The notes under the pieces are model-generated. The model did not search any database. It saw nothing but the letters and a program-made list of their open reading frames with translations, and was not told the origin of the DNA. DNA of 49,977 nt, from the IMG/VR virus record IMGVR_UViG_3300031722_000050, positions 1 to 49,977 of that record. One strand, 5' to 3'. Shown piece after piece: positions 1 through 49,977 of the stretch (position 1 is the first letter of the stretch; each line of letters begins with the position of its first letter). Both the position numbers and the translations under genes were made by a program. This DNA is from a virus.

Positions 1-16
1 CGTAATCAACGCTAAG

Positions 17-523
17 ATGACAAAAACAGAACTTTGGGACTACATGACTCAAGAAGTAAGAGAATATATGGGAATGAGGTACTTCCAAACTACCCGTTGT
101 CTACTTACAGCGGAACAGATCGATCATATTTGTGAAAGTGAATTAGCCGTATTAGAAAGTTACAAAAAGAAAGAAGAAATCTACGGCCAAGCACACCTTG
201 AGAGTATGGGACTCAAACCTGGAGATAAAGTCACTATTCGATTACACGAATACCAGGATGATTCAATCCACTGCTTCCAAACCGCTCAAGAATGCGAATG
301 CTACATCTTCGGAAGCTACGGACTTGATAATGACCTTCTCATACTCAGAAAGAAAGGTAAAAAGAAAGAGCTCAGATTTAACCAATTTATATCATGGGAC
401 TTAATACATGACGGCAAAGTCGTTTGGAGTCGCATAAATCCTCAAAATATCATCCCGGGCACTTACACTGATGAAGAACTTGCAAGGATAAGAATTCGAC
501 TCTCTGAACTGCAAAAATTATAG
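17..523 (+). CDS. Hypothetical protein, 168 aa
   Basis: I do not recognise this soluble protein. The N-terminal half is helical and charged (residues 1-60); the middle (about 66-130) looks beta-rich and begins with a PGDKVTI stretch like those in small beta-barrel domains. No signal peptide or membrane segment is visible. It ends in TAG, as do many genes in the first 9.5 kb. A host-type promoter follows directly, so it closes a transcription unit that enters from the left edge. The start at 17 may not be the true one because little upstream sequence is available. Confidence 0.7.
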   Translation: MTKTELWDYMTQEVREYMGMRYFQTTRCLLTAEQIDHICESELAVLESYKKKEEIYGQAHLESMGLKPGDKVTIRLHEYQDDSIHCFQTAQECECYIFGSYGLDNDLLILRKKGKKKELRFNQFISWDLIHDGKVVWSRINPQNIIPGTYTDEELARIRIRLSELQKL

Positions 524-530
524 CTCCAGC

Positions 531-563
531 GTTTTCAATATTGATAGAATTGTATTAAATTTG
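531..563 (+). promoter_or_regulatory. Early-type promoter, cassette copy 1
   Basis: A TTTT element (532-535) is followed about 20 nt later by TAAATTTG (556-563), matching the known Bacteroidota consensus TTTG / TAnnTTTG. The block CGTTT..TTGATAGAATTG, the -7 box and the following TATTGTAATTAAAAAT are nearly identical in the copies at 1276 and 2431. It lies 24 nt before the next start codon. Confidence 0.75.
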
Positions 564-586
564 TATTGTAATTAAAAATAAAACTT

Positions 587-1105
587 ATGAACAATATTCC
601 CTCACAATTAGAAGTCGATAAACGACACATTAAAGAGCACTACAAACTTCTTATCAAGAACGCTCATAACCATCTATCGAATGATCCGATCTTTACTCAT
701 TCAGACATGGCCAATATGCTTTCAATTTGTACTGGAATTAACTCTTCCACGATCTTCAATGACATTGAGAACTACAAAGAAACAGTAGATGTCACAGTAA
801 TCGATCCTCGTCACGAACTTCTTCTGAAACAGAAAGCCAAACTGGAAAAGTCCCTCAAATTTTACGGTCATAAAATCTATTGTTCATCTGTTAAAAACAA
901 TGGCAGGGCCACAGAAGATTGTGATATCGCAATCGATATCAAAGTGGACAACGCTCCTACTTCCCTTCGCGAAATAACTAAATGTATCCTAGATGCTACT
1001 GATAGAGTGGAATCAGATGACCTTTGGATATTCCACGGAATCATCAATGACCCTTACGATAATGGCAACACAAGAATGTACCGCCTCAAATTTCTGATAG
1101 ACTAA
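587..1105 (+). CDS. Hypothetical protein, 172 aa
   Basis: Unrecognised protein translated from the first repeated promoter. Residues 1-80 are helical and polar; 85-172 alternate strands and helices. It has no membrane segment or clear catalytic motif. Its stop overlaps the next start (TAATG at 1103-1107), so the two genes are translationally coupled. It is probably an early host-interaction protein, an inference from promoter type and neighbours only. Confidence 0.7.
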   Translation: MNNIPSQLEVDKRHIKEHYKLLIKNAHNHLSNDPIFTHSDMANMLSICTGINSSTIFNDIENYKETVDVTVIDPRHELLLKQKAKLEKSLKFYGHKIYCSSVKNNGRATEDCDIAIDIKVDNAPTSLREITKCILDATDRVESDDLWIFHGIINDPYDNGNTRMYRLKFLID

Positions 1106-1266
1106 TGACACTATTTGGAAGTGATTGGAAAGAAGAAGAGGATGACTACGATAACTTCTCTGTTAACATAGATAAGGAAGAAGAGGACTACGACAAGTCC
1201 TTTTCAACCAACATCGAAAAGGATGAAGAAGACGAAGACAGTTCGATAAAACATTTTCAAGATTAA
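1105..1266 (+). CDS. Very acidic small protein, 53 aa
   Basis: This 53-aa reading frame starts in the stop of the previous gene (TAATG). It is dominated by Asp/Glu, with two similar halves (NFSVNIDKEEEDYD and SFSTNIEKDEEDED), so it appears to be an internal duplication. Such acidic phage peptides sometimes mimic DNA or bind basic host proteins; that is speculation. Coupling and continuous codon use support that it is real. Confidence 0.55.
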   Translation: MTLFGSDWKEEEDDYDNFSVNIDKEEEDYDKSFSTNIEKDEEDEDSSIKHFQD

Positions 1267-1275
1267 TCATCTTAC

Positions 1276-1308
1276 GTTTCCCCACTTGATAGAATTGTAT
1301 TATATTTG
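1276..1308 (+). promoter_or_regulatory. Early-type promoter, cassette copy 2
   Basis: GTTTC (1276-1280) and TATATTTG (1301-1308) are separated by about 20 nt. The intervening TTGATAGAATTG and downstream TATTGTAATTAAAAAT repeat copies 1 and 3 almost exactly. The first start codon downstream is at 1333. Confidence 0.75.
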
Positions 1309-1332
1309 TATTGTAATTAAAAATTAAACAAT

Positions 1333-1434
1333 ATGAAACGTATCAAACAACTCATCAAAAAATCTTCTCCTTGGGAAATCACCCTCTTTTCATGTCTTGT
1401 ATTCTATGTAGTAGGTCAAATCATCTGTTCTTAA
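1333..1434 (+). CDS. Small single-span membrane peptide, 33 aa
   Basis: A Lys/Arg-rich N-terminus (residues 1-10) precedes one hydrophobic segment (about 16-32), the usual shape of a small inner-membrane peptide with a cytoplasmic N-terminus. It is first behind promoter copy 2 and ends 4 nt before the next start. Function unknown; size and hydrophobicity fit a host-membrane effector, but nothing proves it. Confidence 0.5.
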   Translation: MKRIKQLIKKSSPWEITLFSCLVFYVVGQIICS

Positions 1435-1438
1435 TATT

Positions 1439-1822
1439 ATGGCAACCCCGCATACATTCACACTCACAGACGACATCAGAAAACACATTCTTCTTACACT
1501 TTGTCAGATAGGTGGTATCTCAGATGTTTCTTCAGATACTCAACGGAAGAATGGAACTATCTTCATTTTCGATACTGAATCAAAAGTCTACTACGGCATT
1601 TATTCATCAGGATATGTACGTAGAATAGTTAAACACGTCGGTTGGAATCAGATGTATCAGATAAACCCAGTGATAAAAGTCAAACGCCCTGCTAATTATG
1701 GAAATGACCAGTACGTAAGCTACATGGTAGATCGCATACTCTTCACTGACCCTATCGAAGCTATGTATTGCTGCATCAGAGGAATCTTAAACAGACGCAA
1801 AGATTATTATCGTAATCATTAA
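1439..1822 (+). CDS. Hypothetical protein, 127 aa
   Basis: Unrecognised soluble protein. Residues 10-25 form a probable helix, 40-65 look like beta strands, and the C-terminus is basic (RRKDYYRNH). It follows the membrane peptide at 1333 in the same unit, and a strong inverted repeat (1836-1878) follows it. Confidence 0.65.
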   Translation: MATPHTFTLTDDIRKHILLTLCQIGGISDVSSDTQRKNGTIFIFDTESKVYYGIYSSGYVRRIVKHVGWNQMYQINPVIKVKRPANYGNDQYVSYMVDRILFTDPIEAMYCCIRGILNRRKDYYRNH

Positions 1823-1835
1823 CAGCAAGGATAGA

Positions 1836-1878
1836 CCAAGTTTAAGACGTTTCCTTCGAGTATTCGTCTTAAACTTGG
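1836..1878 (+). terminator. Perfect 14-bp inverted repeat with 15-nt loop
   Basis: CCAAGTTTAAGACG (1836-1849) pairs perfectly with 1865-1878 around a 15-nt loop. There is no T-tract, so it may be an RNA processing or regulatory hairpin and not a classical terminator. The loop and first arm bases (1851-1868) recur exactly at 2276-2293. Confidence 0.55.
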
Positions 1879-1904
1879 AACCATCATTAATATAAACCAT
1901 TATC

Positions 1905-2117
1905 ATGGAACAGCCTATCACACTAGAAGAACTTCGTCAATATCTAATCGATCTCGCTAATGGATATTTGACTCCAGAATGTACTGAGAATTTCATCGAA
2001 TGTGTACTTCGTTATAAAGACATCCTTCAAACCTACCGAGAAGTTGACATTTTCGTCCAAGGACTCTTTCAGGAATTTGAACTAATCGAACTAGATCCAT
2101 CAGAAGAAGATGAATAA
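1905..2117 (+). CDS. Small acidic protein, 70 aa
   Basis: All-helical, acidic protein ending in a Glu/Asp-rich tail (ELDPSEEDE). No family recognised. It lies between the two copies of the TTCCTTCGAGTATTCGTC repeat and starts 26 nt after the upstream hairpin. Confidence 0.6.
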   Translation: MEQPITLEELRQYLIDLANGYLTPECTENFIECVLRYKDILQTYREVDIFVQGLFQEFELIELDPSEEDE

Positions 2118-2128
2118 CAAATAGACAT

Positions 2129-2257
2129 ATGAACCCATTCAAACTCTGGTTACTGTATTGCATTTACTGTTCAAAGAACAATATCGCAGCTCCCTCGTAT
2201 GGAGATTTCATGAAAGGAAAGACTACTACGTTCATAGATTTCGGATTAAATATCTAA
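2129..2257 (+). CDS. Small hypothetical peptide, 42 aa
   Basis: Short reading frame with a hydrophobic N-terminal stretch including two Cys (residues 7-14), then a polar C-terminus. The region GFMKGK-like to the end resembles nothing I know. Its last codons lie in a 6-bp inverted repeat (GGATTA/TAATCC, 2243-2260). Support is limited to frame continuity and position. Confidence 0.4.
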   Translation: MNPFKLWLLYCIYCSKNNIAAPSYGDFMKGKTTTFIDFGLNI

Positions 2258-2348
2258 TCCATTATCCAACGCCAATTCCTTCGAGTATTCGTCCTTAATC
2301 TTAAAGACTCCTAAATAGGTACTTATTACTAATCAAAATGCTACAGAC

Positions 2349-2429
2349 ATGAAACTTACATTCCCAAAAGTCGTCATTTCGTTCTACGTCTTATCAATCT
2401 GTTTCATTCTTGCACTTCTTTTTATCTAG
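2349..2429 (+). CDS. Single-span membrane micropeptide, 26 aa
   Basis: Starts MKLTFPK and continues as one unbroken hydrophobic segment to the TAG stop. It resembles the peptide at 1333 in architecture (basic start then one membrane helix) and ends right at promoter copy 3. Too short to be sure it is translated. Confidence 0.35.
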   Translation: MKLTFPKVVISFYVLSICFILALLFI

Positions 2430-2430
2430 C

Positions 2431-2463
2431 GTTTCCCACTATGATAGAAATGTGTTATATTTG
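2431..2463 (+). promoter_or_regulatory. Early-type promoter, cassette copy 3
   Basis: GTTTC (2431-2435) and TATATTTG (2456-2463) have the same spacing as copies 1 and 2, followed by the same TATTGTAATTAAAAAT leader. It differs slightly in the spacer (ATGATAGAAATG). The start codon of the next gene is 25 nt downstream. Confidence 0.75.
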
Positions 2464-2487
2464 TATTGTAATTAAAAATAAAACCAC

Positions 2488-2583
2488 ATGGAAGAAGATT
2501 GGATCGATAATAATACATCAATTTACGATTGTAAAACATGCAAAATAAGAAACTGTCAATTTTGCTCTAACAATATAATATGA
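2488..2583 (+). CDS. Cys-rich small peptide, 31 aa
   Basis: Contains two CxxC pairs (CKTC and CQFC, about residues 15-27), as in a one-metal zinc knuckle. Its TGA overlaps the next ATG (ATGA at 2580-2583), which supports translation. Function unknown. Confidence 0.5.
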   Translation: MEEDWIDNNTSIYDCKTCKIRNCQFCSNNII

Positions 2584-2939
2584 GAGACATGGCTAACCCA
2601 ACAACGAAAGCAGAATACCTTAAACATCGTACCTCTAGACTATCTCCGGATAAGCTGACTAAAGGGATGAAGGTGTTAGTTATCGTATGTTACAAAAGCA
2701 AGCATGATACTGAGAAAGTACATTACTTCTACAGTAAGCACTGTACGGTATCCACCCTTAAGACTCGGAAAAGTGGTCATACAGAGGTATGGCTTACAGA
2801 TGACGATGAGAAGGAATGGAGAAGAATAAGCTCTATCATCCTCGATAAGCAGGACTTTTACCGTACATACGGAAGTGGAACTTCAGGAACCTCATTCTTG
2901 GTAATGGATAACACACCTGTAATACAGGAAGCAATCTAG
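2580..2939 (+). CDS. Hypothetical protein, 119 aa
   Basis: Basic in the first half (KAEYLKHRTSRLS), beta-rich in the middle (MKVLVIVCYK), with a GSGTSGTS linker near residue 97 that echoes the GTS repeats of the fibre proteins. A second in-frame ATG at 2589 is an alternative start; the ATGA overlap favours 2580. It ends TAG followed two codons later by another in-frame TAG. It is the last gene before the non-coding region. Confidence 0.65.
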   Translation: MRDMANPTTKAEYLKHRTSRLSPDKLTKGMKVLVIVCYKSKHDTEKVHYFYSKHCTVSTLKTRKSGHTEVWLTDDDEKEWRRISSIILDKQDFYRTYGSGTSGTSFLVMDNTPVIQEAI

Positions 2940-2969
2940 GAGTAGATTGCTTGTGATTCATCCACCTAC

Positions 2970-3139
2970 TGCTTGTACTTAGATGCGCACTATAGGTGCC
3001 CAACTTGAAGGGAACATAGTGGACAGCTTAGCAAGCAGTTAGGAGCAAGTAAGGTACAAGCAGCTGCAAAGCTTGTGCAAAAGGATCAGCTGCTTGTACA
3101 AAGGTGCGCATATAGGTGCCCAACTCGCAGAGAACATAG
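2970..3139 (+). repeat. Two imperfect ~50-nt direct repeats
   Basis: Copy A (2970-3019) and copy B (3091-3139) share TGCTTGTAC, TGCGCA, ATAGGTGCCCAACT and GAACATAG in the same order, offset by 121 nt, with small substitutions between blocks. Neither is inside a reading frame I would call. Confidence 0.7.
3054..3099. repeat. 13-bp perfect inverted repeat
   Basis: GTACAAGCAGCTG (3054-3066) is the exact reverse complement of 3087-3099, with a 20-nt loop. The right arm begins repeat copy B, and most of it (TGCTTGTAC) also occurs in copy A (2970-2978), so the left arm could pair with either. Confidence 0.65.
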
Positions 3140-3178
3140 GGCGGGGCTAAGCTAGATTCTCCCTGGTTCGATCTGCAT

Positions 3179-3269
3179 CAGATTCTTCAGTTCTTTCAGA
3201 CTACCCAGATATCCTTCAGAGTACTCAGTATCACCTCAGATATTCCTCAGATAACCTCAGAGTACCCAG
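3179..3269. repeat. Helically phased CAG array
   Basis: CAG trinucleotides, mostly as TCAGA or CCAGA, begin at 3179, 3188, 3197, 3206, 3217, 3226, 3237, 3248, 3258 and 3267, i.e. every 9-11 nt. This near-helical phasing puts each copy on one face of the DNA, as in iteron arrays or nucleoprotein wrapping sites. Confidence 0.6.
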
Positions 3270-3410
3270 CTACTTCAACTACCACCATAGTAACGCAGCT
3301 ATGCATAGATACCTTATCAAATCCAACAACTATGAAGCTTTTGAAGCATGTTGAGTTATACACAGATTTGATCAGAGTAATCAGTTTCTTTTGAGTATCT
3401 AATTGGTTAT

Positions 3411-3449
3411 ATTGTATTCTATCAATTATTAGTAATTGTATTCTATCAA
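3411..3449. repeat. 15-nt direct repeat ATTGTATTCTATCAA
   Basis: Copies at 3411-3425 and 3435-3449 start 24 nt apart. On the minus strand each reads TTGATAGAAT, the same 10-mer found in the spacer of the early promoter cassettes, but no -7 box follows. Confidence 0.55.
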
Positions 3450-3460
3450 AATGAAAATGT

Positions 3461-3640
3461 ATGAATTATGTCTTAGGGTTCACTTTATTTCTAATAGGCT
3501 ATTTCCTAATATGGAAAATTATGGACTATGTAACTAATGGTGAATTTACACACGGATATCCAGCTATAATGATCGGAATGCCTATTATGCTGATTTATTC
3601 TATGTTTTATATTGTTCTATTCTTAACGGAGTTCAAATGA
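3461..3640 (+). CDS. Small membrane protein with two spans, 59 aa
   Basis: Two hydrophobic segments (about residues 3-20 and 36-55) are joined by a short polar loop (DYVTNGEFTHGYP). The TGA overlaps the ATG at 3637, so it is coupled to the first copy of the WWP paralogue family. It may be holin-sized but carries no diagnostic motif. Confidence 0.55.
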   Translation: MNYVLGFTLFLIGYFLIWKIMDYVTNGEFTHGYPAIMIGMPIMLIYSMFYIVLFLTEFK

Positions 3641-4083
3641 AAATCAAATCGAAAAAAATTACTTTATTGGAACAGGAAGCAGTGCTCAGAATTGCTATGT
3701 CATTGGTGAAAGACTCTGTTCAAAATAAAGGACTTTGTTACTATCTCTATACTGCATTAGTCAGTTACTCAAATGCCACAGGTAACATTAAGCAACCGTG
3801 GAAAATAACGCATACTAGTTTGGGAGAGTTCATCCCTCAGTTCAATTTGAAGACAGCAAAGAAGTATGCGAAACAACATCACTATGAAATGCCATTAACT
3901 AGACTAGATGAATCTACATTCAGTTCAGGGTATTGGTGGCCAGTTGATGATAAGCTATCGAGACTAGCATACTTGCATCAAATGATGGTGAGAGTGACGA
4001 TCCTTATTACTATTGGTGATTTATGGGAAAATGTGAAGTCAGATGTTAAAGAATCAATTACAAAACTAACGAAGTTGGTATGA
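3637..4083 (+). CDS. WWP-family paralogue 1, 148 aa
   Basis: First of four tandem paralogues (3637, 4080, 4998, 5621). Shared features: an N-terminal MKIKSxxITLLEQ stretch, GLCxY near residue 34, IPQF..KTAKKYAK near 68-80, and YWWPVDD..SRLAYL near 100-115. The pattern is reminiscent of small proteins common in gut Bacteroidota phages, but I know no function. It overlaps the next copy by ATGA, showing coupled translation. Confidence 0.7.
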   Translation: MKIKSKKITLLEQEAVLRIAMSLVKDSVQNKGLCYYLYTALVSYSNATGNIKQPWKITHTSLGEFIPQFNLKTAKKYAKQHHYEMPLTRLDESTFSSGYWWPVDDKLSRLAYLHQMMVRVTILITIGDLWENVKSDVKESITKLTKLV

Positions 4084-4517
4084 AAATAAAATCGGAAAGA
4101 ATTACACTACTGGAACAGAAAGGGATAGTTGAAAGTGTCATTAATTCACTGAAAACGTTAGATGATAAAGTAGGTCTTTGTAACTATACGTATAATGCAT
4201 TAATTAAGCATTTTGAGGGAACTGAACGTGAAAGGGATTCGTGGAAAATATCGTACAATACCTTGGGAGAGTTCATTCCTCAGTTTGATTACAAGATTGC
4301 AAAGAAATATGCAAAGAAACATAAGTTTGAAGTTCCAGAACTGTGTAATGAAACTATGGGATATTGGTGGGACGTCAAAAATAAAGTTGCACGTATTGCA
4401 TACTTTGAACAAATCTTAGTAAGAATTGAGGTTCTTATTGTATGGGAAGAAATGAAGACTAAGATTAAGAATCATTTAAAGGATGCTTACAATAAACTTA
4501 TAAAGTATGTACAATGA
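4080..4517 (+). CDS. WWP-family paralogue 2, 145 aa
   Basis: Closest relative of the gene at 3637: same start MKIKSERITLLEQ, same GEFIPQF..KIAKKYAKKH block. The WWP motif is degenerate here (YWWDVKNK), and the following R.AYFEQ block is kept. The C-terminus is Lys-rich and helical. Its last 11 nt overlap the gene at 4507. Confidence 0.7.
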   Translation: MKIKSERITLLEQKGIVESVINSLKTLDDKVGLCNYTYNALIKHFEGTERERDSWKISYNTLGEFIPQFDYKIAKKYAKKHKFEVPELCNETMGYWWDVKNKVARIAYFEQILVRIEVLIVWEEMKTKIKNHLKDAYNKLIKYVQ

Positions 4518-4737
4518 AAGTGGATTAGTATTTAAAGAGATATCTTCAGAGAAATCTAGAACTTATCGATGGGCTAATGGAGCTACTGTAACAATAGACA
4601 AGCCAACACATTTGAACGTAAGTGATAGTGGAGGTCATAGAATATTAGACAGTAAAATGGTTAGCCACTATATCCCTAGTGGATGGATTCACTTATCATG
4701 GGAAGTATTTGAAGGAAAACCAAATTTTGTAAAGTAA
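4507..4737 (+). CDS. Hypothetical protein, 76 aa
   Basis: Small, probably beta-rich protein with repeated Trp/Tyr (YRWANG, HYIPSGWIHLSWE). No recognisable family. It overlaps the previous gene by 11 nt and ends 1 nt before the next start, so it belongs to the same unit. Confidence 0.6.
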   Translation: MYNESGLVFKEISSEKSRTYRWANGATVTIDKPTHLNVSDSGGHRILDSKMVSHYIPSGWIHLSWEVFEGKPNFVK

Positions 4738-4738
4738 T

Positions 4739-4987
4739 ATGATTAAACTGTGTAGAATTCAGATTGAGACAGTAGAAGTCTTTAATCCTATTGGAGAAAC
4801 CGAGGGTTTCATAAATGAGATAGAGTTTCTCATTTTATTAGCTGATATCCGTGAGAAAAAAGAGACTGGATGGAAACTTAAATATGAAGATGAACTTATT
4901 GAAATACCGGTTGAAGGTAAAATTCCTAGGAGAGAATGTATTTTCCATCAATGGGATGATGCTATAGATCGGTTACTTGGAATCTAA
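4739..4987 (+). CDS. Hypothetical protein, 82 aa
   Basis: Acidic small protein with a strand-helix pattern and a Trp-containing end (FHQWDDAIDRLLG). No motif recognised. Placed between members of the WWP paralogue family and packed head to tail with them. Confidence 0.6.
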   Translation: MIKLCRIQIETVEVFNPIGETEGFINEIEFLILLADIREKKETGWKLKYEDELIEIPVEGKIPRRECIFHQWDDAIDRLLGI

Positions 4988-4997
4988 AATAAAGAAT

Positions 4998-5426
4998 ATG
5001 AAAGTAACTATAAAGTCGGATAAGATCGGATTACTTGATCAGCTACTAGTTCTGAGGAGAGCTGATGAAATTATGAGGAAAGATGTTGATACATTACCAA
5101 TGCCTCTTACTCATGGATTATGCTATTATGTAGCAGTAGCAATTAGAGAGCTTGGTTTTGTCGGACCTGATAATGTTGTTTTATCACACAGATATGTTCC
5201 TCAACTAAGATTTGAGGTTGCTAAAAAGTATTCTAGACGTTTTGGAATAAGTAAGCCAATAATGGCACACGATAGATACTGGTGGCCAAAAGATGATTTC
5301 ATATCAAGAAAAGCTTTTCTATTCATGATGATGCATGAAATCGAGTGGACAATAAGAGTGGATGAGATTAAACAGAGATTTGCCGGATATTTGAGATCAA
5401 TTAAAAACTATTTCAATGCTGAATAG
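4998..5426 (+). CDS. WWP-family paralogue 3, 142 aa
   Basis: Third copy of the family. I choose ATG 4998 over an upstream TTG (4977) because it gives MKVTIKSDKIGLLDQ, matching the N-termini of the other copies. It keeps GLCYY, VPQL..EVAKKYSRR and YWWPKDD..SRKAFLFMMM. It is longer between the N-terminal block and GLC than copies 1 and 2. Ends in TAG and overlaps the next gene by 11 nt. Confidence 0.7.
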   Translation: MKVTIKSDKIGLLDQLLVLRRADEIMRKDVDTLPMPLTHGLCYYVAVAIRELGFVGPDNVVLSHRYVPQLRFEVAKKYSRRFGISKPIMAHDRYWWPKDDFISRKAFLFMMMHEIEWTIRVDEIKQRFAGYLRSIKNYFNAE

Positions 5427-5688
5427 AACACAAATTTATGTATCAGGATTTGCAGCAGCTGTTCTGATTACAAAATACTTAGACGATAAGTTACCTAAAA
5501 ATAGAGATAAAGTTGTAGAGAATCCAATGCTCGGAGTATTTGGAATTGGCTTACTATGGCCATTAACATTACCTCTACTTATCGTTTTACTAATCGTATA
5601 TTTTTTTAAATTTAGACGAAATGCAAATAGAATCAAAAAGACTGACACTGAAACAACAGATTCAAGTACTGGAAAGAGCGAAGATTGA
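5416..5688 (+). CDS. Membrane protein, 90 aa
   Basis: A weak hydrophobic segment (about 7-20) and a strong one (about 43-66) are followed by a basic then Thr/Ser-rich tail. The last 68 nt overlap, in another frame, the start of the fourth WWP paralogue at 5621. No family recognised. Confidence 0.6.
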   Translation: MLNRTQIYVSGFAAAVLITKYLDDKLPKNRDKVVENPMLGVFGIGLLWPLTLPLLIVLLIVYFFKFRRNANRIKKTDTETTDSSTGKSED

Positions 5689-6280
5689 ACTATTCGAAGA
5701 TGACTGTAGAAGAGGATTATGTTGGCAAATAAGCAAATCTTTAGCTCATTATAATCATTATTGTAAAGGATATAATGATTTAGAGCGTTGTATTCCTCTA
5801 TTCACGTATGAGAATGCAAATTTCTACAGTAAAACTGATAAGCGAATAGAAAAACCTCGTGATACTAGTCATTGGTGGCCTTCTTATGACAGAAAAAGTA
5901 GAGAAGCTTTCTTAGATTGTATGATATGTGAAATTAAACAAGCAGATGATGGGCTAAAACCTCTACCCAGTGCAGCCGAGATGATTGACGAGAAGATGAT
6001 GGAAATGAATCGTAAACTTGCTAAGTTCAGAGAAACTACCAATAACATAATTCTAATGGATCCGATCGATATGGGTCCAGTATCAACTGAAGATGAAATA
6101 AGAAATCTGCAAAGTATAGGACGTGTAGAACGTTCAGGTAATACACCTGAAATTATATCACTAGTAAAAGAGTATGCATGTGACAATTGTAGAAATTATC
6201 CATGCAGTATTGGTGACTGGGAAGAACGTATGGAGAAAAAAGAGGTAGGTAAATGTGGTGATCAAACAAAAGTTTTTTAA
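5621..6280 (+). CDS. WWP-family paralogue 4 with Cys-rich C-terminal extension, 219 aa
   Basis: Residues 1-110 follow the family: MQIESKRLTLKQQ, RGLCWQI, IPLF..ENANFYSK and HWWPSYDRKSREAFL. Unlike the others it has about 100 extra residues, including a helical linker and a C-terminal segment with CDNCRNYPC and a final Cys (KEVGKC), a likely metal-binding knuckle. The family-type N-terminus fixes the start at 5621 despite the overlap with the membrane gene. Confidence 0.7.
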   Translation: MQIESKRLTLKQQIQVLERAKIELFEDDCRRGLCWQISKSLAHYNHYCKGYNDLERCIPLFTYENANFYSKTDKRIEKPRDTSHWWPSYDRKSREAFLDCMICEIKQADDGLKPLPSAAEMIDEKMMEMNRKLAKFRETTNNIILMDPIDMGPVSTEDEIRNLQSIGRVERSGNTPEIISLVKEYACDNCRNYPCSIGDWEERMEKKEVGKCGDQTKVF

Positions 6281-6300
6281 TTTTCACAAAATATGTTATT

Positions 6301-6564
6301 ATGAATAAAGGAGATAAGATAACGATTGCAGTAAAAACTGATTTCGGAGAACAGATAGTTAAATTCGAAGTTTTTGCGGTACTAGATAATGCACCGGGAG
6401 GAAGAATAGCATTTATTTCTCCTAACAATACAATAGTTGTTGGTGAAAAAATTAATAGATGTTGGAGATTGTCTGAACCTGTTAATCTTCCACACGTATA
6501 CATAAATCCGGATAAAGTACATAGACATATCGAAAATAATGATTGTATTGTAGATGTACAGTAG
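6301..6564 (+). CDS. Hypothetical protein, 87 aa
   Basis: Beta-rich small protein beginning MNKGDKITIAV, typical of small beta-barrel folds. A purine-rich AAAGGAG lies inside the first codons, not upstream. Its TAG (6562) is followed by another in-frame TAG (6580), and then by the next gene's ATG in the same frame. Confidence 0.6.
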   Translation: MNKGDKITIAVKTDFGEQIVKFEVFAVLDNAPGGRIAFISPNNTIVVGEKINRCWRLSEPVNLPHVYINPDKVHRHIENNDCIVDVQ

Positions 6565-6588
6565 AAAAATACTCAAATATAGCTTGAA

Positions 6589-6834
6589 ATGGTCACTGAT
6601 TTCCATCTTGATCATCTGTATAATAATCCTCTTGAATATCATTTTATGAACTATTGGACATACGAAGAGTCAAAAGCTCATATGGCAACCCATTATCCCA
6701 ATATAAAGACAAAAGCCCAATTTGTGAAAAAAATGCAAGGTTGGGCAGTAGGTTTTCTACCACTAAGGCCTAACAAAACATATAAAGATTGTGGTTGGGT
6801 TTCTTGGAAAGATTTTTTAAATTCAAACTTTTAG
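6589..6834 (+). CDS. Hypothetical protein with P..Y..GW.SW.DFL motif, 81 aa
   Basis: The C-terminal half (LRPNKTYKDCGWVSWKDFL) resembles the short repeat 'P..P...Y...GW.SW.DFLG' found in various phage and bacterial DNA-associated proteins, usually in several copies; only one is present here. I recognise the motif but not a function. Ends in TAG, 2 nt before the next start. Confidence 0.6.
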   Translation: MVTDFHLDHLYNNPLEYHFMNYWTYEESKAHMATHYPNIKTKAQFVKKMQGWAVGFLPLRPNKTYKDCGWVSWKDFLNSNF

Positions 6835-6836
6835 AT

Positions 6837-7031
6837 ATGGTAAGAGATACTACAAAATATTTTAATTGGTGGTGGGGAACTTCTGCTAGAAGAATAGTAA
6901 AAGAAGCAAGAGATTTAACTGATAGTGAATTAAAAGTTTTGTACTATATGTATGATTGGACTATTAGTAAAGGACCTCAACATATTCAAAGAAGATGTTT
7001 AGAACGTGAAATACGAAAAAGAAAATTATGA
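6837..7031 (+). CDS. Hypothetical protein, 64 aa
   Basis: Helical, basic protein with an NWWWG cluster near residue 10. I prefer ATG 6837 to a TTG/ATG upstream at 6789 because it starts just after the preceding stop. Its end overlaps the next gene (ATGA). Confidence 0.55.
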   Translation: MVRDTTKYFNWWWGTSARRIVKEARDLTDSELKVLYYMYDWTISKGPQHIQRRCLEREIRKRKL

Positions 7032-7219
7032 AATTAACTAAAGAAATTACAGCTTGGTGGAATTCTTTAACACCCTGTGAAGCAGTATCGAACATGTCAT
7101 TCATTTCTAAGATGGTTAAAGAATATAGTTTTCCAGGTGGTCCAGAAGTTGAAAAAACAGTTTCTATGACTACTATAGCAGTACAATCATTTATTCTTTT
7201 AAATCCAAAATTAAATTAG
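7028..7219 (+). CDS. Hypothetical protein, 63 aa
   Basis: Small protein with a mixed polar and hydrophobic profile, without a clear membrane helix. It is coupled to the gene upstream through ATGA and ends in TAG. No family recognised. Confidence 0.5.
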   Translation: MKLTKEITAWWNSLTPCEAVSNMSFISKMVKEYSFPGGPEVEKTVSMTTIAVQSFILLNPKLN

Positions 7220-7228
7220 CATAATAGT

Positions 7229-7735
7229 ATGTGTTTAAGAACCTCTCAAATTATTCCACGATTTGCATGGAAAGATATCGTAGTGTACAAAAATTGTGAA
7301 ATCTATCTTAAGTATGAAGGTGATGAATTCAATCCCACAGTGATAGAATTGAAAGCTGCTGTGAGAAGAGGACATGTATACAATAAAAAAGAACGTTCCG
7401 GATTAGGAGTGAAAGTTGTTCAAAATTCATTATTTAATTATCGTGCTAATATCGAAGAAGGATTGCATGCTAATATAAACAACAAGTTTCGTAACAATAC
7501 TGAATGGATTATACCAAGAGGTTCATGTTACTATAAGTCTGAGTCTGAGATAGTATCTACCAGATTGAACTTTTCAAGACTACTACCTTATAATCATAGT
7601 AATCTAAATGGTGAAGCAGGAGAATATCTATACATCTTAGATCCTGATCACCATGGATATTGGGGCAAATGGTCACATGAAAAACACTTCATCATACAAT
7701 GGAAAGATAATACAACAACTTTAACTGAATGTTAA
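7229..7735 (+). CDS. MCL-family paralogue 1, 168 aa
   Basis: One of three paralogues (7229, 7737, 9059) that begin MCLxT and carry A..DI.VYK.C near residues 14-25. They share a later block EEGLHAN..KFRNNT.WIIPRG..YY. Similar short proteins starting MCL with a 'KEDI..YK' and 'IPKG..YY.G' core are common in gut Bacteroidota and their phages; I recall no assigned function. This copy has an extra C-terminal 40 residues. It starts 9 nt after the previous stop. Confidence 0.7.
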   Translation: MCLRTSQIIPRFAWKDIVVYKNCEIYLKYEGDEFNPTVIELKAAVRRGHVYNKKERSGLGVKVVQNSLFNYRANIEEGLHANINNKFRNNTEWIIPRGSCYYKSESEIVSTRLNFSRLLPYNHSNLNGEAGEYLYILDPDHHGYWGKWSHEKHFIIQWKDNTTTLTEC

Positions 7736-7736
7736 T

Positions 7737-8267
7737 ATGTGCTTAAAAACTACACACTTTTTCCCAAAAACTGCCAAGCAAGATATTTTAGTATATAAGC
7801 ATTGCAGAATTATGGGTGTTTTCAATCAATCTACGCTTGAAAAGAAAAAATATTTTCTTGGATCAAACAGTTTAGGATATTATCGTAATGAATTTTACAA
7901 TACTGTAGATACTACTATCTATCGTCATGATGAATACAATTCACGAAAAGAAGAATATTGTGCTATTCAATTACGAGGTTCTTTTCAATCTTCTTACTTG
8001 TATAGTAAAGAAGAAACTGCAACGTTTAAGAAAACTTTTAAATTGGATGGGTTCTTTTGGATGATAGATGATGGTCTTCATGCTAGAGTTTCCACTAAAT
8101 TAAGGGGATCAATAAATACTATTTGGATAATACCAAAAGGTACAAAATACTATTTGGGTACACAGAATGATATTGTAGCAGAAAAGATGATATTTGAAAG
8201 TTTTTATGGACCGATGAAAACGAAGACAGAAAAAATGGAGAAGCTAATAAAGTGGAGAGATGAGTAG
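7737..8267 (+). CDS. MCL-family paralogue 2, 176 aa
   Basis: Second copy: MCLKTTHFF, AKQDILVYKHC, DDGLHARVSTKLR and IPKGTKYYLGTQNDIVAE are all present. It has a longer insert between the N- and C-terminal blocks (about residues 30-95) than copies 1 and 3. It ends TAG, overlapped by the start of the gene at 8260. Confidence 0.7.
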   Translation: MCLKTTHFFPKTAKQDILVYKHCRIMGVFNQSTLEKKKYFLGSNSLGYYRNEFYNTVDTTIYRHDEYNSRKEEYCAIQLRGSFQSSYLYSKEETATFKKTFKLDGFFWMIDDGLHARVSTKLRGSINTIWIIPKGTKYYLGTQNDIVAEKMIFESFYGPMKTKTEKMEKLIKWRDE

Positions 8268-9057
8268 TTATACAAAATTCATAAAGAAATATTCCGATAT
8301 ATCTGAAAAGCAGATACAGATGTTAGTAAAATTGTACGATAAACTAACTGATATTGATTCACAACGTACAAAAGCGGTTAAATACTTGGTCATGTATGAT
8401 GCATACATTCAGTTTGCATCAAATAATCCTTCTAGTAAAGCCACAAGAAGGAGAAATGCAGTTAGACATGAAGCTTACGTAGAATTCATAAACTTCAGAG
8501 ATTTAGTTGATGCATATAATGATGCGTATTCTTCAATTATCAAATTGAACGATAGTAGAGATGATATTAAAGCTGAATTATTCGATATTTTCATAAAAGA
8601 ATTTACTATGGATAGCATTCATATTGAACCAGCTGAAATAAAATTTATCATGGATCAATTTGGCTATAGATATGCTAGTGAACGAGATTGGACACAGAAG
8701 TTAGCTACATTATTTCCTCTATGGTCAAATGATGATTTCGTACATGCTTCTCATCGGATTGGACCATATCCTGTATTTTCAACTGAACATCAGTATCATT
8801 TTTCATCTAGTAGCAGCTCATACTTTAATATCGACAAAGACAGAAATAGAAAAATGTCTGTAGGTTGTTATCTGTATCGTAGTATATCAGACTGGAAATA
8901 TGTCATAGAACCGATGATAATAGAAGAATCTAAATTAAAGCCAAAAAAGATTAGTACTACGATAAAAGAAAAAATTGTAGAACTTAAAGAAGTTGCACAG
9001 TTTAATCCAAATTGTGATAAAATAGAACAAGAACAAGAACAAGAAAACATTTTATAA
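8260..9057 (+). CDS. Hypothetical protein, 265 aa
   Basis: The N-terminal 140 residues are strongly helical with several Lys/Asp-rich amphipathic stretches. A Ser run lies near residue 186, and the C-terminus ends in a short Glu-Gln repeat (EQEQEQEN). No domain recognised. It sits between two MCL-family copies and is tightly packed with both. Confidence 0.65.
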   Translation: MSSYTKFIKKYSDISEKQIQMLVKLYDKLTDIDSQRTKAVKYLVMYDAYIQFASNNPSSKATRRRNAVRHEAYVEFINFRDLVDAYNDAYSSIIKLNDSRDDIKAELFDIFIKEFTMDSIHIEPAEIKFIMDQFGYRYASERDWTQKLATLFPLWSNDDFVHASHRIGPYPVFSTEHQYHFSSSSSSYFNIDKDRNRKMSVGCYLYRSISDWKYVIEPMIIEESKLKPKKISTTIKEKIVELKEVAQFNPNCDKIEQEQEQENIL

Positions 9058-9058
9058 T

Positions 9059-9499
9059 ATGTGCCTACAAACTACCCATTACTTTGCCAAAACTGCTAAG
9101 AAAGACATAGAAGTCTATAAAAAATGTTCTGTAGTATTAGTAGAAAAAGCTACTGAAACTAAAAATGAGAAAATTGCATTATACGGACATTTCTTTGAGA
9201 ATCATTGGTATTCTTTGAGAGAAACAGCAACATTCAAGAAACGTAAAACTTCCCAACATTTTGTAGAATTAGGTTGGTTTTATAAACACTTCAGATGGGA
9301 CATAGAAAATGGACTACATGCTAAACGTGAAAGCACTGGATTTTCGAATACTGTTTGGCGTATACCTAAAGGTGCTAAATATTATGTAGGTACAAATGGC
9401 GATATCGTTTCGGACGAATTAATATTTCTTAGATTTAAAAGCGTGCATGATTATCCAAAGTCTGATATTCTATGGTGTGCCGATAATTTTCTATTGTAG
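9059..9499 (+). CDS. MCL-family paralogue 3, 146 aa
   Basis: Third and shortest copy: MCLQTTHYF, AKKDIEVYKKC, ENGLHAKRESTGF and IPKGAKYYVGTNGDIVSDEL. It is nearer to copy 2 than to copy 1. It ends TAG, the last TAG-terminated gene until 42688, and is followed by a promoter-like sequence. Confidence 0.7.
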   Translation: MCLQTTHYFAKTAKKDIEVYKKCSVVLVEKATETKNEKIALYGHFFENHWYSLRETATFKKRKTSQHFVELGWFYKHFRWDIENGLHAKRESTGFSNTVWRIPKGAKYYVGTNGDIVSDELIFLRFKSVHDYPKSDILWCADNFLL

Positions 9500-9518
9500 C
9501 ATGCATTTGTTATATTTT
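9487..9518 (+). promoter_or_regulatory. Probable host-type promoter
   Basis: TTTT (9487-9490) and TATATTTT (9511-9518) are separated by 20 nt, as in the other host-type promoters, but the final G of the -7 consensus is missing. It precedes the gene at 9543. Confidence 0.45.
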
Positions 9519-9542
9519 ATCTAATCATTAAAATAAAAAAAT

Positions 9543-10004
9543 ATGAGTTTACTTCTAGGTTTTACTTTATTTGGCAGTTCGTGGATTCTCGCATTGTCAT
9601 TGTTAATCTTTATTATTCTCCTTTTCGTTTCAGATTTGTCTGACAGTGGATCATCTGCATTTGCAGTAACACTTGTCTTTCTTGCAGTGAATTACTTATG
9701 GGGAAATTTACCGGTATTGCATGTATTTACATGGAAAAATATTATCGGATACGTCCTAATCGGTTTCATCTTTTCATTAATCCGTACTTATTTTAAAGGA
9801 AAAGAATTAAGCACTACTGAAAAGAGTGATTTCGATCTTAGATTTGCAGTATTCAGATGGTGGTTTTTATGGCCAGTATCATGTTTAAATTGGGTATTTG
9901 GCAAATTATTCATGGATGCATATGAATTCATCTATGGTAAAATAGAGAACTTATTCGTAATGCTATTTAACGCCGGAAATAAAAAAGAAAAAGATGTCAA
10001 GTAA
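9543..10004 (+). CDS. Multi-span membrane protein, 153 aa
   Basis: About four hydrophobic segments (roughly residues 5-30, 38-55, 65-82 and 105-122) with a basic C-terminus (NKKEKDVK). No transporter or lysis motif seen. Likely in the host inner membrane. It has its own promoter-like sequence and overlaps the next gene by 11 nt. Confidence 0.65.
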   Translation: MSLLLGFTLFGSSWILALSLLIFIILLFVSDLSDSGSSAFAVTLVFLAVNYLWGNLPVLHVFTWKNIIGYVLIGFIFSLIRTYFKGKELSTTEKSDFDLRFAVFRWWFLWPVSCLNWVFGKLFMDAYEFIYGKIENLFVMLFNAGNKKEKDVK

Positions 10005-10692
10005 ATTTATCTTTTTGCATACATCAAGAGGATCGAGAACGAGTGTTCGTACAGCTATTACTGCATACGATAAAGAAGATTTTTTGACTCTATTATCTGA
10101 TCCCGATCAAGTTAAAGCACTTGGAGGTAGATGGAAATATTCAAAGTCTGGTGAATTAGCTGTTACTCTAACATCTATGACTCCAGTACAATATAAAGAA
10201 TGTTTCGAAGATATCGTTATCAAAGATGAATCTCTATGTGTATTCAGCAAAGTTGTAGCTAAACGTTTTGCTACTGTAAAGAAATCCGGTACTGGCATAA
10301 TAACGAAAAAACATTTGACAGTAGGACATGTTTATTTGTTGCAAAATAGACCGTATGTATATTATGGTAAAGTGAATATCAACTATAGTGTTACTGCCGT
10401 GAAACATTCTACAAATAAGTATGGATTTGAATATCAAGAAAAAGTTTTGGAATTTCACACGGTTCAAGGTTATCTTGCATTGCCGTATAGATTAAATTCT
10501 GAATTTTCAGCTGCTAGTAGTCTTTCTAATTTCTCCGTTATCACAAACTTTGGATTTCGCAACATTGAAAGCTATGTTACTGCTGAACCTCGTAGATTTA
10601 AACAAGGCCCAGCTAAAATAATTGATGTGCCACTAACGTTAAATTTACAAGGTACTGAAAAAACTACCGCTGATATAGAATTTTATTTATGA
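9994..10692 (+). CDS. Hypothetical protein, 232 aa
   Basis: Beta-rich protein with many aromatic residues from residue 105 on (VYLLQNRPYVYYGK). No catalytic motif, signal peptide or membrane span is visible and no family is recognised. It is coupled to the membrane protein upstream and to the small helical protein downstream (ATGA at 10689). Confidence 0.65.
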   Translation: MSSKFIFLHTSRGSRTSVRTAITAYDKEDFLTLLSDPDQVKALGGRWKYSKSGELAVTLTSMTPVQYKECFEDIVIKDESLCVFSKVVAKRFATVKKSGTGIITKKHLTVGHVYLLQNRPYVYYGKVNINYSVTAVKHSTNKYGFEYQEKVLEFHTVQGYLALPYRLNSEFSAASSLSNFSVITNFGFRNIESYVTAEPRRFKQGPAKIIDVPLTLNLQGTEKTTADIEFYL

Positions 10693-10928
10693 ACGATGTA
10701 AGAGGAAAGTTAATTTCTAGATTACGTGACATGTATAATGCTAGGACACAAACAGAAAAAACATTTGTATGTAATCTGAGATTTTATACTGATCATGCTA
10801 AAATAACTGAATATGTAGATATACTGACAGAGTTCAGAGGACGTATACAAGAACTTGAATATGTTCTTACTATAGAAGAAGTTGAAGAAGTTAGGAAAGA
10901 GCTCGGCATAAGTAATAAATTAAACTAA
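10689..10928 (+). CDS. Small helical protein, 79 aa
   Basis: Predicted all-helical with a Glu-rich second half (IEEVEEVRKELG). It is the last + strand gene before convergent genes and ends at a bidirectional terminator. Function unknown. Confidence 0.6.
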   Translation: MNDVRGKLISRLRDMYNARTQTEKTFVCNLRFYTDHAKITEYVDILTEFRGRIQELEYVLTIEEVEEVRKELGISNKLN

Positions 10929-10958
10929 AAAAGAGGAGAACTTTGATTCTCCTCTTTT
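10929..10958. terminator. Bidirectional hairpin terminator
   Basis: A 12-bp stem (AAAAGAGGAGAA with its complement) and 6-nt loop; A- and T-tracts on both sides allow function on either strand. It separates the convergent genes ending at 10928 and 10965. Confidence 0.85.
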
Positions 10959-10964
10959 ATGTGT

Positions 10965-12260
10965 TTAAATGTAAATGTATCTGAACGATATCGATAGTAT
11001 CAGTTTTGCATCTTCTATTTCAGGAATATCTGTGGTAGATCGTAACATTACAGGTTTGCCTATCAAATAAGAAGAGTTATCGAAGAAAGCACATTTATTA
11101 ACTGTCTTATCATTGTTTAGAACATCTTCAAATCCACCTATTATATCATTTCCTACACATAGTGCAATATCGAAATTATTGTGTATCTTAGGAGTAGAGG
11201 ATATAATAACTGAAGATATAATTTCTATTGCAGCATTTTCATCAACTTTGATTAGTGACAGTGGTATAGTTTTTAAGTGTGAAAATTCTTTTGAAGTCAA
11301 AGTGAACTTGAGGGTAGAAATCATAGAATCACCACCCATACCCATCATTATATCCCATGAGTCTGGAGATTTATCGGGTTCTTCGTCTGAATTGTCAGAT
11401 ATAGCTACCCATATAGCATTTTTATAACGTACTACTGAATATGCAGCATAATGTCTTTCATTTTCCCATGATCCTTCCCATACATATACTATTCCATCTA
11501 CTCCTGGTACACCATCTTCACCATTTACTCCATCAATTCCACTAGTTCCTGAAATGCCTGAAGTTCCACTGGTTCCTGATTCACCTGATGTTCCACTAGT
11601 TCCTGTTTCACCAGAAGAACCCGAAGTTCCACTGGTTCCTGATTCACCTGATGTTCCACTAGATCCTGATGTACCACTGATGCCTGAAGTTCCAGATGTT
11701 CCATTAGCACCTAAAATGTTATGTTTCTTATAGAGAGATTCGTCAGAAAAGAGACCTGTAAAAGGATTCCAAATACGTAGATTAGATATCATACTACCCC
11801 AAGGCAGGAATTCTATGTATGCAAAAGGTGCAGTGTATAACAGTACTCCTTTATTATCGTAGAAATAATAGTTTGAACCAAAATATACTACAAAATGAGC
11901 TGTCACACTTACATTATAAGTCTGATTAGTCTTTATCATTTTCGGTGTAGCTACCAAAAGCTTATATTCGAAAGTGTCTGGATATTTCATATCCAAATGT
12001 CTGAGTTCTATTGTAGCTTCTTTGATGTCTATCTTTTCACCCAATGGCAACCAGAGAAAAGTTTCAAGGGGTAACTCTAATTCTTCCTGATCTAAGAAAA
12101 ACTTAGCTTTCCCTTTATCTATGATGGCATTTTTTGCATCAAAAGAAACATCTAAATCTCCTGACAATGTTTCATTTACAGCTTTCAGTTTCTTAGTTAC
12201 AATATAATCTTTCGATACTGGATCAATTATTCGTAGTGAGTAAGTTTTCAATTCATTCAT
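10965..12260 (-). CDS. Collagen-like fibre protein with carbohydrate-binding-type module, 431 aa
   Basis: Residues 1-180 are beta-rich and probably attach the protein to the particle. About 70 residues of Gly-X-Y repeats follow, mainly GTSG, GSSG and GESG units. Next comes a short Trp-rich module ([26 protein letters not shown]) with the spacing of chitin/cellulose-binding (CBM5/12-like) modules, and then a C-terminal beta domain. This fits a receptor-binding or capsid-decorating fibre. I chose ATG 12260 over a TTG at 12269. It lies 1 nt after the glycosyltransferase and shares its late promoter. Confidence 0.75.
11492..11710 (-). repeat. Gly-Thr-Ser collagen-like repeat tract
   Basis: Nine-nucleotide-based repeats encode Gly-X-Y triplets inside the fibre gene. 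Units such as 'ACCTGATTCACC'-type segments recur nearly unchanged, so the tract may recombine in register and vary in length. Confidence 0.7.
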
Positions 12261-12261
12261 G

Positions 12262-12897
12262 TTAATCAATAATTTCTTCTTTATGGCCTGGTATATGCAT
12301 GACTATATATGTGTAATCTATAGATGCAGCTTTTTTAATTCTATTAGTATGTTTAGAGATATCGTGGATAAACCGCCAATCATGTCCATATGAAACATCA
12401 TACGTTATTTTTCTACCTATATCTACTTTAAATATGATCTCTGAATGACCTATGTGATTTATTTCGAATTTTGTACTTCTTATAGAGTCTGTGGGCTTCA
12501 TATATGTATTAAAATACACTAATTCATACTTACTATTTTCTATCTCATTCAAGTAATGTTCAAAATGATTAGGTAATATTATATCATCATTACCCAGAAT
12601 CATAAAATATCTACCTTTTGCATTCACTAATGCAGACTGTATTATAGAAGTTCCATATCCGCCGACATTCTTATCGTTGTTGAATATATGCAGAGTATTA
12701 TTTCGCTTCTTTGCTACTTCTTTATAGAATTCTGCTTCACCTGAATCTATAATAGTCTGAAAATGTGGACACCCATCTCCTACCACATAAATCTCACAAT
12801 GTTCTGCTGTCTGAGATAAAATACAATTTATCATTCTTCTCGTTCTAGCTGGTCTACCAAAACACGGCATTACAACTGTCATACGATAATGTTCCAT
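12262..12897 (-). CDS. Family 2-like glycosyltransferase, 211 aa
   Basis: GT-A fold enzyme that transfers a sugar from a nucleotide-sugar donor. The N-terminus [20 protein letters not shown] is the usual family 2 first strand and helix. VVGDG (about 39-43) and the DxD-type metal site GNDD (about 113-116) are present, with the family GG.G.S...A motif before it. At 211 residues it is a minimal catalytic domain without membrane spans. It is first in a two-gene minus-strand unit with a collagen-like fibre, which is its likely substrate by inference. Confidence 0.8.
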
Positions 12898-12917
12898 ATT
12901 ATATACTTTTAACTATC

Positions 12918-12925
12918 TATTTATA
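12918..12925 (-). promoter_or_regulatory. Late-promoter-like TATAAATA, minus strand
   Basis: Reads CTACTATAAATAGATAG on the minus strand, an exact match to the T4 late -10 box, 20 nt before the glycosyltransferase start. It fits the late-motif series seen before structural genes. Confidence 0.6.
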
Positions 12926-13031
12926 GTAGACTGATAAAAAAGTTCATACTTATTTATGCGTACCATGAGCAGCAAGAACCTTAATGATTATACACTAAAA
13001 CCATTACAGATTTACAAAATTTATTACATAT

Positions 13032-15290
13032 ATGCAAAAAGGAAAAAAATTCTTATCCGATTTAAAACTATACTCTGATTATTTCAAGTGGAATGAGTCA
13101 TTGGATAGATATGAAAATTGGGAAGAAGCATGTGAAAATATCATGCAATCACACATAGATAAGTATGGCGATAAAATTCTACCATATTCTGACATAGCAT
13201 TAGCTTCTATGAAAGATAAATCTATCTTGGCATCACAACGAACATTGCAATATCGTGGTGAACAGTTGAACAAACACAATACACGTTTGTATAATTGTAC
13301 ATCTACTTATTTAGCAAGAAATAGAGCATTTCAGGAAATCTTCTATTTGATGCTATCGGGTTGTGGAGTAGGAGTAGGCGTACTAAAACCTTTCGTGGCA
13401 AATATTTCTAAGATACAGAAACGAACATTGGGAACAAAAACCTTTGTTATCCCCGATACAATAGAAGGCTGGGCTGATTCATTAGGGGTATTAATGTCAT
13501 CTTACTTCGTAGACAAACAACCGTTTCCAGAATATGCTGGATATGAAATAAAGTTTGATTATTCACTTATCCGTGAAAAAGGATCTTTCATTAGTGGTGG
13601 TTTTAAAGCTCCAGGTTCACAAGGTTTAAGAAGTTCAATTAACAGAATAGAAGAACTTATTAACAAATGGATAAACACTGAAGGTGATACAGTACGTCCT
13701 ATCTTAGGTTTTGACATTTTATGTCATATTTCTAATGCAGTATTGTCAGGAGGAGTAAGAAGATCAGCAATGAATCTAATTGTCGATCCTTATGATGACG
13801 AAATGATTAATGCTAAAATAGGTGACTGGTTTAGTGTCAATCCACATAGAGCAAGAAGTAACAACTCTGTAATATTACTTCGTACTAAAACATCATACGA
13901 ACGATTTGCAGAAATCGTAAAGATGAATGATGGTAGATCTGATATCGGATTCGTATTTGCAAACTCATGGTTCGACATGTTCAATCCTTGTTTTGAAATT
14001 TCAAAAATTCCAATGCTTTGGAAAGGTGATTTTGAAAGTATTCAATATGAACAAATTGCACAATTTATATCGGACAATGAAAATCTTCTTGGTATACAAG
14101 GTTGTAATCTTACAGAAATTAATGCTGAATCATGTTCGACTAAGGATAAATTCTTAAAGGCATGTAAAAGTGCTTCAATTCAAGGTACATTCCAAGCTGG
14201 TTGGACTAATTTCCCATATCTAGGAAAAGTAACCGAGGAAATTTTCAAAAGAGAAGCATTACTTGGTGTATCAATTACTGGCTGGATGAATAACCCTAAA
14301 CTTTTCAATGCAGCATTGTTAAAAGAAGGAGCAAACTTGGTTAAATCTATCAACAGAGAAGTAGCGGAATTAATCGGTATCAATCCAGCTGCAAGAACCA
14401 CTTGTGTTAAACCTTCTGGTAATGCATCAGTTATCTTAGGAACAGCCTCAGGTATACACCCTGAACATAGTGAACGTTATTTCCGTATCATGCAACTTAG
14501 TAAAGAAACAGATACTGCAAAATGGCTTGAACAGAATATGGAGTTCTTATTGGAAGATTCTGTATTCTCTGAAACAAAGACTGACTATGTAGTATTTGTA
14601 CCTATCGAAAACCCAAAGGATGGCTTATATAAGAAAGATTTAGGTGCTATCGAACACTTAGAAAAAATAAAACTTGTACAAGAGAATTGGGTAAATGAAG
14701 GAACAGACAGAGAACTTTCTGTATATCCTAATATAAGTCACAATGTAAGTTGTACAGTTATTGTTGGTGAAGAAGAAAAAGATGAAGTGATAGATTATAT
14801 CTGGGAAAATAAGGATGTATTCAATGCAGTATCATTTATTTCTAAATTTGGAGATAAAGATTTCCACCAAGCTCCATTTACTTCTGTTTCTACTATGCAA
14901 GAAATTTTAGAAGATTACGGAAAAGGTGCAATGTTTGCTTCAGGAATGATTGTAGATGGCTTGCATTACTTTAAAGGAAACCTTTGGTCAGCTTGTGATA
15001 GTGTAATAGACAGATCGATCCCTATCTCAGGTACAAGAGAAGATGTACTTCTCAAACGTTACTGGATAGATAGAGCAAAACGTTATGCTAAAAATTATTT
15101 CAAAGGAGACATCAGAAAAACTGTCAACTGTCTAAAAGATGTACACTTGCTACACAAATGGGAAGTTATTAATAGACAGATGAAAGCTGTAGACTTCAAT
15201 GAAATCTTAGATAGACCAGCATATAAAGATATTAATGATTTCGCAGCTCAGGCTTGTTCAGGTACTAGTTGTGAAATAACTAAAATCTAA
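13032..15290 (+). CDS. nrdJ: Adenosylcobalamin-dependent ribonucleotide reductase (class II, monomeric type)
   Basis: Reduces ribonucleotides to deoxyribonucleotides for phage DNA synthesis using vitamin B12 to generate the thiyl radical. At 752 aa it matches the monomeric Lactobacillus-type enzyme. Visible elements: C89 (LYNCTST) and C358 (GCNLTEI) as the probable redox pair, NPCFEI with C320 as the radical Cys and E322, SGGVRRSA near 240, PSGNAS near 458, and the C-terminal CSGTSC (C742, C747) that re-reduces the active site. About 36 residues separate C320 and C358, more than I expect for the family, suggesting a small insertion. It is divergent from the minus-strand island; no clear promoter or riboswitch seen. 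Confidence 0.9.
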   Translation: MQKGKKFLSDLKLYSDYFKWNESLDRYENWEEACENIMQSHIDKYGDKILPYSDIALASMKDKSILASQRTLQYRGEQLNKHNTRLYNCTSTYLARNRAFQEIFYLMLSGCGVGVGVLKPFVANISKIQKRTLGTKTFVIPDTIEGWADSLGVLMSSYFVDKQPFPEYAGYEIKFDYSLIREKGSFISGGFKAPGSQGLRSSINRIEELINKWINTEGDTVRPILGFDILCHISNAVLSGGVRRSAMNLIVDPYDDEMINAKIGDWFSVNPHRARSNNSVILLRTKTSYERFAEIVKMNDGRSDIGFVFANSWFDMFNPCFEISKIPMLWKGDFESIQYEQIAQFISDNENLLGIQGCNLTEINAESCSTKDKFLKACKSASIQGTFQAGWTNFPYLGKVTEEIFKREALLGVSITGWMNNPKLFNAALLKEGANLVKSINREVAELIGINPAARTTCVKPSGNASVILGTASGIHPEHSERYFRIMQLSKETDTAKWLEQNMEFLLEDSVFSETKTDYVVFVPIENPKDGLYKKDLGAIEHLEKIKLVQENWVNEGTDRELSVYPNISHNVSCTVIVGEEEKDEVIDYIWENKDVFNAVSFISKFGDKDFHQAPFTSVSTMQEILEDYGKGAMFASGMIVDGLHYFKGNLWSACDSVIDRSIPISGTREDVLLKRYWIDRAKRYAKNYFKGDIRKTVNCLKDVHLLHKWEVINRQMKAVDFNEILDRPAYKDINDFAAQACSGTSCEITKI

Positions 15291-15294
15291 TCTT

Positions 15295-15579
15295 ATGAGT
15301 GGAGGGGCATTTGATCATAAGCAGTATTATCTTGGATATATTGCTGATTCAATCGAACAGGAAATAGTAAATAGCGGAAAGCCAAGGGATCATAGAGAAT
15401 CCTGGGAGGATGCTAACTTTTATGAATATCCCGAAGAGGTAATATCTAAATTTAAAGACGCAGTACAGGCTATTCGTATAGCACAAGTCTATGCTAACCG
15501 AGTAGATTGGCTAATAAGTGGAGATGACGGAATTGAATCATTCCTACAGAGACTAAATGATGATTTAGAAAAGCTCTAA
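15295..15579 (+). CDS. Conserved phage hypothetical protein, 94 aa
   Basis: Starts MSGGAFDHKQYYLGYIADSIE and has YPEEVISKF and RVDWLISGDDG..SF..RL, a layout I recognise from many phage and bacterial small proteins of unknown function. It is helical and soluble. It follows the reductase by 4 nt, so co-expression with nucleotide metabolism is likely. Confidence 0.7.
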   Translation: MSGGAFDHKQYYLGYIADSIEQEIVNSGKPRDHRESWEDANFYEYPEEVISKFKDAVQAIRIAQVYANRVDWLISGDDGIESFLQRLNDDLEKL

Positions 15580-15624
15580 TAGTTTATGGCAGAATTAAAA
15601 TGTGTTATATTAAAACAAAAAAAA

Positions 15625-16062
15625 ATGACACGTATTAATTCTGCCATTAATGTTAGAAATCTGACAGATGAACATTTGTTAGCTGAACATAGAGAAATCA
15701 AAAGACTACCTTCAGTATACAAGAAAAGGATAGACAAGGGTAAAGATTTTTCAGATTCACCAGATAAATTTACACTTGGATCGGGTCATGTAATTTTCTT
15801 TGCAAATAAGGGTAAGTTTACTCTAGACAGGTATTTTGAACTATATGATGAGTGCATAAGACGTGGATTCAAAGTAGAGAATTATAAAAAGAATTGGACA
15901 GTGTATAATGTTTTTAATGACTATACATCTACTGATATTGAACGCGAAATGTTAGTCTCTCGGATAACGGATAGATTAATAAATACCACTAAAGCTAATT
16001 GGCATTATTATGGCAAGATCATGACTAAACAAGATGCTATAAAAATGCTAGAAATTTTCTAA
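15625..16062 (+). CDS. denV: DenV-like pyrimidine-dimer DNA glycosylase (T4 endonuclease V)
   Basis: Cuts the glycosyl bond of UV-induced pyrimidine dimers and nicks the abasic site, starting base excision repair. The sequence MTRINS..LTDEHLLAEHREI aligns with T4 DenV MTRINL..LADQHLMAEYREL. The catalytic N-terminal Thr2 and the active-site Glu (E24 here, E23 in T4) are present, as are LGSGHVIFF and NWHYYGK. Because the amine of Thr2 must be exposed, the start has to be ATG 15625; an in-frame ATG at 15586 would add 13 residues and block catalysis. 145 aa against 138 in T4. Confidence 0.88.
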   Translation: MTRINSAINVRNLTDEHLLAEHREIKRLPSVYKKRIDKGKDFSDSPDKFTLGSGHVIFFANKGKFTLDRYFELYDECIRRGFKVENYKKNWTVYNVFNDYTSTDIEREMLVSRITDRLINTTKANWHYYGKIMTKQDAIKMLEIF

Positions 16063-16092
16063 GACAGAACAATATGTTATATTGATATATAA
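16055..16092 (+). promoter_or_regulatory. Promoter-like region before the hydrolase-like gene
   Basis: TTTT (16055-16058) and TATATTG (16078-16084) have host-type spacing but an imperfect -7 box; GATATATAA (16084-16092) overlaps and matches the late-motif series. Either or both could serve the gene at 16113. Confidence 0.4.
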
Positions 16093-16112
16093 ACAACAAA
16101 TAATTTTTTATT

Positions 16113-16445
16113 ATGCTATAGATTAAAGAACCGAAACTAGTCATTATTACAAGATCTGATATCCACCCTGGATATCAAGTTGTACAATCCGCTCACTCAA
16201 TAGCTGATTTTGCACATATTTACCCTGATAGATTTTCCTCTTGGAAAGAGGAATCGAATTCCATTATCTGTCTATCAGTTCCTACAGAATTACATTTAGA
16301 TTTTTATTACGATAAATACAAGGATGTCACTGAAGTGTCAAAGTTCTACGAACCAGACATTGATCAGTGTACATCCTTATGTCTATATGCAAATTCCCCC
16401 ATAAGAAAAGAACTATCTAATTTACCCCTAATTTTAAAAAAATAA
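16113..16445 (+). CDS. Peptidyl-tRNA hydrolase PTH2-like protein with in-frame TAG at codon 3
   Basis: From codon 4 on, an open frame of 107 codons encodes a PTH2-type fold: KLVIITRSDIHPGYQ (first strand and substrate loop), then VVQSAHSIADF, the family AQ.aHa helix. PTH2 enzymes release peptides from stalled peptidyl-tRNA. The frame opens ATG CTA TAG ATT AAA, so the only ATG is followed by an amber codon at 16119-16121; no ATG, GTG or TTG lies between it and the conserved core. Options are amber readthrough, initiation at ATT 16122, re-initiation after a two-codon minigene, or a sequence error. The family call is fairly firm; the mode of expression is open. Confidence 0.65.
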
Positions 16446-16454
16446 AAAAACAAC

Positions 16455-16976
16455 ATGAAAACAACAGAAGAAATCAAATTGGACATTATCAAGTACATCG
16501 AAGAAACATCAAAACACATTTTTGAGTATTCCATTCGTAGTGGATATAAAGGCGTATATAGTGATCAGAAATCATTTTTCGTAGTAAAATTATCTGAGGA
16601 TAAAGAGAATATTTTCGTATTACATAAAAATAATGTAACTTCTATTAATATCAATAGAGAAATTTCGTATCATGGACAAAATACTAAGAATGTTATATCT
16701 CACAAATTATTTCTTGTCACTACATATTGTGCAAAGCGTATGGTTGCAATAAAACATACTAATCAAAATACTGATGCCATAAATGAAATATTTAAAGCTT
16801 ATTTAGATGATCTAGTTAAGAAAATAGAAACTGAAAAAAATGATTCTATTCGTAGAGCAAAAGAAGCTGAAGAAAGAGCAAAACTTGCGGCAGAACAACG
16901 TTACAAACAAGAATATGAATTGTATCTATCTTTAAAAGCTAAATTTGATCCAGAATTTGACGTTACTAGATATTAA
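16455..16976 (+). CDS. Hypothetical protein with C-terminal coiled coil, 173 aa
   Basis: Residues 1-110 are mixed alpha/beta; 115-165 form a charged coiled coil rich in Glu, Lys, Arg and Ala (RRAKEAEERAKLAAEQ). No catalytic motif seen. It starts 9 nt after the hydrolase-like gene and is followed by a strong terminator, so the unit ends here. Confidence 0.65.
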   Translation: MKTTEEIKLDIIKYIEETSKHIFEYSIRSGYKGVYSDQKSFFVVKLSEDKENIFVLHKNNVTSININREISYHGQNTKNVISHKLFLVTTYCAKRMVAIKHTNQNTDAINEIFKAYLDDLVKKIETEKNDSIRRAKEAEERAKLAAEQRYKQEYELYLSLKAKFDPEFDVTRY

Positions 16977-16987
16977 AAAGAAAAAAG

Positions 16988-17012
16988 AAAAGGGGTCTTC
17001 GGATCCCTTTTT
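16988..17012 (+). terminator. Intrinsic terminator with UUCG tetraloop
   Basis: Ten-bp stem (AAAAGGGGTC paired with GATCCCTTTT, one G-T pair) closed by the very stable C(TTCG)G loop and followed by T residues. The T-tract also serves as the -33 TTT of the promoter that follows. Confidence 0.85.
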
Positions 17013-17040
17013 CTAGAATATAGAATTTGTTATATTTTTG
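17008..17040 (+). promoter_or_regulatory. Host-type promoter for the tRNA gene
   Basis: TTTTT (17008-17012), then about 20 nt, then TATTTTTG (17033-17040), a full match to TAnnTTTG. Transcription would start about 7 nt later, shortly before the tRNA at 17061. Confidence 0.65.
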
Positions 17041-17060
17041 TATCATAATTAATCAATCAT

Positions 17061-17141
17061 GGTCTTCGAACATAATGCCCGGTGGACTAGGCGTCAGATT
17101 CTAACCCTGATATGTAAGAGGTTCGAATCCTCCGGAGACCA
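17061..17141 (+). tRNA. Unusual tRNA with predicted CTA (amber) anticodon
   Basis: Acceptor GGTCTTC (17061-17067) pairs with GGAGACC (17134-17140); A17141 is the discriminator and CCA is not encoded. The D arm is GCC..GGC (17077-17092) with a GG-containing loop. The anticodon arm TCAGA/CCTGA (17094-17098 and 17106-17110, A-C mismatch at the loop end) has loop TTCTAAC, giving anticodon CTA. The T arm is AGAGG-TTCGAAT-CCTCC. Seven extra nt lie between acceptor and D arm; ACAT (17070-17073) can pair with ATGT (17112-17115), forming an additional helix. A CTA anticodon would read UAG. Amino-acid identity is not clear. An Arg TCT reading needs a broken anticodon stem and is less likely. Confidence 0.7.
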
Positions 17142-17155
17142 CAAAATAAAACAAT

Positions 17156-17512
17156 ATGAGTTGGAATGAATTTGTAATAGGAAAAGGTGAAAAAAGATGT
17201 TCAGCTGTAAGAGTATTTGACATACTCGGTGATCATTCAATATCACAGAATGATATTTCATATTGGGTAAGTAATTGTATTCTTGGAATTTCTGGTAAGA
17301 TATACAAAGATACTATACCCGGTAAAAAAATTACTGCTATGATCAAAGCAAAGGTTCCAATCGAGGGTATTCAAAAATATATCGATCAGCAAGCATTAAA
17401 ATATACTAAGATAGATTGCATCTATAACTCTATCGAAAGACTCAGGAATGATGCATATAGATTAGGTAAAGACATGAAATCTGCTGAGATAAGAGATGCA
17501 CTAGGAATTTAA
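17156..17512 (+). CDS. Hypothetical protein, 118 aa
   Basis: Basic, helical soluble protein without a recognised motif. It starts 15 nt after the tRNA and is probably on the same transcript. A DNA- or RNA-binding role is possible from its charge but not shown. Confidence 0.6.
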   Translation: MSWNEFVIGKGEKRCSAVRVFDILGDHSISQNDISYWVSNCILGISGKIYKDTIPGKKITAMIKAKVPIEGIQKYIDQQALKYTKIDCIYNSIERLRNDAYRLGKDMKSAEIRDALGI

Positions 17513-17570
17513 TTGAAACATTAACATTATATGTTTTACTGCAGATACCTTTTAGGTTATATTCAAATAT

Positions 17571-18050
17571 ATGGAAAGAATAATTAAAGAGATAAGGTAC
17601 ATATCGAAATATGAAAATAAATCGTTACCTGTAAAAATTGTAAAATTCAACGAAGAATTTGGTGAATTTTGTACTGAAGTTATAAAATATTTGGGATTTA
17701 GTTATAAACCGTACGATAGAGCACATCTAATCGAAGAAGCAGCTGATTCATTACAGGTTTTATTGTCTATATTTGTTCAGCTAGAAAATGAAGCAGACAT
17801 AAAAGTAGATGAAATACTTTCTACTATTCCAGAAAAGAATAAGAAGTGGCTGGAGAAAATATCTTCTTATACTCAAACAATTGAACTACCAGATCAATCT
17901 ATATCAACTTTAATTCCAAGACCACTTTTAAAAGTTGAACAATTCGAAGAAGAAATACGATTAACCACCTTCGTTAATACTTCTAATGTTGATATTGTAT
18001 CAATATCCTCTTCAAATCAAATTTACACTTTGTTTTATTATGATAAGTAA
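17571..18050 (+). CDS. MazG-like nucleotide pyrophosphohydrolase, 159 aa
   Basis: MazG-type enzymes hydrolyse nucleoside triphosphates, and phage versions are thought to clean or reshape nucleotide pools. The metal-binding helix pair is visible: EEFGEF..EV (about 24-33) and LIEEAADSLQVLLS (about 54-67), giving the EExxE...ExxD pattern. The C-terminal 60 residues are not part of the core. Its stop overlaps the next gene, and three phosphatase-like genes follow, supporting a nucleotide role. Confidence 0.7.
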   Translation: MERIIKEIRYISKYENKSLPVKIVKFNEEFGEFCTEVIKYLGFSYKPYDRAHLIEEAADSLQVLLSIFVQLENEADIKVDEILSTIPEKNKKWLEKISSYTQTIELPDQSISTLIPRPLLKVEQFEEEIRLTTFVNTSNVDIVSISSSNQIYTLFYYDK

Positions 18051-18459
18051 TGCAATAAAAAGAGCATATGCCCAATTGCAAGAAAAAAGATATACACGTA
18101 TATTTTGGTGTATAGATTTACACGGTACTTGCATAAAAAGTAATTATCAATCTGGTGATTACGAGTGGATAAACCCTCAGGCAAGAGAAGTTATAAAATT
18201 AATACGATCTTATCCAGAATCTAAAATAATTTTATGGTCTTCATGCTATCCTGAAGAAAAGCCCAATATTTTAAATTTTTTCAAGAAACAATATATCGAC
18301 ATTGATTCATTCAATGAAAACCCAGGGATTTTAAACACGAAGACTGGATATTTTGAAGAAAAGTTTTATGTAAGTGTCATAGTAGATGACAAAGCTGGAT
18401 TTGAACATGAAACAGATTGGATCGAAATTCGTGAAACATTAAAACAATTGCATAAATGA
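18040..18459 (+). CDS. HAD-like phosphatase, 139 aa
   Basis: HAD motifs are recognisable: FWCIDLHGT (about 22-30; the second Asp of the usual DxD is replaced by His), IILWSSC (motif II Ser), and a late VIVDDK (motif IV). I chose ATG 18040, which overlaps the MazG stop, over an upstream start at 17986 that would lie far inside the previous gene. The altered motif I makes catalytic activity uncertain. Confidence 0.6.
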   Translation: MISNAIKRAYAQLQEKRYTRIFWCIDLHGTCIKSNYQSGDYEWINPQAREVIKLIRSYPESKIILWSSCYPEEKPNILNFFKKQYIDIDSFNENPGILNTKTGYFEEKFYVSVIVDDKAGFEHETDWIEIRETLKQLHK

Positions 18460-18872
18460 GTAATTTAAGTGATAGTACATACTTCGTTCTACGCTGTATA
18501 GATGAACAAATAGATCCTCTATCAGATTTCTTAGACGCTGAAGTGGAGCTTAGAGTTAATGTAGACGTTACTATTGGTAAGCCATTAGTGATCAATCTAC
18601 TAAAAGAACGTTCAGGATTTTATATTGAAAGTATTCATTATAACAATGAAACTAACACATCGATAGGACGGATAGTATATCCGAACACAGATTCATATCT
18701 CGTTAAGTTTGAGTGGCAACAAAGCTATGAACATGAACATGTTGAATATGAAGTAAAAACTATTGAGTTCTTACAAATTGTTACTACTAATGTCGTAATA
18801 ATTCCTGTTGAGTTGATTAAAAAACTTTCAAATAATTTTGATCTAGGAAAGGAACTGAGATCATTATGTTGA
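18456..18872 (+). CDS. Hypothetical protein, 138 aa
   Basis: Beta-rich soluble protein with no recognised motif. Overlaps both neighbours (ATGA at 18456 and ATG 18866 before its stop), so it is translated within the run of HAD-like genes. Confidence 0.6.
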   Translation: MSNLSDSTYFVLRCIDEQIDPLSDFLDAEVELRVNVDVTIGKPLVINLLKERSGFYIESIHYNNETNTSIGRIVYPNTDSYLVKFEWQQSYEHEHVEYEVKTIEFLQIVTTNVVIIPVELIKKLSNNFDLGKELRSLC

Positions 18873-19333
18873 GAATTTACATCGATATGGATCATACGTT
18901 CTTCGATATGGCAAAAGGAGCAGCTGCATGGCGTGAATTTGCTATAACTGACGTTGAGCAAACATGGCCTTGGTCAATGACTGGTCTGTTCAAATATTTA
19001 CCACCTATTGAAGGTGCAATGGAATTCTTTAAACAATTTGAAGATAGATGTGAACTTTGGTTCCTGACCAGGCCTTCTATTAACAATATTGCTTGTTATA
19101 CTGAAAAGGCCGAAAGTATTCAACGACATTTTGGTACCAAAATGTTAGAACGATTAATATTATGTCCTCAAAAAGATTTGCTCATAGGAGATATACTTAT
19201 TGATGACTCCGGTAAATACGGCCAGGAAACTTTCAAAGGCCAATGGTGGCAATTCGGAGAAAAAGACAATGAAAATTGGAAAGTAATAACTGACAAATTA
19301 GAAAAAATATTAGCAAATGAAAGTATCGTTTGA
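18866..19333 (+). CDS. 5'(3')-deoxyribonucleotidase-like HAD phosphatase, 155 aa
   Basis: Dephosphorylates deoxyribonucleoside monophosphates in the known family. Motif I is intact (YIDMDHTFFD, about 5-14), motif II is FLTRPS (about 70), and motif IV is GDILIDDSGKYG (about 109). The WPWS segment before the cap and the length fit NT5C-like proteins. It overlaps the genes on both sides. Confidence 0.75.
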   Translation: MLRIYIDMDHTFFDMAKGAAAWREFAITDVEQTWPWSMTGLFKYLPPIEGAMEFFKQFEDRCELWFLTRPSINNIACYTEKAESIQRHFGTKMLERLILCPQKDLLIGDILIDDSGKYGQETFKGQWWQFGEKDNENWKVITDKLEKILANESIV

Positions 19334-19553
19334 TTTCGATTCCACACTGACTTTAGAATGTGTACAAAAATTAGCATCTAAACTTATATATGCTGGACAT
19401 GATGTACATATTGTCACTGGTAGATTCGAATTTGCCGATAATAGTGGCAATAAAGTAAGTAATACTGAAGTATTCAATGTTGCCGAAGAATTAAAAATTC
19501 CCATCGAGAATATTCATTTCTGTAATATGAAAAACAAGTCTGAATTTTTTTAA
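19317..19553 (+). CDS. HAD-like phosphatase, N-terminal part, frame ends at TTT-TTT-TAA
   Basis: Starts MKVSFDFDSTL (motif I DFDST) and continues through HIVTGRFEF (motif II) to NKSEFF, where the frame stops at TAA 19551-19553. The matching C-terminal part lies in the +1 frame right after a run of seven T, so gene and product look split. Seen: P-site TTT on a T run with a stop in the A site, the arrangement known for +1 slippage. It could equally be a deletion or a sequencing error in the homopolymer. Confidence 0.65.
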   Translation: MKVSFDFDSTLTLECVQKLASKLIYAGHDVHIVTGRFEFADNSGNKVSNTEVFNVAEELKIPIENIHFCNMKNKSEFF

Positions 19554-19752
19554 AGAGAATCCAGACTTTATATGGCACTTAGATGATGACGATATAGAAT
19601 TAGAATCCATAAGAGCTGAAACTAACGTGTTTCCAATTTTACGCAATATTGAAAACAATTGGAAACATCAATGTTATGATACTTTACGTATAATAGCATG
19701 TAGAAAAAGTGAATGGATAACAGAATTGGAAGCATTTCTGCCAAGATATTAA
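19541..19752 (+). pseudogene. C-terminal part of the HAD-like gene in the +1 frame
   Basis: Skipping one T of the T7 run gives KENPDFIWHLDDDDIELE, carrying the HAD motif IV acidic cluster, and an open frame to TAA 19750-19752. It has no start codon of its own near the junction. With slippage the whole protein would be about 144 aa, close to the neighbouring HAD genes. Confidence 0.55.
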
Positions 19753-19777
19753 CAATAAAAATTAAACAAACAGTTAT

Positions 19778-20203
19778 ATGAGAAAAATTAATGTGTACTC
19801 AGATTCGTTATTAGAGTTATTTTCAAAAGATTTCTGGCAAGATTGCCAAAAATTTATCAGAGCGATGGATGTGAAGATGGAGCATGTGGGAGTACCATTC
19901 ATGATCAAAACTACCGAGTATAAATTACAAGGTAAAGTCAACGATAAAGAATTAAGTTGCTGGAAATCGGATGATCATACTCTTTGGGCAATTGAATATC
20001 GTACAGTTCAAGATGCTTTATTATCTAAGAAACGTACAGTATATCTTTCAGAACGGCAACTGAACAAACTCGATAAGGAGAAAAGTAAAGAAAAAGTGGA
20101 AGAAGCTGAAATTGAAATTGAGATTGATGAAGAAATGGAAATTCCATCTAACGATTACGAAACCCCTGAAATTGAAGAAGAAAATGACGAACAATCAATC
20201 TAA
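19778..20203 (+). CDS. Hypothetical protein with acidic tail, 141 aa
   Basis: Residues 1-95 are mixed alpha/beta; from about 96 on a Lys/Glu-rich helix leads into a nearly all-acidic tail (EIEIEIDEEMEI and onward). Such tails mimic nucleic acid or mediate protein contacts. No family recognised. The next gene starts inside its last codons. Confidence 0.6.
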   Translation: MRKINVYSDSLLELFSKDFWQDCQKFIRAMDVKMEHVGVPFMIKTTEYKLQGKVNDKELSCWKSDDHTLWAIEYRTVQDALLSKKRTVYLSERQLNKLDKEKSKEKVEEAEIEIEIDEEMEIPSNDYETPEIEEENDEQSI

Positions 20204-20468
20204 TACAGTAAGTGATTTTAGCATGCTACAAGTTTTAGGACCGGATGCTATAGCAGAATTAGTCACAGAATATGATCAACTATATGATCAACTTATTAAA
20301 ATTCCCATTGATTATTGGTCAAATCCGGACATGAAATCTATGATGGAAAGAACTAAACATATTTCATTACTGGAAGATATGATAGAGATATATGAATATG
20401 TTTTACAAGAGGAAAAAAGGGAAATAGTTACCGTGTGGTATAAATTACTTAAAAGGTCGAATGATTAA
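20184..20468 (+). CDS. Hypothetical helical protein, 94 aa
   Basis: All-helical, acidic. I chose ATG 20184 over an earlier in-frame ATG (20112), which would overlap the preceding gene by 92 nt. No motif recognised. Confidence 0.55.
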   Translation: MTNNQSNTVSDFSMLQVLGPDAIAELVTEYDQLYDQLIKIPIDYWSNPDMKSMMERTKHISLLEDMIEIYEYVLQEEKREIVTVWYKLLKRSND

Positions 20469-20652
20469 TCCATCTGTTTGGTACGTAATTCTTATTCTTA
20501 CATGCTTCAGTCGTTGGTATAGATTAACTATCAAGGGTGAACGGTATGTTAGGCAATTCGAATTTATAAAATTCCTATTAACTGGAATTTCCACAGCTTT
20601 TTTCTATTTCATAACTTGGGGCATTCTAACATTAATTAAGCATATTGTATAA
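20461..20652 (+). CDS. Small membrane protein, 63 aa
   Basis: Two hydrophobic segments (about residues 5-16 and 37-60) around a basic loop. Overlaps the previous gene by 8 nt and the next by 1 nt (TAATG). Function unknown. Confidence 0.55.
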   Translation: MINPSVWYVILILTCFSRWYRLTIKGERYVRQFEFIKFLLTGISTAFFYFITWGILTLIKHIV

Positions 20653-20804
20653 TGGAATTATTTTTACCGATATTATCTGAGGAATTTGAAACTCGACTAA
20701 CTAAATTAGCATCAAAGATTGTTAATGATTCAATAGAATTAGAACCAGAATTTAATGCCATTATCCGTGATAATATAGATGATTTATTATGGAAAGAAAA
20801 TTAA
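20652..20804 (+). CDS. Small acidic helical protein, 50 aa
   Basis: Short reading frame coupled to the membrane protein by TAATG; acidic, helical, ending DDLLWKEN. No family known. It ends just before the sigma-factor promoter. Confidence 0.5.
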   Translation: MELFLPILSEEFETRLTKLASKIVNDSIELEPEFNAIIRDNIDDLLWKEN

Positions 20805-20820
20805 AAAAATATCATCCACA

Positions 20821-20852
20821 TTTTTCTAATCGATATTATTGTATTATTTTTG
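20821..20852 (+). promoter_or_regulatory. Host-type promoter for the sigma-factor gene
   Basis: TTTTT (20821-20825), about 20 nt, then TATTTTTG (20845-20852) and TATCATAA-ATCAATCA, almost the same as the promoter before the tRNA (17008-17040 and following bases). Confidence 0.65.
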
Positions 20853-20883
20853 TATCATAAATCAATCAAAAATTAATAAAATT

Positions 20884-21576
20884 ATGTTAGACATTACAAA
20901 AACTTACTTTGAAGAAATTCGTCACAACAAGGGATTAACTAAAGAAGAAACTCATGCAATTGCATTAGAAGCTTTAACTGGTAACACAGCAGCTAAAGAA
21001 AAGTTATTCAAAAATCATCTTTTATTAGTAGTAAGTATAGCAAGAGGATTCATCGGAAAAGGTGTCGAATTTCATGATTTGTTAGGTGAAGGTAATGCCG
21101 GTTTAATTACTGCCTTAGAAAAATGGCAACCAGAAAAAGGTGCATCTTTTACTACATGTGCATCTTGGTATATTAAACAATCCATCATACGTAACTGTAT
21201 GCATAATAACCGGGTTGTTAGATTACCTGAACATATTTCTGAACTTATGAAAGACGGTAGAATTGACTACACATATTCTGAAGTTCAAATAGACCGACCA
21301 AACGAAGATGGTAACACATTAGCTGATACTATTCAAGATAAAGATCAGAAACTCGATATCTTTCGTAGAGAAGAAGATGAATTAACTTGTAGAAAAGTTA
21401 ATACATTTCTCGATGAACTAAAACCGAAAGAACGTGAAGTTGTAGAAATGGCATATGGCCTGAACGGTAAGGAAGAAATGGACGTTAAAGAAATAGCAGA
21501 ACATTTTTCCCTCACTACTACAAGAATTAATCAAATATTAAGATCATCTCTAAAGAAGATGCAAGAAAAAAAATGA
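20884..21576 (+). CDS. Sigma-70 family factor, primary-sigma-like, 230 aa
   Basis: Region 2 is clear: NHLLLVVSIARGFIGKGVEFHDLLGEGNAGL (split here as core 2.1-2.2) and FTTCASWYIKQSIIR (2.3-2.4, with the Trp used in melting). A short region 3 follows (RLPEHISELM), then region 4 with LKPKEREVVEMAYGL and a helix-turn-helix ending in INQILRSSLKKM. It lacks region 1.1, like Bacteroidota and phage sigmas. ATG 20884 is preferred to a TTG at 20839, which lies within the promoter. It should redirect host RNA polymerase to a phage promoter class. Confidence 0.85.
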   Translation: MLDITKTYFEEIRHNKGLTKEETHAIALEALTGNTAAKEKLFKNHLLLVVSIARGFIGKGVEFHDLLGEGNAGLITALEKWQPEKGASFTTCASWYIKQSIIRNCMHNNRVVRLPEHISELMKDGRIDYTYSEVQIDRPNEDGNTLADTIQDKDQKLDIFRREEDELTCRKVNTFLDELKPKEREVVEMAYGLNGKEEMDVKEIAEHFSLTTTRINQILRSSLKKMQEKK

Positions 21577-21583
21577 TCACATC

Positions 21584-22837
21584 ATGAAATTAAATCTTGT
21601 TATAGACGCAAGTGGCATATTTTATAGAACTTTATTTACGATTGGTAATTACGGTGTAAAAAAAGGACAACTTCTCTTGGAATCTGATGATTCCAAGGGA
21701 GTTTTTATTAGAAAGCTTGCTACTGATTTTGCTGCATTAGTCAAATCAATAGAAAATGTAAATAGAGTTATAGTGTGCTTAGACTCTAACTCATGGAGGA
21801 AAAAGATTCCGATAGACGGAGGAGGATATAAAAGTAACCGGGCCCATGATGAAGAAAAACCTACAATAGATTGGACTTCATTCTATGAATTAACGAACGA
21901 GTTTGGTGAAATTTTACAATCTAAAGGATATATAATATCAAAGGTTAAAGATGCAGAAGCTGATGATCTTTTGTTTTTATGGTCAAGAAGACTTAATGAC
22001 ATAGGAGAATCTGTAATGCTTGTTACAGGTGACCGAGATTTACACCAGTGTATTCAGACTCATAAAAACGGATCGTTTACTATCGTTTTAGATCCAGTAT
22101 CAAATAGAAGAAGAATCATATTAACACAAGAAACTTATGATTCTAGACTTGTAAATGATGTTGAAAATGATACTACCGGTGACGATTTGTTCAATTTATT
22201 TAATCCAGAAAGTTGGGCAGGAACAAGCAACATTTTAGACATATTGCTTAGTCACAATGATCATCAGATTACTGATCCTGATAGAGTAGCAACACGTAAA
22301 GTTATCTTAGGAGACGGTGGTGATGCAGTACCAGGAGTAATCACATGGATAGATAAAAAAGACGTTACAAAAACACGTGGAATGACTGATTCCAAATTAG
22401 ATAAGGCATTAGCTACTTTATCTCCTGTTACTTGGCAGAATCTTCAATCTGGAGAAATGACAGAATTTTTTGTAGATGCAGTGAATACTGTATATAAATC
22501 TAACGGAATTGTCTATAAGAAAGACGATATTCAAAAACTTATACACAGAAACATTACACTCGTTATACTTAATTTCGACGTTATCCCGAAAGAAATACAA
22601 AATGCATTCATACTTATATCGAATGAAATAACATCTTCTCCTATTAATATGGCAAGAGAGCAAATCTTAGAAGGAACACATTGGTGGACTGATAAGAAAA
22701 GCTTTGTACCTCAGGGATATGGTGGATCATTTGTTGGAGCAGAAGATAATGTTGGAGTATTAGGCAAGCCAGTAACATCTGGCATAAAACTTGGTACATC
22801 TAAAGGAGCAAACTCGGGTTCTTCAGCTCTATTTTAA
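21584..22837 (+). CDS. RNase H-like 5'-3' exonuclease / flap nuclease (FEN/PIN superfamily), 417 aa
   Basis: Likely equivalent of T4 RNase H, which removes RNA primers and flaps from lagging strands. Acidic metal sites are visible: VIDASG (D8), CLDSNSWRKK with YKSNR (about 67-86), DAEADD (about 123-128), VTGDRDLHQ (about 147) and GDGGDAVPG (about 245), the helix-two-turn-helix DNA site. The region after 260 is longer than in T4 (305 aa in total there) and ends Gly/Ser-rich. It starts 7 nt after the sigma gene. Confidence 0.8.
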   Translation: MKLNLVIDASGIFYRTLFTIGNYGVKKGQLLLESDDSKGVFIRKLATDFAALVKSIENVNRVIVCLDSNSWRKKIPIDGGGYKSNRAHDEEKPTIDWTSFYELTNEFGEILQSKGYIISKVKDAEADDLLFLWSRRLNDIGESVMLVTGDRDLHQCIQTHKNGSFTIVLDPVSNRRRIILTQETYDSRLVNDVENDTTGDDLFNLFNPESWAGTSNILDILLSHNDHQITDPDRVATRKVILGDGGDAVPGVITWIDKKDVTKTRGMTDSKLDKALATLSPVTWQNLQSGEMTEFFVDAVNTVYKSNGIVYKKDDIQKLIHRNITLVILNFDVIPKEIQNAFILISNEITSSPINMAREQILEGTHWWTDKKSFVPQGYGGSFVGAEDNVGVLGKPVTSGIKLGTSKGANSGSSALF

Positions 22838-22851
22838 AATAACAATATGTA

Positions 22852-23274
22852 ATGAATATCGATCAGCTCACGAAATTTAAAGAATATGATAAGCTTCTAG
22901 CTTTAGGATTAGTTTACGCTTCTACTAAAAGACAGGAGAAAAATGGTACTATAACATTTAAGTTTCATGAAGATGTAATTATATCGCCTCATGGAGATAT
23001 TCCAAAAGATATCGCATTTAAAATCATGATATATCATAAAAATGATGAAGTAAAAGAACCAGTAAAATATACTATCTGGACTGGAGATCGTCAATATGTA
23101 GGTGTAGTAGATGAAGATGGTGATGCTTCGATCATAAAATGCATAAATAAAGTTATTAAACGAGCTAACCAAGAGCTAAAAGGGTGGGAAAAAATAGGCT
23201 CTAAGATTTTTAAGACAGCTGAGGAACGTCAGGCGCATAGAGGATTAATAATGAGCAGAAAGTTTGGATTCTAA
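22852..23274 (+). CDS. Hypothetical protein ending RGLIMSRKFGF, 140 aa
   Basis: Mixed alpha/beta protein with no recognised catalytic motif. Its final 11 residues are almost identical to those of the leucine-rich protein at 31254 (RGLIMSTKFGF), although the rest is unrelated and the codons differ. It is coupled to the next gene by TAATG. Confidence 0.65.
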   Translation: MNIDQLTKFKEYDKLLALGLVYASTKRQEKNGTITFKFHEDVIISPHGDIPKDIAFKIMIYHKNDEVKEPVKYTIWTGDRQYVGVVDEDGDASIIKCINKVIKRANQELKGWEKIGSKIFKTAEERQAHRGLIMSRKFGF

Positions 23275-24134
23275 TGTTAAAACAAGATCGTGCAAGTAAA
23301 GATGTAATAAATAAAGACTGGTCATTAAGAGAATGGCATACTCCAAGATTAAATGACATTTTACTAGATGATGATCAAAATCTTTGTATTGTTACAAGAG
23401 TAGAAGGAACCTACAAAAAGAAGATTTGGGTAGAAGACATAAATGGAAATACACTATATGAAAACGTATCAGCTGATACGTTTTCATTAGCTTCATTCGA
23501 ACAGACTTATGATTTCTATATTCCGTATAGAAAAAATAAAGGCTGGGAAAACGGTAAAGTATTTACAGTAAAAGATAAAGATTACCCATTGATACTACAG
23601 GGTATGGAATATGACAGATTACGTCATAAAATGCTATATGTCTTTTTAGACATCAATACGCCTGAACGTAAATTTTTTAAAACGCAAAAAGAAGACTTGA
23701 TAGAGTTTATACCTGACTATATGTATGAGCTTGCTAAATCTTCTTTCATATCTGACGACACATCGAGTCTTCGTTATAAATTACAAATTAGTATCGAAGA
23801 TAAAGGTGAGGAATTTCATGAAGATGGGTGGTCAGTAAGTGGAGGAGCATTAGAATTTGGTGAAATAGAAATAGCTCTATCTGAGATAGAAAAATTGAAG
23901 AATAGAAAACGTATACGTAGGATAGCAAGTGTATTGTCAAAATGCGATAAGCGAACGATATCTGAAATATCGTTAAATGATGACGGTGAACCGTACATAT
24001 CAGCTTATACTAAAAATTCTGGTCAACCTGGTCTATTTAATTCTAGAATAGCTGCAGCAATAGCTATTTCTATTCTCGGAAGCGATATTTTAAAAAATGC
24101 TCTGTCGTATGATCTAGATACATATCTGATATGA
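23274..24134 (+). CDS. Hypothetical protein, 286 aa
   Basis: Large soluble protein. Residues 25-75 look like a small beta-barrel (DILLDDDQNLCIVTRV), the middle is mixed, and a helix with a KNRKRIRRI basic cluster lies near 215. The C-terminus has Ala-rich helix IAAAIAISILGS. No known family; adjacent to replication genes. Confidence 0.65.
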   Translation: MLKQDRASKDVINKDWSLREWHTPRLNDILLDDDQNLCIVTRVEGTYKKKIWVEDINGNTLYENVSADTFSLASFEQTYDFYIPYRKNKGWENGKVFTVKDKDYPLILQGMEYDRLRHKMLYVFLDINTPERKFFKTQKEDLIEFIPDYMYELAKSSFISDDTSSLRYKLQISIEDKGEEFHEDGWSVSGGALEFGEIEIALSEIEKLKNRKRIRRIASVLSKCDKRTISEISLNDDGEPYISAYTKNSGQPGLFNSRIAAAIAISILGSDILKNALSYDLDTYLI

Positions 24135-24150
24135 TTTTAGCATAAAATAA

Positions 24151-24159
24151 GTATATAAA
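24151..24159 (+). promoter_or_regulatory. Late-motif candidate GTATATAAA
   Basis: GTATATAAA lies 8 nt before the gene at 24167, one of the recurring ATATATA-type sites; the short distance would give a nearly leaderless mRNA. Confidence 0.35.
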
Positions 24160-24166
24160 CACATAT

Positions 24167-24457
24167 ATGGGATGTAATTGCAATAACTCTGAATCATTCA
24201 CCTTCAATAGTGATAATAATGATATAAAAATTATATCTTCAGGTATTCATTCTATCCGCGTTGAGAATGACATAGTTCATACACCGCTAGTAATAGCAGA
24301 AATACAAAATGAACGTTTAGAATTATGCAGAACATGTTCATTTTGTAAAATAGTATTGAATAAAGAAAAATGCACTTATGGTAGCGGAGGGTTCTTACAT
24401 GCTAAAACATCACTTACTGATCAACAATGTCCGAATACTGAAAATAAATTATGGTAA
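24167..24457 (+). CDS. Cys-rich zinc-binding-type protein, 96 aa
   Basis: Begins MGCNCNN and has CRTCSFCK (about 53-60), a further Cys near 68 and CPN near the end (about 88), giving a probable zinc ribbon; GGFLHAKTSL..QQCP..ENKLW is a pattern I know from small phage proteins of unknown function. Gly2 and the CNC start could be structural. Confidence 0.65.
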   Translation: MGCNCNNSESFTFNSDNNDIKIISSGIHSIRVENDIVHTPLVIAEIQNERLELCRTCSFCKIVLNKEKCTYGSGGFLHAKTSLTDQQCPNTENKLW

Positions 24458-24458
24458 A

Positions 24459-24662
24459 ATGAGCTTTAATAAACGCTATATAAATGCAGAAATACTTAAA
24501 TCTGCTTATGAATCAAATGGAGTAGACGGGTTGAACAATTTATTAAGGGCCGATGCACTTTTATTTGAAGATTCATTTGCATGGGATTTTAAGAAACTAT
24601 ATGATGAATACTTTATAAGTAAAGACGACACAGAATTAAAAAAATTTTTCCATGTTTATTGA
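24459..24662 (+). CDS. Hypothetical protein, 67 aa
   Basis: Small helical acidic protein rich in Phe and Tyr. ATG 24459 is 1 nt after the previous stop; an earlier in-frame start at 24378 would overlap the zinc protein by 80 nt. Overlaps the next gene. Confidence 0.55.
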   Translation: MSFNKRYINAEILKSAYESNGVDGLNNLLRADALLFEDSFAWDFKKLYDEYFISKDDTELKKFFHVY

Positions 24663-25020
24663 ATCATTAGCAATGCTTACACTTTTTCACTCAGAGTGTA
24701 CAGATAAGAAGATAGTTATCCACTCGGATAAATTTATGAGTGATGCCAAGCGAGTAATAGATAATGAAATAGAAATTTTGCAACAAGATGGTAAATTCAT
24801 CTTAGCAAATCCAGGGCCTCATAGATTTGGCATTGGTGATAAAGAATTGTGTCTATTTCCGCCTGAACTAACTGGAGAAAGTAAATGGGCTGCAATAATA
24901 ATAGATAGCGAAGGGAACAGATCTAATCACATGTTTTCTACTATATTCGGCCTTGTCGAAATTATGATGCAAATATTCAACACACCTGATTCTCCACCAC
25001 CAAGTAACACAGAGAAATAA
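24652..25020 (+). CDS. Hypothetical protein, 122 aa
   Basis: Mixed alpha/beta soluble protein with a Pro/Ser-rich C-terminus (TPDSPPPSN). No motif recognised. Overlaps the upstream gene by 11 nt. Confidence 0.6.
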   Translation: MFIESLAMLTLFHSECTDKKIVIHSDKFMSDAKRVIDNEIEILQQDGKFILANPGPHRFGIGDKELCLFPPELTGESKWAAIIIDSEGNRSNHMFSTIFGLVEIMMQIFNTPDSPPPSNTEK

Positions 25021-25042
25021 TTGAGCTGTACTTAACAGTGCC

Positions 25043-25051
25043 GATATATAA
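25043..25051 (+). promoter_or_regulatory. Late-motif candidate GATATATAA
   Basis: GATATATAA, 18 nt before the start codon at 25070, identical to the sites before the genes at 39028 and 45316. Confidence 0.5.
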
Positions 25052-25069
25052 AACAAAACCAATTTATTT

Positions 25070-25249
25070 ATGAATGAAGGAAGTCTTGTTATTCATCGCT
25101 CAGGCGGTCCGATTATGACACTAGATCATATCCTAGATGGGTATGCTTATTGTGTATGGTTCGTAGAGCAAACATTACATACAGATAAATTTTTACTTGA
25201 AGATTTAATCGTTGAAAATCTAGAAGGTTTTGATTTATCGTATCAATAA
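25070..25249 (+). CDS. YodC/DUF2158-like small protein, 59 aa
   Basis: The segment LVIHRSGGPIMTLDHI followed by AYCVWFVE and FLLEDL matches the small YodC (DUF2158) family, whose members have 'G..V.L.SGGP.MTV.....C.WF' and unknown function. Size is normal for the family. It stands alone between a late-type motif and an AT-rich hairpin. Confidence 0.65.
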   Translation: MNEGSLVIHRSGGPIMTLDHILDGYAYCVWFVEQTLHTDKFLLEDLIVENLEGFDLSYQ

Positions 25250-25269
25250 ACAAAAAATAAACACTAAAC

Positions 25270-25298
25270 TTTCTTTTATTTTTATCTAATAAAAGAAA
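25270..25298. terminator. AT-rich 11-bp hairpin
   Basis: TTTCTTTTATT (25270-25280) pairs with 25288-25298 around a 7-nt loop. It lies between the YodC-like and clamp-loader genes. No strong T-tract follows, so its role is uncertain. Confidence 0.4.
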
Positions 25299-25316
25299 AC
25301 TCTAAATATTTTTTAA

Positions 25317-26273
25317 ATGAGCAACAATAGATTACTTACAGAAATTTTACGCCCTAAACAAATTGAACAACTCATCTTACCTAAACGTATCCGCGATATT
25401 ATAGGAAGTGGTGAACTTAAACAAAATTATCTTTTTCACGGTGGACCGGGTCAAGGAAAAACGAGTACAGCTAAGATATTAGCAAGTAAACATCCACATA
25501 AATACATTAACTGTTCAGATGAAACATCTGTGGATGTAGTAAGAGAAACTATAAATAAATTCTGTTCGACTATATCTGTAATGGATGGAGAAGAAGCATT
25601 TAAAGTTATCATTCTAGATGAAATTGAAGGGGTATCTGATCAGTTCTTCAAAGCATTACGTGGTACAATTGAGAAATTTGCGGAACAAGCAAGATTTGTT
25701 GCTACTACTAACTATATAAATAAAATTCCAGAAGCTATTCTTTCTAGATTTACTTCTGTCAATTTTGATTATGTAGATGCAGAAGAAGAACAAGAAGTAT
25801 TCGTTCAGATAAAAGCTAGAGCTACTACAGTATTAACCAAATTAAAAATTGAATCTGAGGAAGGAGCAGTACATGAATTAGTAAAACGTAGTTTTCCTGA
25901 CATGCGAAAATTGTTCAATAAAATTCAAACGATTCAAATTTCCGGTGTCAAGAAACTTACACAGGAAGCAATCTTAAAGACTGAATGGTCATTCGAAGAT
26001 GTATTCAATCTATGTGCATCTACACCCGATCCTTATAACAATTACATCTTTCTAATTGGACAATATTCTTCAAGAGTAGAAGATGTACTAGGAGCATTAG
26101 GAGAAGAATTACCGAAATGGATATTTGAAAAGTATCCGCATAAAACAAATACGATTCCACAAATAATCTACGAAATTGCAGCTCATCAAGCACAGCGTAT
26201 ACAAGTAATTGATCCTACTATTTCGATGTTATCGTGTATATTCAAAATACAATCTATTTTATCAGTTAAATGA
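25317..26273 (+). CDS. Sliding-clamp loader large subunit, T4 gp44-like AAA+ ATPase, 318 aa
   Basis: Opens and loads the DNA polymerase sliding clamp. Walker A is GGPGQGKTS (K48), Walker B VIILDEIE (about 100-107), sensor 1 ATTN (about 139), and the arginine-finger SRF motif follows (about 150). Length matches T4 gp44 (319 aa). The C-terminal third is the collar domain. It overlaps the DUF4326-like gene by ATGA. Confidence 0.88.
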   Translation: MSNNRLLTEILRPKQIEQLILPKRIRDIIGSGELKQNYLFHGGPGQGKTSTAKILASKHPHKYINCSDETSVDVVRETINKFCSTISVMDGEEAFKVIILDEIEGVSDQFFKALRGTIEKFAEQARFVATTNYINKIPEAILSRFTSVNFDYVDAEEEQEVFVQIKARATTVLTKLKIESEEGAVHELVKRSFPDMRKLFNKIQTIQISGVKKLTQEAILKTEWSFEDVFNLCASTPDPYNNYIFLIGQYSSRVEDVLGALGEELPKWIFEKYPHKTNTIPQIIYEIAAHQAQRIQVIDPTISMLSCIFKIQSILSVK

Positions 26274-26644
26274 CAACTGTTGTCAACTTAAGATATGACG
26301 CTTATGATATCTACATCGGTAGAGGATCAAAATGGGGAAATCCTTATTCACATAAAGATCATACCCTAGCTGCATATAAAGTTAAGACACGAACAGAAGC
26401 TATATCTAAATACGAGGATTACATTTTACATAACCAAGAGCTTTTATCTTCTCTATTTGAATTAGAAGACAAAGTTCTAGGTTGTTTTTGTAAGAAGCCA
26501 CATAGAAACATATCCTGTCATGGCGATATCTTATCGGCATTGTCTAATACACGAAAAATGTATAAAATAGATACTATAGAAGCTCTGATTGTTAAATATA
26601 CGGAAGTTTATCTCTGTAAACAAAAAATACATGAATTATTCTAA
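26270..26644 (+). CDS. DUF4326-like protein, 124 aa
   Basis: Has the family signature YIGRGSKWGNPYS (about 16-28), then R.EAISKYEDYI, and LGCFCKKP...SCHGDIL (about 73-91). Function of the family is unknown. The C-terminal 30 residues are extra. Translationally coupled to the clamp loader. Confidence 0.75.
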   Translation: MTTVVNLRYDAYDIYIGRGSKWGNPYSHKDHTLAAYKVKTRTEAISKYEDYILHNQELLSSLFELEDKVLGCFCKKPHRNISCHGDILSALSNTRKMYKIDTIEALIVKYTEVYLCKQKIHELF

Positions 26645-26690
26645 TTTTACCTTAACTATCGTATGCGTATCGAAAATTACTAGTAGATGC

Positions 26691-26700
26691 AAATAAATAG
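26691..26700 (+). promoter_or_regulatory. Late-motif candidate AAATAAATAG
   Basis: AAATAAATAG, 21 nt before the start at 26722, a weaker relative of TATAAATA. Confidence 0.35.
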
Positions 26701-26721
26701 TAAGTAAAATTAGTTTATGTA

Positions 26722-27057
26722 ATGGCTGAAAATGGACAAAACGGGTGGAACGAATATTCAAGACTCGTTCTTAAGGAGTTAGAAACCTTATCGAAAGGTA
26801 TAGTTGAGCTAAATGCAGAAATACAAGACATCAAAAAGGAGCTTGCGATTATGAAAGATCGCGAAGACAAAGTTGATGAATTAAGACAGTGGAAACAAAA
26901 AATGGATGAAGTTATATCGACTACTCAATTAGCAGCAATGGTGAAAGAGATCGATGATCTGAAAACATTTAAAACGAAAGCAGTTACAATATTTGCTATA
27001 GTTCAGTTTGCATTAACTGTTATTTCTATATTTGGACAGAAACTTTTCGGACTATAA
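26722..27057 (+). CDS. Coiled-coil protein with C-terminal membrane anchor, 111 aa
   Basis: Residues 15-80 form a heptad-rich coiled coil (LKELETLSKGIVELNAEIQ region); a single hydrophobic segment follows (about 86-108). The tail-anchored layout recalls haemolysin XhlA-like and holin-associated phage proteins, so a lysis role is possible but unproven. It forms a one-gene unit between a late-type motif and a terminator. Confidence 0.6.
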   Translation: MAENGQNGWNEYSRLVLKELETLSKGIVELNAEIQDIKKELAIMKDREDKVDELRQWKQKMDEVISTTQLAAMVKEIDDLKTFKTKAVTIFAIVQFALTVISIFGQKLFGL

Positions 27058-27079
27058 ACCTTTCATAATAAATTTTGTA

Positions 27080-27105
27080 GGGAGAAATTAAAACTTCTCC
27101 CTTTT
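27080..27105 (+). terminator. Hairpin terminator
   Basis: GGGAGAA (27080-27086) pairs with TTCTCCC (27095-27101), then TTTT and the GTGTT tail shared with other terminators here. Confidence 0.75.
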
Positions 27106-27120
27106 GTGTTCTATAAAGGT

Positions 27121-27846
27121 ATGGTCATATACAAAACTGTAAATCAAATAAACGGCAAATGGTACATAGGGAAAGATGCTAAAAACTATTACGGGTATCT
27201 GGGTTCAGGTACTGCAATCTTGTCTGCTATTAAGAAATATGGCAAAGAAAATTTTAAGAAGGAAATATTAGAAGAGTGCGAAACCCTTGAACAACTTTCT
27301 CAGAGAGAAGCTATATGGATAGAGCAAACTGATGCAGTAAATGACAAGATGAGTTACAACCTTGTATCAGGTGGTCAAGGAGGTAATCTATCTAAATTCG
27401 TGAAAAATTTCAGGAATGGGTGGTCAAAAGATAGACTTCCGGCTGATATAGAAAAACTTAGAACATTGATAAGTGAGAAAGTGTCAGGCTATAAAAATGG
27501 GATGTACAATAAAACACATACTGACGAAGCTAAAGACAAATTGCGAAATTCACATCTTGGTATAAAACTACCTCCGCGAACTCTTGAACACTGTAAACAT
27601 TTATCTGAAGCACTATCAGGGAAATCCTGGACAGCTGAACAGAGAGATAAAATATTGAGCAAACGTAAGCCTGGAAATAAGGGTGTAACAGTTCATGTCT
27701 ATAGGAAGCATGAACATTATGAATTTATCTCTATAAAGAAAGCATCTGATTTCTTTGGTGTACATAGAAATAGAATTACTCGAAATCAAATACGAGATTT
27801 CGATATACAAATAGAAAATAAATCTTTTAAAACTTTAAAACATTAA
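27121..27846 (+). CDS. GIY-YIG homing endonuclease, 241 aa
   Basis: The nuclease domain occupies residues 1-90: VIYKTVNQINGKWYIGKD (GIY/YIG pair, here IYK..YIG), then a catalytic Arg region and a later Glu (SQREAIWIEQ). Short NUMOD3-like DNA-binding motifs follow (KTHTDEAKDKLRNSHLG, about 140-156), and a C-terminal helix-turn-helix (SIKKASDFFGVHRNRITR). I prefer ATG 27121 over a GTG at 27106 that falls in the terminator tail. It is a free-standing mobile gene inserted between two phage genes. Confidence 0.8.
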   Translation: MVIYKTVNQINGKWYIGKDAKNYYGYLGSGTAILSAIKKYGKENFKKEILEECETLEQLSQREAIWIEQTDAVNDKMSYNLVSGGQGGNLSKFVKNFRNGWSKDRLPADIEKLRTLISEKVSGYKNGMYNKTHTDEAKDKLRNSHLGIKLPPRTLEHCKHLSEALSGKSWTAEQRDKILSKRKPGNKGVTVHVYRKHEHYEFISIKKASDFFGVHRNRITRNQIRDFDIQIENKSFKTLKH

Positions 27847-27849
27847 AAA

Positions 27850-28281
27850 ATGATACCCTTGTTCGATTATATTAAGTTAGTATTTACTGCTAACGAAAAA
27901 CAGTGGAAAGAAGTAATGGATAATGACAAAGCTCGAAACTTTTTCATGACTTCGAGATTTCTTAGCATAAAATATCCTGTTCAAGTAGCTGTTTTATCTC
28001 ATATAAAAATTAACGCAGCAGCAACATCTGATTACTGGCATGCAAATATGAGTAGAATGTATAAAACTGTTCCGCCTTGGATTTATGCAAAAACTAAAAA
28101 GAAAGTCATAGAAGAAAAGAAAAAGAATGGTCTTTCTGAAGAAATGATAAAATGGTATTGTCAAAAAGAGGAAATTGGAAGAAAAGAGTTTGACTATACT
28201 GCTAAAACATTCGGAGACAGCTTCACTGCCGAGTTAATTGATTTAGAAAAAATCTTGCGAAGTCAAGGATATTTCAAATAA
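27850..28281 (+). CDS. Possible clamp-loader small subunit (gp62-like), 143 aa
   Basis: Helical protein with FFMTSRFLSIKYPVQ (about 30-44), HANMSRMYKTVPPWIYAK (about 64-81) and a basic stretch, a pattern resembling the 'F..NR.LS..P' and 'Y.....R..RF.KW.K' layout of T4-type gp62. It is close to the gp44-like gene but separated from it by three genes, including a homing endonuclease. Shorter than T4 gp62 (187 aa). The call is a pattern-based inference. Confidence 0.45.
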   Translation: MIPLFDYIKLVFTANEKQWKEVMDNDKARNFFMTSRFLSIKYPVQVAVLSHIKINAAATSDYWHANMSRMYKTVPPWIYAKTKKKVIEEKKKNGLSEEMIKWYCQKEEIGRKEFDYTAKTFGDSFTAELIDLEKILRSQGYFK

Positions 28282-28322
28282 CTTCACCTCACTCTAAATT
28301 TAGAATACTTTTCTTGCATTTC

Positions 28323-28331
28323 AATATATAG
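28323..28331 (+). promoter_or_regulatory. Late-motif candidate AATATATAG
   Basis: AATATATAG followed by TAAAA, 17 nt before the start at 28349; the sequence ATATATAGTAAAA is repeated before the sheath gene (33642 and on). Confidence 0.5.
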
Positions 28332-28348
28332 TAAAATATAATATTGCT

Positions 28349-30604
28349 TTGCAAGAACTTATTACTTCAGGAGATTATGTCATACTAGCTTATGCAGCTC
28401 CTATAGCCAACCCTAAAACATTCACTACTATACAAGAAAATTTAGTAGCGAATGCTCCAGGGACTATCCTAAAAAAGGAATTCAGATATTCATACGATAA
28501 TGAAACATTCTCCGAATACTCTGAACTAAATATTCCATCATTAAATACTCTCCCTTTCGAAAACGGAAAATCATTCTGGTTCCAATTTAGATATATTCTA
28601 ATGTCTGGTGGACCGGTTACCGTTAATAATGTCAACTTGCAATATGATTCATTTCCTGCACCAGCATTAAGTGGATCCGAGTATGTGAGTATACAAGATC
28701 AAGATAATATATCAGCCTCTCCTATAACATTTAAGACAGGTGCTACATGGGATCCGTATCGTGTAAATAAAGCTGTTAGGTTATATAAAGATCTGAACTT
28801 AATGGTCAATTCACTATTTGGTCATGAAGTTCAATACTATCGTGCTTTACCGAAAGGTAGAACTAAAGACGTATACTTACTCGAGTATTCACTCTATCAA
28901 CATGATGAAAAACAATGCATGAAGATAGTAGTTCCAAACAATGCATTCCCAGATAATAAACTCAATATGGGTCCTTTTGGTCAAGACTTTGAAATGCCAT
29001 TTGAGATTCAGATCGACAAAGATTACTTTCAATCAATTTTCGGTGAAGGTTCAGGCCCACAGAAACGAGATGTGATATTTTTCCCACGAACTAATCGTAT
29101 CTATGAAATATCTAGTTCTACTATATTTCGTGACTTCATGAATGAGCCTTTATATTTTAAAGCCACGCTTATCAAATGGCAACCAAAGAGTAATTCTGAA
29201 CAATCATCAAGTTTAGATGACTTGGAATCTATGTCAGTAAGTGTAGAAAAATTATTTGGAATTGCACAAAAAGAAGAAGCAGAAGCAGTATCTAATCCTC
29301 AGCAGTTCGTTGAACCTACTACTATATCAGACGTAACTAGAGATTACTTATCGCCTTTAACAGATATAATAGAAGAACAGTTTATGAATAACTATTTGAT
29401 TATAGCTGAACATTTCTATAAATTGTCTTCTACATTGACGGAGAATATAGTCCAATTAGATTTGCCCGATAATATAGTGAAAACTTTAGTCATAAATAAG
29501 ACATATTATGCTAGACCGAAAAATACATTATCATTAGATGATCATAGTTCAGTTAAGAAGTTTAAGTATGTAGGAGTTACCAGAGATAGACACCCATATT
29601 TCGAAGTCTATGCAGGTAAAAATTCACTGCAAACAAATCATCCAATATTTAGCATATTCCTTTATACATCGAACATGGAAATGTTCGCAGAGGAATATAT
29701 CGATGGAACTGATGTATCAATATTCAAATGCAATAATTACACAGCACAAAGCTATCAGCCAGAATCTGTAAAGTATTCTGCTATATCTAGTTTCGACATA
29801 AATAGTGATAGATCATATTCTACTTGGTTTAGAATAAATTCAAATAAACGTTTTACTTGTGGAATACGTATATCTTCACCATATTCACCAGCTTCAAAAG
29901 AAACGATAATATCGTTAGATAGACCACATGATTATCTGATAGGAGACTTTATTTCTATTCAGAAGTCAAATGCATCTATCGAAGTTTATGCCAAAATTAT
30001 AGAAGTTATTGATCGATCAACTATAAAATTATATGTAGATGATAGAATAGCAAATTACTTGAATCTGTCTTATCCGTCTTGGAACTCATCATGGGTTTCT
30101 GCTTCTGGCTGGTACATTGAGCTTTCTCAACCAAGAGTATTCATCGATTCTATGTTAAACAATAAGGGTACAAAACTAGAATTATGGGGTAAAAGATACG
30201 TTCAAGCGACATTTAACGATACACGTTATTTCTATGCTATCCCAAATACTCAACCAAACTTAAGTACTGATAAATGGTATAGTATCTGTGTAAGTATGAG
30301 TAATCTATTTTCACAACTAACTATGAATATCTGGGAAACACAGAGTGGTTCTTCTGACTTAAAATTAGTATACGGTAAAGTAGATAAGAATATTGTTAAA
30401 CAAGACAGAAGCTCACTATACAATTATACTATACCAGCATCTGATATGGATTTAACTAACATAAGAATTTGGTCACAGAAGATCGAAACAGACAAACAAT
30501 CACTAGTGCTTAATCAGAATATCGTTAAAGATGCAAATAACGCAATAATAATCGATAACGCTATTCCACAATCAAGATTACCTTACATTTCATATACACA
30601 TTAA
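28349..30604 (+). CDS. Large virion-associated protein with lectin-like C-terminal half, 751 aa
   Basis: First gene of the structural block. Residues 1-300 are beta-rich and probably a virion attachment domain. From about 480 on, features of a concanavalin/LamG-type jelly roll appear (SYSTWFRINS, then STDKWYSICVSMSN). No ATG is available near the start: TTG 28349 follows the late-type motif by 17 nt. It could be a neck, baseplate or fibre-attachment component; position before the terminase genes does not decide. The stop overlaps the next ATG. Confidence 0.6.
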   Translation: MQELITSGDYVILAYAAPIANPKTFTTIQENLVANAPGTILKKEFRYSYDNETFSEYSELNIPSLNTLPFENGKSFWFQFRYILMSGGPVTVNNVNLQYDSFPAPALSGSEYVSIQDQDNISASPITFKTGATWDPYRVNKAVRLYKDLNLMVNSLFGHEVQYYRALPKGRTKDVYLLEYSLYQHDEKQCMKIVVPNNAFPDNKLNMGPFGQDFEMPFEIQIDKDYFQSIFGEGSGPQKRDVIFFPRTNRIYEISSSTIFRDFMNEPLYFKATLIKWQPKSNSEQSSSLDDLESMSVSVEKLFGIAQKEEAEAVSNPQQFVEPTTISDVTRDYLSPLTDIIEEQFMNNYLIIAEHFYKLSSTLTENIVQLDLPDNIVKTLVINKTYYARPKNTLSLDDHSSVKKFKYVGVTRDRHPYFEVYAGKNSLQTNHPIFSIFLYTSNMEMFAEEYIDGTDVSIFKCNNYTAQSYQPESVKYSAISSFDINSDRSYSTWFRINSNKRFTCGIRISSPYSPASKETIISLDRPHDYLIGDFISIQKSNASIEVYAKIIEVIDRSTIKLYVDDRIANYLNLSYPSWNSSWVSASGWYIELSQPRVFIDSMLNNKGTKLELWGKRYVQATFNDTRYFYAIPNTQPNLSTDKWYSICVSMSNLFSQLTMNIWETQSGSSDLKLVYGKVDKNIVKQDRSSLYNYTIPASDMDLTNIRIWSQKIETDKQSLVLNQNIVKDANNAIIIDNAIPQSRLPYISYTH

Positions 30605-31257
30605 TGAAAACTAACCGAAATACAACGAACGAGCACATGGATCATTTAAAAAAGATCGCTGAAGACCTCGAAAATACAATTTTACGGACTGATTTAGCCG
30701 AAGTAAAAGAAGCTGGTAAAGTTGATTTGCCTGCTATGAGTTCAATTAAACCTCTTAACTATGCCGTATTACAACAAGAAACTGACAATAAAGCAGAAGA
30801 AATAGTAGAATCAGTGGTATTACTTTATCTGCCTGTAGAGTTTGTAGTGGAGCATGAATATGTTAAACAAAAGATGTCGGTCGATAAATTGACAGTATCC
30901 GATTTAATATCCCAAATGAAAACCTCTGAACATGCAATAAAAAAATTACTGGAAGAAATTGATAACGGTAATTTACATGCTAGATCATTTGAAGTTTTAG
31001 CTTCTCTTCAGAAATCAAAAATGGAGATAGTAAAACATTTAGCACAATTCATGGTTGTAATGGAAAACAATTACAAGAATCTTAAATTTGACTATGAAAA
31101 TTCTAAAGCAGAAAAAGTTCTAGAAGTCGGAGAAGGTGACGTAGAAGTCATGGGACAACAAGATAGCTCTAAATTTAGAGGAACAAGAGGACTTATCGGA
31201 CTTTTACATGATGCTATAAAAGAGCAAGGACAAGATAAATTTGAAGAAATAAAATGA
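30604..31257 (+). CDS. Terminase small subunit, T4 gp16-like, 217 aa
   Basis: Recognises DNA and stimulates the large terminase in packaging. Central helices DLISQMKTSEHAIKKLLEEI and ARSFEVLASLQKSKMEIVKHL (about 118-145) match the 'EV.A.L......KE..KL' core of gp16, and an N-terminal acidic, Pro-containing region is also typical. Larger than T4 gp16 (164 aa). It is two genes upstream of the large subunit. Confidence 0.7.
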   Translation: MKTNRNTTNEHMDHLKKIAEDLENTILRTDLAEVKEAGKVDLPAMSSIKPLNYAVLQQETDNKAEEIVESVVLLYLPVEFVVEHEYVKQKMSVDKLTVSDLISQMKTSEHAIKKLLEEIDNGNLHARSFEVLASLQKSKMEIVKHLAQFMVVMENNYKNLKFDYENSKAEKVLEVGEGDVEVMGQQDSSKFRGTRGLIGLLHDAIKEQGQDKFEEIK

Positions 31258-31778
31258 CGATACAAGAATTAAAGTCACTCATAAAAAACCCTACCTCAAA
31301 AAAGGAACCGTATACTATCAATGAAAAGGGTGAAGTTGATGTACATGGTAATTTAGAATGGTTAGGAACTAGCAAAGTAACAGCTAAATCTTTTTTACCG
31401 TTACAGATTGGTACAGTAGATGGATATTTTTCTTGTGCTAATTCTCATATTGAATCATTAGAAGGAGGTCCACGTATAATTTGTGGTACATTACTTCTTC
31501 TTAACTGTGATGAGTTAAAGACATTAAAGGGAGCACCTGAAAGAATAGATCTAAGCTTCTACTGTAGACATTGTGCTAAGTTAGAAACTATCGAATATGC
31601 CCCGAAAAATGTCAAAGAGAGATATGTATTTGAAGATACTCCTTCAATATCAGCAGAAGAGTGTACTATTATCTACGATAAAGATTTGCTAGATGCATGG
31701 TTAAACAGTGATTTGTCATTAAAAGACTTTATGACAAATAAACGCGGTCTAATCATGTCTACAAAATTTGGATTTTAA
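31254..31778 (+). CDS. Leucine-rich-repeat-like protein ending RGLIMSTKFGF, 174 aa
   Basis: Residues 30-130 hold irregular repeats of the kind found in phage LRR proteins: VHGNLEWLG, SHIESLEGGP, LKTLKGAPERIDL and LETIEYAPKNV, about 22 residues each. The C-terminal 11 residues match those of the protein at 22852. Such LRR proteins are common in T4-like genomes without a known role. It is wedged between the two terminase genes. Confidence 0.65.
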   Translation: MTIQELKSLIKNPTSKKEPYTINEKGEVDVHGNLEWLGTSKVTAKSFLPLQIGTVDGYFSCANSHIESLEGGPRIICGTLLLLNCDELKTLKGAPERIDLSFYCRHCAKLETIEYAPKNVKERYVFEDTPSISAEECTIIYDKDLLDAWLNSDLSLKDFMTNKRGLIMSTKFGF

Positions 31779-31779
31779 C

Positions 31780-33609
31780 ATGAATCAACCATTAACAAAT
31801 AGAAATCTTAAACAAAATCAACGATCTGGTCAACAACATGGAAAAATAAGGGTTTGGAACACTGAGCTTGTTAATGAATTACGTGCACAGATAGAGAATG
31901 GAAATCCCCCAATAGGAGGCTCCCCGTTTTATGAAGGTGATATCGACTTTAAGGGAGCTGATCTAGTATACGAGTACACAGACTATGAACTTTCAGAGCT
32001 TGTAAAATGTGCAAATGATATTGTCTATTTCGCAAATAATTATGCCGTATCAATGACTGATGAAGGCATACGAAGAATCACTTTACGACCGTATCAAGAA
32101 GATTTATTACGCCATTATCAACATAATAGATGGTCTGTTGTACTAGCTAGTAGACAAATTGGTAAAACTGTTATGACTGGTATATTTATAGCATGGTACG
32201 TTTTATTCAATATTGAAAAGAATGTCATGGTATTAGCGAATAAAGGTGCTACTGCTGCTGAAATCGTTGACAAGACAAAATCTGTCATAAAGGGATTACC
32301 GTTCTTCATGAAACCTGGCATAGCTCAGAATAACGTAATGACAATGAAATTTGACAATGGATGTAGAATCATGTGTCAGAGTACTACTAAAACTGCAGCT
32401 ATCGGTTTTACATTACACTTATTATTCATGGATGAGTTTGCCCATATCCATGGTAACTTTATTGAACCGTTCTATCGTTCTGTATATCCTACACTTTCAT
32501 CATCACAGATTTCACGTGTAATCATAACCTCGACCGCTAATGGTCAAAATAAGTTCTGGGAAATTTATTCAAATGCTCTGAAAGAACCCGGACAAGATGG
32601 CAAGAATGAGTATTCTGCATTCCGTGTAGATTGGTGGCAAGTACCAGGTAGAGATGAAAATTGGAAGAAACGAGAAATTGCCAATTTGGGTTCCGAAGAA
32701 CTATTCAATCAAGAGTACGGTAACCAATTTATTTCATCAGATTCATTGTTGTTAACGTCTGATTCATTACGTTATCTAAAAAAGATCGTAAAGAAATATG
32801 TATGGAAACAGATTGATGCATTCGAATTCAGCGATATAAAATATAAAGACTTAAAGTGGCATCCAGACTTTAATTTAGATGAGATAAAAGATACAGATAA
32901 ATTTACATTTACAGTCGATTTAGCCGATGGAGTAGGGCGAGATTTTTCAGTAATTAATATCTTTAAAATAGAAGAGATGAGTATAGCTTCTATGAGAAAA
33001 TTGAGAAAAGATAGAATTGAAGATGAACGAAGTTTCTTTAGACTAAGACAAGTCGGCATGTATAGATCGAATCTTACAGCTGTAGAAGATGTGGCACAGA
33101 TAGCCGAAATTTTATTTTTCGAAGTTTTCAAAACAGAGAACATAAAAGTTGCGCTAGAAATGAACTTCAAAGGCGATTATTTTGTAGAAAAACTGCGTAA
33201 AAATGAAAACTATTACGATGAGATATTCTTACATACTAGACATAATGAAAAGGCAAGATTTTTCTCGATGGGTATAAGATTGTACCAACATAATAAGATG
33301 ATGTTCTGTCGTGAATTGAGAAAGCTTGTACTAGAAAAACGAATAATAGTCACAGAAGAGACCACGTATAATGAACTAAGTGCATTCGGTATAAACAATA
33401 AAGGATCGTATTCATCACAGTCAGGATATGATGACGTAGCAGTAACTACAATGTATGGCGCAACATTTTGTTTATCTGAAGATTTTGGCTATGTTGTAGA
33501 AGATATGATAGATACTGCAACTGATCGTTTTAAGACTGCAGTAGTAGAATTAAGTCAGCTCAATGATGAAAAACGTGATGACATAAGTTACGTAAAAGAA
33601 TTTATGTGA
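31780..33609 (+). CDS. terL: Terminase large subunit, T4 gp17-like, 609 aa
   Basis: ATPase-nuclease motor that pumps DNA into the prohead and cuts the concatemer. ATPase: ASRQIGKT (S124-T130, K129), Walker B LLFMDEFAH (D218, E219), and TSTANG coupling motif (about 250). Nuclease: VDLADGVGRDFS (about 384), ALEMNFKGDYF (about 463) and YDDVAV (about 550), supplying acidic metal ligands. Length equals T4 gp17 (610 aa). I chose ATG 31780 over an in-frame TTG at 31768. Confidence 0.92.
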   Translation: MNQPLTNRNLKQNQRSGQQHGKIRVWNTELVNELRAQIENGNPPIGGSPFYEGDIDFKGADLVYEYTDYELSELVKCANDIVYFANNYAVSMTDEGIRRITLRPYQEDLLRHYQHNRWSVVLASRQIGKTVMTGIFIAWYVLFNIEKNVMVLANKGATAAEIVDKTKSVIKGLPFFMKPGIAQNNVMTMKFDNGCRIMCQSTTKTAAIGFTLHLLFMDEFAHIHGNFIEPFYRSVYPTLSSSQISRVIITSTANGQNKFWEIYSNALKEPGQDGKNEYSAFRVDWWQVPGRDENWKKREIANLGSEELFNQEYGNQFISSDSLLLTSDSLRYLKKIVKKYVWKQIDAFEFSDIKYKDLKWHPDFNLDEIKDTDKFTFTVDLADGVGRDFSVINIFKIEEMSIASMRKLRKDRIEDERSFFRLRQVGMYRSNLTAVEDVAQIAEILFFEVFKTENIKVALEMNFKGDYFVEKLRKNENYYDEIFLHTRHNEKARFFSMGIRLYQHNKMMFCRELRKLVLEKRIIVTEETTYNELSAFGINNKGSYSSQSGYDDVAVTTMYGATFCLSEDFGYVVEDMIDTATDRFKTAVVELSQLNDEKRDDISYVKEFM

Positions 33610-33640
33610 TAACCGATAGAGAAATAAAAGACTGATCTAT

Positions 33641-33649
33641 AATATATAG
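33641..33649 (+). promoter_or_regulatory. Late-motif candidate AATATATAG before the sheath gene
   Basis: AATATATAG, followed by TAAAAA, 49 nt before the sheath start. Matches the site at 28323 over 13 nt. Confidence 0.5.
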
Positions 33650-33698
33650 TAAAAATTCGCAGAATTTCATATTCAATTAAAATAAATAAGACATAAAC

Positions 33699-36600
33699 AT
33701 GGCGAAAATAAGACTCGATCTTAGTCAGTTCAAAGCTTCTGGAGTTTACACTCTAGAATTCGATCAGACAGAGAGCATCGTTTTAAACACACAGACTACA
33801 AGACTCGTTGTAGGGTTCTCTAGAAAAGGTCCTATCAACGCACCGGTGTTCTGTCAAGACATAAAGACTGCTAAAAGGATTTTTGGTGAAATTGATAAGA
33901 CATTGGAAGCTAGAGGATCATTCTTTCACAGATCTCTATTTACTTGTCTAGAAACAGGTCCTTGTTTTGCAATTGCACTGATGCCATTAAATAATGACAT
34001 TGAAAGCGCTAACCCAGACTATGACTCATTCAAATCATTCTCTCTTAGTGCTACAGAAGCAAATGGGACAACAGTAAACAAACTATACAGCTCGTATTTT
34101 AACAAGGAAAGATTTTTCTTCCCTGATACAGCTTATCTGTTGGCAAACAAAGAACAATCAGCTAATGCTGGTAAATTATTATCTGTCGTTAATCTAGGAC
34201 AAATTCCTTTTTCTATCATTGTAAGAAAAACTGGTGATCTAACAGGATTTAATTTGACTGCTAGAGAATGGTTCGGTGCAGGAAATGTTCCAGATTATAT
34301 AAAAGAATTCGATTATATATCTGAATATTTTGTACAAGTCGATATTGTACAAGGAGACTGGACAAATAACGCACAGTTAAGTATCGATCCAGTATTTGCA
34401 CAATACTTTGATTCAAAAGGACTTAAAAAAGATAAAATTCAAGCTTTTTTAAATTCTCCTGATGTTGTAACTATCGGTAGCTTCCAAGGATCATTAATTC
34501 CTGATTTAGTAGATGACAATGGTGTAAACTATTCAATTGATACTATAATCAATGGTAATTTTGCAACGACTGGTTTGTTCGTTGCATTAGATAGAAATGC
34601 ACTAAATAACTACGATCCTACTGCGACAGAAGCAATGGGAAGACTAGATGTTATCGGTCATACAATGATAAATAATGCCGCTGTAGATACTGTAGATTTC
34701 TTATCGTATAACTTTGCTGCTAAAGAAACATTTGATTTCCAAGCAAAACCTGATTTCACTGTAATTAGTGGATCGTTCAATAGCGGTTCATTTACAAACT
34801 GGACATATGGTTACACTGGTCCATCAACTAATCAAGGAGCACACTTTGAAAGTTTCTATAGTACTACAAACACTGGTAAATTTAATAACTTACTAGTATT
34901 GGATAAATCGTTAATTTCTAATGCAGAAATTAGTTATTTCACATCTTTAAAAGCTGGAAGCTCTTTACTATTAGATCAAACTGGAACTAAAACAGCTACA
35001 GTTGATACAATAACTGAAACTGCAGATTTTATAAAGATTTCAATTTCACATCCTGATAAAGCATCTGAAGGTTCATTAACTGCACCAATATTTGCAAAAA
35101 ATAATGGTGAAATCCATATTGCAGGTACTGGCTCTAATATTGCAGCTGGAGATTTCGTATATGCTGAAAAGGCTGGTGTAAGATTTTATTTCCGTGCCAA
35201 CGATATCGGTCAAACAGGTTCTAACACGATACTAACTATTGATACAGTTAATTTCAATGGCGCTGCTAATCTTGCTGAAATAGATACGACTTATACTATA
35301 CATTATGGTTCTGCTCTAGATGTAATCGGTGCAACAGGTGGTTACAAATTAGTAGTAGCACCCGATAAAGTACAATATCTATCTGATGTAACGAATAGCT
35401 ACATTGCATATGAAGGATCTGATTTATACAAGAAGTTTAACACTGGAGTTCTTGCAAATGGTGATTTAGTTTATACAAATTCACAAAATCCTCATTATTT
35501 AACTGCTACGTATTCTAGAGATCCTCAAAATGTGAAATATATTGAGCTTTTCGCATGGACTACTGCAGATTATCTTGTACCATTTGATGGAGATTGGGAC
35601 ATTTCAGATATTCGCGAATCAAATGGTTCTACATTAGCTAATGCGCTAAAAATTTATTCTATCGTAGGAGATTACGAAACTAGCATTGAATTAAACGCTA
35701 CTTCTAACTCTACTAGAACAAAAGTTTATATTTCTACTGAAGATGGAACAAAAGCTGAGGTTGGTCAATATTTGGTAGCCGACCCTGAAAATTCAGGTGA
35801 TTCAAGTAAATTTGTATTAACTAGAATTATAGCAAAACGAAAAGTAACTAATGGCTATGAATTAACTACTAACCAAAGAATACATATACAAGACGGTTTC
35901 ATAACAAGATTCAAGAAGATTCAAGAAGCTGCAACAAATGTTCAGTTCACTTATCTTTCTGGTTTCAAATTGGGAACATACCATTTACCTGGTTCAAAAA
36001 CTCAACTTGCTAAAATTCTTGGTCTTTTAGATCCTGCTGTTTCTAATTTATCTGTTGCATTAGCAGATAGAAATATGATAACTTACAGATATATCGTAGA
36101 TACCTTCAACGGTGGTTTAGATGCACAATCTTATCCAAAAAATCTACTATCTAAGTTGGCTATGAACAGACAGAAATGTTTAGCTATTATCAATGCTCCT
36201 GCTATTCAAGAGTTTATTGATAGTACTGATCCTAGATTTACTGAAGTACCAACTTTAGTTGATCCAAAACCTGTATTAAGTACTTACTATATTTCACAAG
36301 GTGGAAATCTATCACTAGGACCATCTTACACTTATAGTTTACCTGACGAAGATAATGGTGCTAAATTTGCTGGATTCTTTGCTCCTTGGTTGGTTATCAA
36401 AGAAAATAACAAGAATATTTCTATTCCTCCCGCAGCTGATGTATCAAACAACTTTATTAGAAAGTTCTTGAACGGTCAACCTTATTCAATTGCAGCTGGT
36501 CCAAGAAGAGGTATTCTATCGAATCCTAGATTGGTATCACTTGAGTATGACTTTACTGATACAGATAGAGGTTATTTAGAGCCATTTGGATGGAATCCAA

Positions 36601-37007
36601 TCGTGTTTAGAAATAACACAGGTTTCCAAATCTACGGTAATCAAACTGCTTATCAAAAAACTAATACTGCATTCAATAGCTTACACGTTCGTGATTTACT
36701 TATCACAATAGAAGAATCTGTTGAAGATATCTTGGGTAATTATGTATTTGAATTTAACGATTCAACTACACGTCTAGAAATTAAAACTATCGTTGACAAA
36801 TTCTTAGCTAACGTTAAGACAGCTGGTGGTATATATGACTATGCTACAGTAATGAACGGTAGAAATAACACCGGTGAAGTAATCGATCAGAATTTTGCAA
36901 TAATTGATATCGGCGTTGAACCAGTCAAAGGTGCTCAGAAATTCATAAATAGAGTAACTGTATTAAAAACTGGCCAGATTTCATCTGGTGGATTTACAGT
37001 TGCATAA
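33699..37007 (+). CDS. Tail sheath protein, T4 gp18-like, 1102 aa
   Basis: Forms the contractile sheath that drives the tube into the cell. N-terminal strand-rich handshake region (TTRLVVGFSRKGPINAPVFC, split as about 33-52) and the C-terminal block (LVSLEYDFTDTDRGYLEPFG, then NAFNSLHVRDLLITIEES and GAQKFINRVTVLKTG) are typical of sheath proteins. At 1102 residues it is far longer than T4 gp18 (659); the excess lies in the middle (roughly 350-720), which is Thr/Ser/Asp-rich and beta-type, suggesting extra surface domains. Flanked by a late-type motif and a terminator, so transcribed strongly on its own. Confidence 0.88.
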   Translation: MAKIRLDLSQFKASGVYTLEFDQTESIVLNTQTTRLVVGFSRKGPINAPVFCQDIKTAKRIFGEIDKTLEARGSFFHRSLFTCLETGPCFAIALMPLNNDIESANPDYDSFKSFSLSATEANGTTVNKLYSSYFNKERFFFPDTAYLLANKEQSANAGKLLSVVNLGQIPFSIIVRKTGDLTGFNLTAREWFGAGNVPDYIKEFDYISEYFVQVDIVQGDWTNNAQLSIDPVFAQYFDSKGLKKDKIQAFLNSPDVVTIGSFQGSLIPDLVDDNGVNYSIDTIINGNFATTGLFVALDRNALNNYDPTATEAMGRLDVIGHTMINNAAVDTVDFLSYNFAAKETFDFQAKPDFTVISGSFNSGSFTNWTYGYTGPSTNQGAHFESFYSTTNTGKFNNLLVLDKSLISNAEISYFTSLKAGSSLLLDQTGTKTATVDTITETADFIKISISHPDKASEGSLTAPIFAKNNGEIHIAGTGSNIAAGDFVYAEKAGVRFYFRANDIGQTGSNTILTIDTVNFNGAANLAEIDTTYTIHYGSALDVIGATGGYKLVVAPDKVQYLSDVTNSYIAYEGSDLYKKFNTGVLANGDLVYTNSQNPHYLTATYSRDPQNVKYIELFAWTTADYLVPFDGDWDISDIRESNGSTLANALKIYSIVGDYETSIELNATSNSTRTKVYISTEDGTKAEVGQYLVADPENSGDSSKFVLTRIIAKRKVTNGYELTTNQRIHIQDGFITRFKKIQEAATNVQFTYLSGFKLGTYHLPGSKTQLAKILGLLDPAVSNLSVALADRNMITYRYIVDTFNGGLDAQSYPKNLLSKLAMNRQKCLAIINAPAIQEFIDSTDPRFTEVPTLVDPKPVLSTYYISQGGNLSLGPSYTYSLPDEDNGAKFAGFFAPWLVIKENNKNISIPPAADVSNNFIRKFLNGQPYSIAAGPRRGILSNPRLVSLEYDFTDTDRGYLEPFGWNPIVFRNNTGFQIYGNQTAYQKTNTAFNSLHVRDLLITIEESVEDILGNYVFEFNDSTTRLEIKTIVDKFLANVKTAGGIYDYATVMNGRNNTGEVIDQNFAIIDIGVEPVKGAQKFINRVTVLKTGQISSGGFTVA

Positions 37008-37012
37008 AAATA

Positions 37013-37042
37013 AAAGGAGCTTGGATTTTTTCAAGCTCCTTT
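37013..37042 (+). terminator. Hairpin terminator after the sheath gene
   Basis: AAAGGAGCTTG (37013-37023) pairs with 37032-37042; 11-bp stem and 8-nt T-rich loop. Unlike the other terminators it lacks the GTGT tail and may allow read-through into the tube gene, which has no clear promoter. Confidence 0.75.
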
Positions 37043-37076
37043 AAAACTAACTAGAAAAAAAGAAAATAAAAGCAAC

Positions 37077-37643
37077 ATGGCTAAACTTCCGCACTATAGA
37101 AATTCAAGAGCCTCAATGGAGAATTGGGAACCCGTTTATAATAACTTATTTGAGGTTACTATAAATCCTCCTGCTGGTCTAGGTAACTGGTCAACATCTT
37201 TATTGATGGAACAGGTTATCAAGGTTAGTGGTTTGGATGTCGATAAGACACCTGCAGCAGGTGTTCAACAGACATATAAAGGATGGACTCGCTCTTATGC
37301 AAATTCAAAACTTGATCAAACTTTTGTAGACATCGCAATAGATTTTGAGGTAAACTTAGATGACACTAATTCTATGTATATGTACAAAGGTCTTAAAGCT
37401 TGGTGTAATCAAATCTTTGATACAAATACAGGTATGCAACACTTAAAAGCTGACTATGCTGGTGGTCCAATGACTATCGTAGTATACAACAGACCTGGTG
37501 ATGTATTCAGAACTTATTCTTTCCCAACTGTATGGCCTACTACTAATATCAACGCAATTGAATTAGATTATAATTCTACTGATAAATACACCATCACTGG
37601 TTTTACATTCAGAGCTGATTATTTTGACGATACAACTTTGTAA
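37077..37643 (+). CDS. Tail tube protein, T4 gp19-like, 188 aa
   Basis: Forms the inner tube. Pattern: NLFEVTINPP (about 23-32), VSGLDVDKTP, a long FVDIAIDFEV strand, GLKAWCNQIFD and a final TITGFTFRADYFD strand, as in gp19-type tube proteins. Size is near T4 gp19 (163 aa). Directly after the sheath gene, the order found in T4-like phages. Confidence 0.85.
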   Translation: MAKLPHYRNSRASMENWEPVYNNLFEVTINPPAGLGNWSTSLLMEQVIKVSGLDVDKTPAAGVQQTYKGWTRSYANSKLDQTFVDIAIDFEVNLDDTNSMYMYKGLKAWCNQIFDTNTGMQHLKADYAGGPMTIVVYNRPGDVFRTYSFPTVWPTTNINAIELDYNSTDKYTITGFTFRADYFDDTTL

Positions 37644-37664
37644 CAGAATCATTTTATATAAACG

Positions 37665-37692
37665 AAGAGGGAATTTACATTCCCTCTTTTTT
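37665..37692 (+). terminator. Hairpin terminator after the tube gene
   Basis: AAGAGGGAAT (37665-37674) pairs with ATTCCCTCTT (37679-37688), loop TTAC, then TTTT and GTGT. Confidence 0.85.
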
Positions 37693-37757
37693 GTGTCTGA
37701 ACTTTTACGGACGTATACTATAATTTTAAATAAATCAGACACGCATATGCGTACGAT

Positions 37758-37765
37758 TATAAATA
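37758..37765 (+). promoter_or_regulatory. Late-promoter-like TATAAATA, plus strand
   Basis: GATTATAAATACATAAAC contains the exact T4 late box TATAAATA, 18 nt before the ATG at 37784. Confidence 0.6.
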
Positions 37766-37783
37766 CATAAACATAGAAAAATA

Positions 37784-38713
37784 ATGAGCGAAACATTTGT
37801 TCCTAGTACAGAAGATGAAGCTAAAAAAATCTTCGAGTCACAGAATCAACCCAAGGAAAAGGTAAATGTATCTAAAACAGCTGAACCCACACATCTTGTA
37901 CATGATATCGGTTGGATTAGAGTAAAACCAGATACTTTACCTTCTCAAGGTCTTTATTACCCAGCTTCAACTGAAATTACTATCAGATCTGCTATGGCAG
38001 CTGAAATTAGACACTGGTCTACTATAGATGAGGAAGATATTTTTAACATGGATGATGCACTGAACAAGATTATTGAAAAGTGTTGTAAGATAAAATTCGG
38101 TAATTCGATAGCATCATATAAAGATATTAAAGAAATTGACAGATTTTTCTTAGTATTTGCCATCCGTGAATTGACATTCAAACAAGGTGAGAATCAGTTG
38201 AATATTTCTTTCAATTGTAGTAATTGTGGAACTGTAGATGAACGCAGTATCTCTAAAGAGATGCTATCGTACTATACTCCATCACCTGAATTGGCCACTA
38301 GATTTAATGAAGATGAAAGATGTTTCCATCTTAAACTTACTAATGGCGAAGAATTGAAATTATATCTACCTTCTCTAGGTGTCATGAATTATATCAAAGG
38401 ATACGTGAAAGATAAAATTCAGAATAAAGTAGAATATGATAAAGCATTTTTGAAATGGGCACCATTTTTATTTTCTGACTGGAGAGGATTAAATGATGCA
38501 TATTACACAAAAGCTTTACAAGATTCATATAGTTGGGGAACTGATAAGATTTCTGTAGCAGACTGGTTTGTTAAACATATGCAGGAAACTATCAAACCTG
38601 AAATCTTAAACAACTGTTCTGTATGCGGGGAGGCAACAGCTTTACCAATTAACTTTCGAGGAGGAATCAAAAGTCTTTTCCTTGTTTCAGATATCTCTTC
38701 AAAATTACTTTAA
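37784..38713 (+). CDS. Baseplate hub protein, T4 gp26-like, with two zinc knuckles, 309 aa
   Basis: The N-terminal third (LPSQGLYYP, then EIRHWSTIDEEDIF) and the CCKIKFGN / FAIRELTF segments follow the layout of T4-type baseplate hub proteins (gp26 family). Two CxxC pairs, CSNCG (about 146) and CSVCG (about 279), likely bind one or two zincs, which is a feature of family members outside T4 as far as I recall. Longer than T4 gp26 (208 aa). Its end overlaps the next gene by 32 nt. Confidence 0.6.
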   Translation: MSETFVPSTEDEAKKIFESQNQPKEKVNVSKTAEPTHLVHDIGWIRVKPDTLPSQGLYYPASTEITIRSAMAAEIRHWSTIDEEDIFNMDDALNKIIEKCCKIKFGNSIASYKDIKEIDRFFLVFAIRELTFKQGENQLNISFNCSNCGTVDERSISKEMLSYYTPSPELATRFNEDERCFHLKLTNGEELKLYLPSLGVMNYIKGYVKDKIQNKVEYDKAFLKWAPFLFSDWRGLNDAYYTKALQDSYSWGTDKISVADWFVKHMQETIKPEILNNCSVCGEATALPINFRGGIKSLFLVSDISSKLL

Positions 38714-38960
38714 GCTTAAAGCATCACTTCTTAAATATGTCAGATGCCAACCTTCAGAGGTTGAACAGATGCCATTTTATGAATTGGAGATTATGCTGGA
38801 TGAATTGAAAATTCTCAGCGAAGAAGAAGAAAATGAAAGGAAGAAACAAGAAAAGGGGCAACATTCACAAGTACCGAATCTGAATATTAATTCACAGATG
38901 AGTAGTATGCAAAGAGGTATAGCAAGTTCATTGCCATCATTACCGAACTTTAAATTGTAA
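38682..38960 (+). CDS. Possible tail assembly chaperone, 92 aa
   Basis: Starts at a TTG inside the hub gene, no ATG being available before residue 30. The segment MPFYELEIMLDELKILSEEEE with a Lys/Gln-rich tail resembles small chaperones encoded just before tape-measure genes. The 32-nt out-of-frame overlap is compatible with coupled translation or frameshifting, as in many tail chaperone pairs. Function is inferred from position. Confidence 0.5.
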   Translation: MFQISLQNYFKLKASLLKYVRCQPSEVEQMPFYELEIMLDELKILSEEEENERKKQEKGQHSQVPNLNINSQMSSMQRGIASSLPSLPNFKL

Positions 38961-38961
38961 C

Positions 38962-38990
38962 AAAAAGGAAGAGTTTTGCTCTTCCTTTTT
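38962..38990 (+). terminator. Hairpin terminator
   Basis: AAAAAGGAAGAG (38962-38973) pairs with CTCTTCCTTTTT (38979-38990), 5-nt loop, then GTGTG. The late-type motif begins 8 nt later. Confidence 0.88.
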
Positions 38991-38998
38991 GTGTGTTA

Positions 38999-39007
38999 GA
39001 TATATAA
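38999..39007 (+). promoter_or_regulatory. Late-motif candidate GATATATAA
   Basis: GATATATAA directly after a terminator and 20 nt before the probable TTG start at 39028. Confidence 0.55.
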
Positions 39008-39027
39008 TACGAAATAAACCTGCAATT

Positions 39028-42000
39028 TTGGCTCTACAAGACAAACAACTCGACACACTCATTGGTATTTCCAGATCAATGGAAAAAAGCTTACATGCTA
39101 TTGAAGCAAAAGCTAATACATCTAATGCTGCGGCAGATCCAAGTGCCTCTATGAATTCTTCTGCTGTACTGGCTGGTATGGCAACAAGTATAAAACTAAT
39201 ATCTGATGCGTTATCTGCTAAGAATAAATCGATATCAACTAATGGATCAGTAATACTCGACTTTTTATCTGAATTAGTTTCTATTACGGGTAACATCGAT
39301 TCTACTAAGTTGGATTCTTTGAGTAATTCAGCCACATCTATATCTACATTTGTAAATACGTTTGCTAACTTATCGATAATGGGTATAGCAAAAATAGCGC
39401 TTGCTGGTAAAGTACTATTTGGTGGCAAAGACCCAGTAGTTAAGAGAATTATTGATGGAGCAGTGTCAGCTATGAATGGATTTTCAGATAGTGACATTAA
39501 AAAGATGGAACAAGCAGGTATCGGTATACACCTCTTAATCTCTGGGCTTGCGAATATAGGGAAAGCTATGGCTACATTGGCATTAGTATCTATTATCGCT
39601 CCTTTAGTTATGATAGGTGCTGGAGTTGCATGGTTAGTCATAAAGATGTTTGCGAGTCTAGGTACCCAATTATCAGAATTTAAAGATGGGTTTGCTGCAA
39701 TAGGCATAATCGGTAAAGGATTAGTTATGCTTACAGCAGGTCTTGCTACTATGGCATTATTAGTATCATTAGTTCCTGTTACTACACTTTTAGGAGTAAC
39801 GGCTATAACTATGCTTGTAGCAGGAGCATTTATCGTATTAGGTAAAGGAGCTGAATATATTGATAAGGGTGCAAAAGCTGTCCAAGGAATAGGTATAGCT
39901 TTAATTGCACTTTCTGCTGGTATAGCTACGATTTCATTAGTAATGATGTTAGTTCCAATGAAAGATTTATTGGGTGGAATGTTATTGCTTGCGGCATACG
40001 GATTAGCATTTTATTTAATTGGGAAACTTTCTAAAGATATCGCACAAGGTGCATTGACAATAATACTTGGATTATCTGTAGGACTATTTTTCTTTTCAGG
40101 TGCTATGCTTTTATTATCGTATACTTTTTCTAAGTTTTCTATGACAGATGCATTACTGTCTGTATTAGTCATTGGTGCATTCGCATTAATGTTTGAACTT
40201 ATCGGTAAACTTGGTAAAGATATAGTACAAGGTTCATTAGGTGTGGCATCTATTGGTGCAGGTCTAGCTATATTCTCAGTAGGAATTTTAATATTTGCAT
40301 TAGCTCTAAAAGGCGTTCTAGCTTTATTCAAAAATGATTATAAAGAAGCTGCTATAGGAACTGTTGCAATATTAGGAGGTATGGCTATAATGTTCGGCAT
40401 AATAGGAGCTGAATTACCTTCTATAGTCGCTGGAGCAATAGGAATCGGTCTAATAGGTGCATCTTTATTACTATTTTCAGCTGGAATAATGGTATATGCA
40501 CTAGCTCTAAAAGGAGTGATGGCTTTATTCAAAAATGATTACAAAGAAGCTGCTATCGGTGCAGTTGCAATAATCGGTGGTATGAGTGTATTATTTGCTG
40601 GAATTGGTCTGTTAGCAGCACCAATAGGTATAGGCGCCATAGCATTAGGTATAGTAGGAGCTTCATTAGGACTATTCTCAGTAGGTTTAATTCTATTTGC
40701 TCTGTCTACGAAAGCGATAATGAAGATGGGACTATATGATGAGAAAGAGAAAACCATGAAAGGCATGGGAATCATGTTCGCATTAGGTAAAGAAATTGCT
40801 AAAATGTCAATATTATCTGTTCCTATACTCATCGGTTCAGTAACTGCATTACTTTTAGGAACTTCACTCATCGCTATAAGTGCCGGATTAATATCTGCTG
40901 CTAATGCAATCAGTAAAATTCCTGATCCTAAGGACTTTACTGATAAATTATTTGGAGAAGAAGGCATAATACCAGCATTAACAAATGGTTTCAAGAAATT
41001 ATACACTGATAATAGTGGAAGTGCTGGAGTTTTAGGACTTGGTATGCTTCGAGCAATTACCGGAACTGATCCTGTTCAATTAGGTATCAAGATGGTAAGT
41101 GGAATGGGTGAAATACTTAAAGAATTAGCAGGAGGAATTGCTGCATTCTCTGATCCTGACCATTTCCCAGTACAGACGGCTAACGGTAAAGGTGGTCTAT
41201 CTTGGCAATCAGTTAAATTATCTACTATTGTAGCTGGCATTCAAAAATCATTATTAGGTGACGGTTTAGATTCTAATAACCCGGGAATTTTATATGCATT
41301 GGCTAACATTTTCGGTTCAATTGGTGCAAAATATCCCGGAGGATTCTTTGGGATGGGTAAAAGTGATGTCAAAAAAGGTATAGATGCAGTTTCTGGAATG
41401 GGTTCAGTAATATCTGACTTAGCAGGTGGTATTACTTCTTTCGCCAACATGAATCATTTTCCAATCGAATATGGTCCAGACGGAAGACCTACAAAATACG
41501 GGGCTATAAATATCCCTGGTATTATAAGAAGCATAAGCTCTGTATTGAATGTTTTACCTAGCGTATTCACAAAACTTGATCTAAGTGCATTTGAAGATGC
41601 TGAAGATAAAGCTAAAGCTGCATATGAATTGACTAAAACATTCAGAGGAATTGCAGAAAATCTAGGCAGTATCAGTAACATCTACAGTAAGATGAAACCT
41701 ATAAAAGTAAAGAATCTTGAAACTGATGCTATATCAGCTATCTCCAGTTCTATTACTGATATGGCAAATAATATACAGTCTAGTTCATTAACTGATGATT
41801 CATTAACGAGATTTGAACGATTAGGTAATGTACTAAAAAGTGTATCTGTCGGAGGTTCTGGTTTTGCAGTATTCGTTGACGCATTCATAAAATTACAGGA
41901 TCCGTTAGTAAGATTTGCAAGCACTTTAGCTGTAATGGGTACTAATTTCGATAAGCTCAGTAGAAATATATGGCAATACCGATCATTCATTAGTTTTACA

Positions 42001-42453
42001 AATGGATTAGCTAATAATTATGGGAACATGATAAAGTTAAGTAGTCCATTTTCTAAAATAGCTTCTGATACGGGAATATTTGCTGATGGAATAGCTAGAA
42101 TATCTGAACCATCTATAAAGAATTTCGAAAAGATAACTGCTGAATTGCAGAAGATGATTGATCTTGATACTACAAGATTTAAAGATGTCGCAGAATCTGC
42201 TAAAAAGATTGCTGATAGTGCAGCTTTAATGGTAGTTGCACATCCTTCTTATACGCCTACTTCTGCTGGTGGACAACAGACAGATAATTCTAAACCTGTA
42301 CCTGCTACTACTGCTAACTTAATGACTAAAATCGATATGCTATTTACAGAAATACAGATCATGGTTCAACAAAATAGTTCTATGGCTGAAAAAACTGGCA
42401 ATTTAACTCTAGCCGTACAAGAGCTAGTAAAGAAACTCCCAAATTCATTCTAA
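39028..42453 (+). CDS. Tape-measure-like tail protein, 1141 aa
   Basis: Very long protein whose residues about 180-640 are a chain of Gly/Ala/Ile-rich hydrophobic helices, usual for tail tape-measure proteins that set tail length and may cross the membrane on infection. ALALKGVxALFKNDYKEAAIG occurs twice (encoded near 40300 and 40500), an internal duplication of about 68 residues. The C-terminal 450 residues are helical and polar. No ATG lies near the start; an upstream TTG (38989) falls in the terminator, so TTG 39028, giving MALQDKQLDTL, is preferred. It fills the tape-measure position after the hub and chaperone-like genes. Confidence 0.7.
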   Translation: MALQDKQLDTLIGISRSMEKSLHAIEAKANTSNAAADPSASMNSSAVLAGMATSIKLISDALSAKNKSISTNGSVILDFLSELVSITGNIDSTKLDSLSNSATSISTFVNTFANLSIMGIAKIALAGKVLFGGKDPVVKRIIDGAVSAMNGFSDSDIKKMEQAGIGIHLLISGLANIGKAMATLALVSIIAPLVMIGAGVAWLVIKMFASLGTQLSEFKDGFAAIGIIGKGLVMLTAGLATMALLVSLVPVTTLLGVTAITMLVAGAFIVLGKGAEYIDKGAKAVQGIGIALIALSAGIATISLVMMLVPMKDLLGGMLLLAAYGLAFYLIGKLSKDIAQGALTIILGLSVGLFFFSGAMLLLSYTFSKFSMTDALLSVLVIGAFALMFELIGKLGKDIVQGSLGVASIGAGLAIFSVGILIFALALKGVLALFKNDYKEAAIGTVAILGGMAIMFGIIGAELPSIVAGAIGIGLIGASLLLFSAGIMVYALALKGVMALFKNDYKEAAIGAVAIIGGMSVLFAGIGLLAAPIGIGAIALGIVGASLGLFSVGLILFALSTKAIMKMGLYDEKEKTMKGMGIMFALGKEIAKMSILSVPILIGSVTALLLGTSLIAISAGLISAANAISKIPDPKDFTDKLFGEEGIIPALTNGFKKLYTDNSGSAGVLGLGMLRAITGTDPVQLGIKMVSGMGEILKELAGGIAAFSDPDHFPVQTANGKGGLSWQSVKLSTIVAGIQKSLLGDGLDSNNPGILYALANIFGSIGAKYPGGFFGMGKSDVKKGIDAVSGMGSVISDLAGGITSFANMNHFPIEYGPDGRPTKYGAINIPGIIRSISSVLNVLPSVFTKLDLSAFEDAEDKAKAAYELTKTFRGIAENLGSISNIYSKMKPIKVKNLETDAISAISSSITDMANNIQSSSLTDDSLTRFERLGNVLKSVSVGGSGFAVFVDAFIKLQDPLVRFASTLAVMGTNFDKLSRNIWQYRSFISFTNGLANNYGNMIKLSSPFSKIASDTGIFADGIARISEPSIKNFEKITAELQKMIDLDTTRFKDVAESAKKIADSAALMVVAHPSYTPTSAGGQQTDNSKPVPATTANLMTKIDMLFTEIQIMVQQNSSMAEKTGNLTLAVQELVKKLPNSF
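40300..40560 (+). repeat. Internal duplication in the tape-measure-like gene
   Basis: The segment around 40310-40358 is repeated at about 40513-40561 with few changes (TTATTCAAAAATGATTA and AAAGAAGCTGCTAT in both), a period of about 204 nt or 68 codons. Confidence 0.65.
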
Positions 42454-42454
42454 T

Positions 42455-42688
42455 ATGAGACTTAAAACCTTCGCTGAATTCGTAAAAACTTCTCAAGTTC
42501 CTTACACAGGGCCTAAATACGTTGTTGCACCTCAAGAGGGCGATAAAGGCTTTGAATTAATAAGAACCGCACTGGACGACGTTAAGAAAACAAAGACTGT
42601 TGACACTGGTATGTGGTCTGATGACCAGAGACATGACAATGAAAAAAAAGATGTTGTTTTCACTACAGGTATTTGGTCCAATACATAG
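42455..42688 (+). CDS. Hypothetical protein, 77 aa
   Basis: Starts 1 nt after the tape-measure stop. The C-terminal half repeats TGMWSDD and TGIWSNT, a short internal duplication. It is the only gene after 9.5 kb that ends in TAG; read-through would add about ten residues before TAA. Function unknown. Confidence 0.6.
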   Translation: MRLKTFAEFVKTSQVPYTGPKYVVAPQEGDKGFELIRTALDDVKKTKTVDTGMWSDDQRHDNEKKDVVFTTGIWSNT

Positions 42689-42726
42689 AGTTTCCTGTAT
42701 GAATTTTCTTTGTTAGATTAATAGGT

Positions 42727-42743
42727 AATATACTTAGTATATT
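42727..42743. repeat. Inverted repeat in the leader region of the second sigma gene
   Basis: AATATAC-TTA-GTATATT. The 168-nt gap 42689-42856 is otherwise AT-rich with long T runs and a TTGTTATTTTATTC sequence like the weak host-type promoters. A repressor site or AT-rich promoter is possible. Confidence 0.35.
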
Positions 42744-42856
42744 TACTGCTATGTGTGAAAAGCATGACACTCATTATTTTTTTTAAATTTTTTACACACA
42801 TTTACTCTTTAAAAAATCTTTGTTATTTTATTCAAATTACTTAATACGCTCGCATA

Positions 42857-43540
42857 ATGAAAAAAGAAGAATCTCTACAAGACATTGCAATGAATTTTGT
42901 TGAACAACGAACTGAAGTCACGTTTAATAAACTTTATCATAGATTGAAACCAGGCCTAAGAAAAATGGTCACAAAATACCATCAAGACGACGAAACTATT
43001 GATGAAATACTTGCTATTACACTATCTAAAGCGTTCGTGTTTGCCGACATGTACGATCCACGATGGAATTTCAGTACATGGGTATACAAAATATGCCAAA
43101 ATGAATGTTTAATGGAGCTTAGAAGAAAAAATGCTACATATTCATTGAATGCAATGGAAGAAAGTAATATTAAAGTGAAACCAGCAGAAGAAGATGAGTG
43201 GACCGTCAATCCAGATTATGAGTATTATGACGATGTCGATAACATCGAAGTTGATACAGTATATGATGAAGTTATGGCAGAAATAGACGATTTACCTTCT
43301 CCATACAGAGATATTTTACAAGACAGAGAAATTCATAAGCTTAAGTATGAAGAAATAGCTGAAAAAAGAGGTATCAAAATTAACACAGTAAGAAGCAGAA
43401 TCCATGTTGCGAAAAAACTAGTGCGAAATAAATGGATAGATAAGAAAAGAGCTACCACGACGAATGATATTAACATAAAAAATATCGCCCTTATATCGAT
43501 GAAGACTCCTGTTCTGAACAATGAGGTAGATGCACTATAA
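42857..43540 (+). CDS. ECF-like sigma factor, possible late sigma (gp55 analogue), 227 aa
   Basis: Region 2 spans about residues 20-95: FNKLYHRLKPGLRKMVTKYH, then DEILAITLSKAF and WNFSTWVYKICQNECLMELRRK. An acidic linker follows, then region 4 (about 140-190): LPSPYRDILQDREIHKLKYEEIA and the recognition helix INTVRSRIHVAKKLVR. No region 3, as in ECF sigmas. Being in the structural block, it is a natural candidate for reading the ATATATA-type late sites. Segments beyond region 4 are unassigned. Confidence 0.8.
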   Translation: MKKEESLQDIAMNFVEQRTEVTFNKLYHRLKPGLRKMVTKYHQDDETIDEILAITLSKAFVFADMYDPRWNFSTWVYKICQNECLMELRRKNATYSLNAMEESNIKVKPAEEDEWTVNPDYEYYDDVDNIEVDTVYDEVMAEIDDLPSPYRDILQDREIHKLKYEEIAEKRGIKINTVRSRIHVAKKLVRNKWIDKKRATTTNDINIKNIALISMKTPVLNNEVDAL

Positions 43541-43557
43541 TATAGAAAATAATATTT

Positions 43558-43956
43558 ATGATAGGATTTAAACAGACCCAATCTGTATTCAGAGAAATAT
43601 CTAATTTTCTCTTTATTCTTTCTACAATCGAAAAGAATGAAAAGACTGAAGAGTGGAAAAACTTTAATCTTAGAACAGATATTTACAATAGAATCTATAC
43701 AGTTCTTTCTTTGAAAGAGGAAGATATGGGTGAAATGGAAGATATGAAAAAATTGAAAATTCTAGATAAGATGCGTCCACTAAATATGTACCTTTCTAAA
43801 CTAGGATTACAAGAAATAATAATTCCCACAGTAGAAGAAATCGCAAATTCTCGATCATATCTTGTGGTTTACACTCCATACTTTAACAATCTTACACTAA
43901 AATGGATAGTAACTAATGTTGCTCTACCTATCGGAATATTACTTAGCATAATTTGA
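43558..43956 (+). CDS. Hypothetical protein with C-terminal hydrophobic segment, 132 aa
   Basis: Helical, charged first 90 residues; one probable membrane helix at the C-terminus (about 114-132). The stop overlaps the next start as TTGA. A weak ATAATATAG lies before it. Function unknown. Confidence 0.6.
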   Translation: MIGFKQTQSVFREISNFLFILSTIEKNEKTEEWKNFNLRTDIYNRIYTVLSLKEEDMGEMEDMKKLKILDKMRPLNMYLSKLGLQEIIIPTVEEIANSRSYLVVYTPYFNNLTLKWIVTNVALPIGILLSII

Positions 43957-44714
43957 AAAAACTAAAACGATTAGATACACAGTGGGGAAGAGCTTATGTT
44001 ATAGAAGGAGAAGACCCTAAATTTTTACCCTCTGTTACAACTATTTTATCATTAATACCATCTAAGAGATTAAAAGAAATAGAGGAATCTATAGGCAAGG
44101 ATAGATTAGCAGAAATAGGCCAGAAAGCAGCACTTAAGGGAACAGCAATGCATAAATTCTTGGAGAATTATGTTATATGCATGAAGAATATGGGAGACTC
44201 TGAAAAGTGTCTTTTGTATACACAGAGAAAAAGCACTGATGAATTATTGAATGACATCGAAAAACCTCTAGTAGACGGTGGAAGAGCATTATTTTATAAT
44301 CTCTATCACAGTGGACAATTCGATAAAGTAAAAAAGATTCTTTTATCTGAAGGATTTTTATACTCTGAAACATATCTATTTGCTGGTACTACGGATTTTG
44401 CATATTTAGACAATGAAAATAAAATAGTCATTGTAGACTTTAAAAGTGCTTCAGGAATTAGAGATGCTGAGACTATACACAAATATAGTTTACAAGGTGG
44501 AGCCTATACTTTAGCATTTGAAGAGATTCATAAACGAAAAGTGGACAGAATCGAAATTTGGTTATCAAATCCAGATGGTGTACAATTAGTAGAAATTAAA
44601 GGTGATGAACTTGAAAGCTGTAAAAAAGAATTCATTTATTATTGTCATAAATATCACGAAATCTGGGAATCAGATAAAATTAAAAACTATTATAACGAAC
44701 AAATAAAAAAGTAA
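43953..44714 (+). CDS. PD-(D/E)XK nuclease, RecB-like, 253 aa
   Basis: Core motifs: LPSVTTILS at the N-terminus, GTAMHKFLE (about 68-76), GTTDFAYLD (D of motif II, about 148), IVIVDFKSA (D-x-K, about 160-168) and YSLQGGAY (motif IV, about 178). This order is that of Cas4/RecB-like exonucleases, used in recombination or DNA processing. The start is TTG overlapping the previous TGA; no ATG is suitable. Confidence 0.75.
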   Translation: MKKLKRLDTQWGRAYVIEGEDPKFLPSVTTILSLIPSKRLKEIEESIGKDRLAEIGQKAALKGTAMHKFLENYVICMKNMGDSEKCLLYTQRKSTDELLNDIEKPLVDGGRALFYNLYHSGQFDKVKKILLSEGFLYSETYLFAGTTDFAYLDNENKIVIVDFKSASGIRDAETIHKYSLQGGAYTLAFEEIHKRKVDRIEIWLSNPDGVQLVEIKGDELESCKKEFIYYCHKYHEIWESDKIKNYYNEQIKK

Positions 44715-44715
44715 A

Positions 44716-45222
44716 ATGGAAATCGTAAAAACAACAGAAAGTGCAGAATTAGAAGGTGGTCTAAATCAAATTCAAAAAGAAGCTTATGAACAAGCTCAAC
44801 TTGAACTAGACAAATTCAAGAAAGATTTAGAAACTAAGAAGTATCTAGTCGATCTTAAACTTGAAGATATCAAGAAATTGGAAGGCTATATTTCTAAAGA
44901 AGCAGCATGGAAATTCACAGAAGCATTGGGTATCAGAGAGGTTGTAAATGAACTAGGTGTTTGTGTTACAAAAGGTAAATTATTCATGAGTGCTATTTCG
45001 ATCGAAGCACTTTATTTCTATTTATCTAGAATTGAAGGTGCAGGTGATACTGTTAACAGCAAATTCATTGAATCAGTAGATACATATCTTACTATCTTGA
45101 AGAATATCAATATCGTAAGAAACGTTATCGCTCAAGAAAACGAGAAACTGAAAGAAATGGAATTCATTACTGCATCACGTAGAGAAGGTATTGATCCTTC
45201 AAATCCTGAAGCAAGTCTGTAA
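44716..45222 (+). CDS. Coiled-coil protein, 168 aa
   Basis: Residues 10-65 form a Lys/Glu coiled coil; the rest is helical with a hydrophobic core. Well-expressed type codon pattern and a following terminator suggest a structural or assembly role (for example scaffold), but there is no identifying motif. Confidence 0.6.
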   Translation: MEIVKTTESAELEGGLNQIQKEAYEQAQLELDKFKKDLETKKYLVDLKLEDIKKLEGYISKEAAWKFTEALGIREVVNELGVCVTKGKLFMSAISIEALYFYLSRIEGAGDTVNSKFIESVDTYLTILKNINIVRNVIAQENEKLKEMEFITASRREGIDPSNPEASL

Positions 45223-45234
45223 TAAGAAAATAAG

Positions 45235-45258
45235 TAGGGGGTGATAAACTCCCTATTT
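45235..45258 (+). terminator. Hairpin terminator
   Basis: TAGGGGG (45235-45241) pairs with CTCCCTA (45249-45255, one G-T pair), then TTT and GTGTG. Confidence 0.75.
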
Positions 45259-45279
45259 GTGTGTTTTATTGCAGGCGAA

Positions 45280-45288
45280 GATATATAA
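45280..45288 (+). promoter_or_regulatory. Late-motif candidate GATATATAA
   Basis: GATATATAA, 22 nt after the terminator and 27 nt before the ATG at 45316. Confidence 0.55.
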
Positions 45289-45315
45289 ACTACTAAATAT
45301 TAAATTAAAACATTT

Positions 45316-45615
45316 ATGGAAAAGAAAACACTCTTAAAGAAAATTGAAGAAAAATCTTGGCTAATAATTTTAATCTTTCTGGTATTGACATTTTTTCAAA
45401 CATGTAGCGTAAATCGTAAGTACAATGATCTGAAAAAATCTATTGAAAAAATTGATTCTACTACAAAAATCACATCGAAACAATTTTCGATAGAAGGATT
45501 TAAAATATCGAAGCGTATGCTTTATGATAATAATGCGATTGTTCGTACCGCAATTCGTCCTGATGACAGAATGAATGAATATGACATCGAAATAAAGAAA
45601 TTGGAGGGTAAATGA
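45316..45615 (+). CDS. Membrane-anchored or lipoprotein-like small protein, 99 aa
   Basis: A Lys-rich N-terminus precedes one hydrophobic segment (about 15-29) ending LTFFQTC, which could be a lipobox-like site with Cys 30 or simply an anchor. The remainder is polar and helical. Together with the next gene it may form a membrane module; spanin-like roles are conceivable but unproven. Confidence 0.55.
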   Translation: MEKKTLLKKIEEKSWLIILIFLVLTFFQTCSVNRKYNDLKKSIEKIDSTTKITSKQFSIEGFKISKRMLYDNNAIVRTAIRPDDRMNEYDIEIKKLEGK

Positions 45616-46190
45616 ACACAGAAAAAGTATTACGTAAAATAATAGTTTGGTCATTCATTATTGTTCCACTAATCTCTTCTGCTATATCTGCTTTACACAT
45701 TGTTGATTTCTTTAGTTTAGGTAACCCTTCATGGTTATCTGTAGCCCTTGCAATAGCTATCGAATTAGGGTCTATTGCCAGTTTTCTTACACTTTCTATA
45801 CTAAATAAGCTGAATAAGACTATCGTTTGGACAGTATTCATCATCTTATTCTTTATGCAGATTGTAGGTAACATGTACTTTTCATATGATTACATTTCTG
45901 AATCTATGAAACATAATCCTAATTGGATTTCTTCATTTAGAGGAATGATGGAATTCTTCACCGGAGAAGTAGACGTGAAAAATGTAATGATGTATCTTAC
46001 TATACTGATATCTTGGCCTATTCCTATTATATCAGTCTTTCTTCTAAAATCTGCTATGGATTATCTAAAACCTGAAGAAGTAAAAGAATTGAATTCGTCA
46101 GATTCCAACAGTATATTTGATATGAATTCACAGAAACGTGAGAATCTACGCGCTAAATTAAAAGACGTGGGAATAGAAAAAGAAAATTAA
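45612..46190 (+). CDS. Multi-span membrane protein, 192 aa
   Basis: Four hydrophobic segments (about 9-33, 40-62, 67-90 and 122-145) and a polar C-terminal 40 residues. Coupled to the previous gene (ATGA). Proteins of this type appear in phage structural regions but I cannot name it. Confidence 0.6.
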   Translation: MNTEKVLRKIIVWSFIIVPLISSAISALHIVDFFSLGNPSWLSVALAIAIELGSIASFLTLSILNKLNKTIVWTVFIILFFMQIVGNMYFSYDYISESMKHNPNWISSFRGMMEFFTGEVDVKNVMMYLTILISWPIPIISVFLLKSAMDYLKPEEVKELNSSDSNSIFDMNSQKRENLRAKLKDVGIEKEN

Positions 46191-46199
46191 TCGTAAAAT

Positions 46200-47936
46200 A
46201 TGAATCAGTATGCATTGGACATTCTATCTTGTCCTCAAGGTTACTCTAAAACTGCACAATATGTAGTATATTCTTCACCTACCAAATTGGCTGTAGTACA
46301 AGGTGCAACTGAAATTACAAGTATAGATTTAAAGGATTTTGCAGCTCCTATAACTTCCTCACAAAAGACCACTTTTAATCTTCCCGGTAACTCATCAATA
46401 TCTACATTGACCAGTTTTGATTACTGCGGATTGAACGGTTCAGGTGAAGCTATTTTTGCAGCATTCTTTCCTAAATTTTCTGTCGATGATGCATCTAAAC
46501 ATTATCTGCAATGGGCATATAAGAGTGAAATTAACGGTGTACTAAAAGAATCACAACCTGACGATTTAGATGGATATAGTTTAAACTGGGCGACCGCTGT
46601 TACTTCAATAAGAGGTGAATATATCGGTTTTTCTAGTACTACTGCATATGCAATATGTTCAGGAGGTGTAAAATTATGGTCTAAACAAGATGGCACTAAA
46701 TTGTTCAATACATTGAACTCTAAGATGCCTTCTAATTTAACCACATCTATTGTATCAGATAGCTTGGGTAATTTATGGATAGGATCTGCAGAAGGATTAA
46801 TAAAAATGTATTATGCTGATTCTACATACAATTTTAAGCTATATGACACGACTAATACGAATATATTATCGAGCTATATAACTAACTTATCTATTTCTGG
46901 AAACAAGTTAGTACTCAGCACAAATAAAGGCGTATCAGTATTTAATACAGAAACAGAAACTAGTAAGAATTATAGCAAACTAAATGTTACTACTATTCGA
47001 ACTAATGAATTTAACGCAGCATTATTATACAATGACACTTTAGTTGCTGCATCAATAGAAGGTATTCATGTTGGTAATTTGACAACTAATGTTTGGAAAC
47101 TCTATGATAGTAATATTACAGGATGGAATGGTTCAAATAATACATCATCGATAGATATTATTGACGGCATAATTATAGCTGGAACATCGGATAGTATTTA
47201 TACATTCGAAATTGGTCAACAAGACGTTACTCATATAACCGCAGCTTATTCAAATATAGTATCTGTTATATACAGTAATAATAACACCAGCGGCTCAGTA
47301 GGTGATAAGATTTATGCAGCTCATAATAATGGACACATTTCTGTATATGATGCAGTATCATATGCTATAATTGGTGACATAGCTGTAACAACGGGAATTA
47401 TCAGATCATTAAATAAAGAGTTCTACTTTGCTGGTTCAAATGGCTACGGTAATTTCAATGTAAGTAACTCTACATTTAATGCTTTACCTGGTACAGATGA
47501 GAATGCTGATATTCTATTTTCATACCCGGCAAATAATCAATATGATGTATCTAGACAACAGACTATTTATATCGGTCTAAGTAAACCGTCTACTGTAAAT
47601 TCAATCACTAATCACTTTACTTCTGATATCTCAAATTTTCATATAACTTCATTAGACAGTGGATATATGTTCAAAATAACCCCTGATTTACAGTTAGGTT
47701 ACACAGAAACTAAAAACTTTAAAGTTATGGAAGGATTGACTGCTACAGATAATTCATTCTTTAGACAATCTGCAGACGTAACATTTACGACGATAGAAAA
47801 AGAACCGATCAATGGTTGGCATAATATGGGTAAACAGTTAACTTTAACTGGTACTACAGAATACCCTATTGAAAGTATAACGTTTAAAAATCCTCATGAT
47901 TTTGATATACCGATAACGGCATTAATTGGCGTTTGA
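46200..47936 (+). CDS. Beta-propeller fibre or adhesion protein, 578 aa
   Basis: Residues about 150-420 contain WD/Kelch-like propeller blades of the two-component-regulator type (SLGNLWIGSAEGLIKMY, LVLSTNKGVSVFNTET, GIIIAGTSDSIYTFE), as in Bacteroidota sensor ectodomains. A C-terminal Ig-like Big_5-type domain follows (FSYPANNQYDVSRQQTIYI to FKITPDLQLGY). No signal peptide. It likely projects from the tail. Ends at a strong terminator. Confidence 0.65.
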   Translation: MNQYALDILSCPQGYSKTAQYVVYSSPTKLAVVQGATEITSIDLKDFAAPITSSQKTTFNLPGNSSISTLTSFDYCGLNGSGEAIFAAFFPKFSVDDASKHYLQWAYKSEINGVLKESQPDDLDGYSLNWATAVTSIRGEYIGFSSTTAYAICSGGVKLWSKQDGTKLFNTLNSKMPSNLTTSIVSDSLGNLWIGSAEGLIKMYYADSTYNFKLYDTTNTNILSSYITNLSISGNKLVLSTNKGVSVFNTETETSKNYSKLNVTTIRTNEFNAALLYNDTLVAASIEGIHVGNLTTNVWKLYDSNITGWNGSNNTSSIDIIDGIIIAGTSDSIYTFEIGQQDVTHITAAYSNIVSVIYSNNNTSGSVGDKIYAAHNNGHISVYDAVSYAIIGDIAVTTGIIRSLNKEFYFAGSNGYGNFNVSNSTFNALPGTDENADILFSYPANNQYDVSRQQTIYIGLSKPSTVNSITNHFTSDISNFHITSLDSGYMFKITPDLQLGYTETKNFKVMEGLTATDNSFFRQSADVTFTTIEKEPINGWHNMGKQLTLTGTTEYPIESITFKNPHDFDIPITALIGV

Positions 47937-47937
47937 T

Positions 47938-47966
47938 AAAGGGAGCTTTTAAAAGCTCCCTTTTTT
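47938..47966 (+). terminator. Perfect palindromic terminator
   Basis: AAAGGGAGCTTTT followed directly by its reverse complement AAAAGCTCCCTTT, then TTT and GTGT. Confidence 0.88.
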
Positions 47967-47987
47967 GTGTATGTTATGGCAATTGTA

Positions 47988-47996
47988 GATATATAG
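47988..47996 (+). promoter_or_regulatory. Late-motif candidate GATATATAG
   Basis: GATATATAG, 22 nt after the terminator and 24 nt before the ATG at 48021. Confidence 0.55.
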
Positions 47997-48020
47997 TTTA
48001 TACACATTATAATAAATGTC

Positions 48021-48458
48021 ATGAAATACGATAAACTCATATACGATACAATCTTAGGTGTAGACTGGGCTAAGCTTAGTCATACACATAGTCTCTTAAA
48101 TATCGTCTGGCAATCAGAAGATGAAAACGGTGACATATATGATCATGTCCCATCTGTTGATGAATTAAAAGAAGAATTATTGTTAGTTCTTAAATATGCA
48201 ATTTCAAAAAATCTTCCCATGTTAGAATGTGGAAACTGGGTAATAATTTGGCATAATGAGGAATTTGCTATATCGAATAATCTACCCGGTGCCAGGATTG
48301 AAGCATTTTTTGTTGTAGCCGAATCATATGCTATGGATTCAGATATGAATTTAGATATTTTGCAAGAACGATTAAACTATGCTATAGAGCATGAACAATA
48401 TGAAGATGCAGCTAGATATAGAGACAAGATAAATCTTCTCCAAAAAGAACAGAACTGA
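48021..48458 (+). CDS. Hypothetical protein with UVR-like motif, 145 aa
   Basis: The C-terminal 35 residues LQERLNYAIEHEQYEDAARYRDKI match the UvrB/UvrC interaction (UVR) helix-turn-helix motif, known also in Clp-associated McsA. The first 100 residues are unassigned. It is placed with fibre genes, so it may serve as an interaction module there. Its TGA overlaps the next ATG. Confidence 0.6.
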   Translation: MKYDKLIYDTILGVDWAKLSHTHSLLNIVWQSEDENGDIYDHVPSVDELKEELLLVLKYAISKNLPMLECGNWVIIWHNEEFAISNNLPGARIEAFFVVAESYAMDSDMNLDILQERLNYAIEHEQYEDAARYRDKINLLQKEQN

Positions 48459-49807
48459 TGGTCACTAAAACTTCTATACGAATAGACGGTATACAATGTT
48501 ATAATGTCACTACTGATAGTGATTACTTGGCAGTATTCGTAGATTATCGTATTATTACCACTAATCCAGTCACTGTAACTTTCCCATCTGCTGTTGATTA
48601 CAGCTCTAATAAATACGAAGTCGATAATATAAGCGGTGGAAATACTACAATAACTGCGGTGTCTGGATTGATCAATGGATCTATATCTAAGACACTTGCA
48701 CCTGGTGAAGTAGTAGTTTACACTAGTGATGGTGTAAATTGGACTACAGCTAAGAAAGATAATGGCATAGCTGGAACATCGGGCTCGTCAGGTTCTTCTG
48801 GATATAATGGTACAGGAGGTATTGGTACTAATGGAACATCAGGAATTAACGGTTCTAGTGGAAGTACTGGAATTAGTGGTAGTTCAGGATCGTCCGGTAT
48901 AAGCGGAAGTTTTGGTACTAGTGGAAGTTCAGGGAGTAGTGGAAGTTCAGGGAGTAGTGGAAGTTCGGGTTCTAGTGCTACTTCAGGTTCTAGTGGACTG
49001 AATGGAAGCAGTGGTTCATCTGCGACATCTGGTTCGAGTGGTTCGAGTGGTTCTTCAGGAATAAGTGGTACATCGGGTAATGACGGTATAGCTGGTTCAT
49101 CTGGATCGAGTGCTACGTCTGGTTCATCAGGATCGTCTGGTTCTAGTGGCTCTTCAGGATTATCTGGATCGTCTGGCTCTAGTGGAAGTTCTGGTGCTTC
49201 TGGATCGTCCGGTTCTAGTGCTACATCTGGATCGTCAGGTTGGTCTGGTTCATCGGGTTGGTCAGGCACTTCAGGAACTTCAGGCTCTAGTGGAAGTTCC
49301 GGCGCTTCTGGTTCATCGGGTTCAAGCGGTGTCAATGGAGCTTCAGGTTCATCAGGTTCAAGTGGAGTCAATGGAGCTAATGGAGCATCGGGTTCATCTG
49401 GTTCTAGCGGAGCTAATGGAGTTTCCGGCTCATCAGGCAGTTCAGGTTCTTCTGGAGTAAACGGAGCTTCTGGTTCAAGTGGTGTAAATGGAGCTTCTGG
49501 TTCATCAGGTTCAAGCGGAGTCAATGGAGCTAATGGAGCATCAGGTTCTAGTGGATCTAGTGGATCTAGCATTTCATTATCAGTGTCAAATACTTACATA
49601 CCAAAATCAAATGGATCAGGTCTTGTTAACTCTATCATGACAGACAGTGGCTCTACTATTTATGTTAATGGTAACATGGGAGTAAATACTGCTTCAGCAT
49701 CTGAGAAATTAAGTGTAGTAGGTAACATAGCATTTGGTACATCAGATGGAAAATGTAAGATGATTTATAACACAACAGAAAATTCAATAGACTTTATTAT
49801 TAATTAA
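48458..49807 (+). CDS. Collagen-like tail fibre protein, 449 aa
   Basis: Residues 1-104 form a beta-rich head (fibre attachment). About 105-372 is an almost uninterrupted Gly-X-Y tract made of SGS, GSSG, GATSG and GVNGA units, expected to form a trimeric collagen-like shaft. The last 77 residues are a compact tip ending DFIIN. Ser/Thr occupy most X/Y positions, offering glycosylation sites. The stop overlaps the next start (TAATG). Confidence 0.78.
   Translation: MVTKTSIRIDGIQCYNVTTDSDYLAVFVDYRIITTNPVTVTFPSAVDYSSNKYEVDNISGGNTTITAVSGLINGSISKTLAPGEVVVYTSDGVNWTTAKKDNGIAGTSGSSGSSGYNGTGGIGTNGTSGINGSSGSTGISGSSGSSGISGSFGTSGSSGSSGSSGSSGSSGSSATSGSSGLNGSSGSSATSGSSGSSGSSGISGTSGNDGIAGSSGSSATSGSSGSSGSSGSSGLSGSSGSSGSSGASGSSGSSATSGSSGWSGSSGWSGTSGTSGSSGSSGASGSSGSSGVNGASGSSGSSGVNGANGASGSSGSSGANGVSGSSGSSGSSGVNGASGSSGVNGASGSSGSSGVNGANGASGSSGSSGSSISLSVSNTYIPKSNGSGLVNSIMTDSGSTIYVNGNMGVNTASASEKLSVVGNIAFGTSDGKCKMIYNTTENSIDFIIN
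48772..49572 (+). repeat. Gly-Ser-Ser collagen-like repeat tract
   Basis: About 800 nt of 9-nt-based repeats. Serine codons vary freely (TCA, TCT, TCG, AGT, AGC), so protein repeats are preserved while exact DNA identity is broken up. The long minus-strand open frame here is a shadow of this composition. Confidence 0.8.
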
Positions 49808-49977
49808 TGGCAAACATAGCAAGAGTAAAGAAGGATGGTACATTAAGAATAAAAGATACTATCAATGAACGATTGCCCGTTATACAAAATGGTCTTGTAG
49901 CACATTATCCATTAGACAGTAAAGCGGGTATGATAGACGTTGTTCGCGGAGCAGGCACTTCTAATAACTCTGAATCT
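49807..49977 (+). CDS. Fibre-type protein with possible lectin-like domain, 5' part only
   Basis: Coupled to the collagen-like gene by TAATG and cut by the window edge after 57 codons. NGLVAHYPLDS (about 32-42) is the usual opening of a LamG/concanavalin-like domain, so a carbohydrate-binding fibre protein is likely. Confidence 0.55.
   Translation, partial: MANIARVKKDGTLRIKDTINERLPVIQNGLVAHYPLDSKAGMIDVVRGAGTSNNSES

Follow-up and report, generated by a model that had tools for sequence, protein, structure and literature searches.

A conserved stop codon near the start of phage PTH2 and HD-domain genes as a probable gate opened by the phage's own suppressor tRNA

A gene of the PTH2 family in a virus record of 49,977 nucleotides (hereafter the window) carries an in-frame amber codon soon after its start, and we propose that this codon acts as a translational gate on a module of PTH2 and HD-domain genes, a gate that would be opened by the phage's own suppressor tRNA (probability roughly 0.85). 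The window is apparently a fragment of a jumbo phage, and its relatives include uncultured phages of 462–735 kb as well as Tenacibaculum phage pT24, which is cultured. Ribosomes starting at the ATG at 16113 would normally terminate at the third codon; once the CUA suppressor tRNA encoded at 17061-17141 is made, processed and charged, UAG would be read as an amino acid and the PTH2 protein would be produced. In related phages, a partner HD-domain protein would stand under the same gate. We favor read-through because it explains together the frame, the identity of the stop, the behavior of gene fusions and the linkage to tRNA genes. A broader proposal, to which we give somewhat better than even odds, is that large phages possess a natural translational licence in which a phage tRNA is the dedicated signal that switches on a PTH2 and HD hydrolase module via a near-start stop. 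This licence would serve phages whose hosts belong to two phyla or more, probably three, would be older than the fusion and fission of its genes and than the codon-anticodon switch, and would be doubled in some lineages by an amber-sensing transcription attenuator.

The window frame lies on the + strand (16113-16445) and opens with ATG (16113-16115), CTA (16116-16118) and TAG (16119-16121), followed by ATT AAA GAA. Past the TAG, the frame stays open up to a TAA at 16443-16445 and encodes a conserved PTH2 core of 107 codons with no internal stop (16122-16442). No start codon (ATG, GTG or TTG) separates the TAG from the conserved core, and the single in-frame GTG, at residue ~70, is so deep within the core that it could not start the whole PTH2 domain. 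The original prediction of ATG-CTA-TAG before a PTH2-like core was borne out by this reading, by the relatives and by a 73.5-kb contig (L001) with an identical encoded protein and an identical early stop. Because the window is a metagenomic fragment, a sequencing error, a pseudogene or a chance ORF might be suspected; yet the early stop is also present in independent assemblies and in the cultured phages pT24, XacN1, RAS14, CBB, GAP32, ME3 and Arash, and the protein after it is conserved. We regard the probability of such an artifact as negligible, the conservation of the early stop refuting both error and pseudogene.

The window protein is PTH2-like by descent, with putative peptidyl-tRNA hydrolase activity. 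It matched PHROG 1866 (E = 2e-10), a profile matched structures of archaeal Pth2 (E = 1.5e-6 to 6e-6), and the window protein scored 16 bits against Pfam PTH2, under the 23-bit cutoff that relatives passed (26 bits for L003, 31 for L089 and 32 for pT24). The top three Foldseek matches to the PTH2 model (pLDDT 82) were M. jannaschii Pth2 (probability 0.92–0.96; TM ~0.6), at E-values of only 0.14–0.21. Q22, H25 and D79 are conserved in the phage proteins, and the Gly-Lys of the archaeal active-site motif is Gly-Tyr-Gln in most of them.

The original prediction had named a normal ATG aligned at 16122 in relatives as a finding that would count against it. Comparison of the 5′ ends showed the opposite, with an in-frame TAG kept between the ATG and the PTH2 core (22/22 genomes compared). 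Close relatives mostly open with ATG-NNN-TAG-ATT, and the TAG is also found at codon 4, 5 or 9, with ATA or GTA after it in some. Over all cases, the stop ranges from codon 2 to about codon 9 and is always in frame with the start, and the leader that holds it is poorly conserved, so the identity of whichever residue is supposedly inserted is unlikely to matter. We compared early-stop frames all-against-all in 24 contigs, with TAA and TGA as controls. The only convincing coding clusters of early TAG were PTH2 (22/22 genomes) and an HD-domain gene (6 genomes), while in the same comparison no TAA or TGA cluster extended beyond four genomes; the early-TAG pattern is far beyond chance.

Wider tallies were made after removal of near-identical genes and included loci from an HD profile scan of IMG/VR (70 loci). 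Of 66 distinct PTH2 genes from phages, 50 had an early TAG and one an early TGA; the remaining 15 comprised eight that lie behind a gated HD domain in a fusion, one starting GTG-TAG, three with a normal start beside a gated HD gene and three that were unclear. The corresponding counts for distinct HD genes were 42 of 65 with TAG and 3 with TGA, the other 20 being behind a gated PTH2 (7), beside a gated PTH2 (6), preceded by a TAG further upstream (1) or normal or unclear (6). At least one member of the pair was gated at 68 of 80 distinct loci; counting against the gate, a few PTH2 or HD genes have a normal start. The more distant PTH2 genes of Lak phages and LR745208 are without an early TAG. 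A second in-frame TAG-ATT occurs within the PTH2 gene of L090 (LR756501; ~4095), and PTH2-like genes without an early stop adjoin tRNAs with a UUA anticodon in L092 and L093.

The stop was seen to follow the module through its fusions. Where the HD-domain gene is fused behind PTH2 (pT24, G009, G011 and G013), a single amber serves the whole fusion, and a separate HD gene in the same set of genomes has its own amber. Cultured phages of Gammaproteobacteria were reached by tblastn with the HD protein. In XacN1 and RAS14 the fusion has the reverse order, HD-PTH2, and starts ATG AAG TAG, with the stop ahead of the HD domain. TAG is codon 4 of PTH2 in CBB, GAP32 and XbC2, which have a further TAG inside HD; ME3 starts ATG ACT TAG ATT and Arash ATG CTG TAG AAC. 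The HD protein gave a structure model of high confidence (pLDDT 95) and scored just under the cutoff for Pfam HD; its weak similarity to part of an enzyme labelled poly(A) polymerase was at E = 0.06, and Foldseek with the model returned no match below 0.001. If the gate operates as proposed, the starts annotated for many PTH2 and HD genes of phages are predicted to be wrong. The proposal lends itself to testing, since some of the phages are in culture.

The arrangement was found in jumbo phages of Bacteroidetes and Gammaproteobacteria. Two mycobacteriophages show a similar pattern, I3 (ATG TAG GTG; CUA tRNA 0.3 kb downstream) and Myrna (GTG TAG GTG; CUA tRNA 0.13 kb downstream), which is only suggestive because GTG comes after the stop. 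RaK2, with ATG after the TAG, and Hallingskeid, with no TAG, were negative cases for the gate. Going by the title of a 1979 paper, amber mutants of I3 were reportedly isolated using a host suppressor, and for this reason the I3 tRNA may be a weak rather than a strong general suppressor. ARAGORN assigned a CUA anticodon to two tRNAs annotated otherwise, in Arash (L336:3461-3535, annotated tRNA-Phe) and Myrna (L428:1963-2034, annotated tRNA-Ser).

The proposed decoder lies 0.9 kb downstream of the window PTH2 gene, on the + strand at 17061-17141. ARAGORN and Rfam recognized no tRNA in the window since this one is atypical, so we turned to a custom finder and to a covariance model. The element has an 8-bp acceptor stem, a 4-bp T stem, an 8-nt linker ahead of the D stem and a 9-nt anticodon loop. 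The same odd form of 80–81 nt with 8/4 acceptor/T stems was found in the window, G002, G003, G004, G007 and W01, with covariance-model matches also in W02 and G010 (one strong match per genome; 8 records), and the form is listed for the window, L003, G002, L004, L098, W01, W02 and G010. Across six genomes, 98.5% of cells in the cloverleaf were paired and 14 of 22 pairs showed compensatory change, a level reached by none of 500 shuffles. The linker holds a conserved TAA before the D stem, and the anticodon loop is of 9 nt in most; pairing of the linker with the variable loop in the six genomes, weak in W02 and G010, is suggestive and we do not claim it. From this covariation, the window element is a tRNA cloverleaf with a CUA anticodon and a putative nonsense suppressor.

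CUA tRNAs lie near gated genes at many loci. ARAGORN assigned CUA to 35 of the 156 tRNAs that it called in the tallied loci and, by itself and so missing the odd forms, placed a CUA tRNA at 25 of 65 TAG-type loci; it recognized no suppressor tRNA in, for example, G006, G008, G012/W03 and G014. In W01 and W02, the suppressor tRNA is more than 100 kb from the gene, which, like the genomes with none recognized, weighs against the gate. In L103, L105 and L108, a short sequence resembling a CUA tRNA but lacking a clear D arm lies ~0.2 kb directly upstream of PTH2. The authors who described the XacN1 suppressor tRNAs looked for a target gene and reported finding none (PMC5852040); the gated module, if real, would supply jumbo-phage suppressor tRNAs with the target sought there in vain.

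The strongest evidence for read-through is a match between the stop and the anticodon. TGA takes the place of TAG in three contigs (L380, L355 and L357), all of which carry UCA tRNAs, whereas ARAGORN called no UCA tRNA in TAG-type genomes totalling 3.9 Mb. In L380 the PTH2 and HD genes both carry TGA, and two UCA tRNAs lie ~1.1 kb upstream of PTH2; L355 and L357 have TGA in HD, with UCA tRNAs elsewhere on the contig; the switch thus rests on just three cases, with genes and tRNA side by side only in L380. The sole exception to the match is an odd UCA-type tRNA call (L369:959-1034) on a TAG-type contig.

This match also bears on the other mechanisms that had been raised, in which ribosomes stop at the TAG and re-initiate at the ATT at 16122, or the first codons form a two-codon minigene serving as a sensor for drop-off of peptidyl-tRNA, the suppressor tRNA being incidental. 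ATT can serve as a start codon, as in infC, and it is the commonest codon after the stop (49 of ~82). The lambda bar minigene, AUG AUA UAA, is a likewise short AUG-codon-stop tied to Pth biology. We consider both mechanisms quite unlikely. Re-initiation at ATT lost its footing because the next codon is often another (GTA, GTT, ACC, AAC or AAT), and a minigene of the lambda bar type does not fit the position of the stop (codon 2 to about 9), its constant frame, its identity or its match to the tRNA, with TGA occurring where the tRNA is UCA. The further option in the original prediction, amber read-through by the nearby suppressor-like tRNA, gained support from the conserved in-frame stop, from the linked tRNA genes and from the pairing of TAG with CUA and of TGA with UCA.

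Lak phages, which are related, are recoded, and a CUA tRNA is present here too, as would be expected if the genomes used genetic code 15 (TAG = glutamine) and the early TAG were one of many recoded codons. That is very improbable: in the window, 9 of 69 ORFs terminate in TAG, as do 4–17% of genes in 15 related genomes, no large window gene has an in-frame TAG, and conserved early TAGs are limited to PTH2 and HD across the 24 contigs. Use of TAG as an ordinary stop in gated genomes means that the code is not reassigned, and on this ground we reject genome-wide code 15. Back-up stops after TAG-ended genes were not enriched, immediate ones being fewer if anything, which together with the share of TAG stops indicates that suppression cannot be strong and general. 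TAG stops are unevenly spread in the window, ending 8 of 24 ORFs in 1-10950 and 1 of 45 in 10950-49977 (Fisher p = 0.0006).

Recoding under code 15 by suppressor tRNAs has been described in crAss-like and Lak phages (PMC10879173, PMC13037316). There, as proposed here, a phage CUA tRNA reads UAG in a standard-code host, but many genes contain TAG there, whereas here a conserved early TAG is confined to one module and TAG is still an ordinary stop. Pyrrolysine-type decoding of UAG also employs a dedicated CUA tRNA for few genes; it differs in its dedicated synthetase, which was not seen here, and the residue here would fall in a variable leader and not in an active site. Work on jumbo-phage PTH2 (PMC7824862) and on the XacN1 suppressor tRNAs (PMC5852040) concerns the same protein family and the same tRNAs, and the available parts of these papers neither connect PTH2 with tRNAs nor mention an early amber. 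The suspicion that the arrangement was undescribed has held up within the open-access literature, where we found no description of a tRNA-gated PTH2/HD switch (subscription papers were outside the search). As decoding, this would be nonsense suppression of the ordinary kind, and the novelty would lie in the arrangement, with a tRNA serving as the signal for a single gene module under an otherwise standard genetic code.

While the stop, its restriction to the module and its tRNA partners can be read from the genomes, we infer that read-through occurs and that regulation is its purpose. One candidate purpose is feedback, in which PTH2 is made through the gate in proportion to suppression and relieves the damage that suppression does by leaving peptidyl-tRNA dropped off or stalled. 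The gated product is, by family, a peptidyl-tRNA hydrolase, and E. coli prfB offers an analogue: the gene for release factor 2 is autoregulated through an early in-frame UGA, so that RF2 synthesis responds to termination at UGA. There too a stop placed early and in frame registers competition at that codon and governs the making of a translation factor. The two differ in that prfB relies on a +1 frameshift, with no suppressor tRNA involved, whereas the phage stop is UAG or UGA with a matching phage tRNA linked and the core always continues in the frame of the ATG. A role in freeing peptidyl-tRNA during ribosome rescue has been proposed for jumbo-phage PTH2 (PMC7824862). Feedback nevertheless appears doubtful, though possible, since the comparison of 24 contigs turned up no further conserved genes dependent on an amber for which suppression would pay, and catalysis is itself putative, with Gly-Tyr in most of these proteins in place of the archaeal Gly-Lys. 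We only slightly prefer licensing, by which the module would be made only once the phage tRNAs are in place, and we hold it as a weak guess.

In four genomes other than the window, transcription seems to be a second point at which the gate acts. In W01, W02, G005 and G006, a leader ORF of the form ATG-(ATG/AAT)-TAG-ATT-...-CCT-CCT-TAA lies upstream of PTH2, and the codons at its end supply the 5′ arm of a hairpin, which is strong (z = -4.9 to -6.8) and is followed by a U-rich stretch, as in an attenuator. The same leader element is listed upstream of PTH2 at L086, L087, L096 and L097. A ribosome that passed the leader amber would cover the hairpin arm, allowing transcription to go on. Mini-ORFs that have TAG-ATT early on and end alike in IRGPT (MR*IVIRGPT, MK*IKITIRGPTYLF) were also observed upstream of other genes (G009:29475(-), G011:7584(-) and W04:111483(-)), and these are possible further amber leaders.
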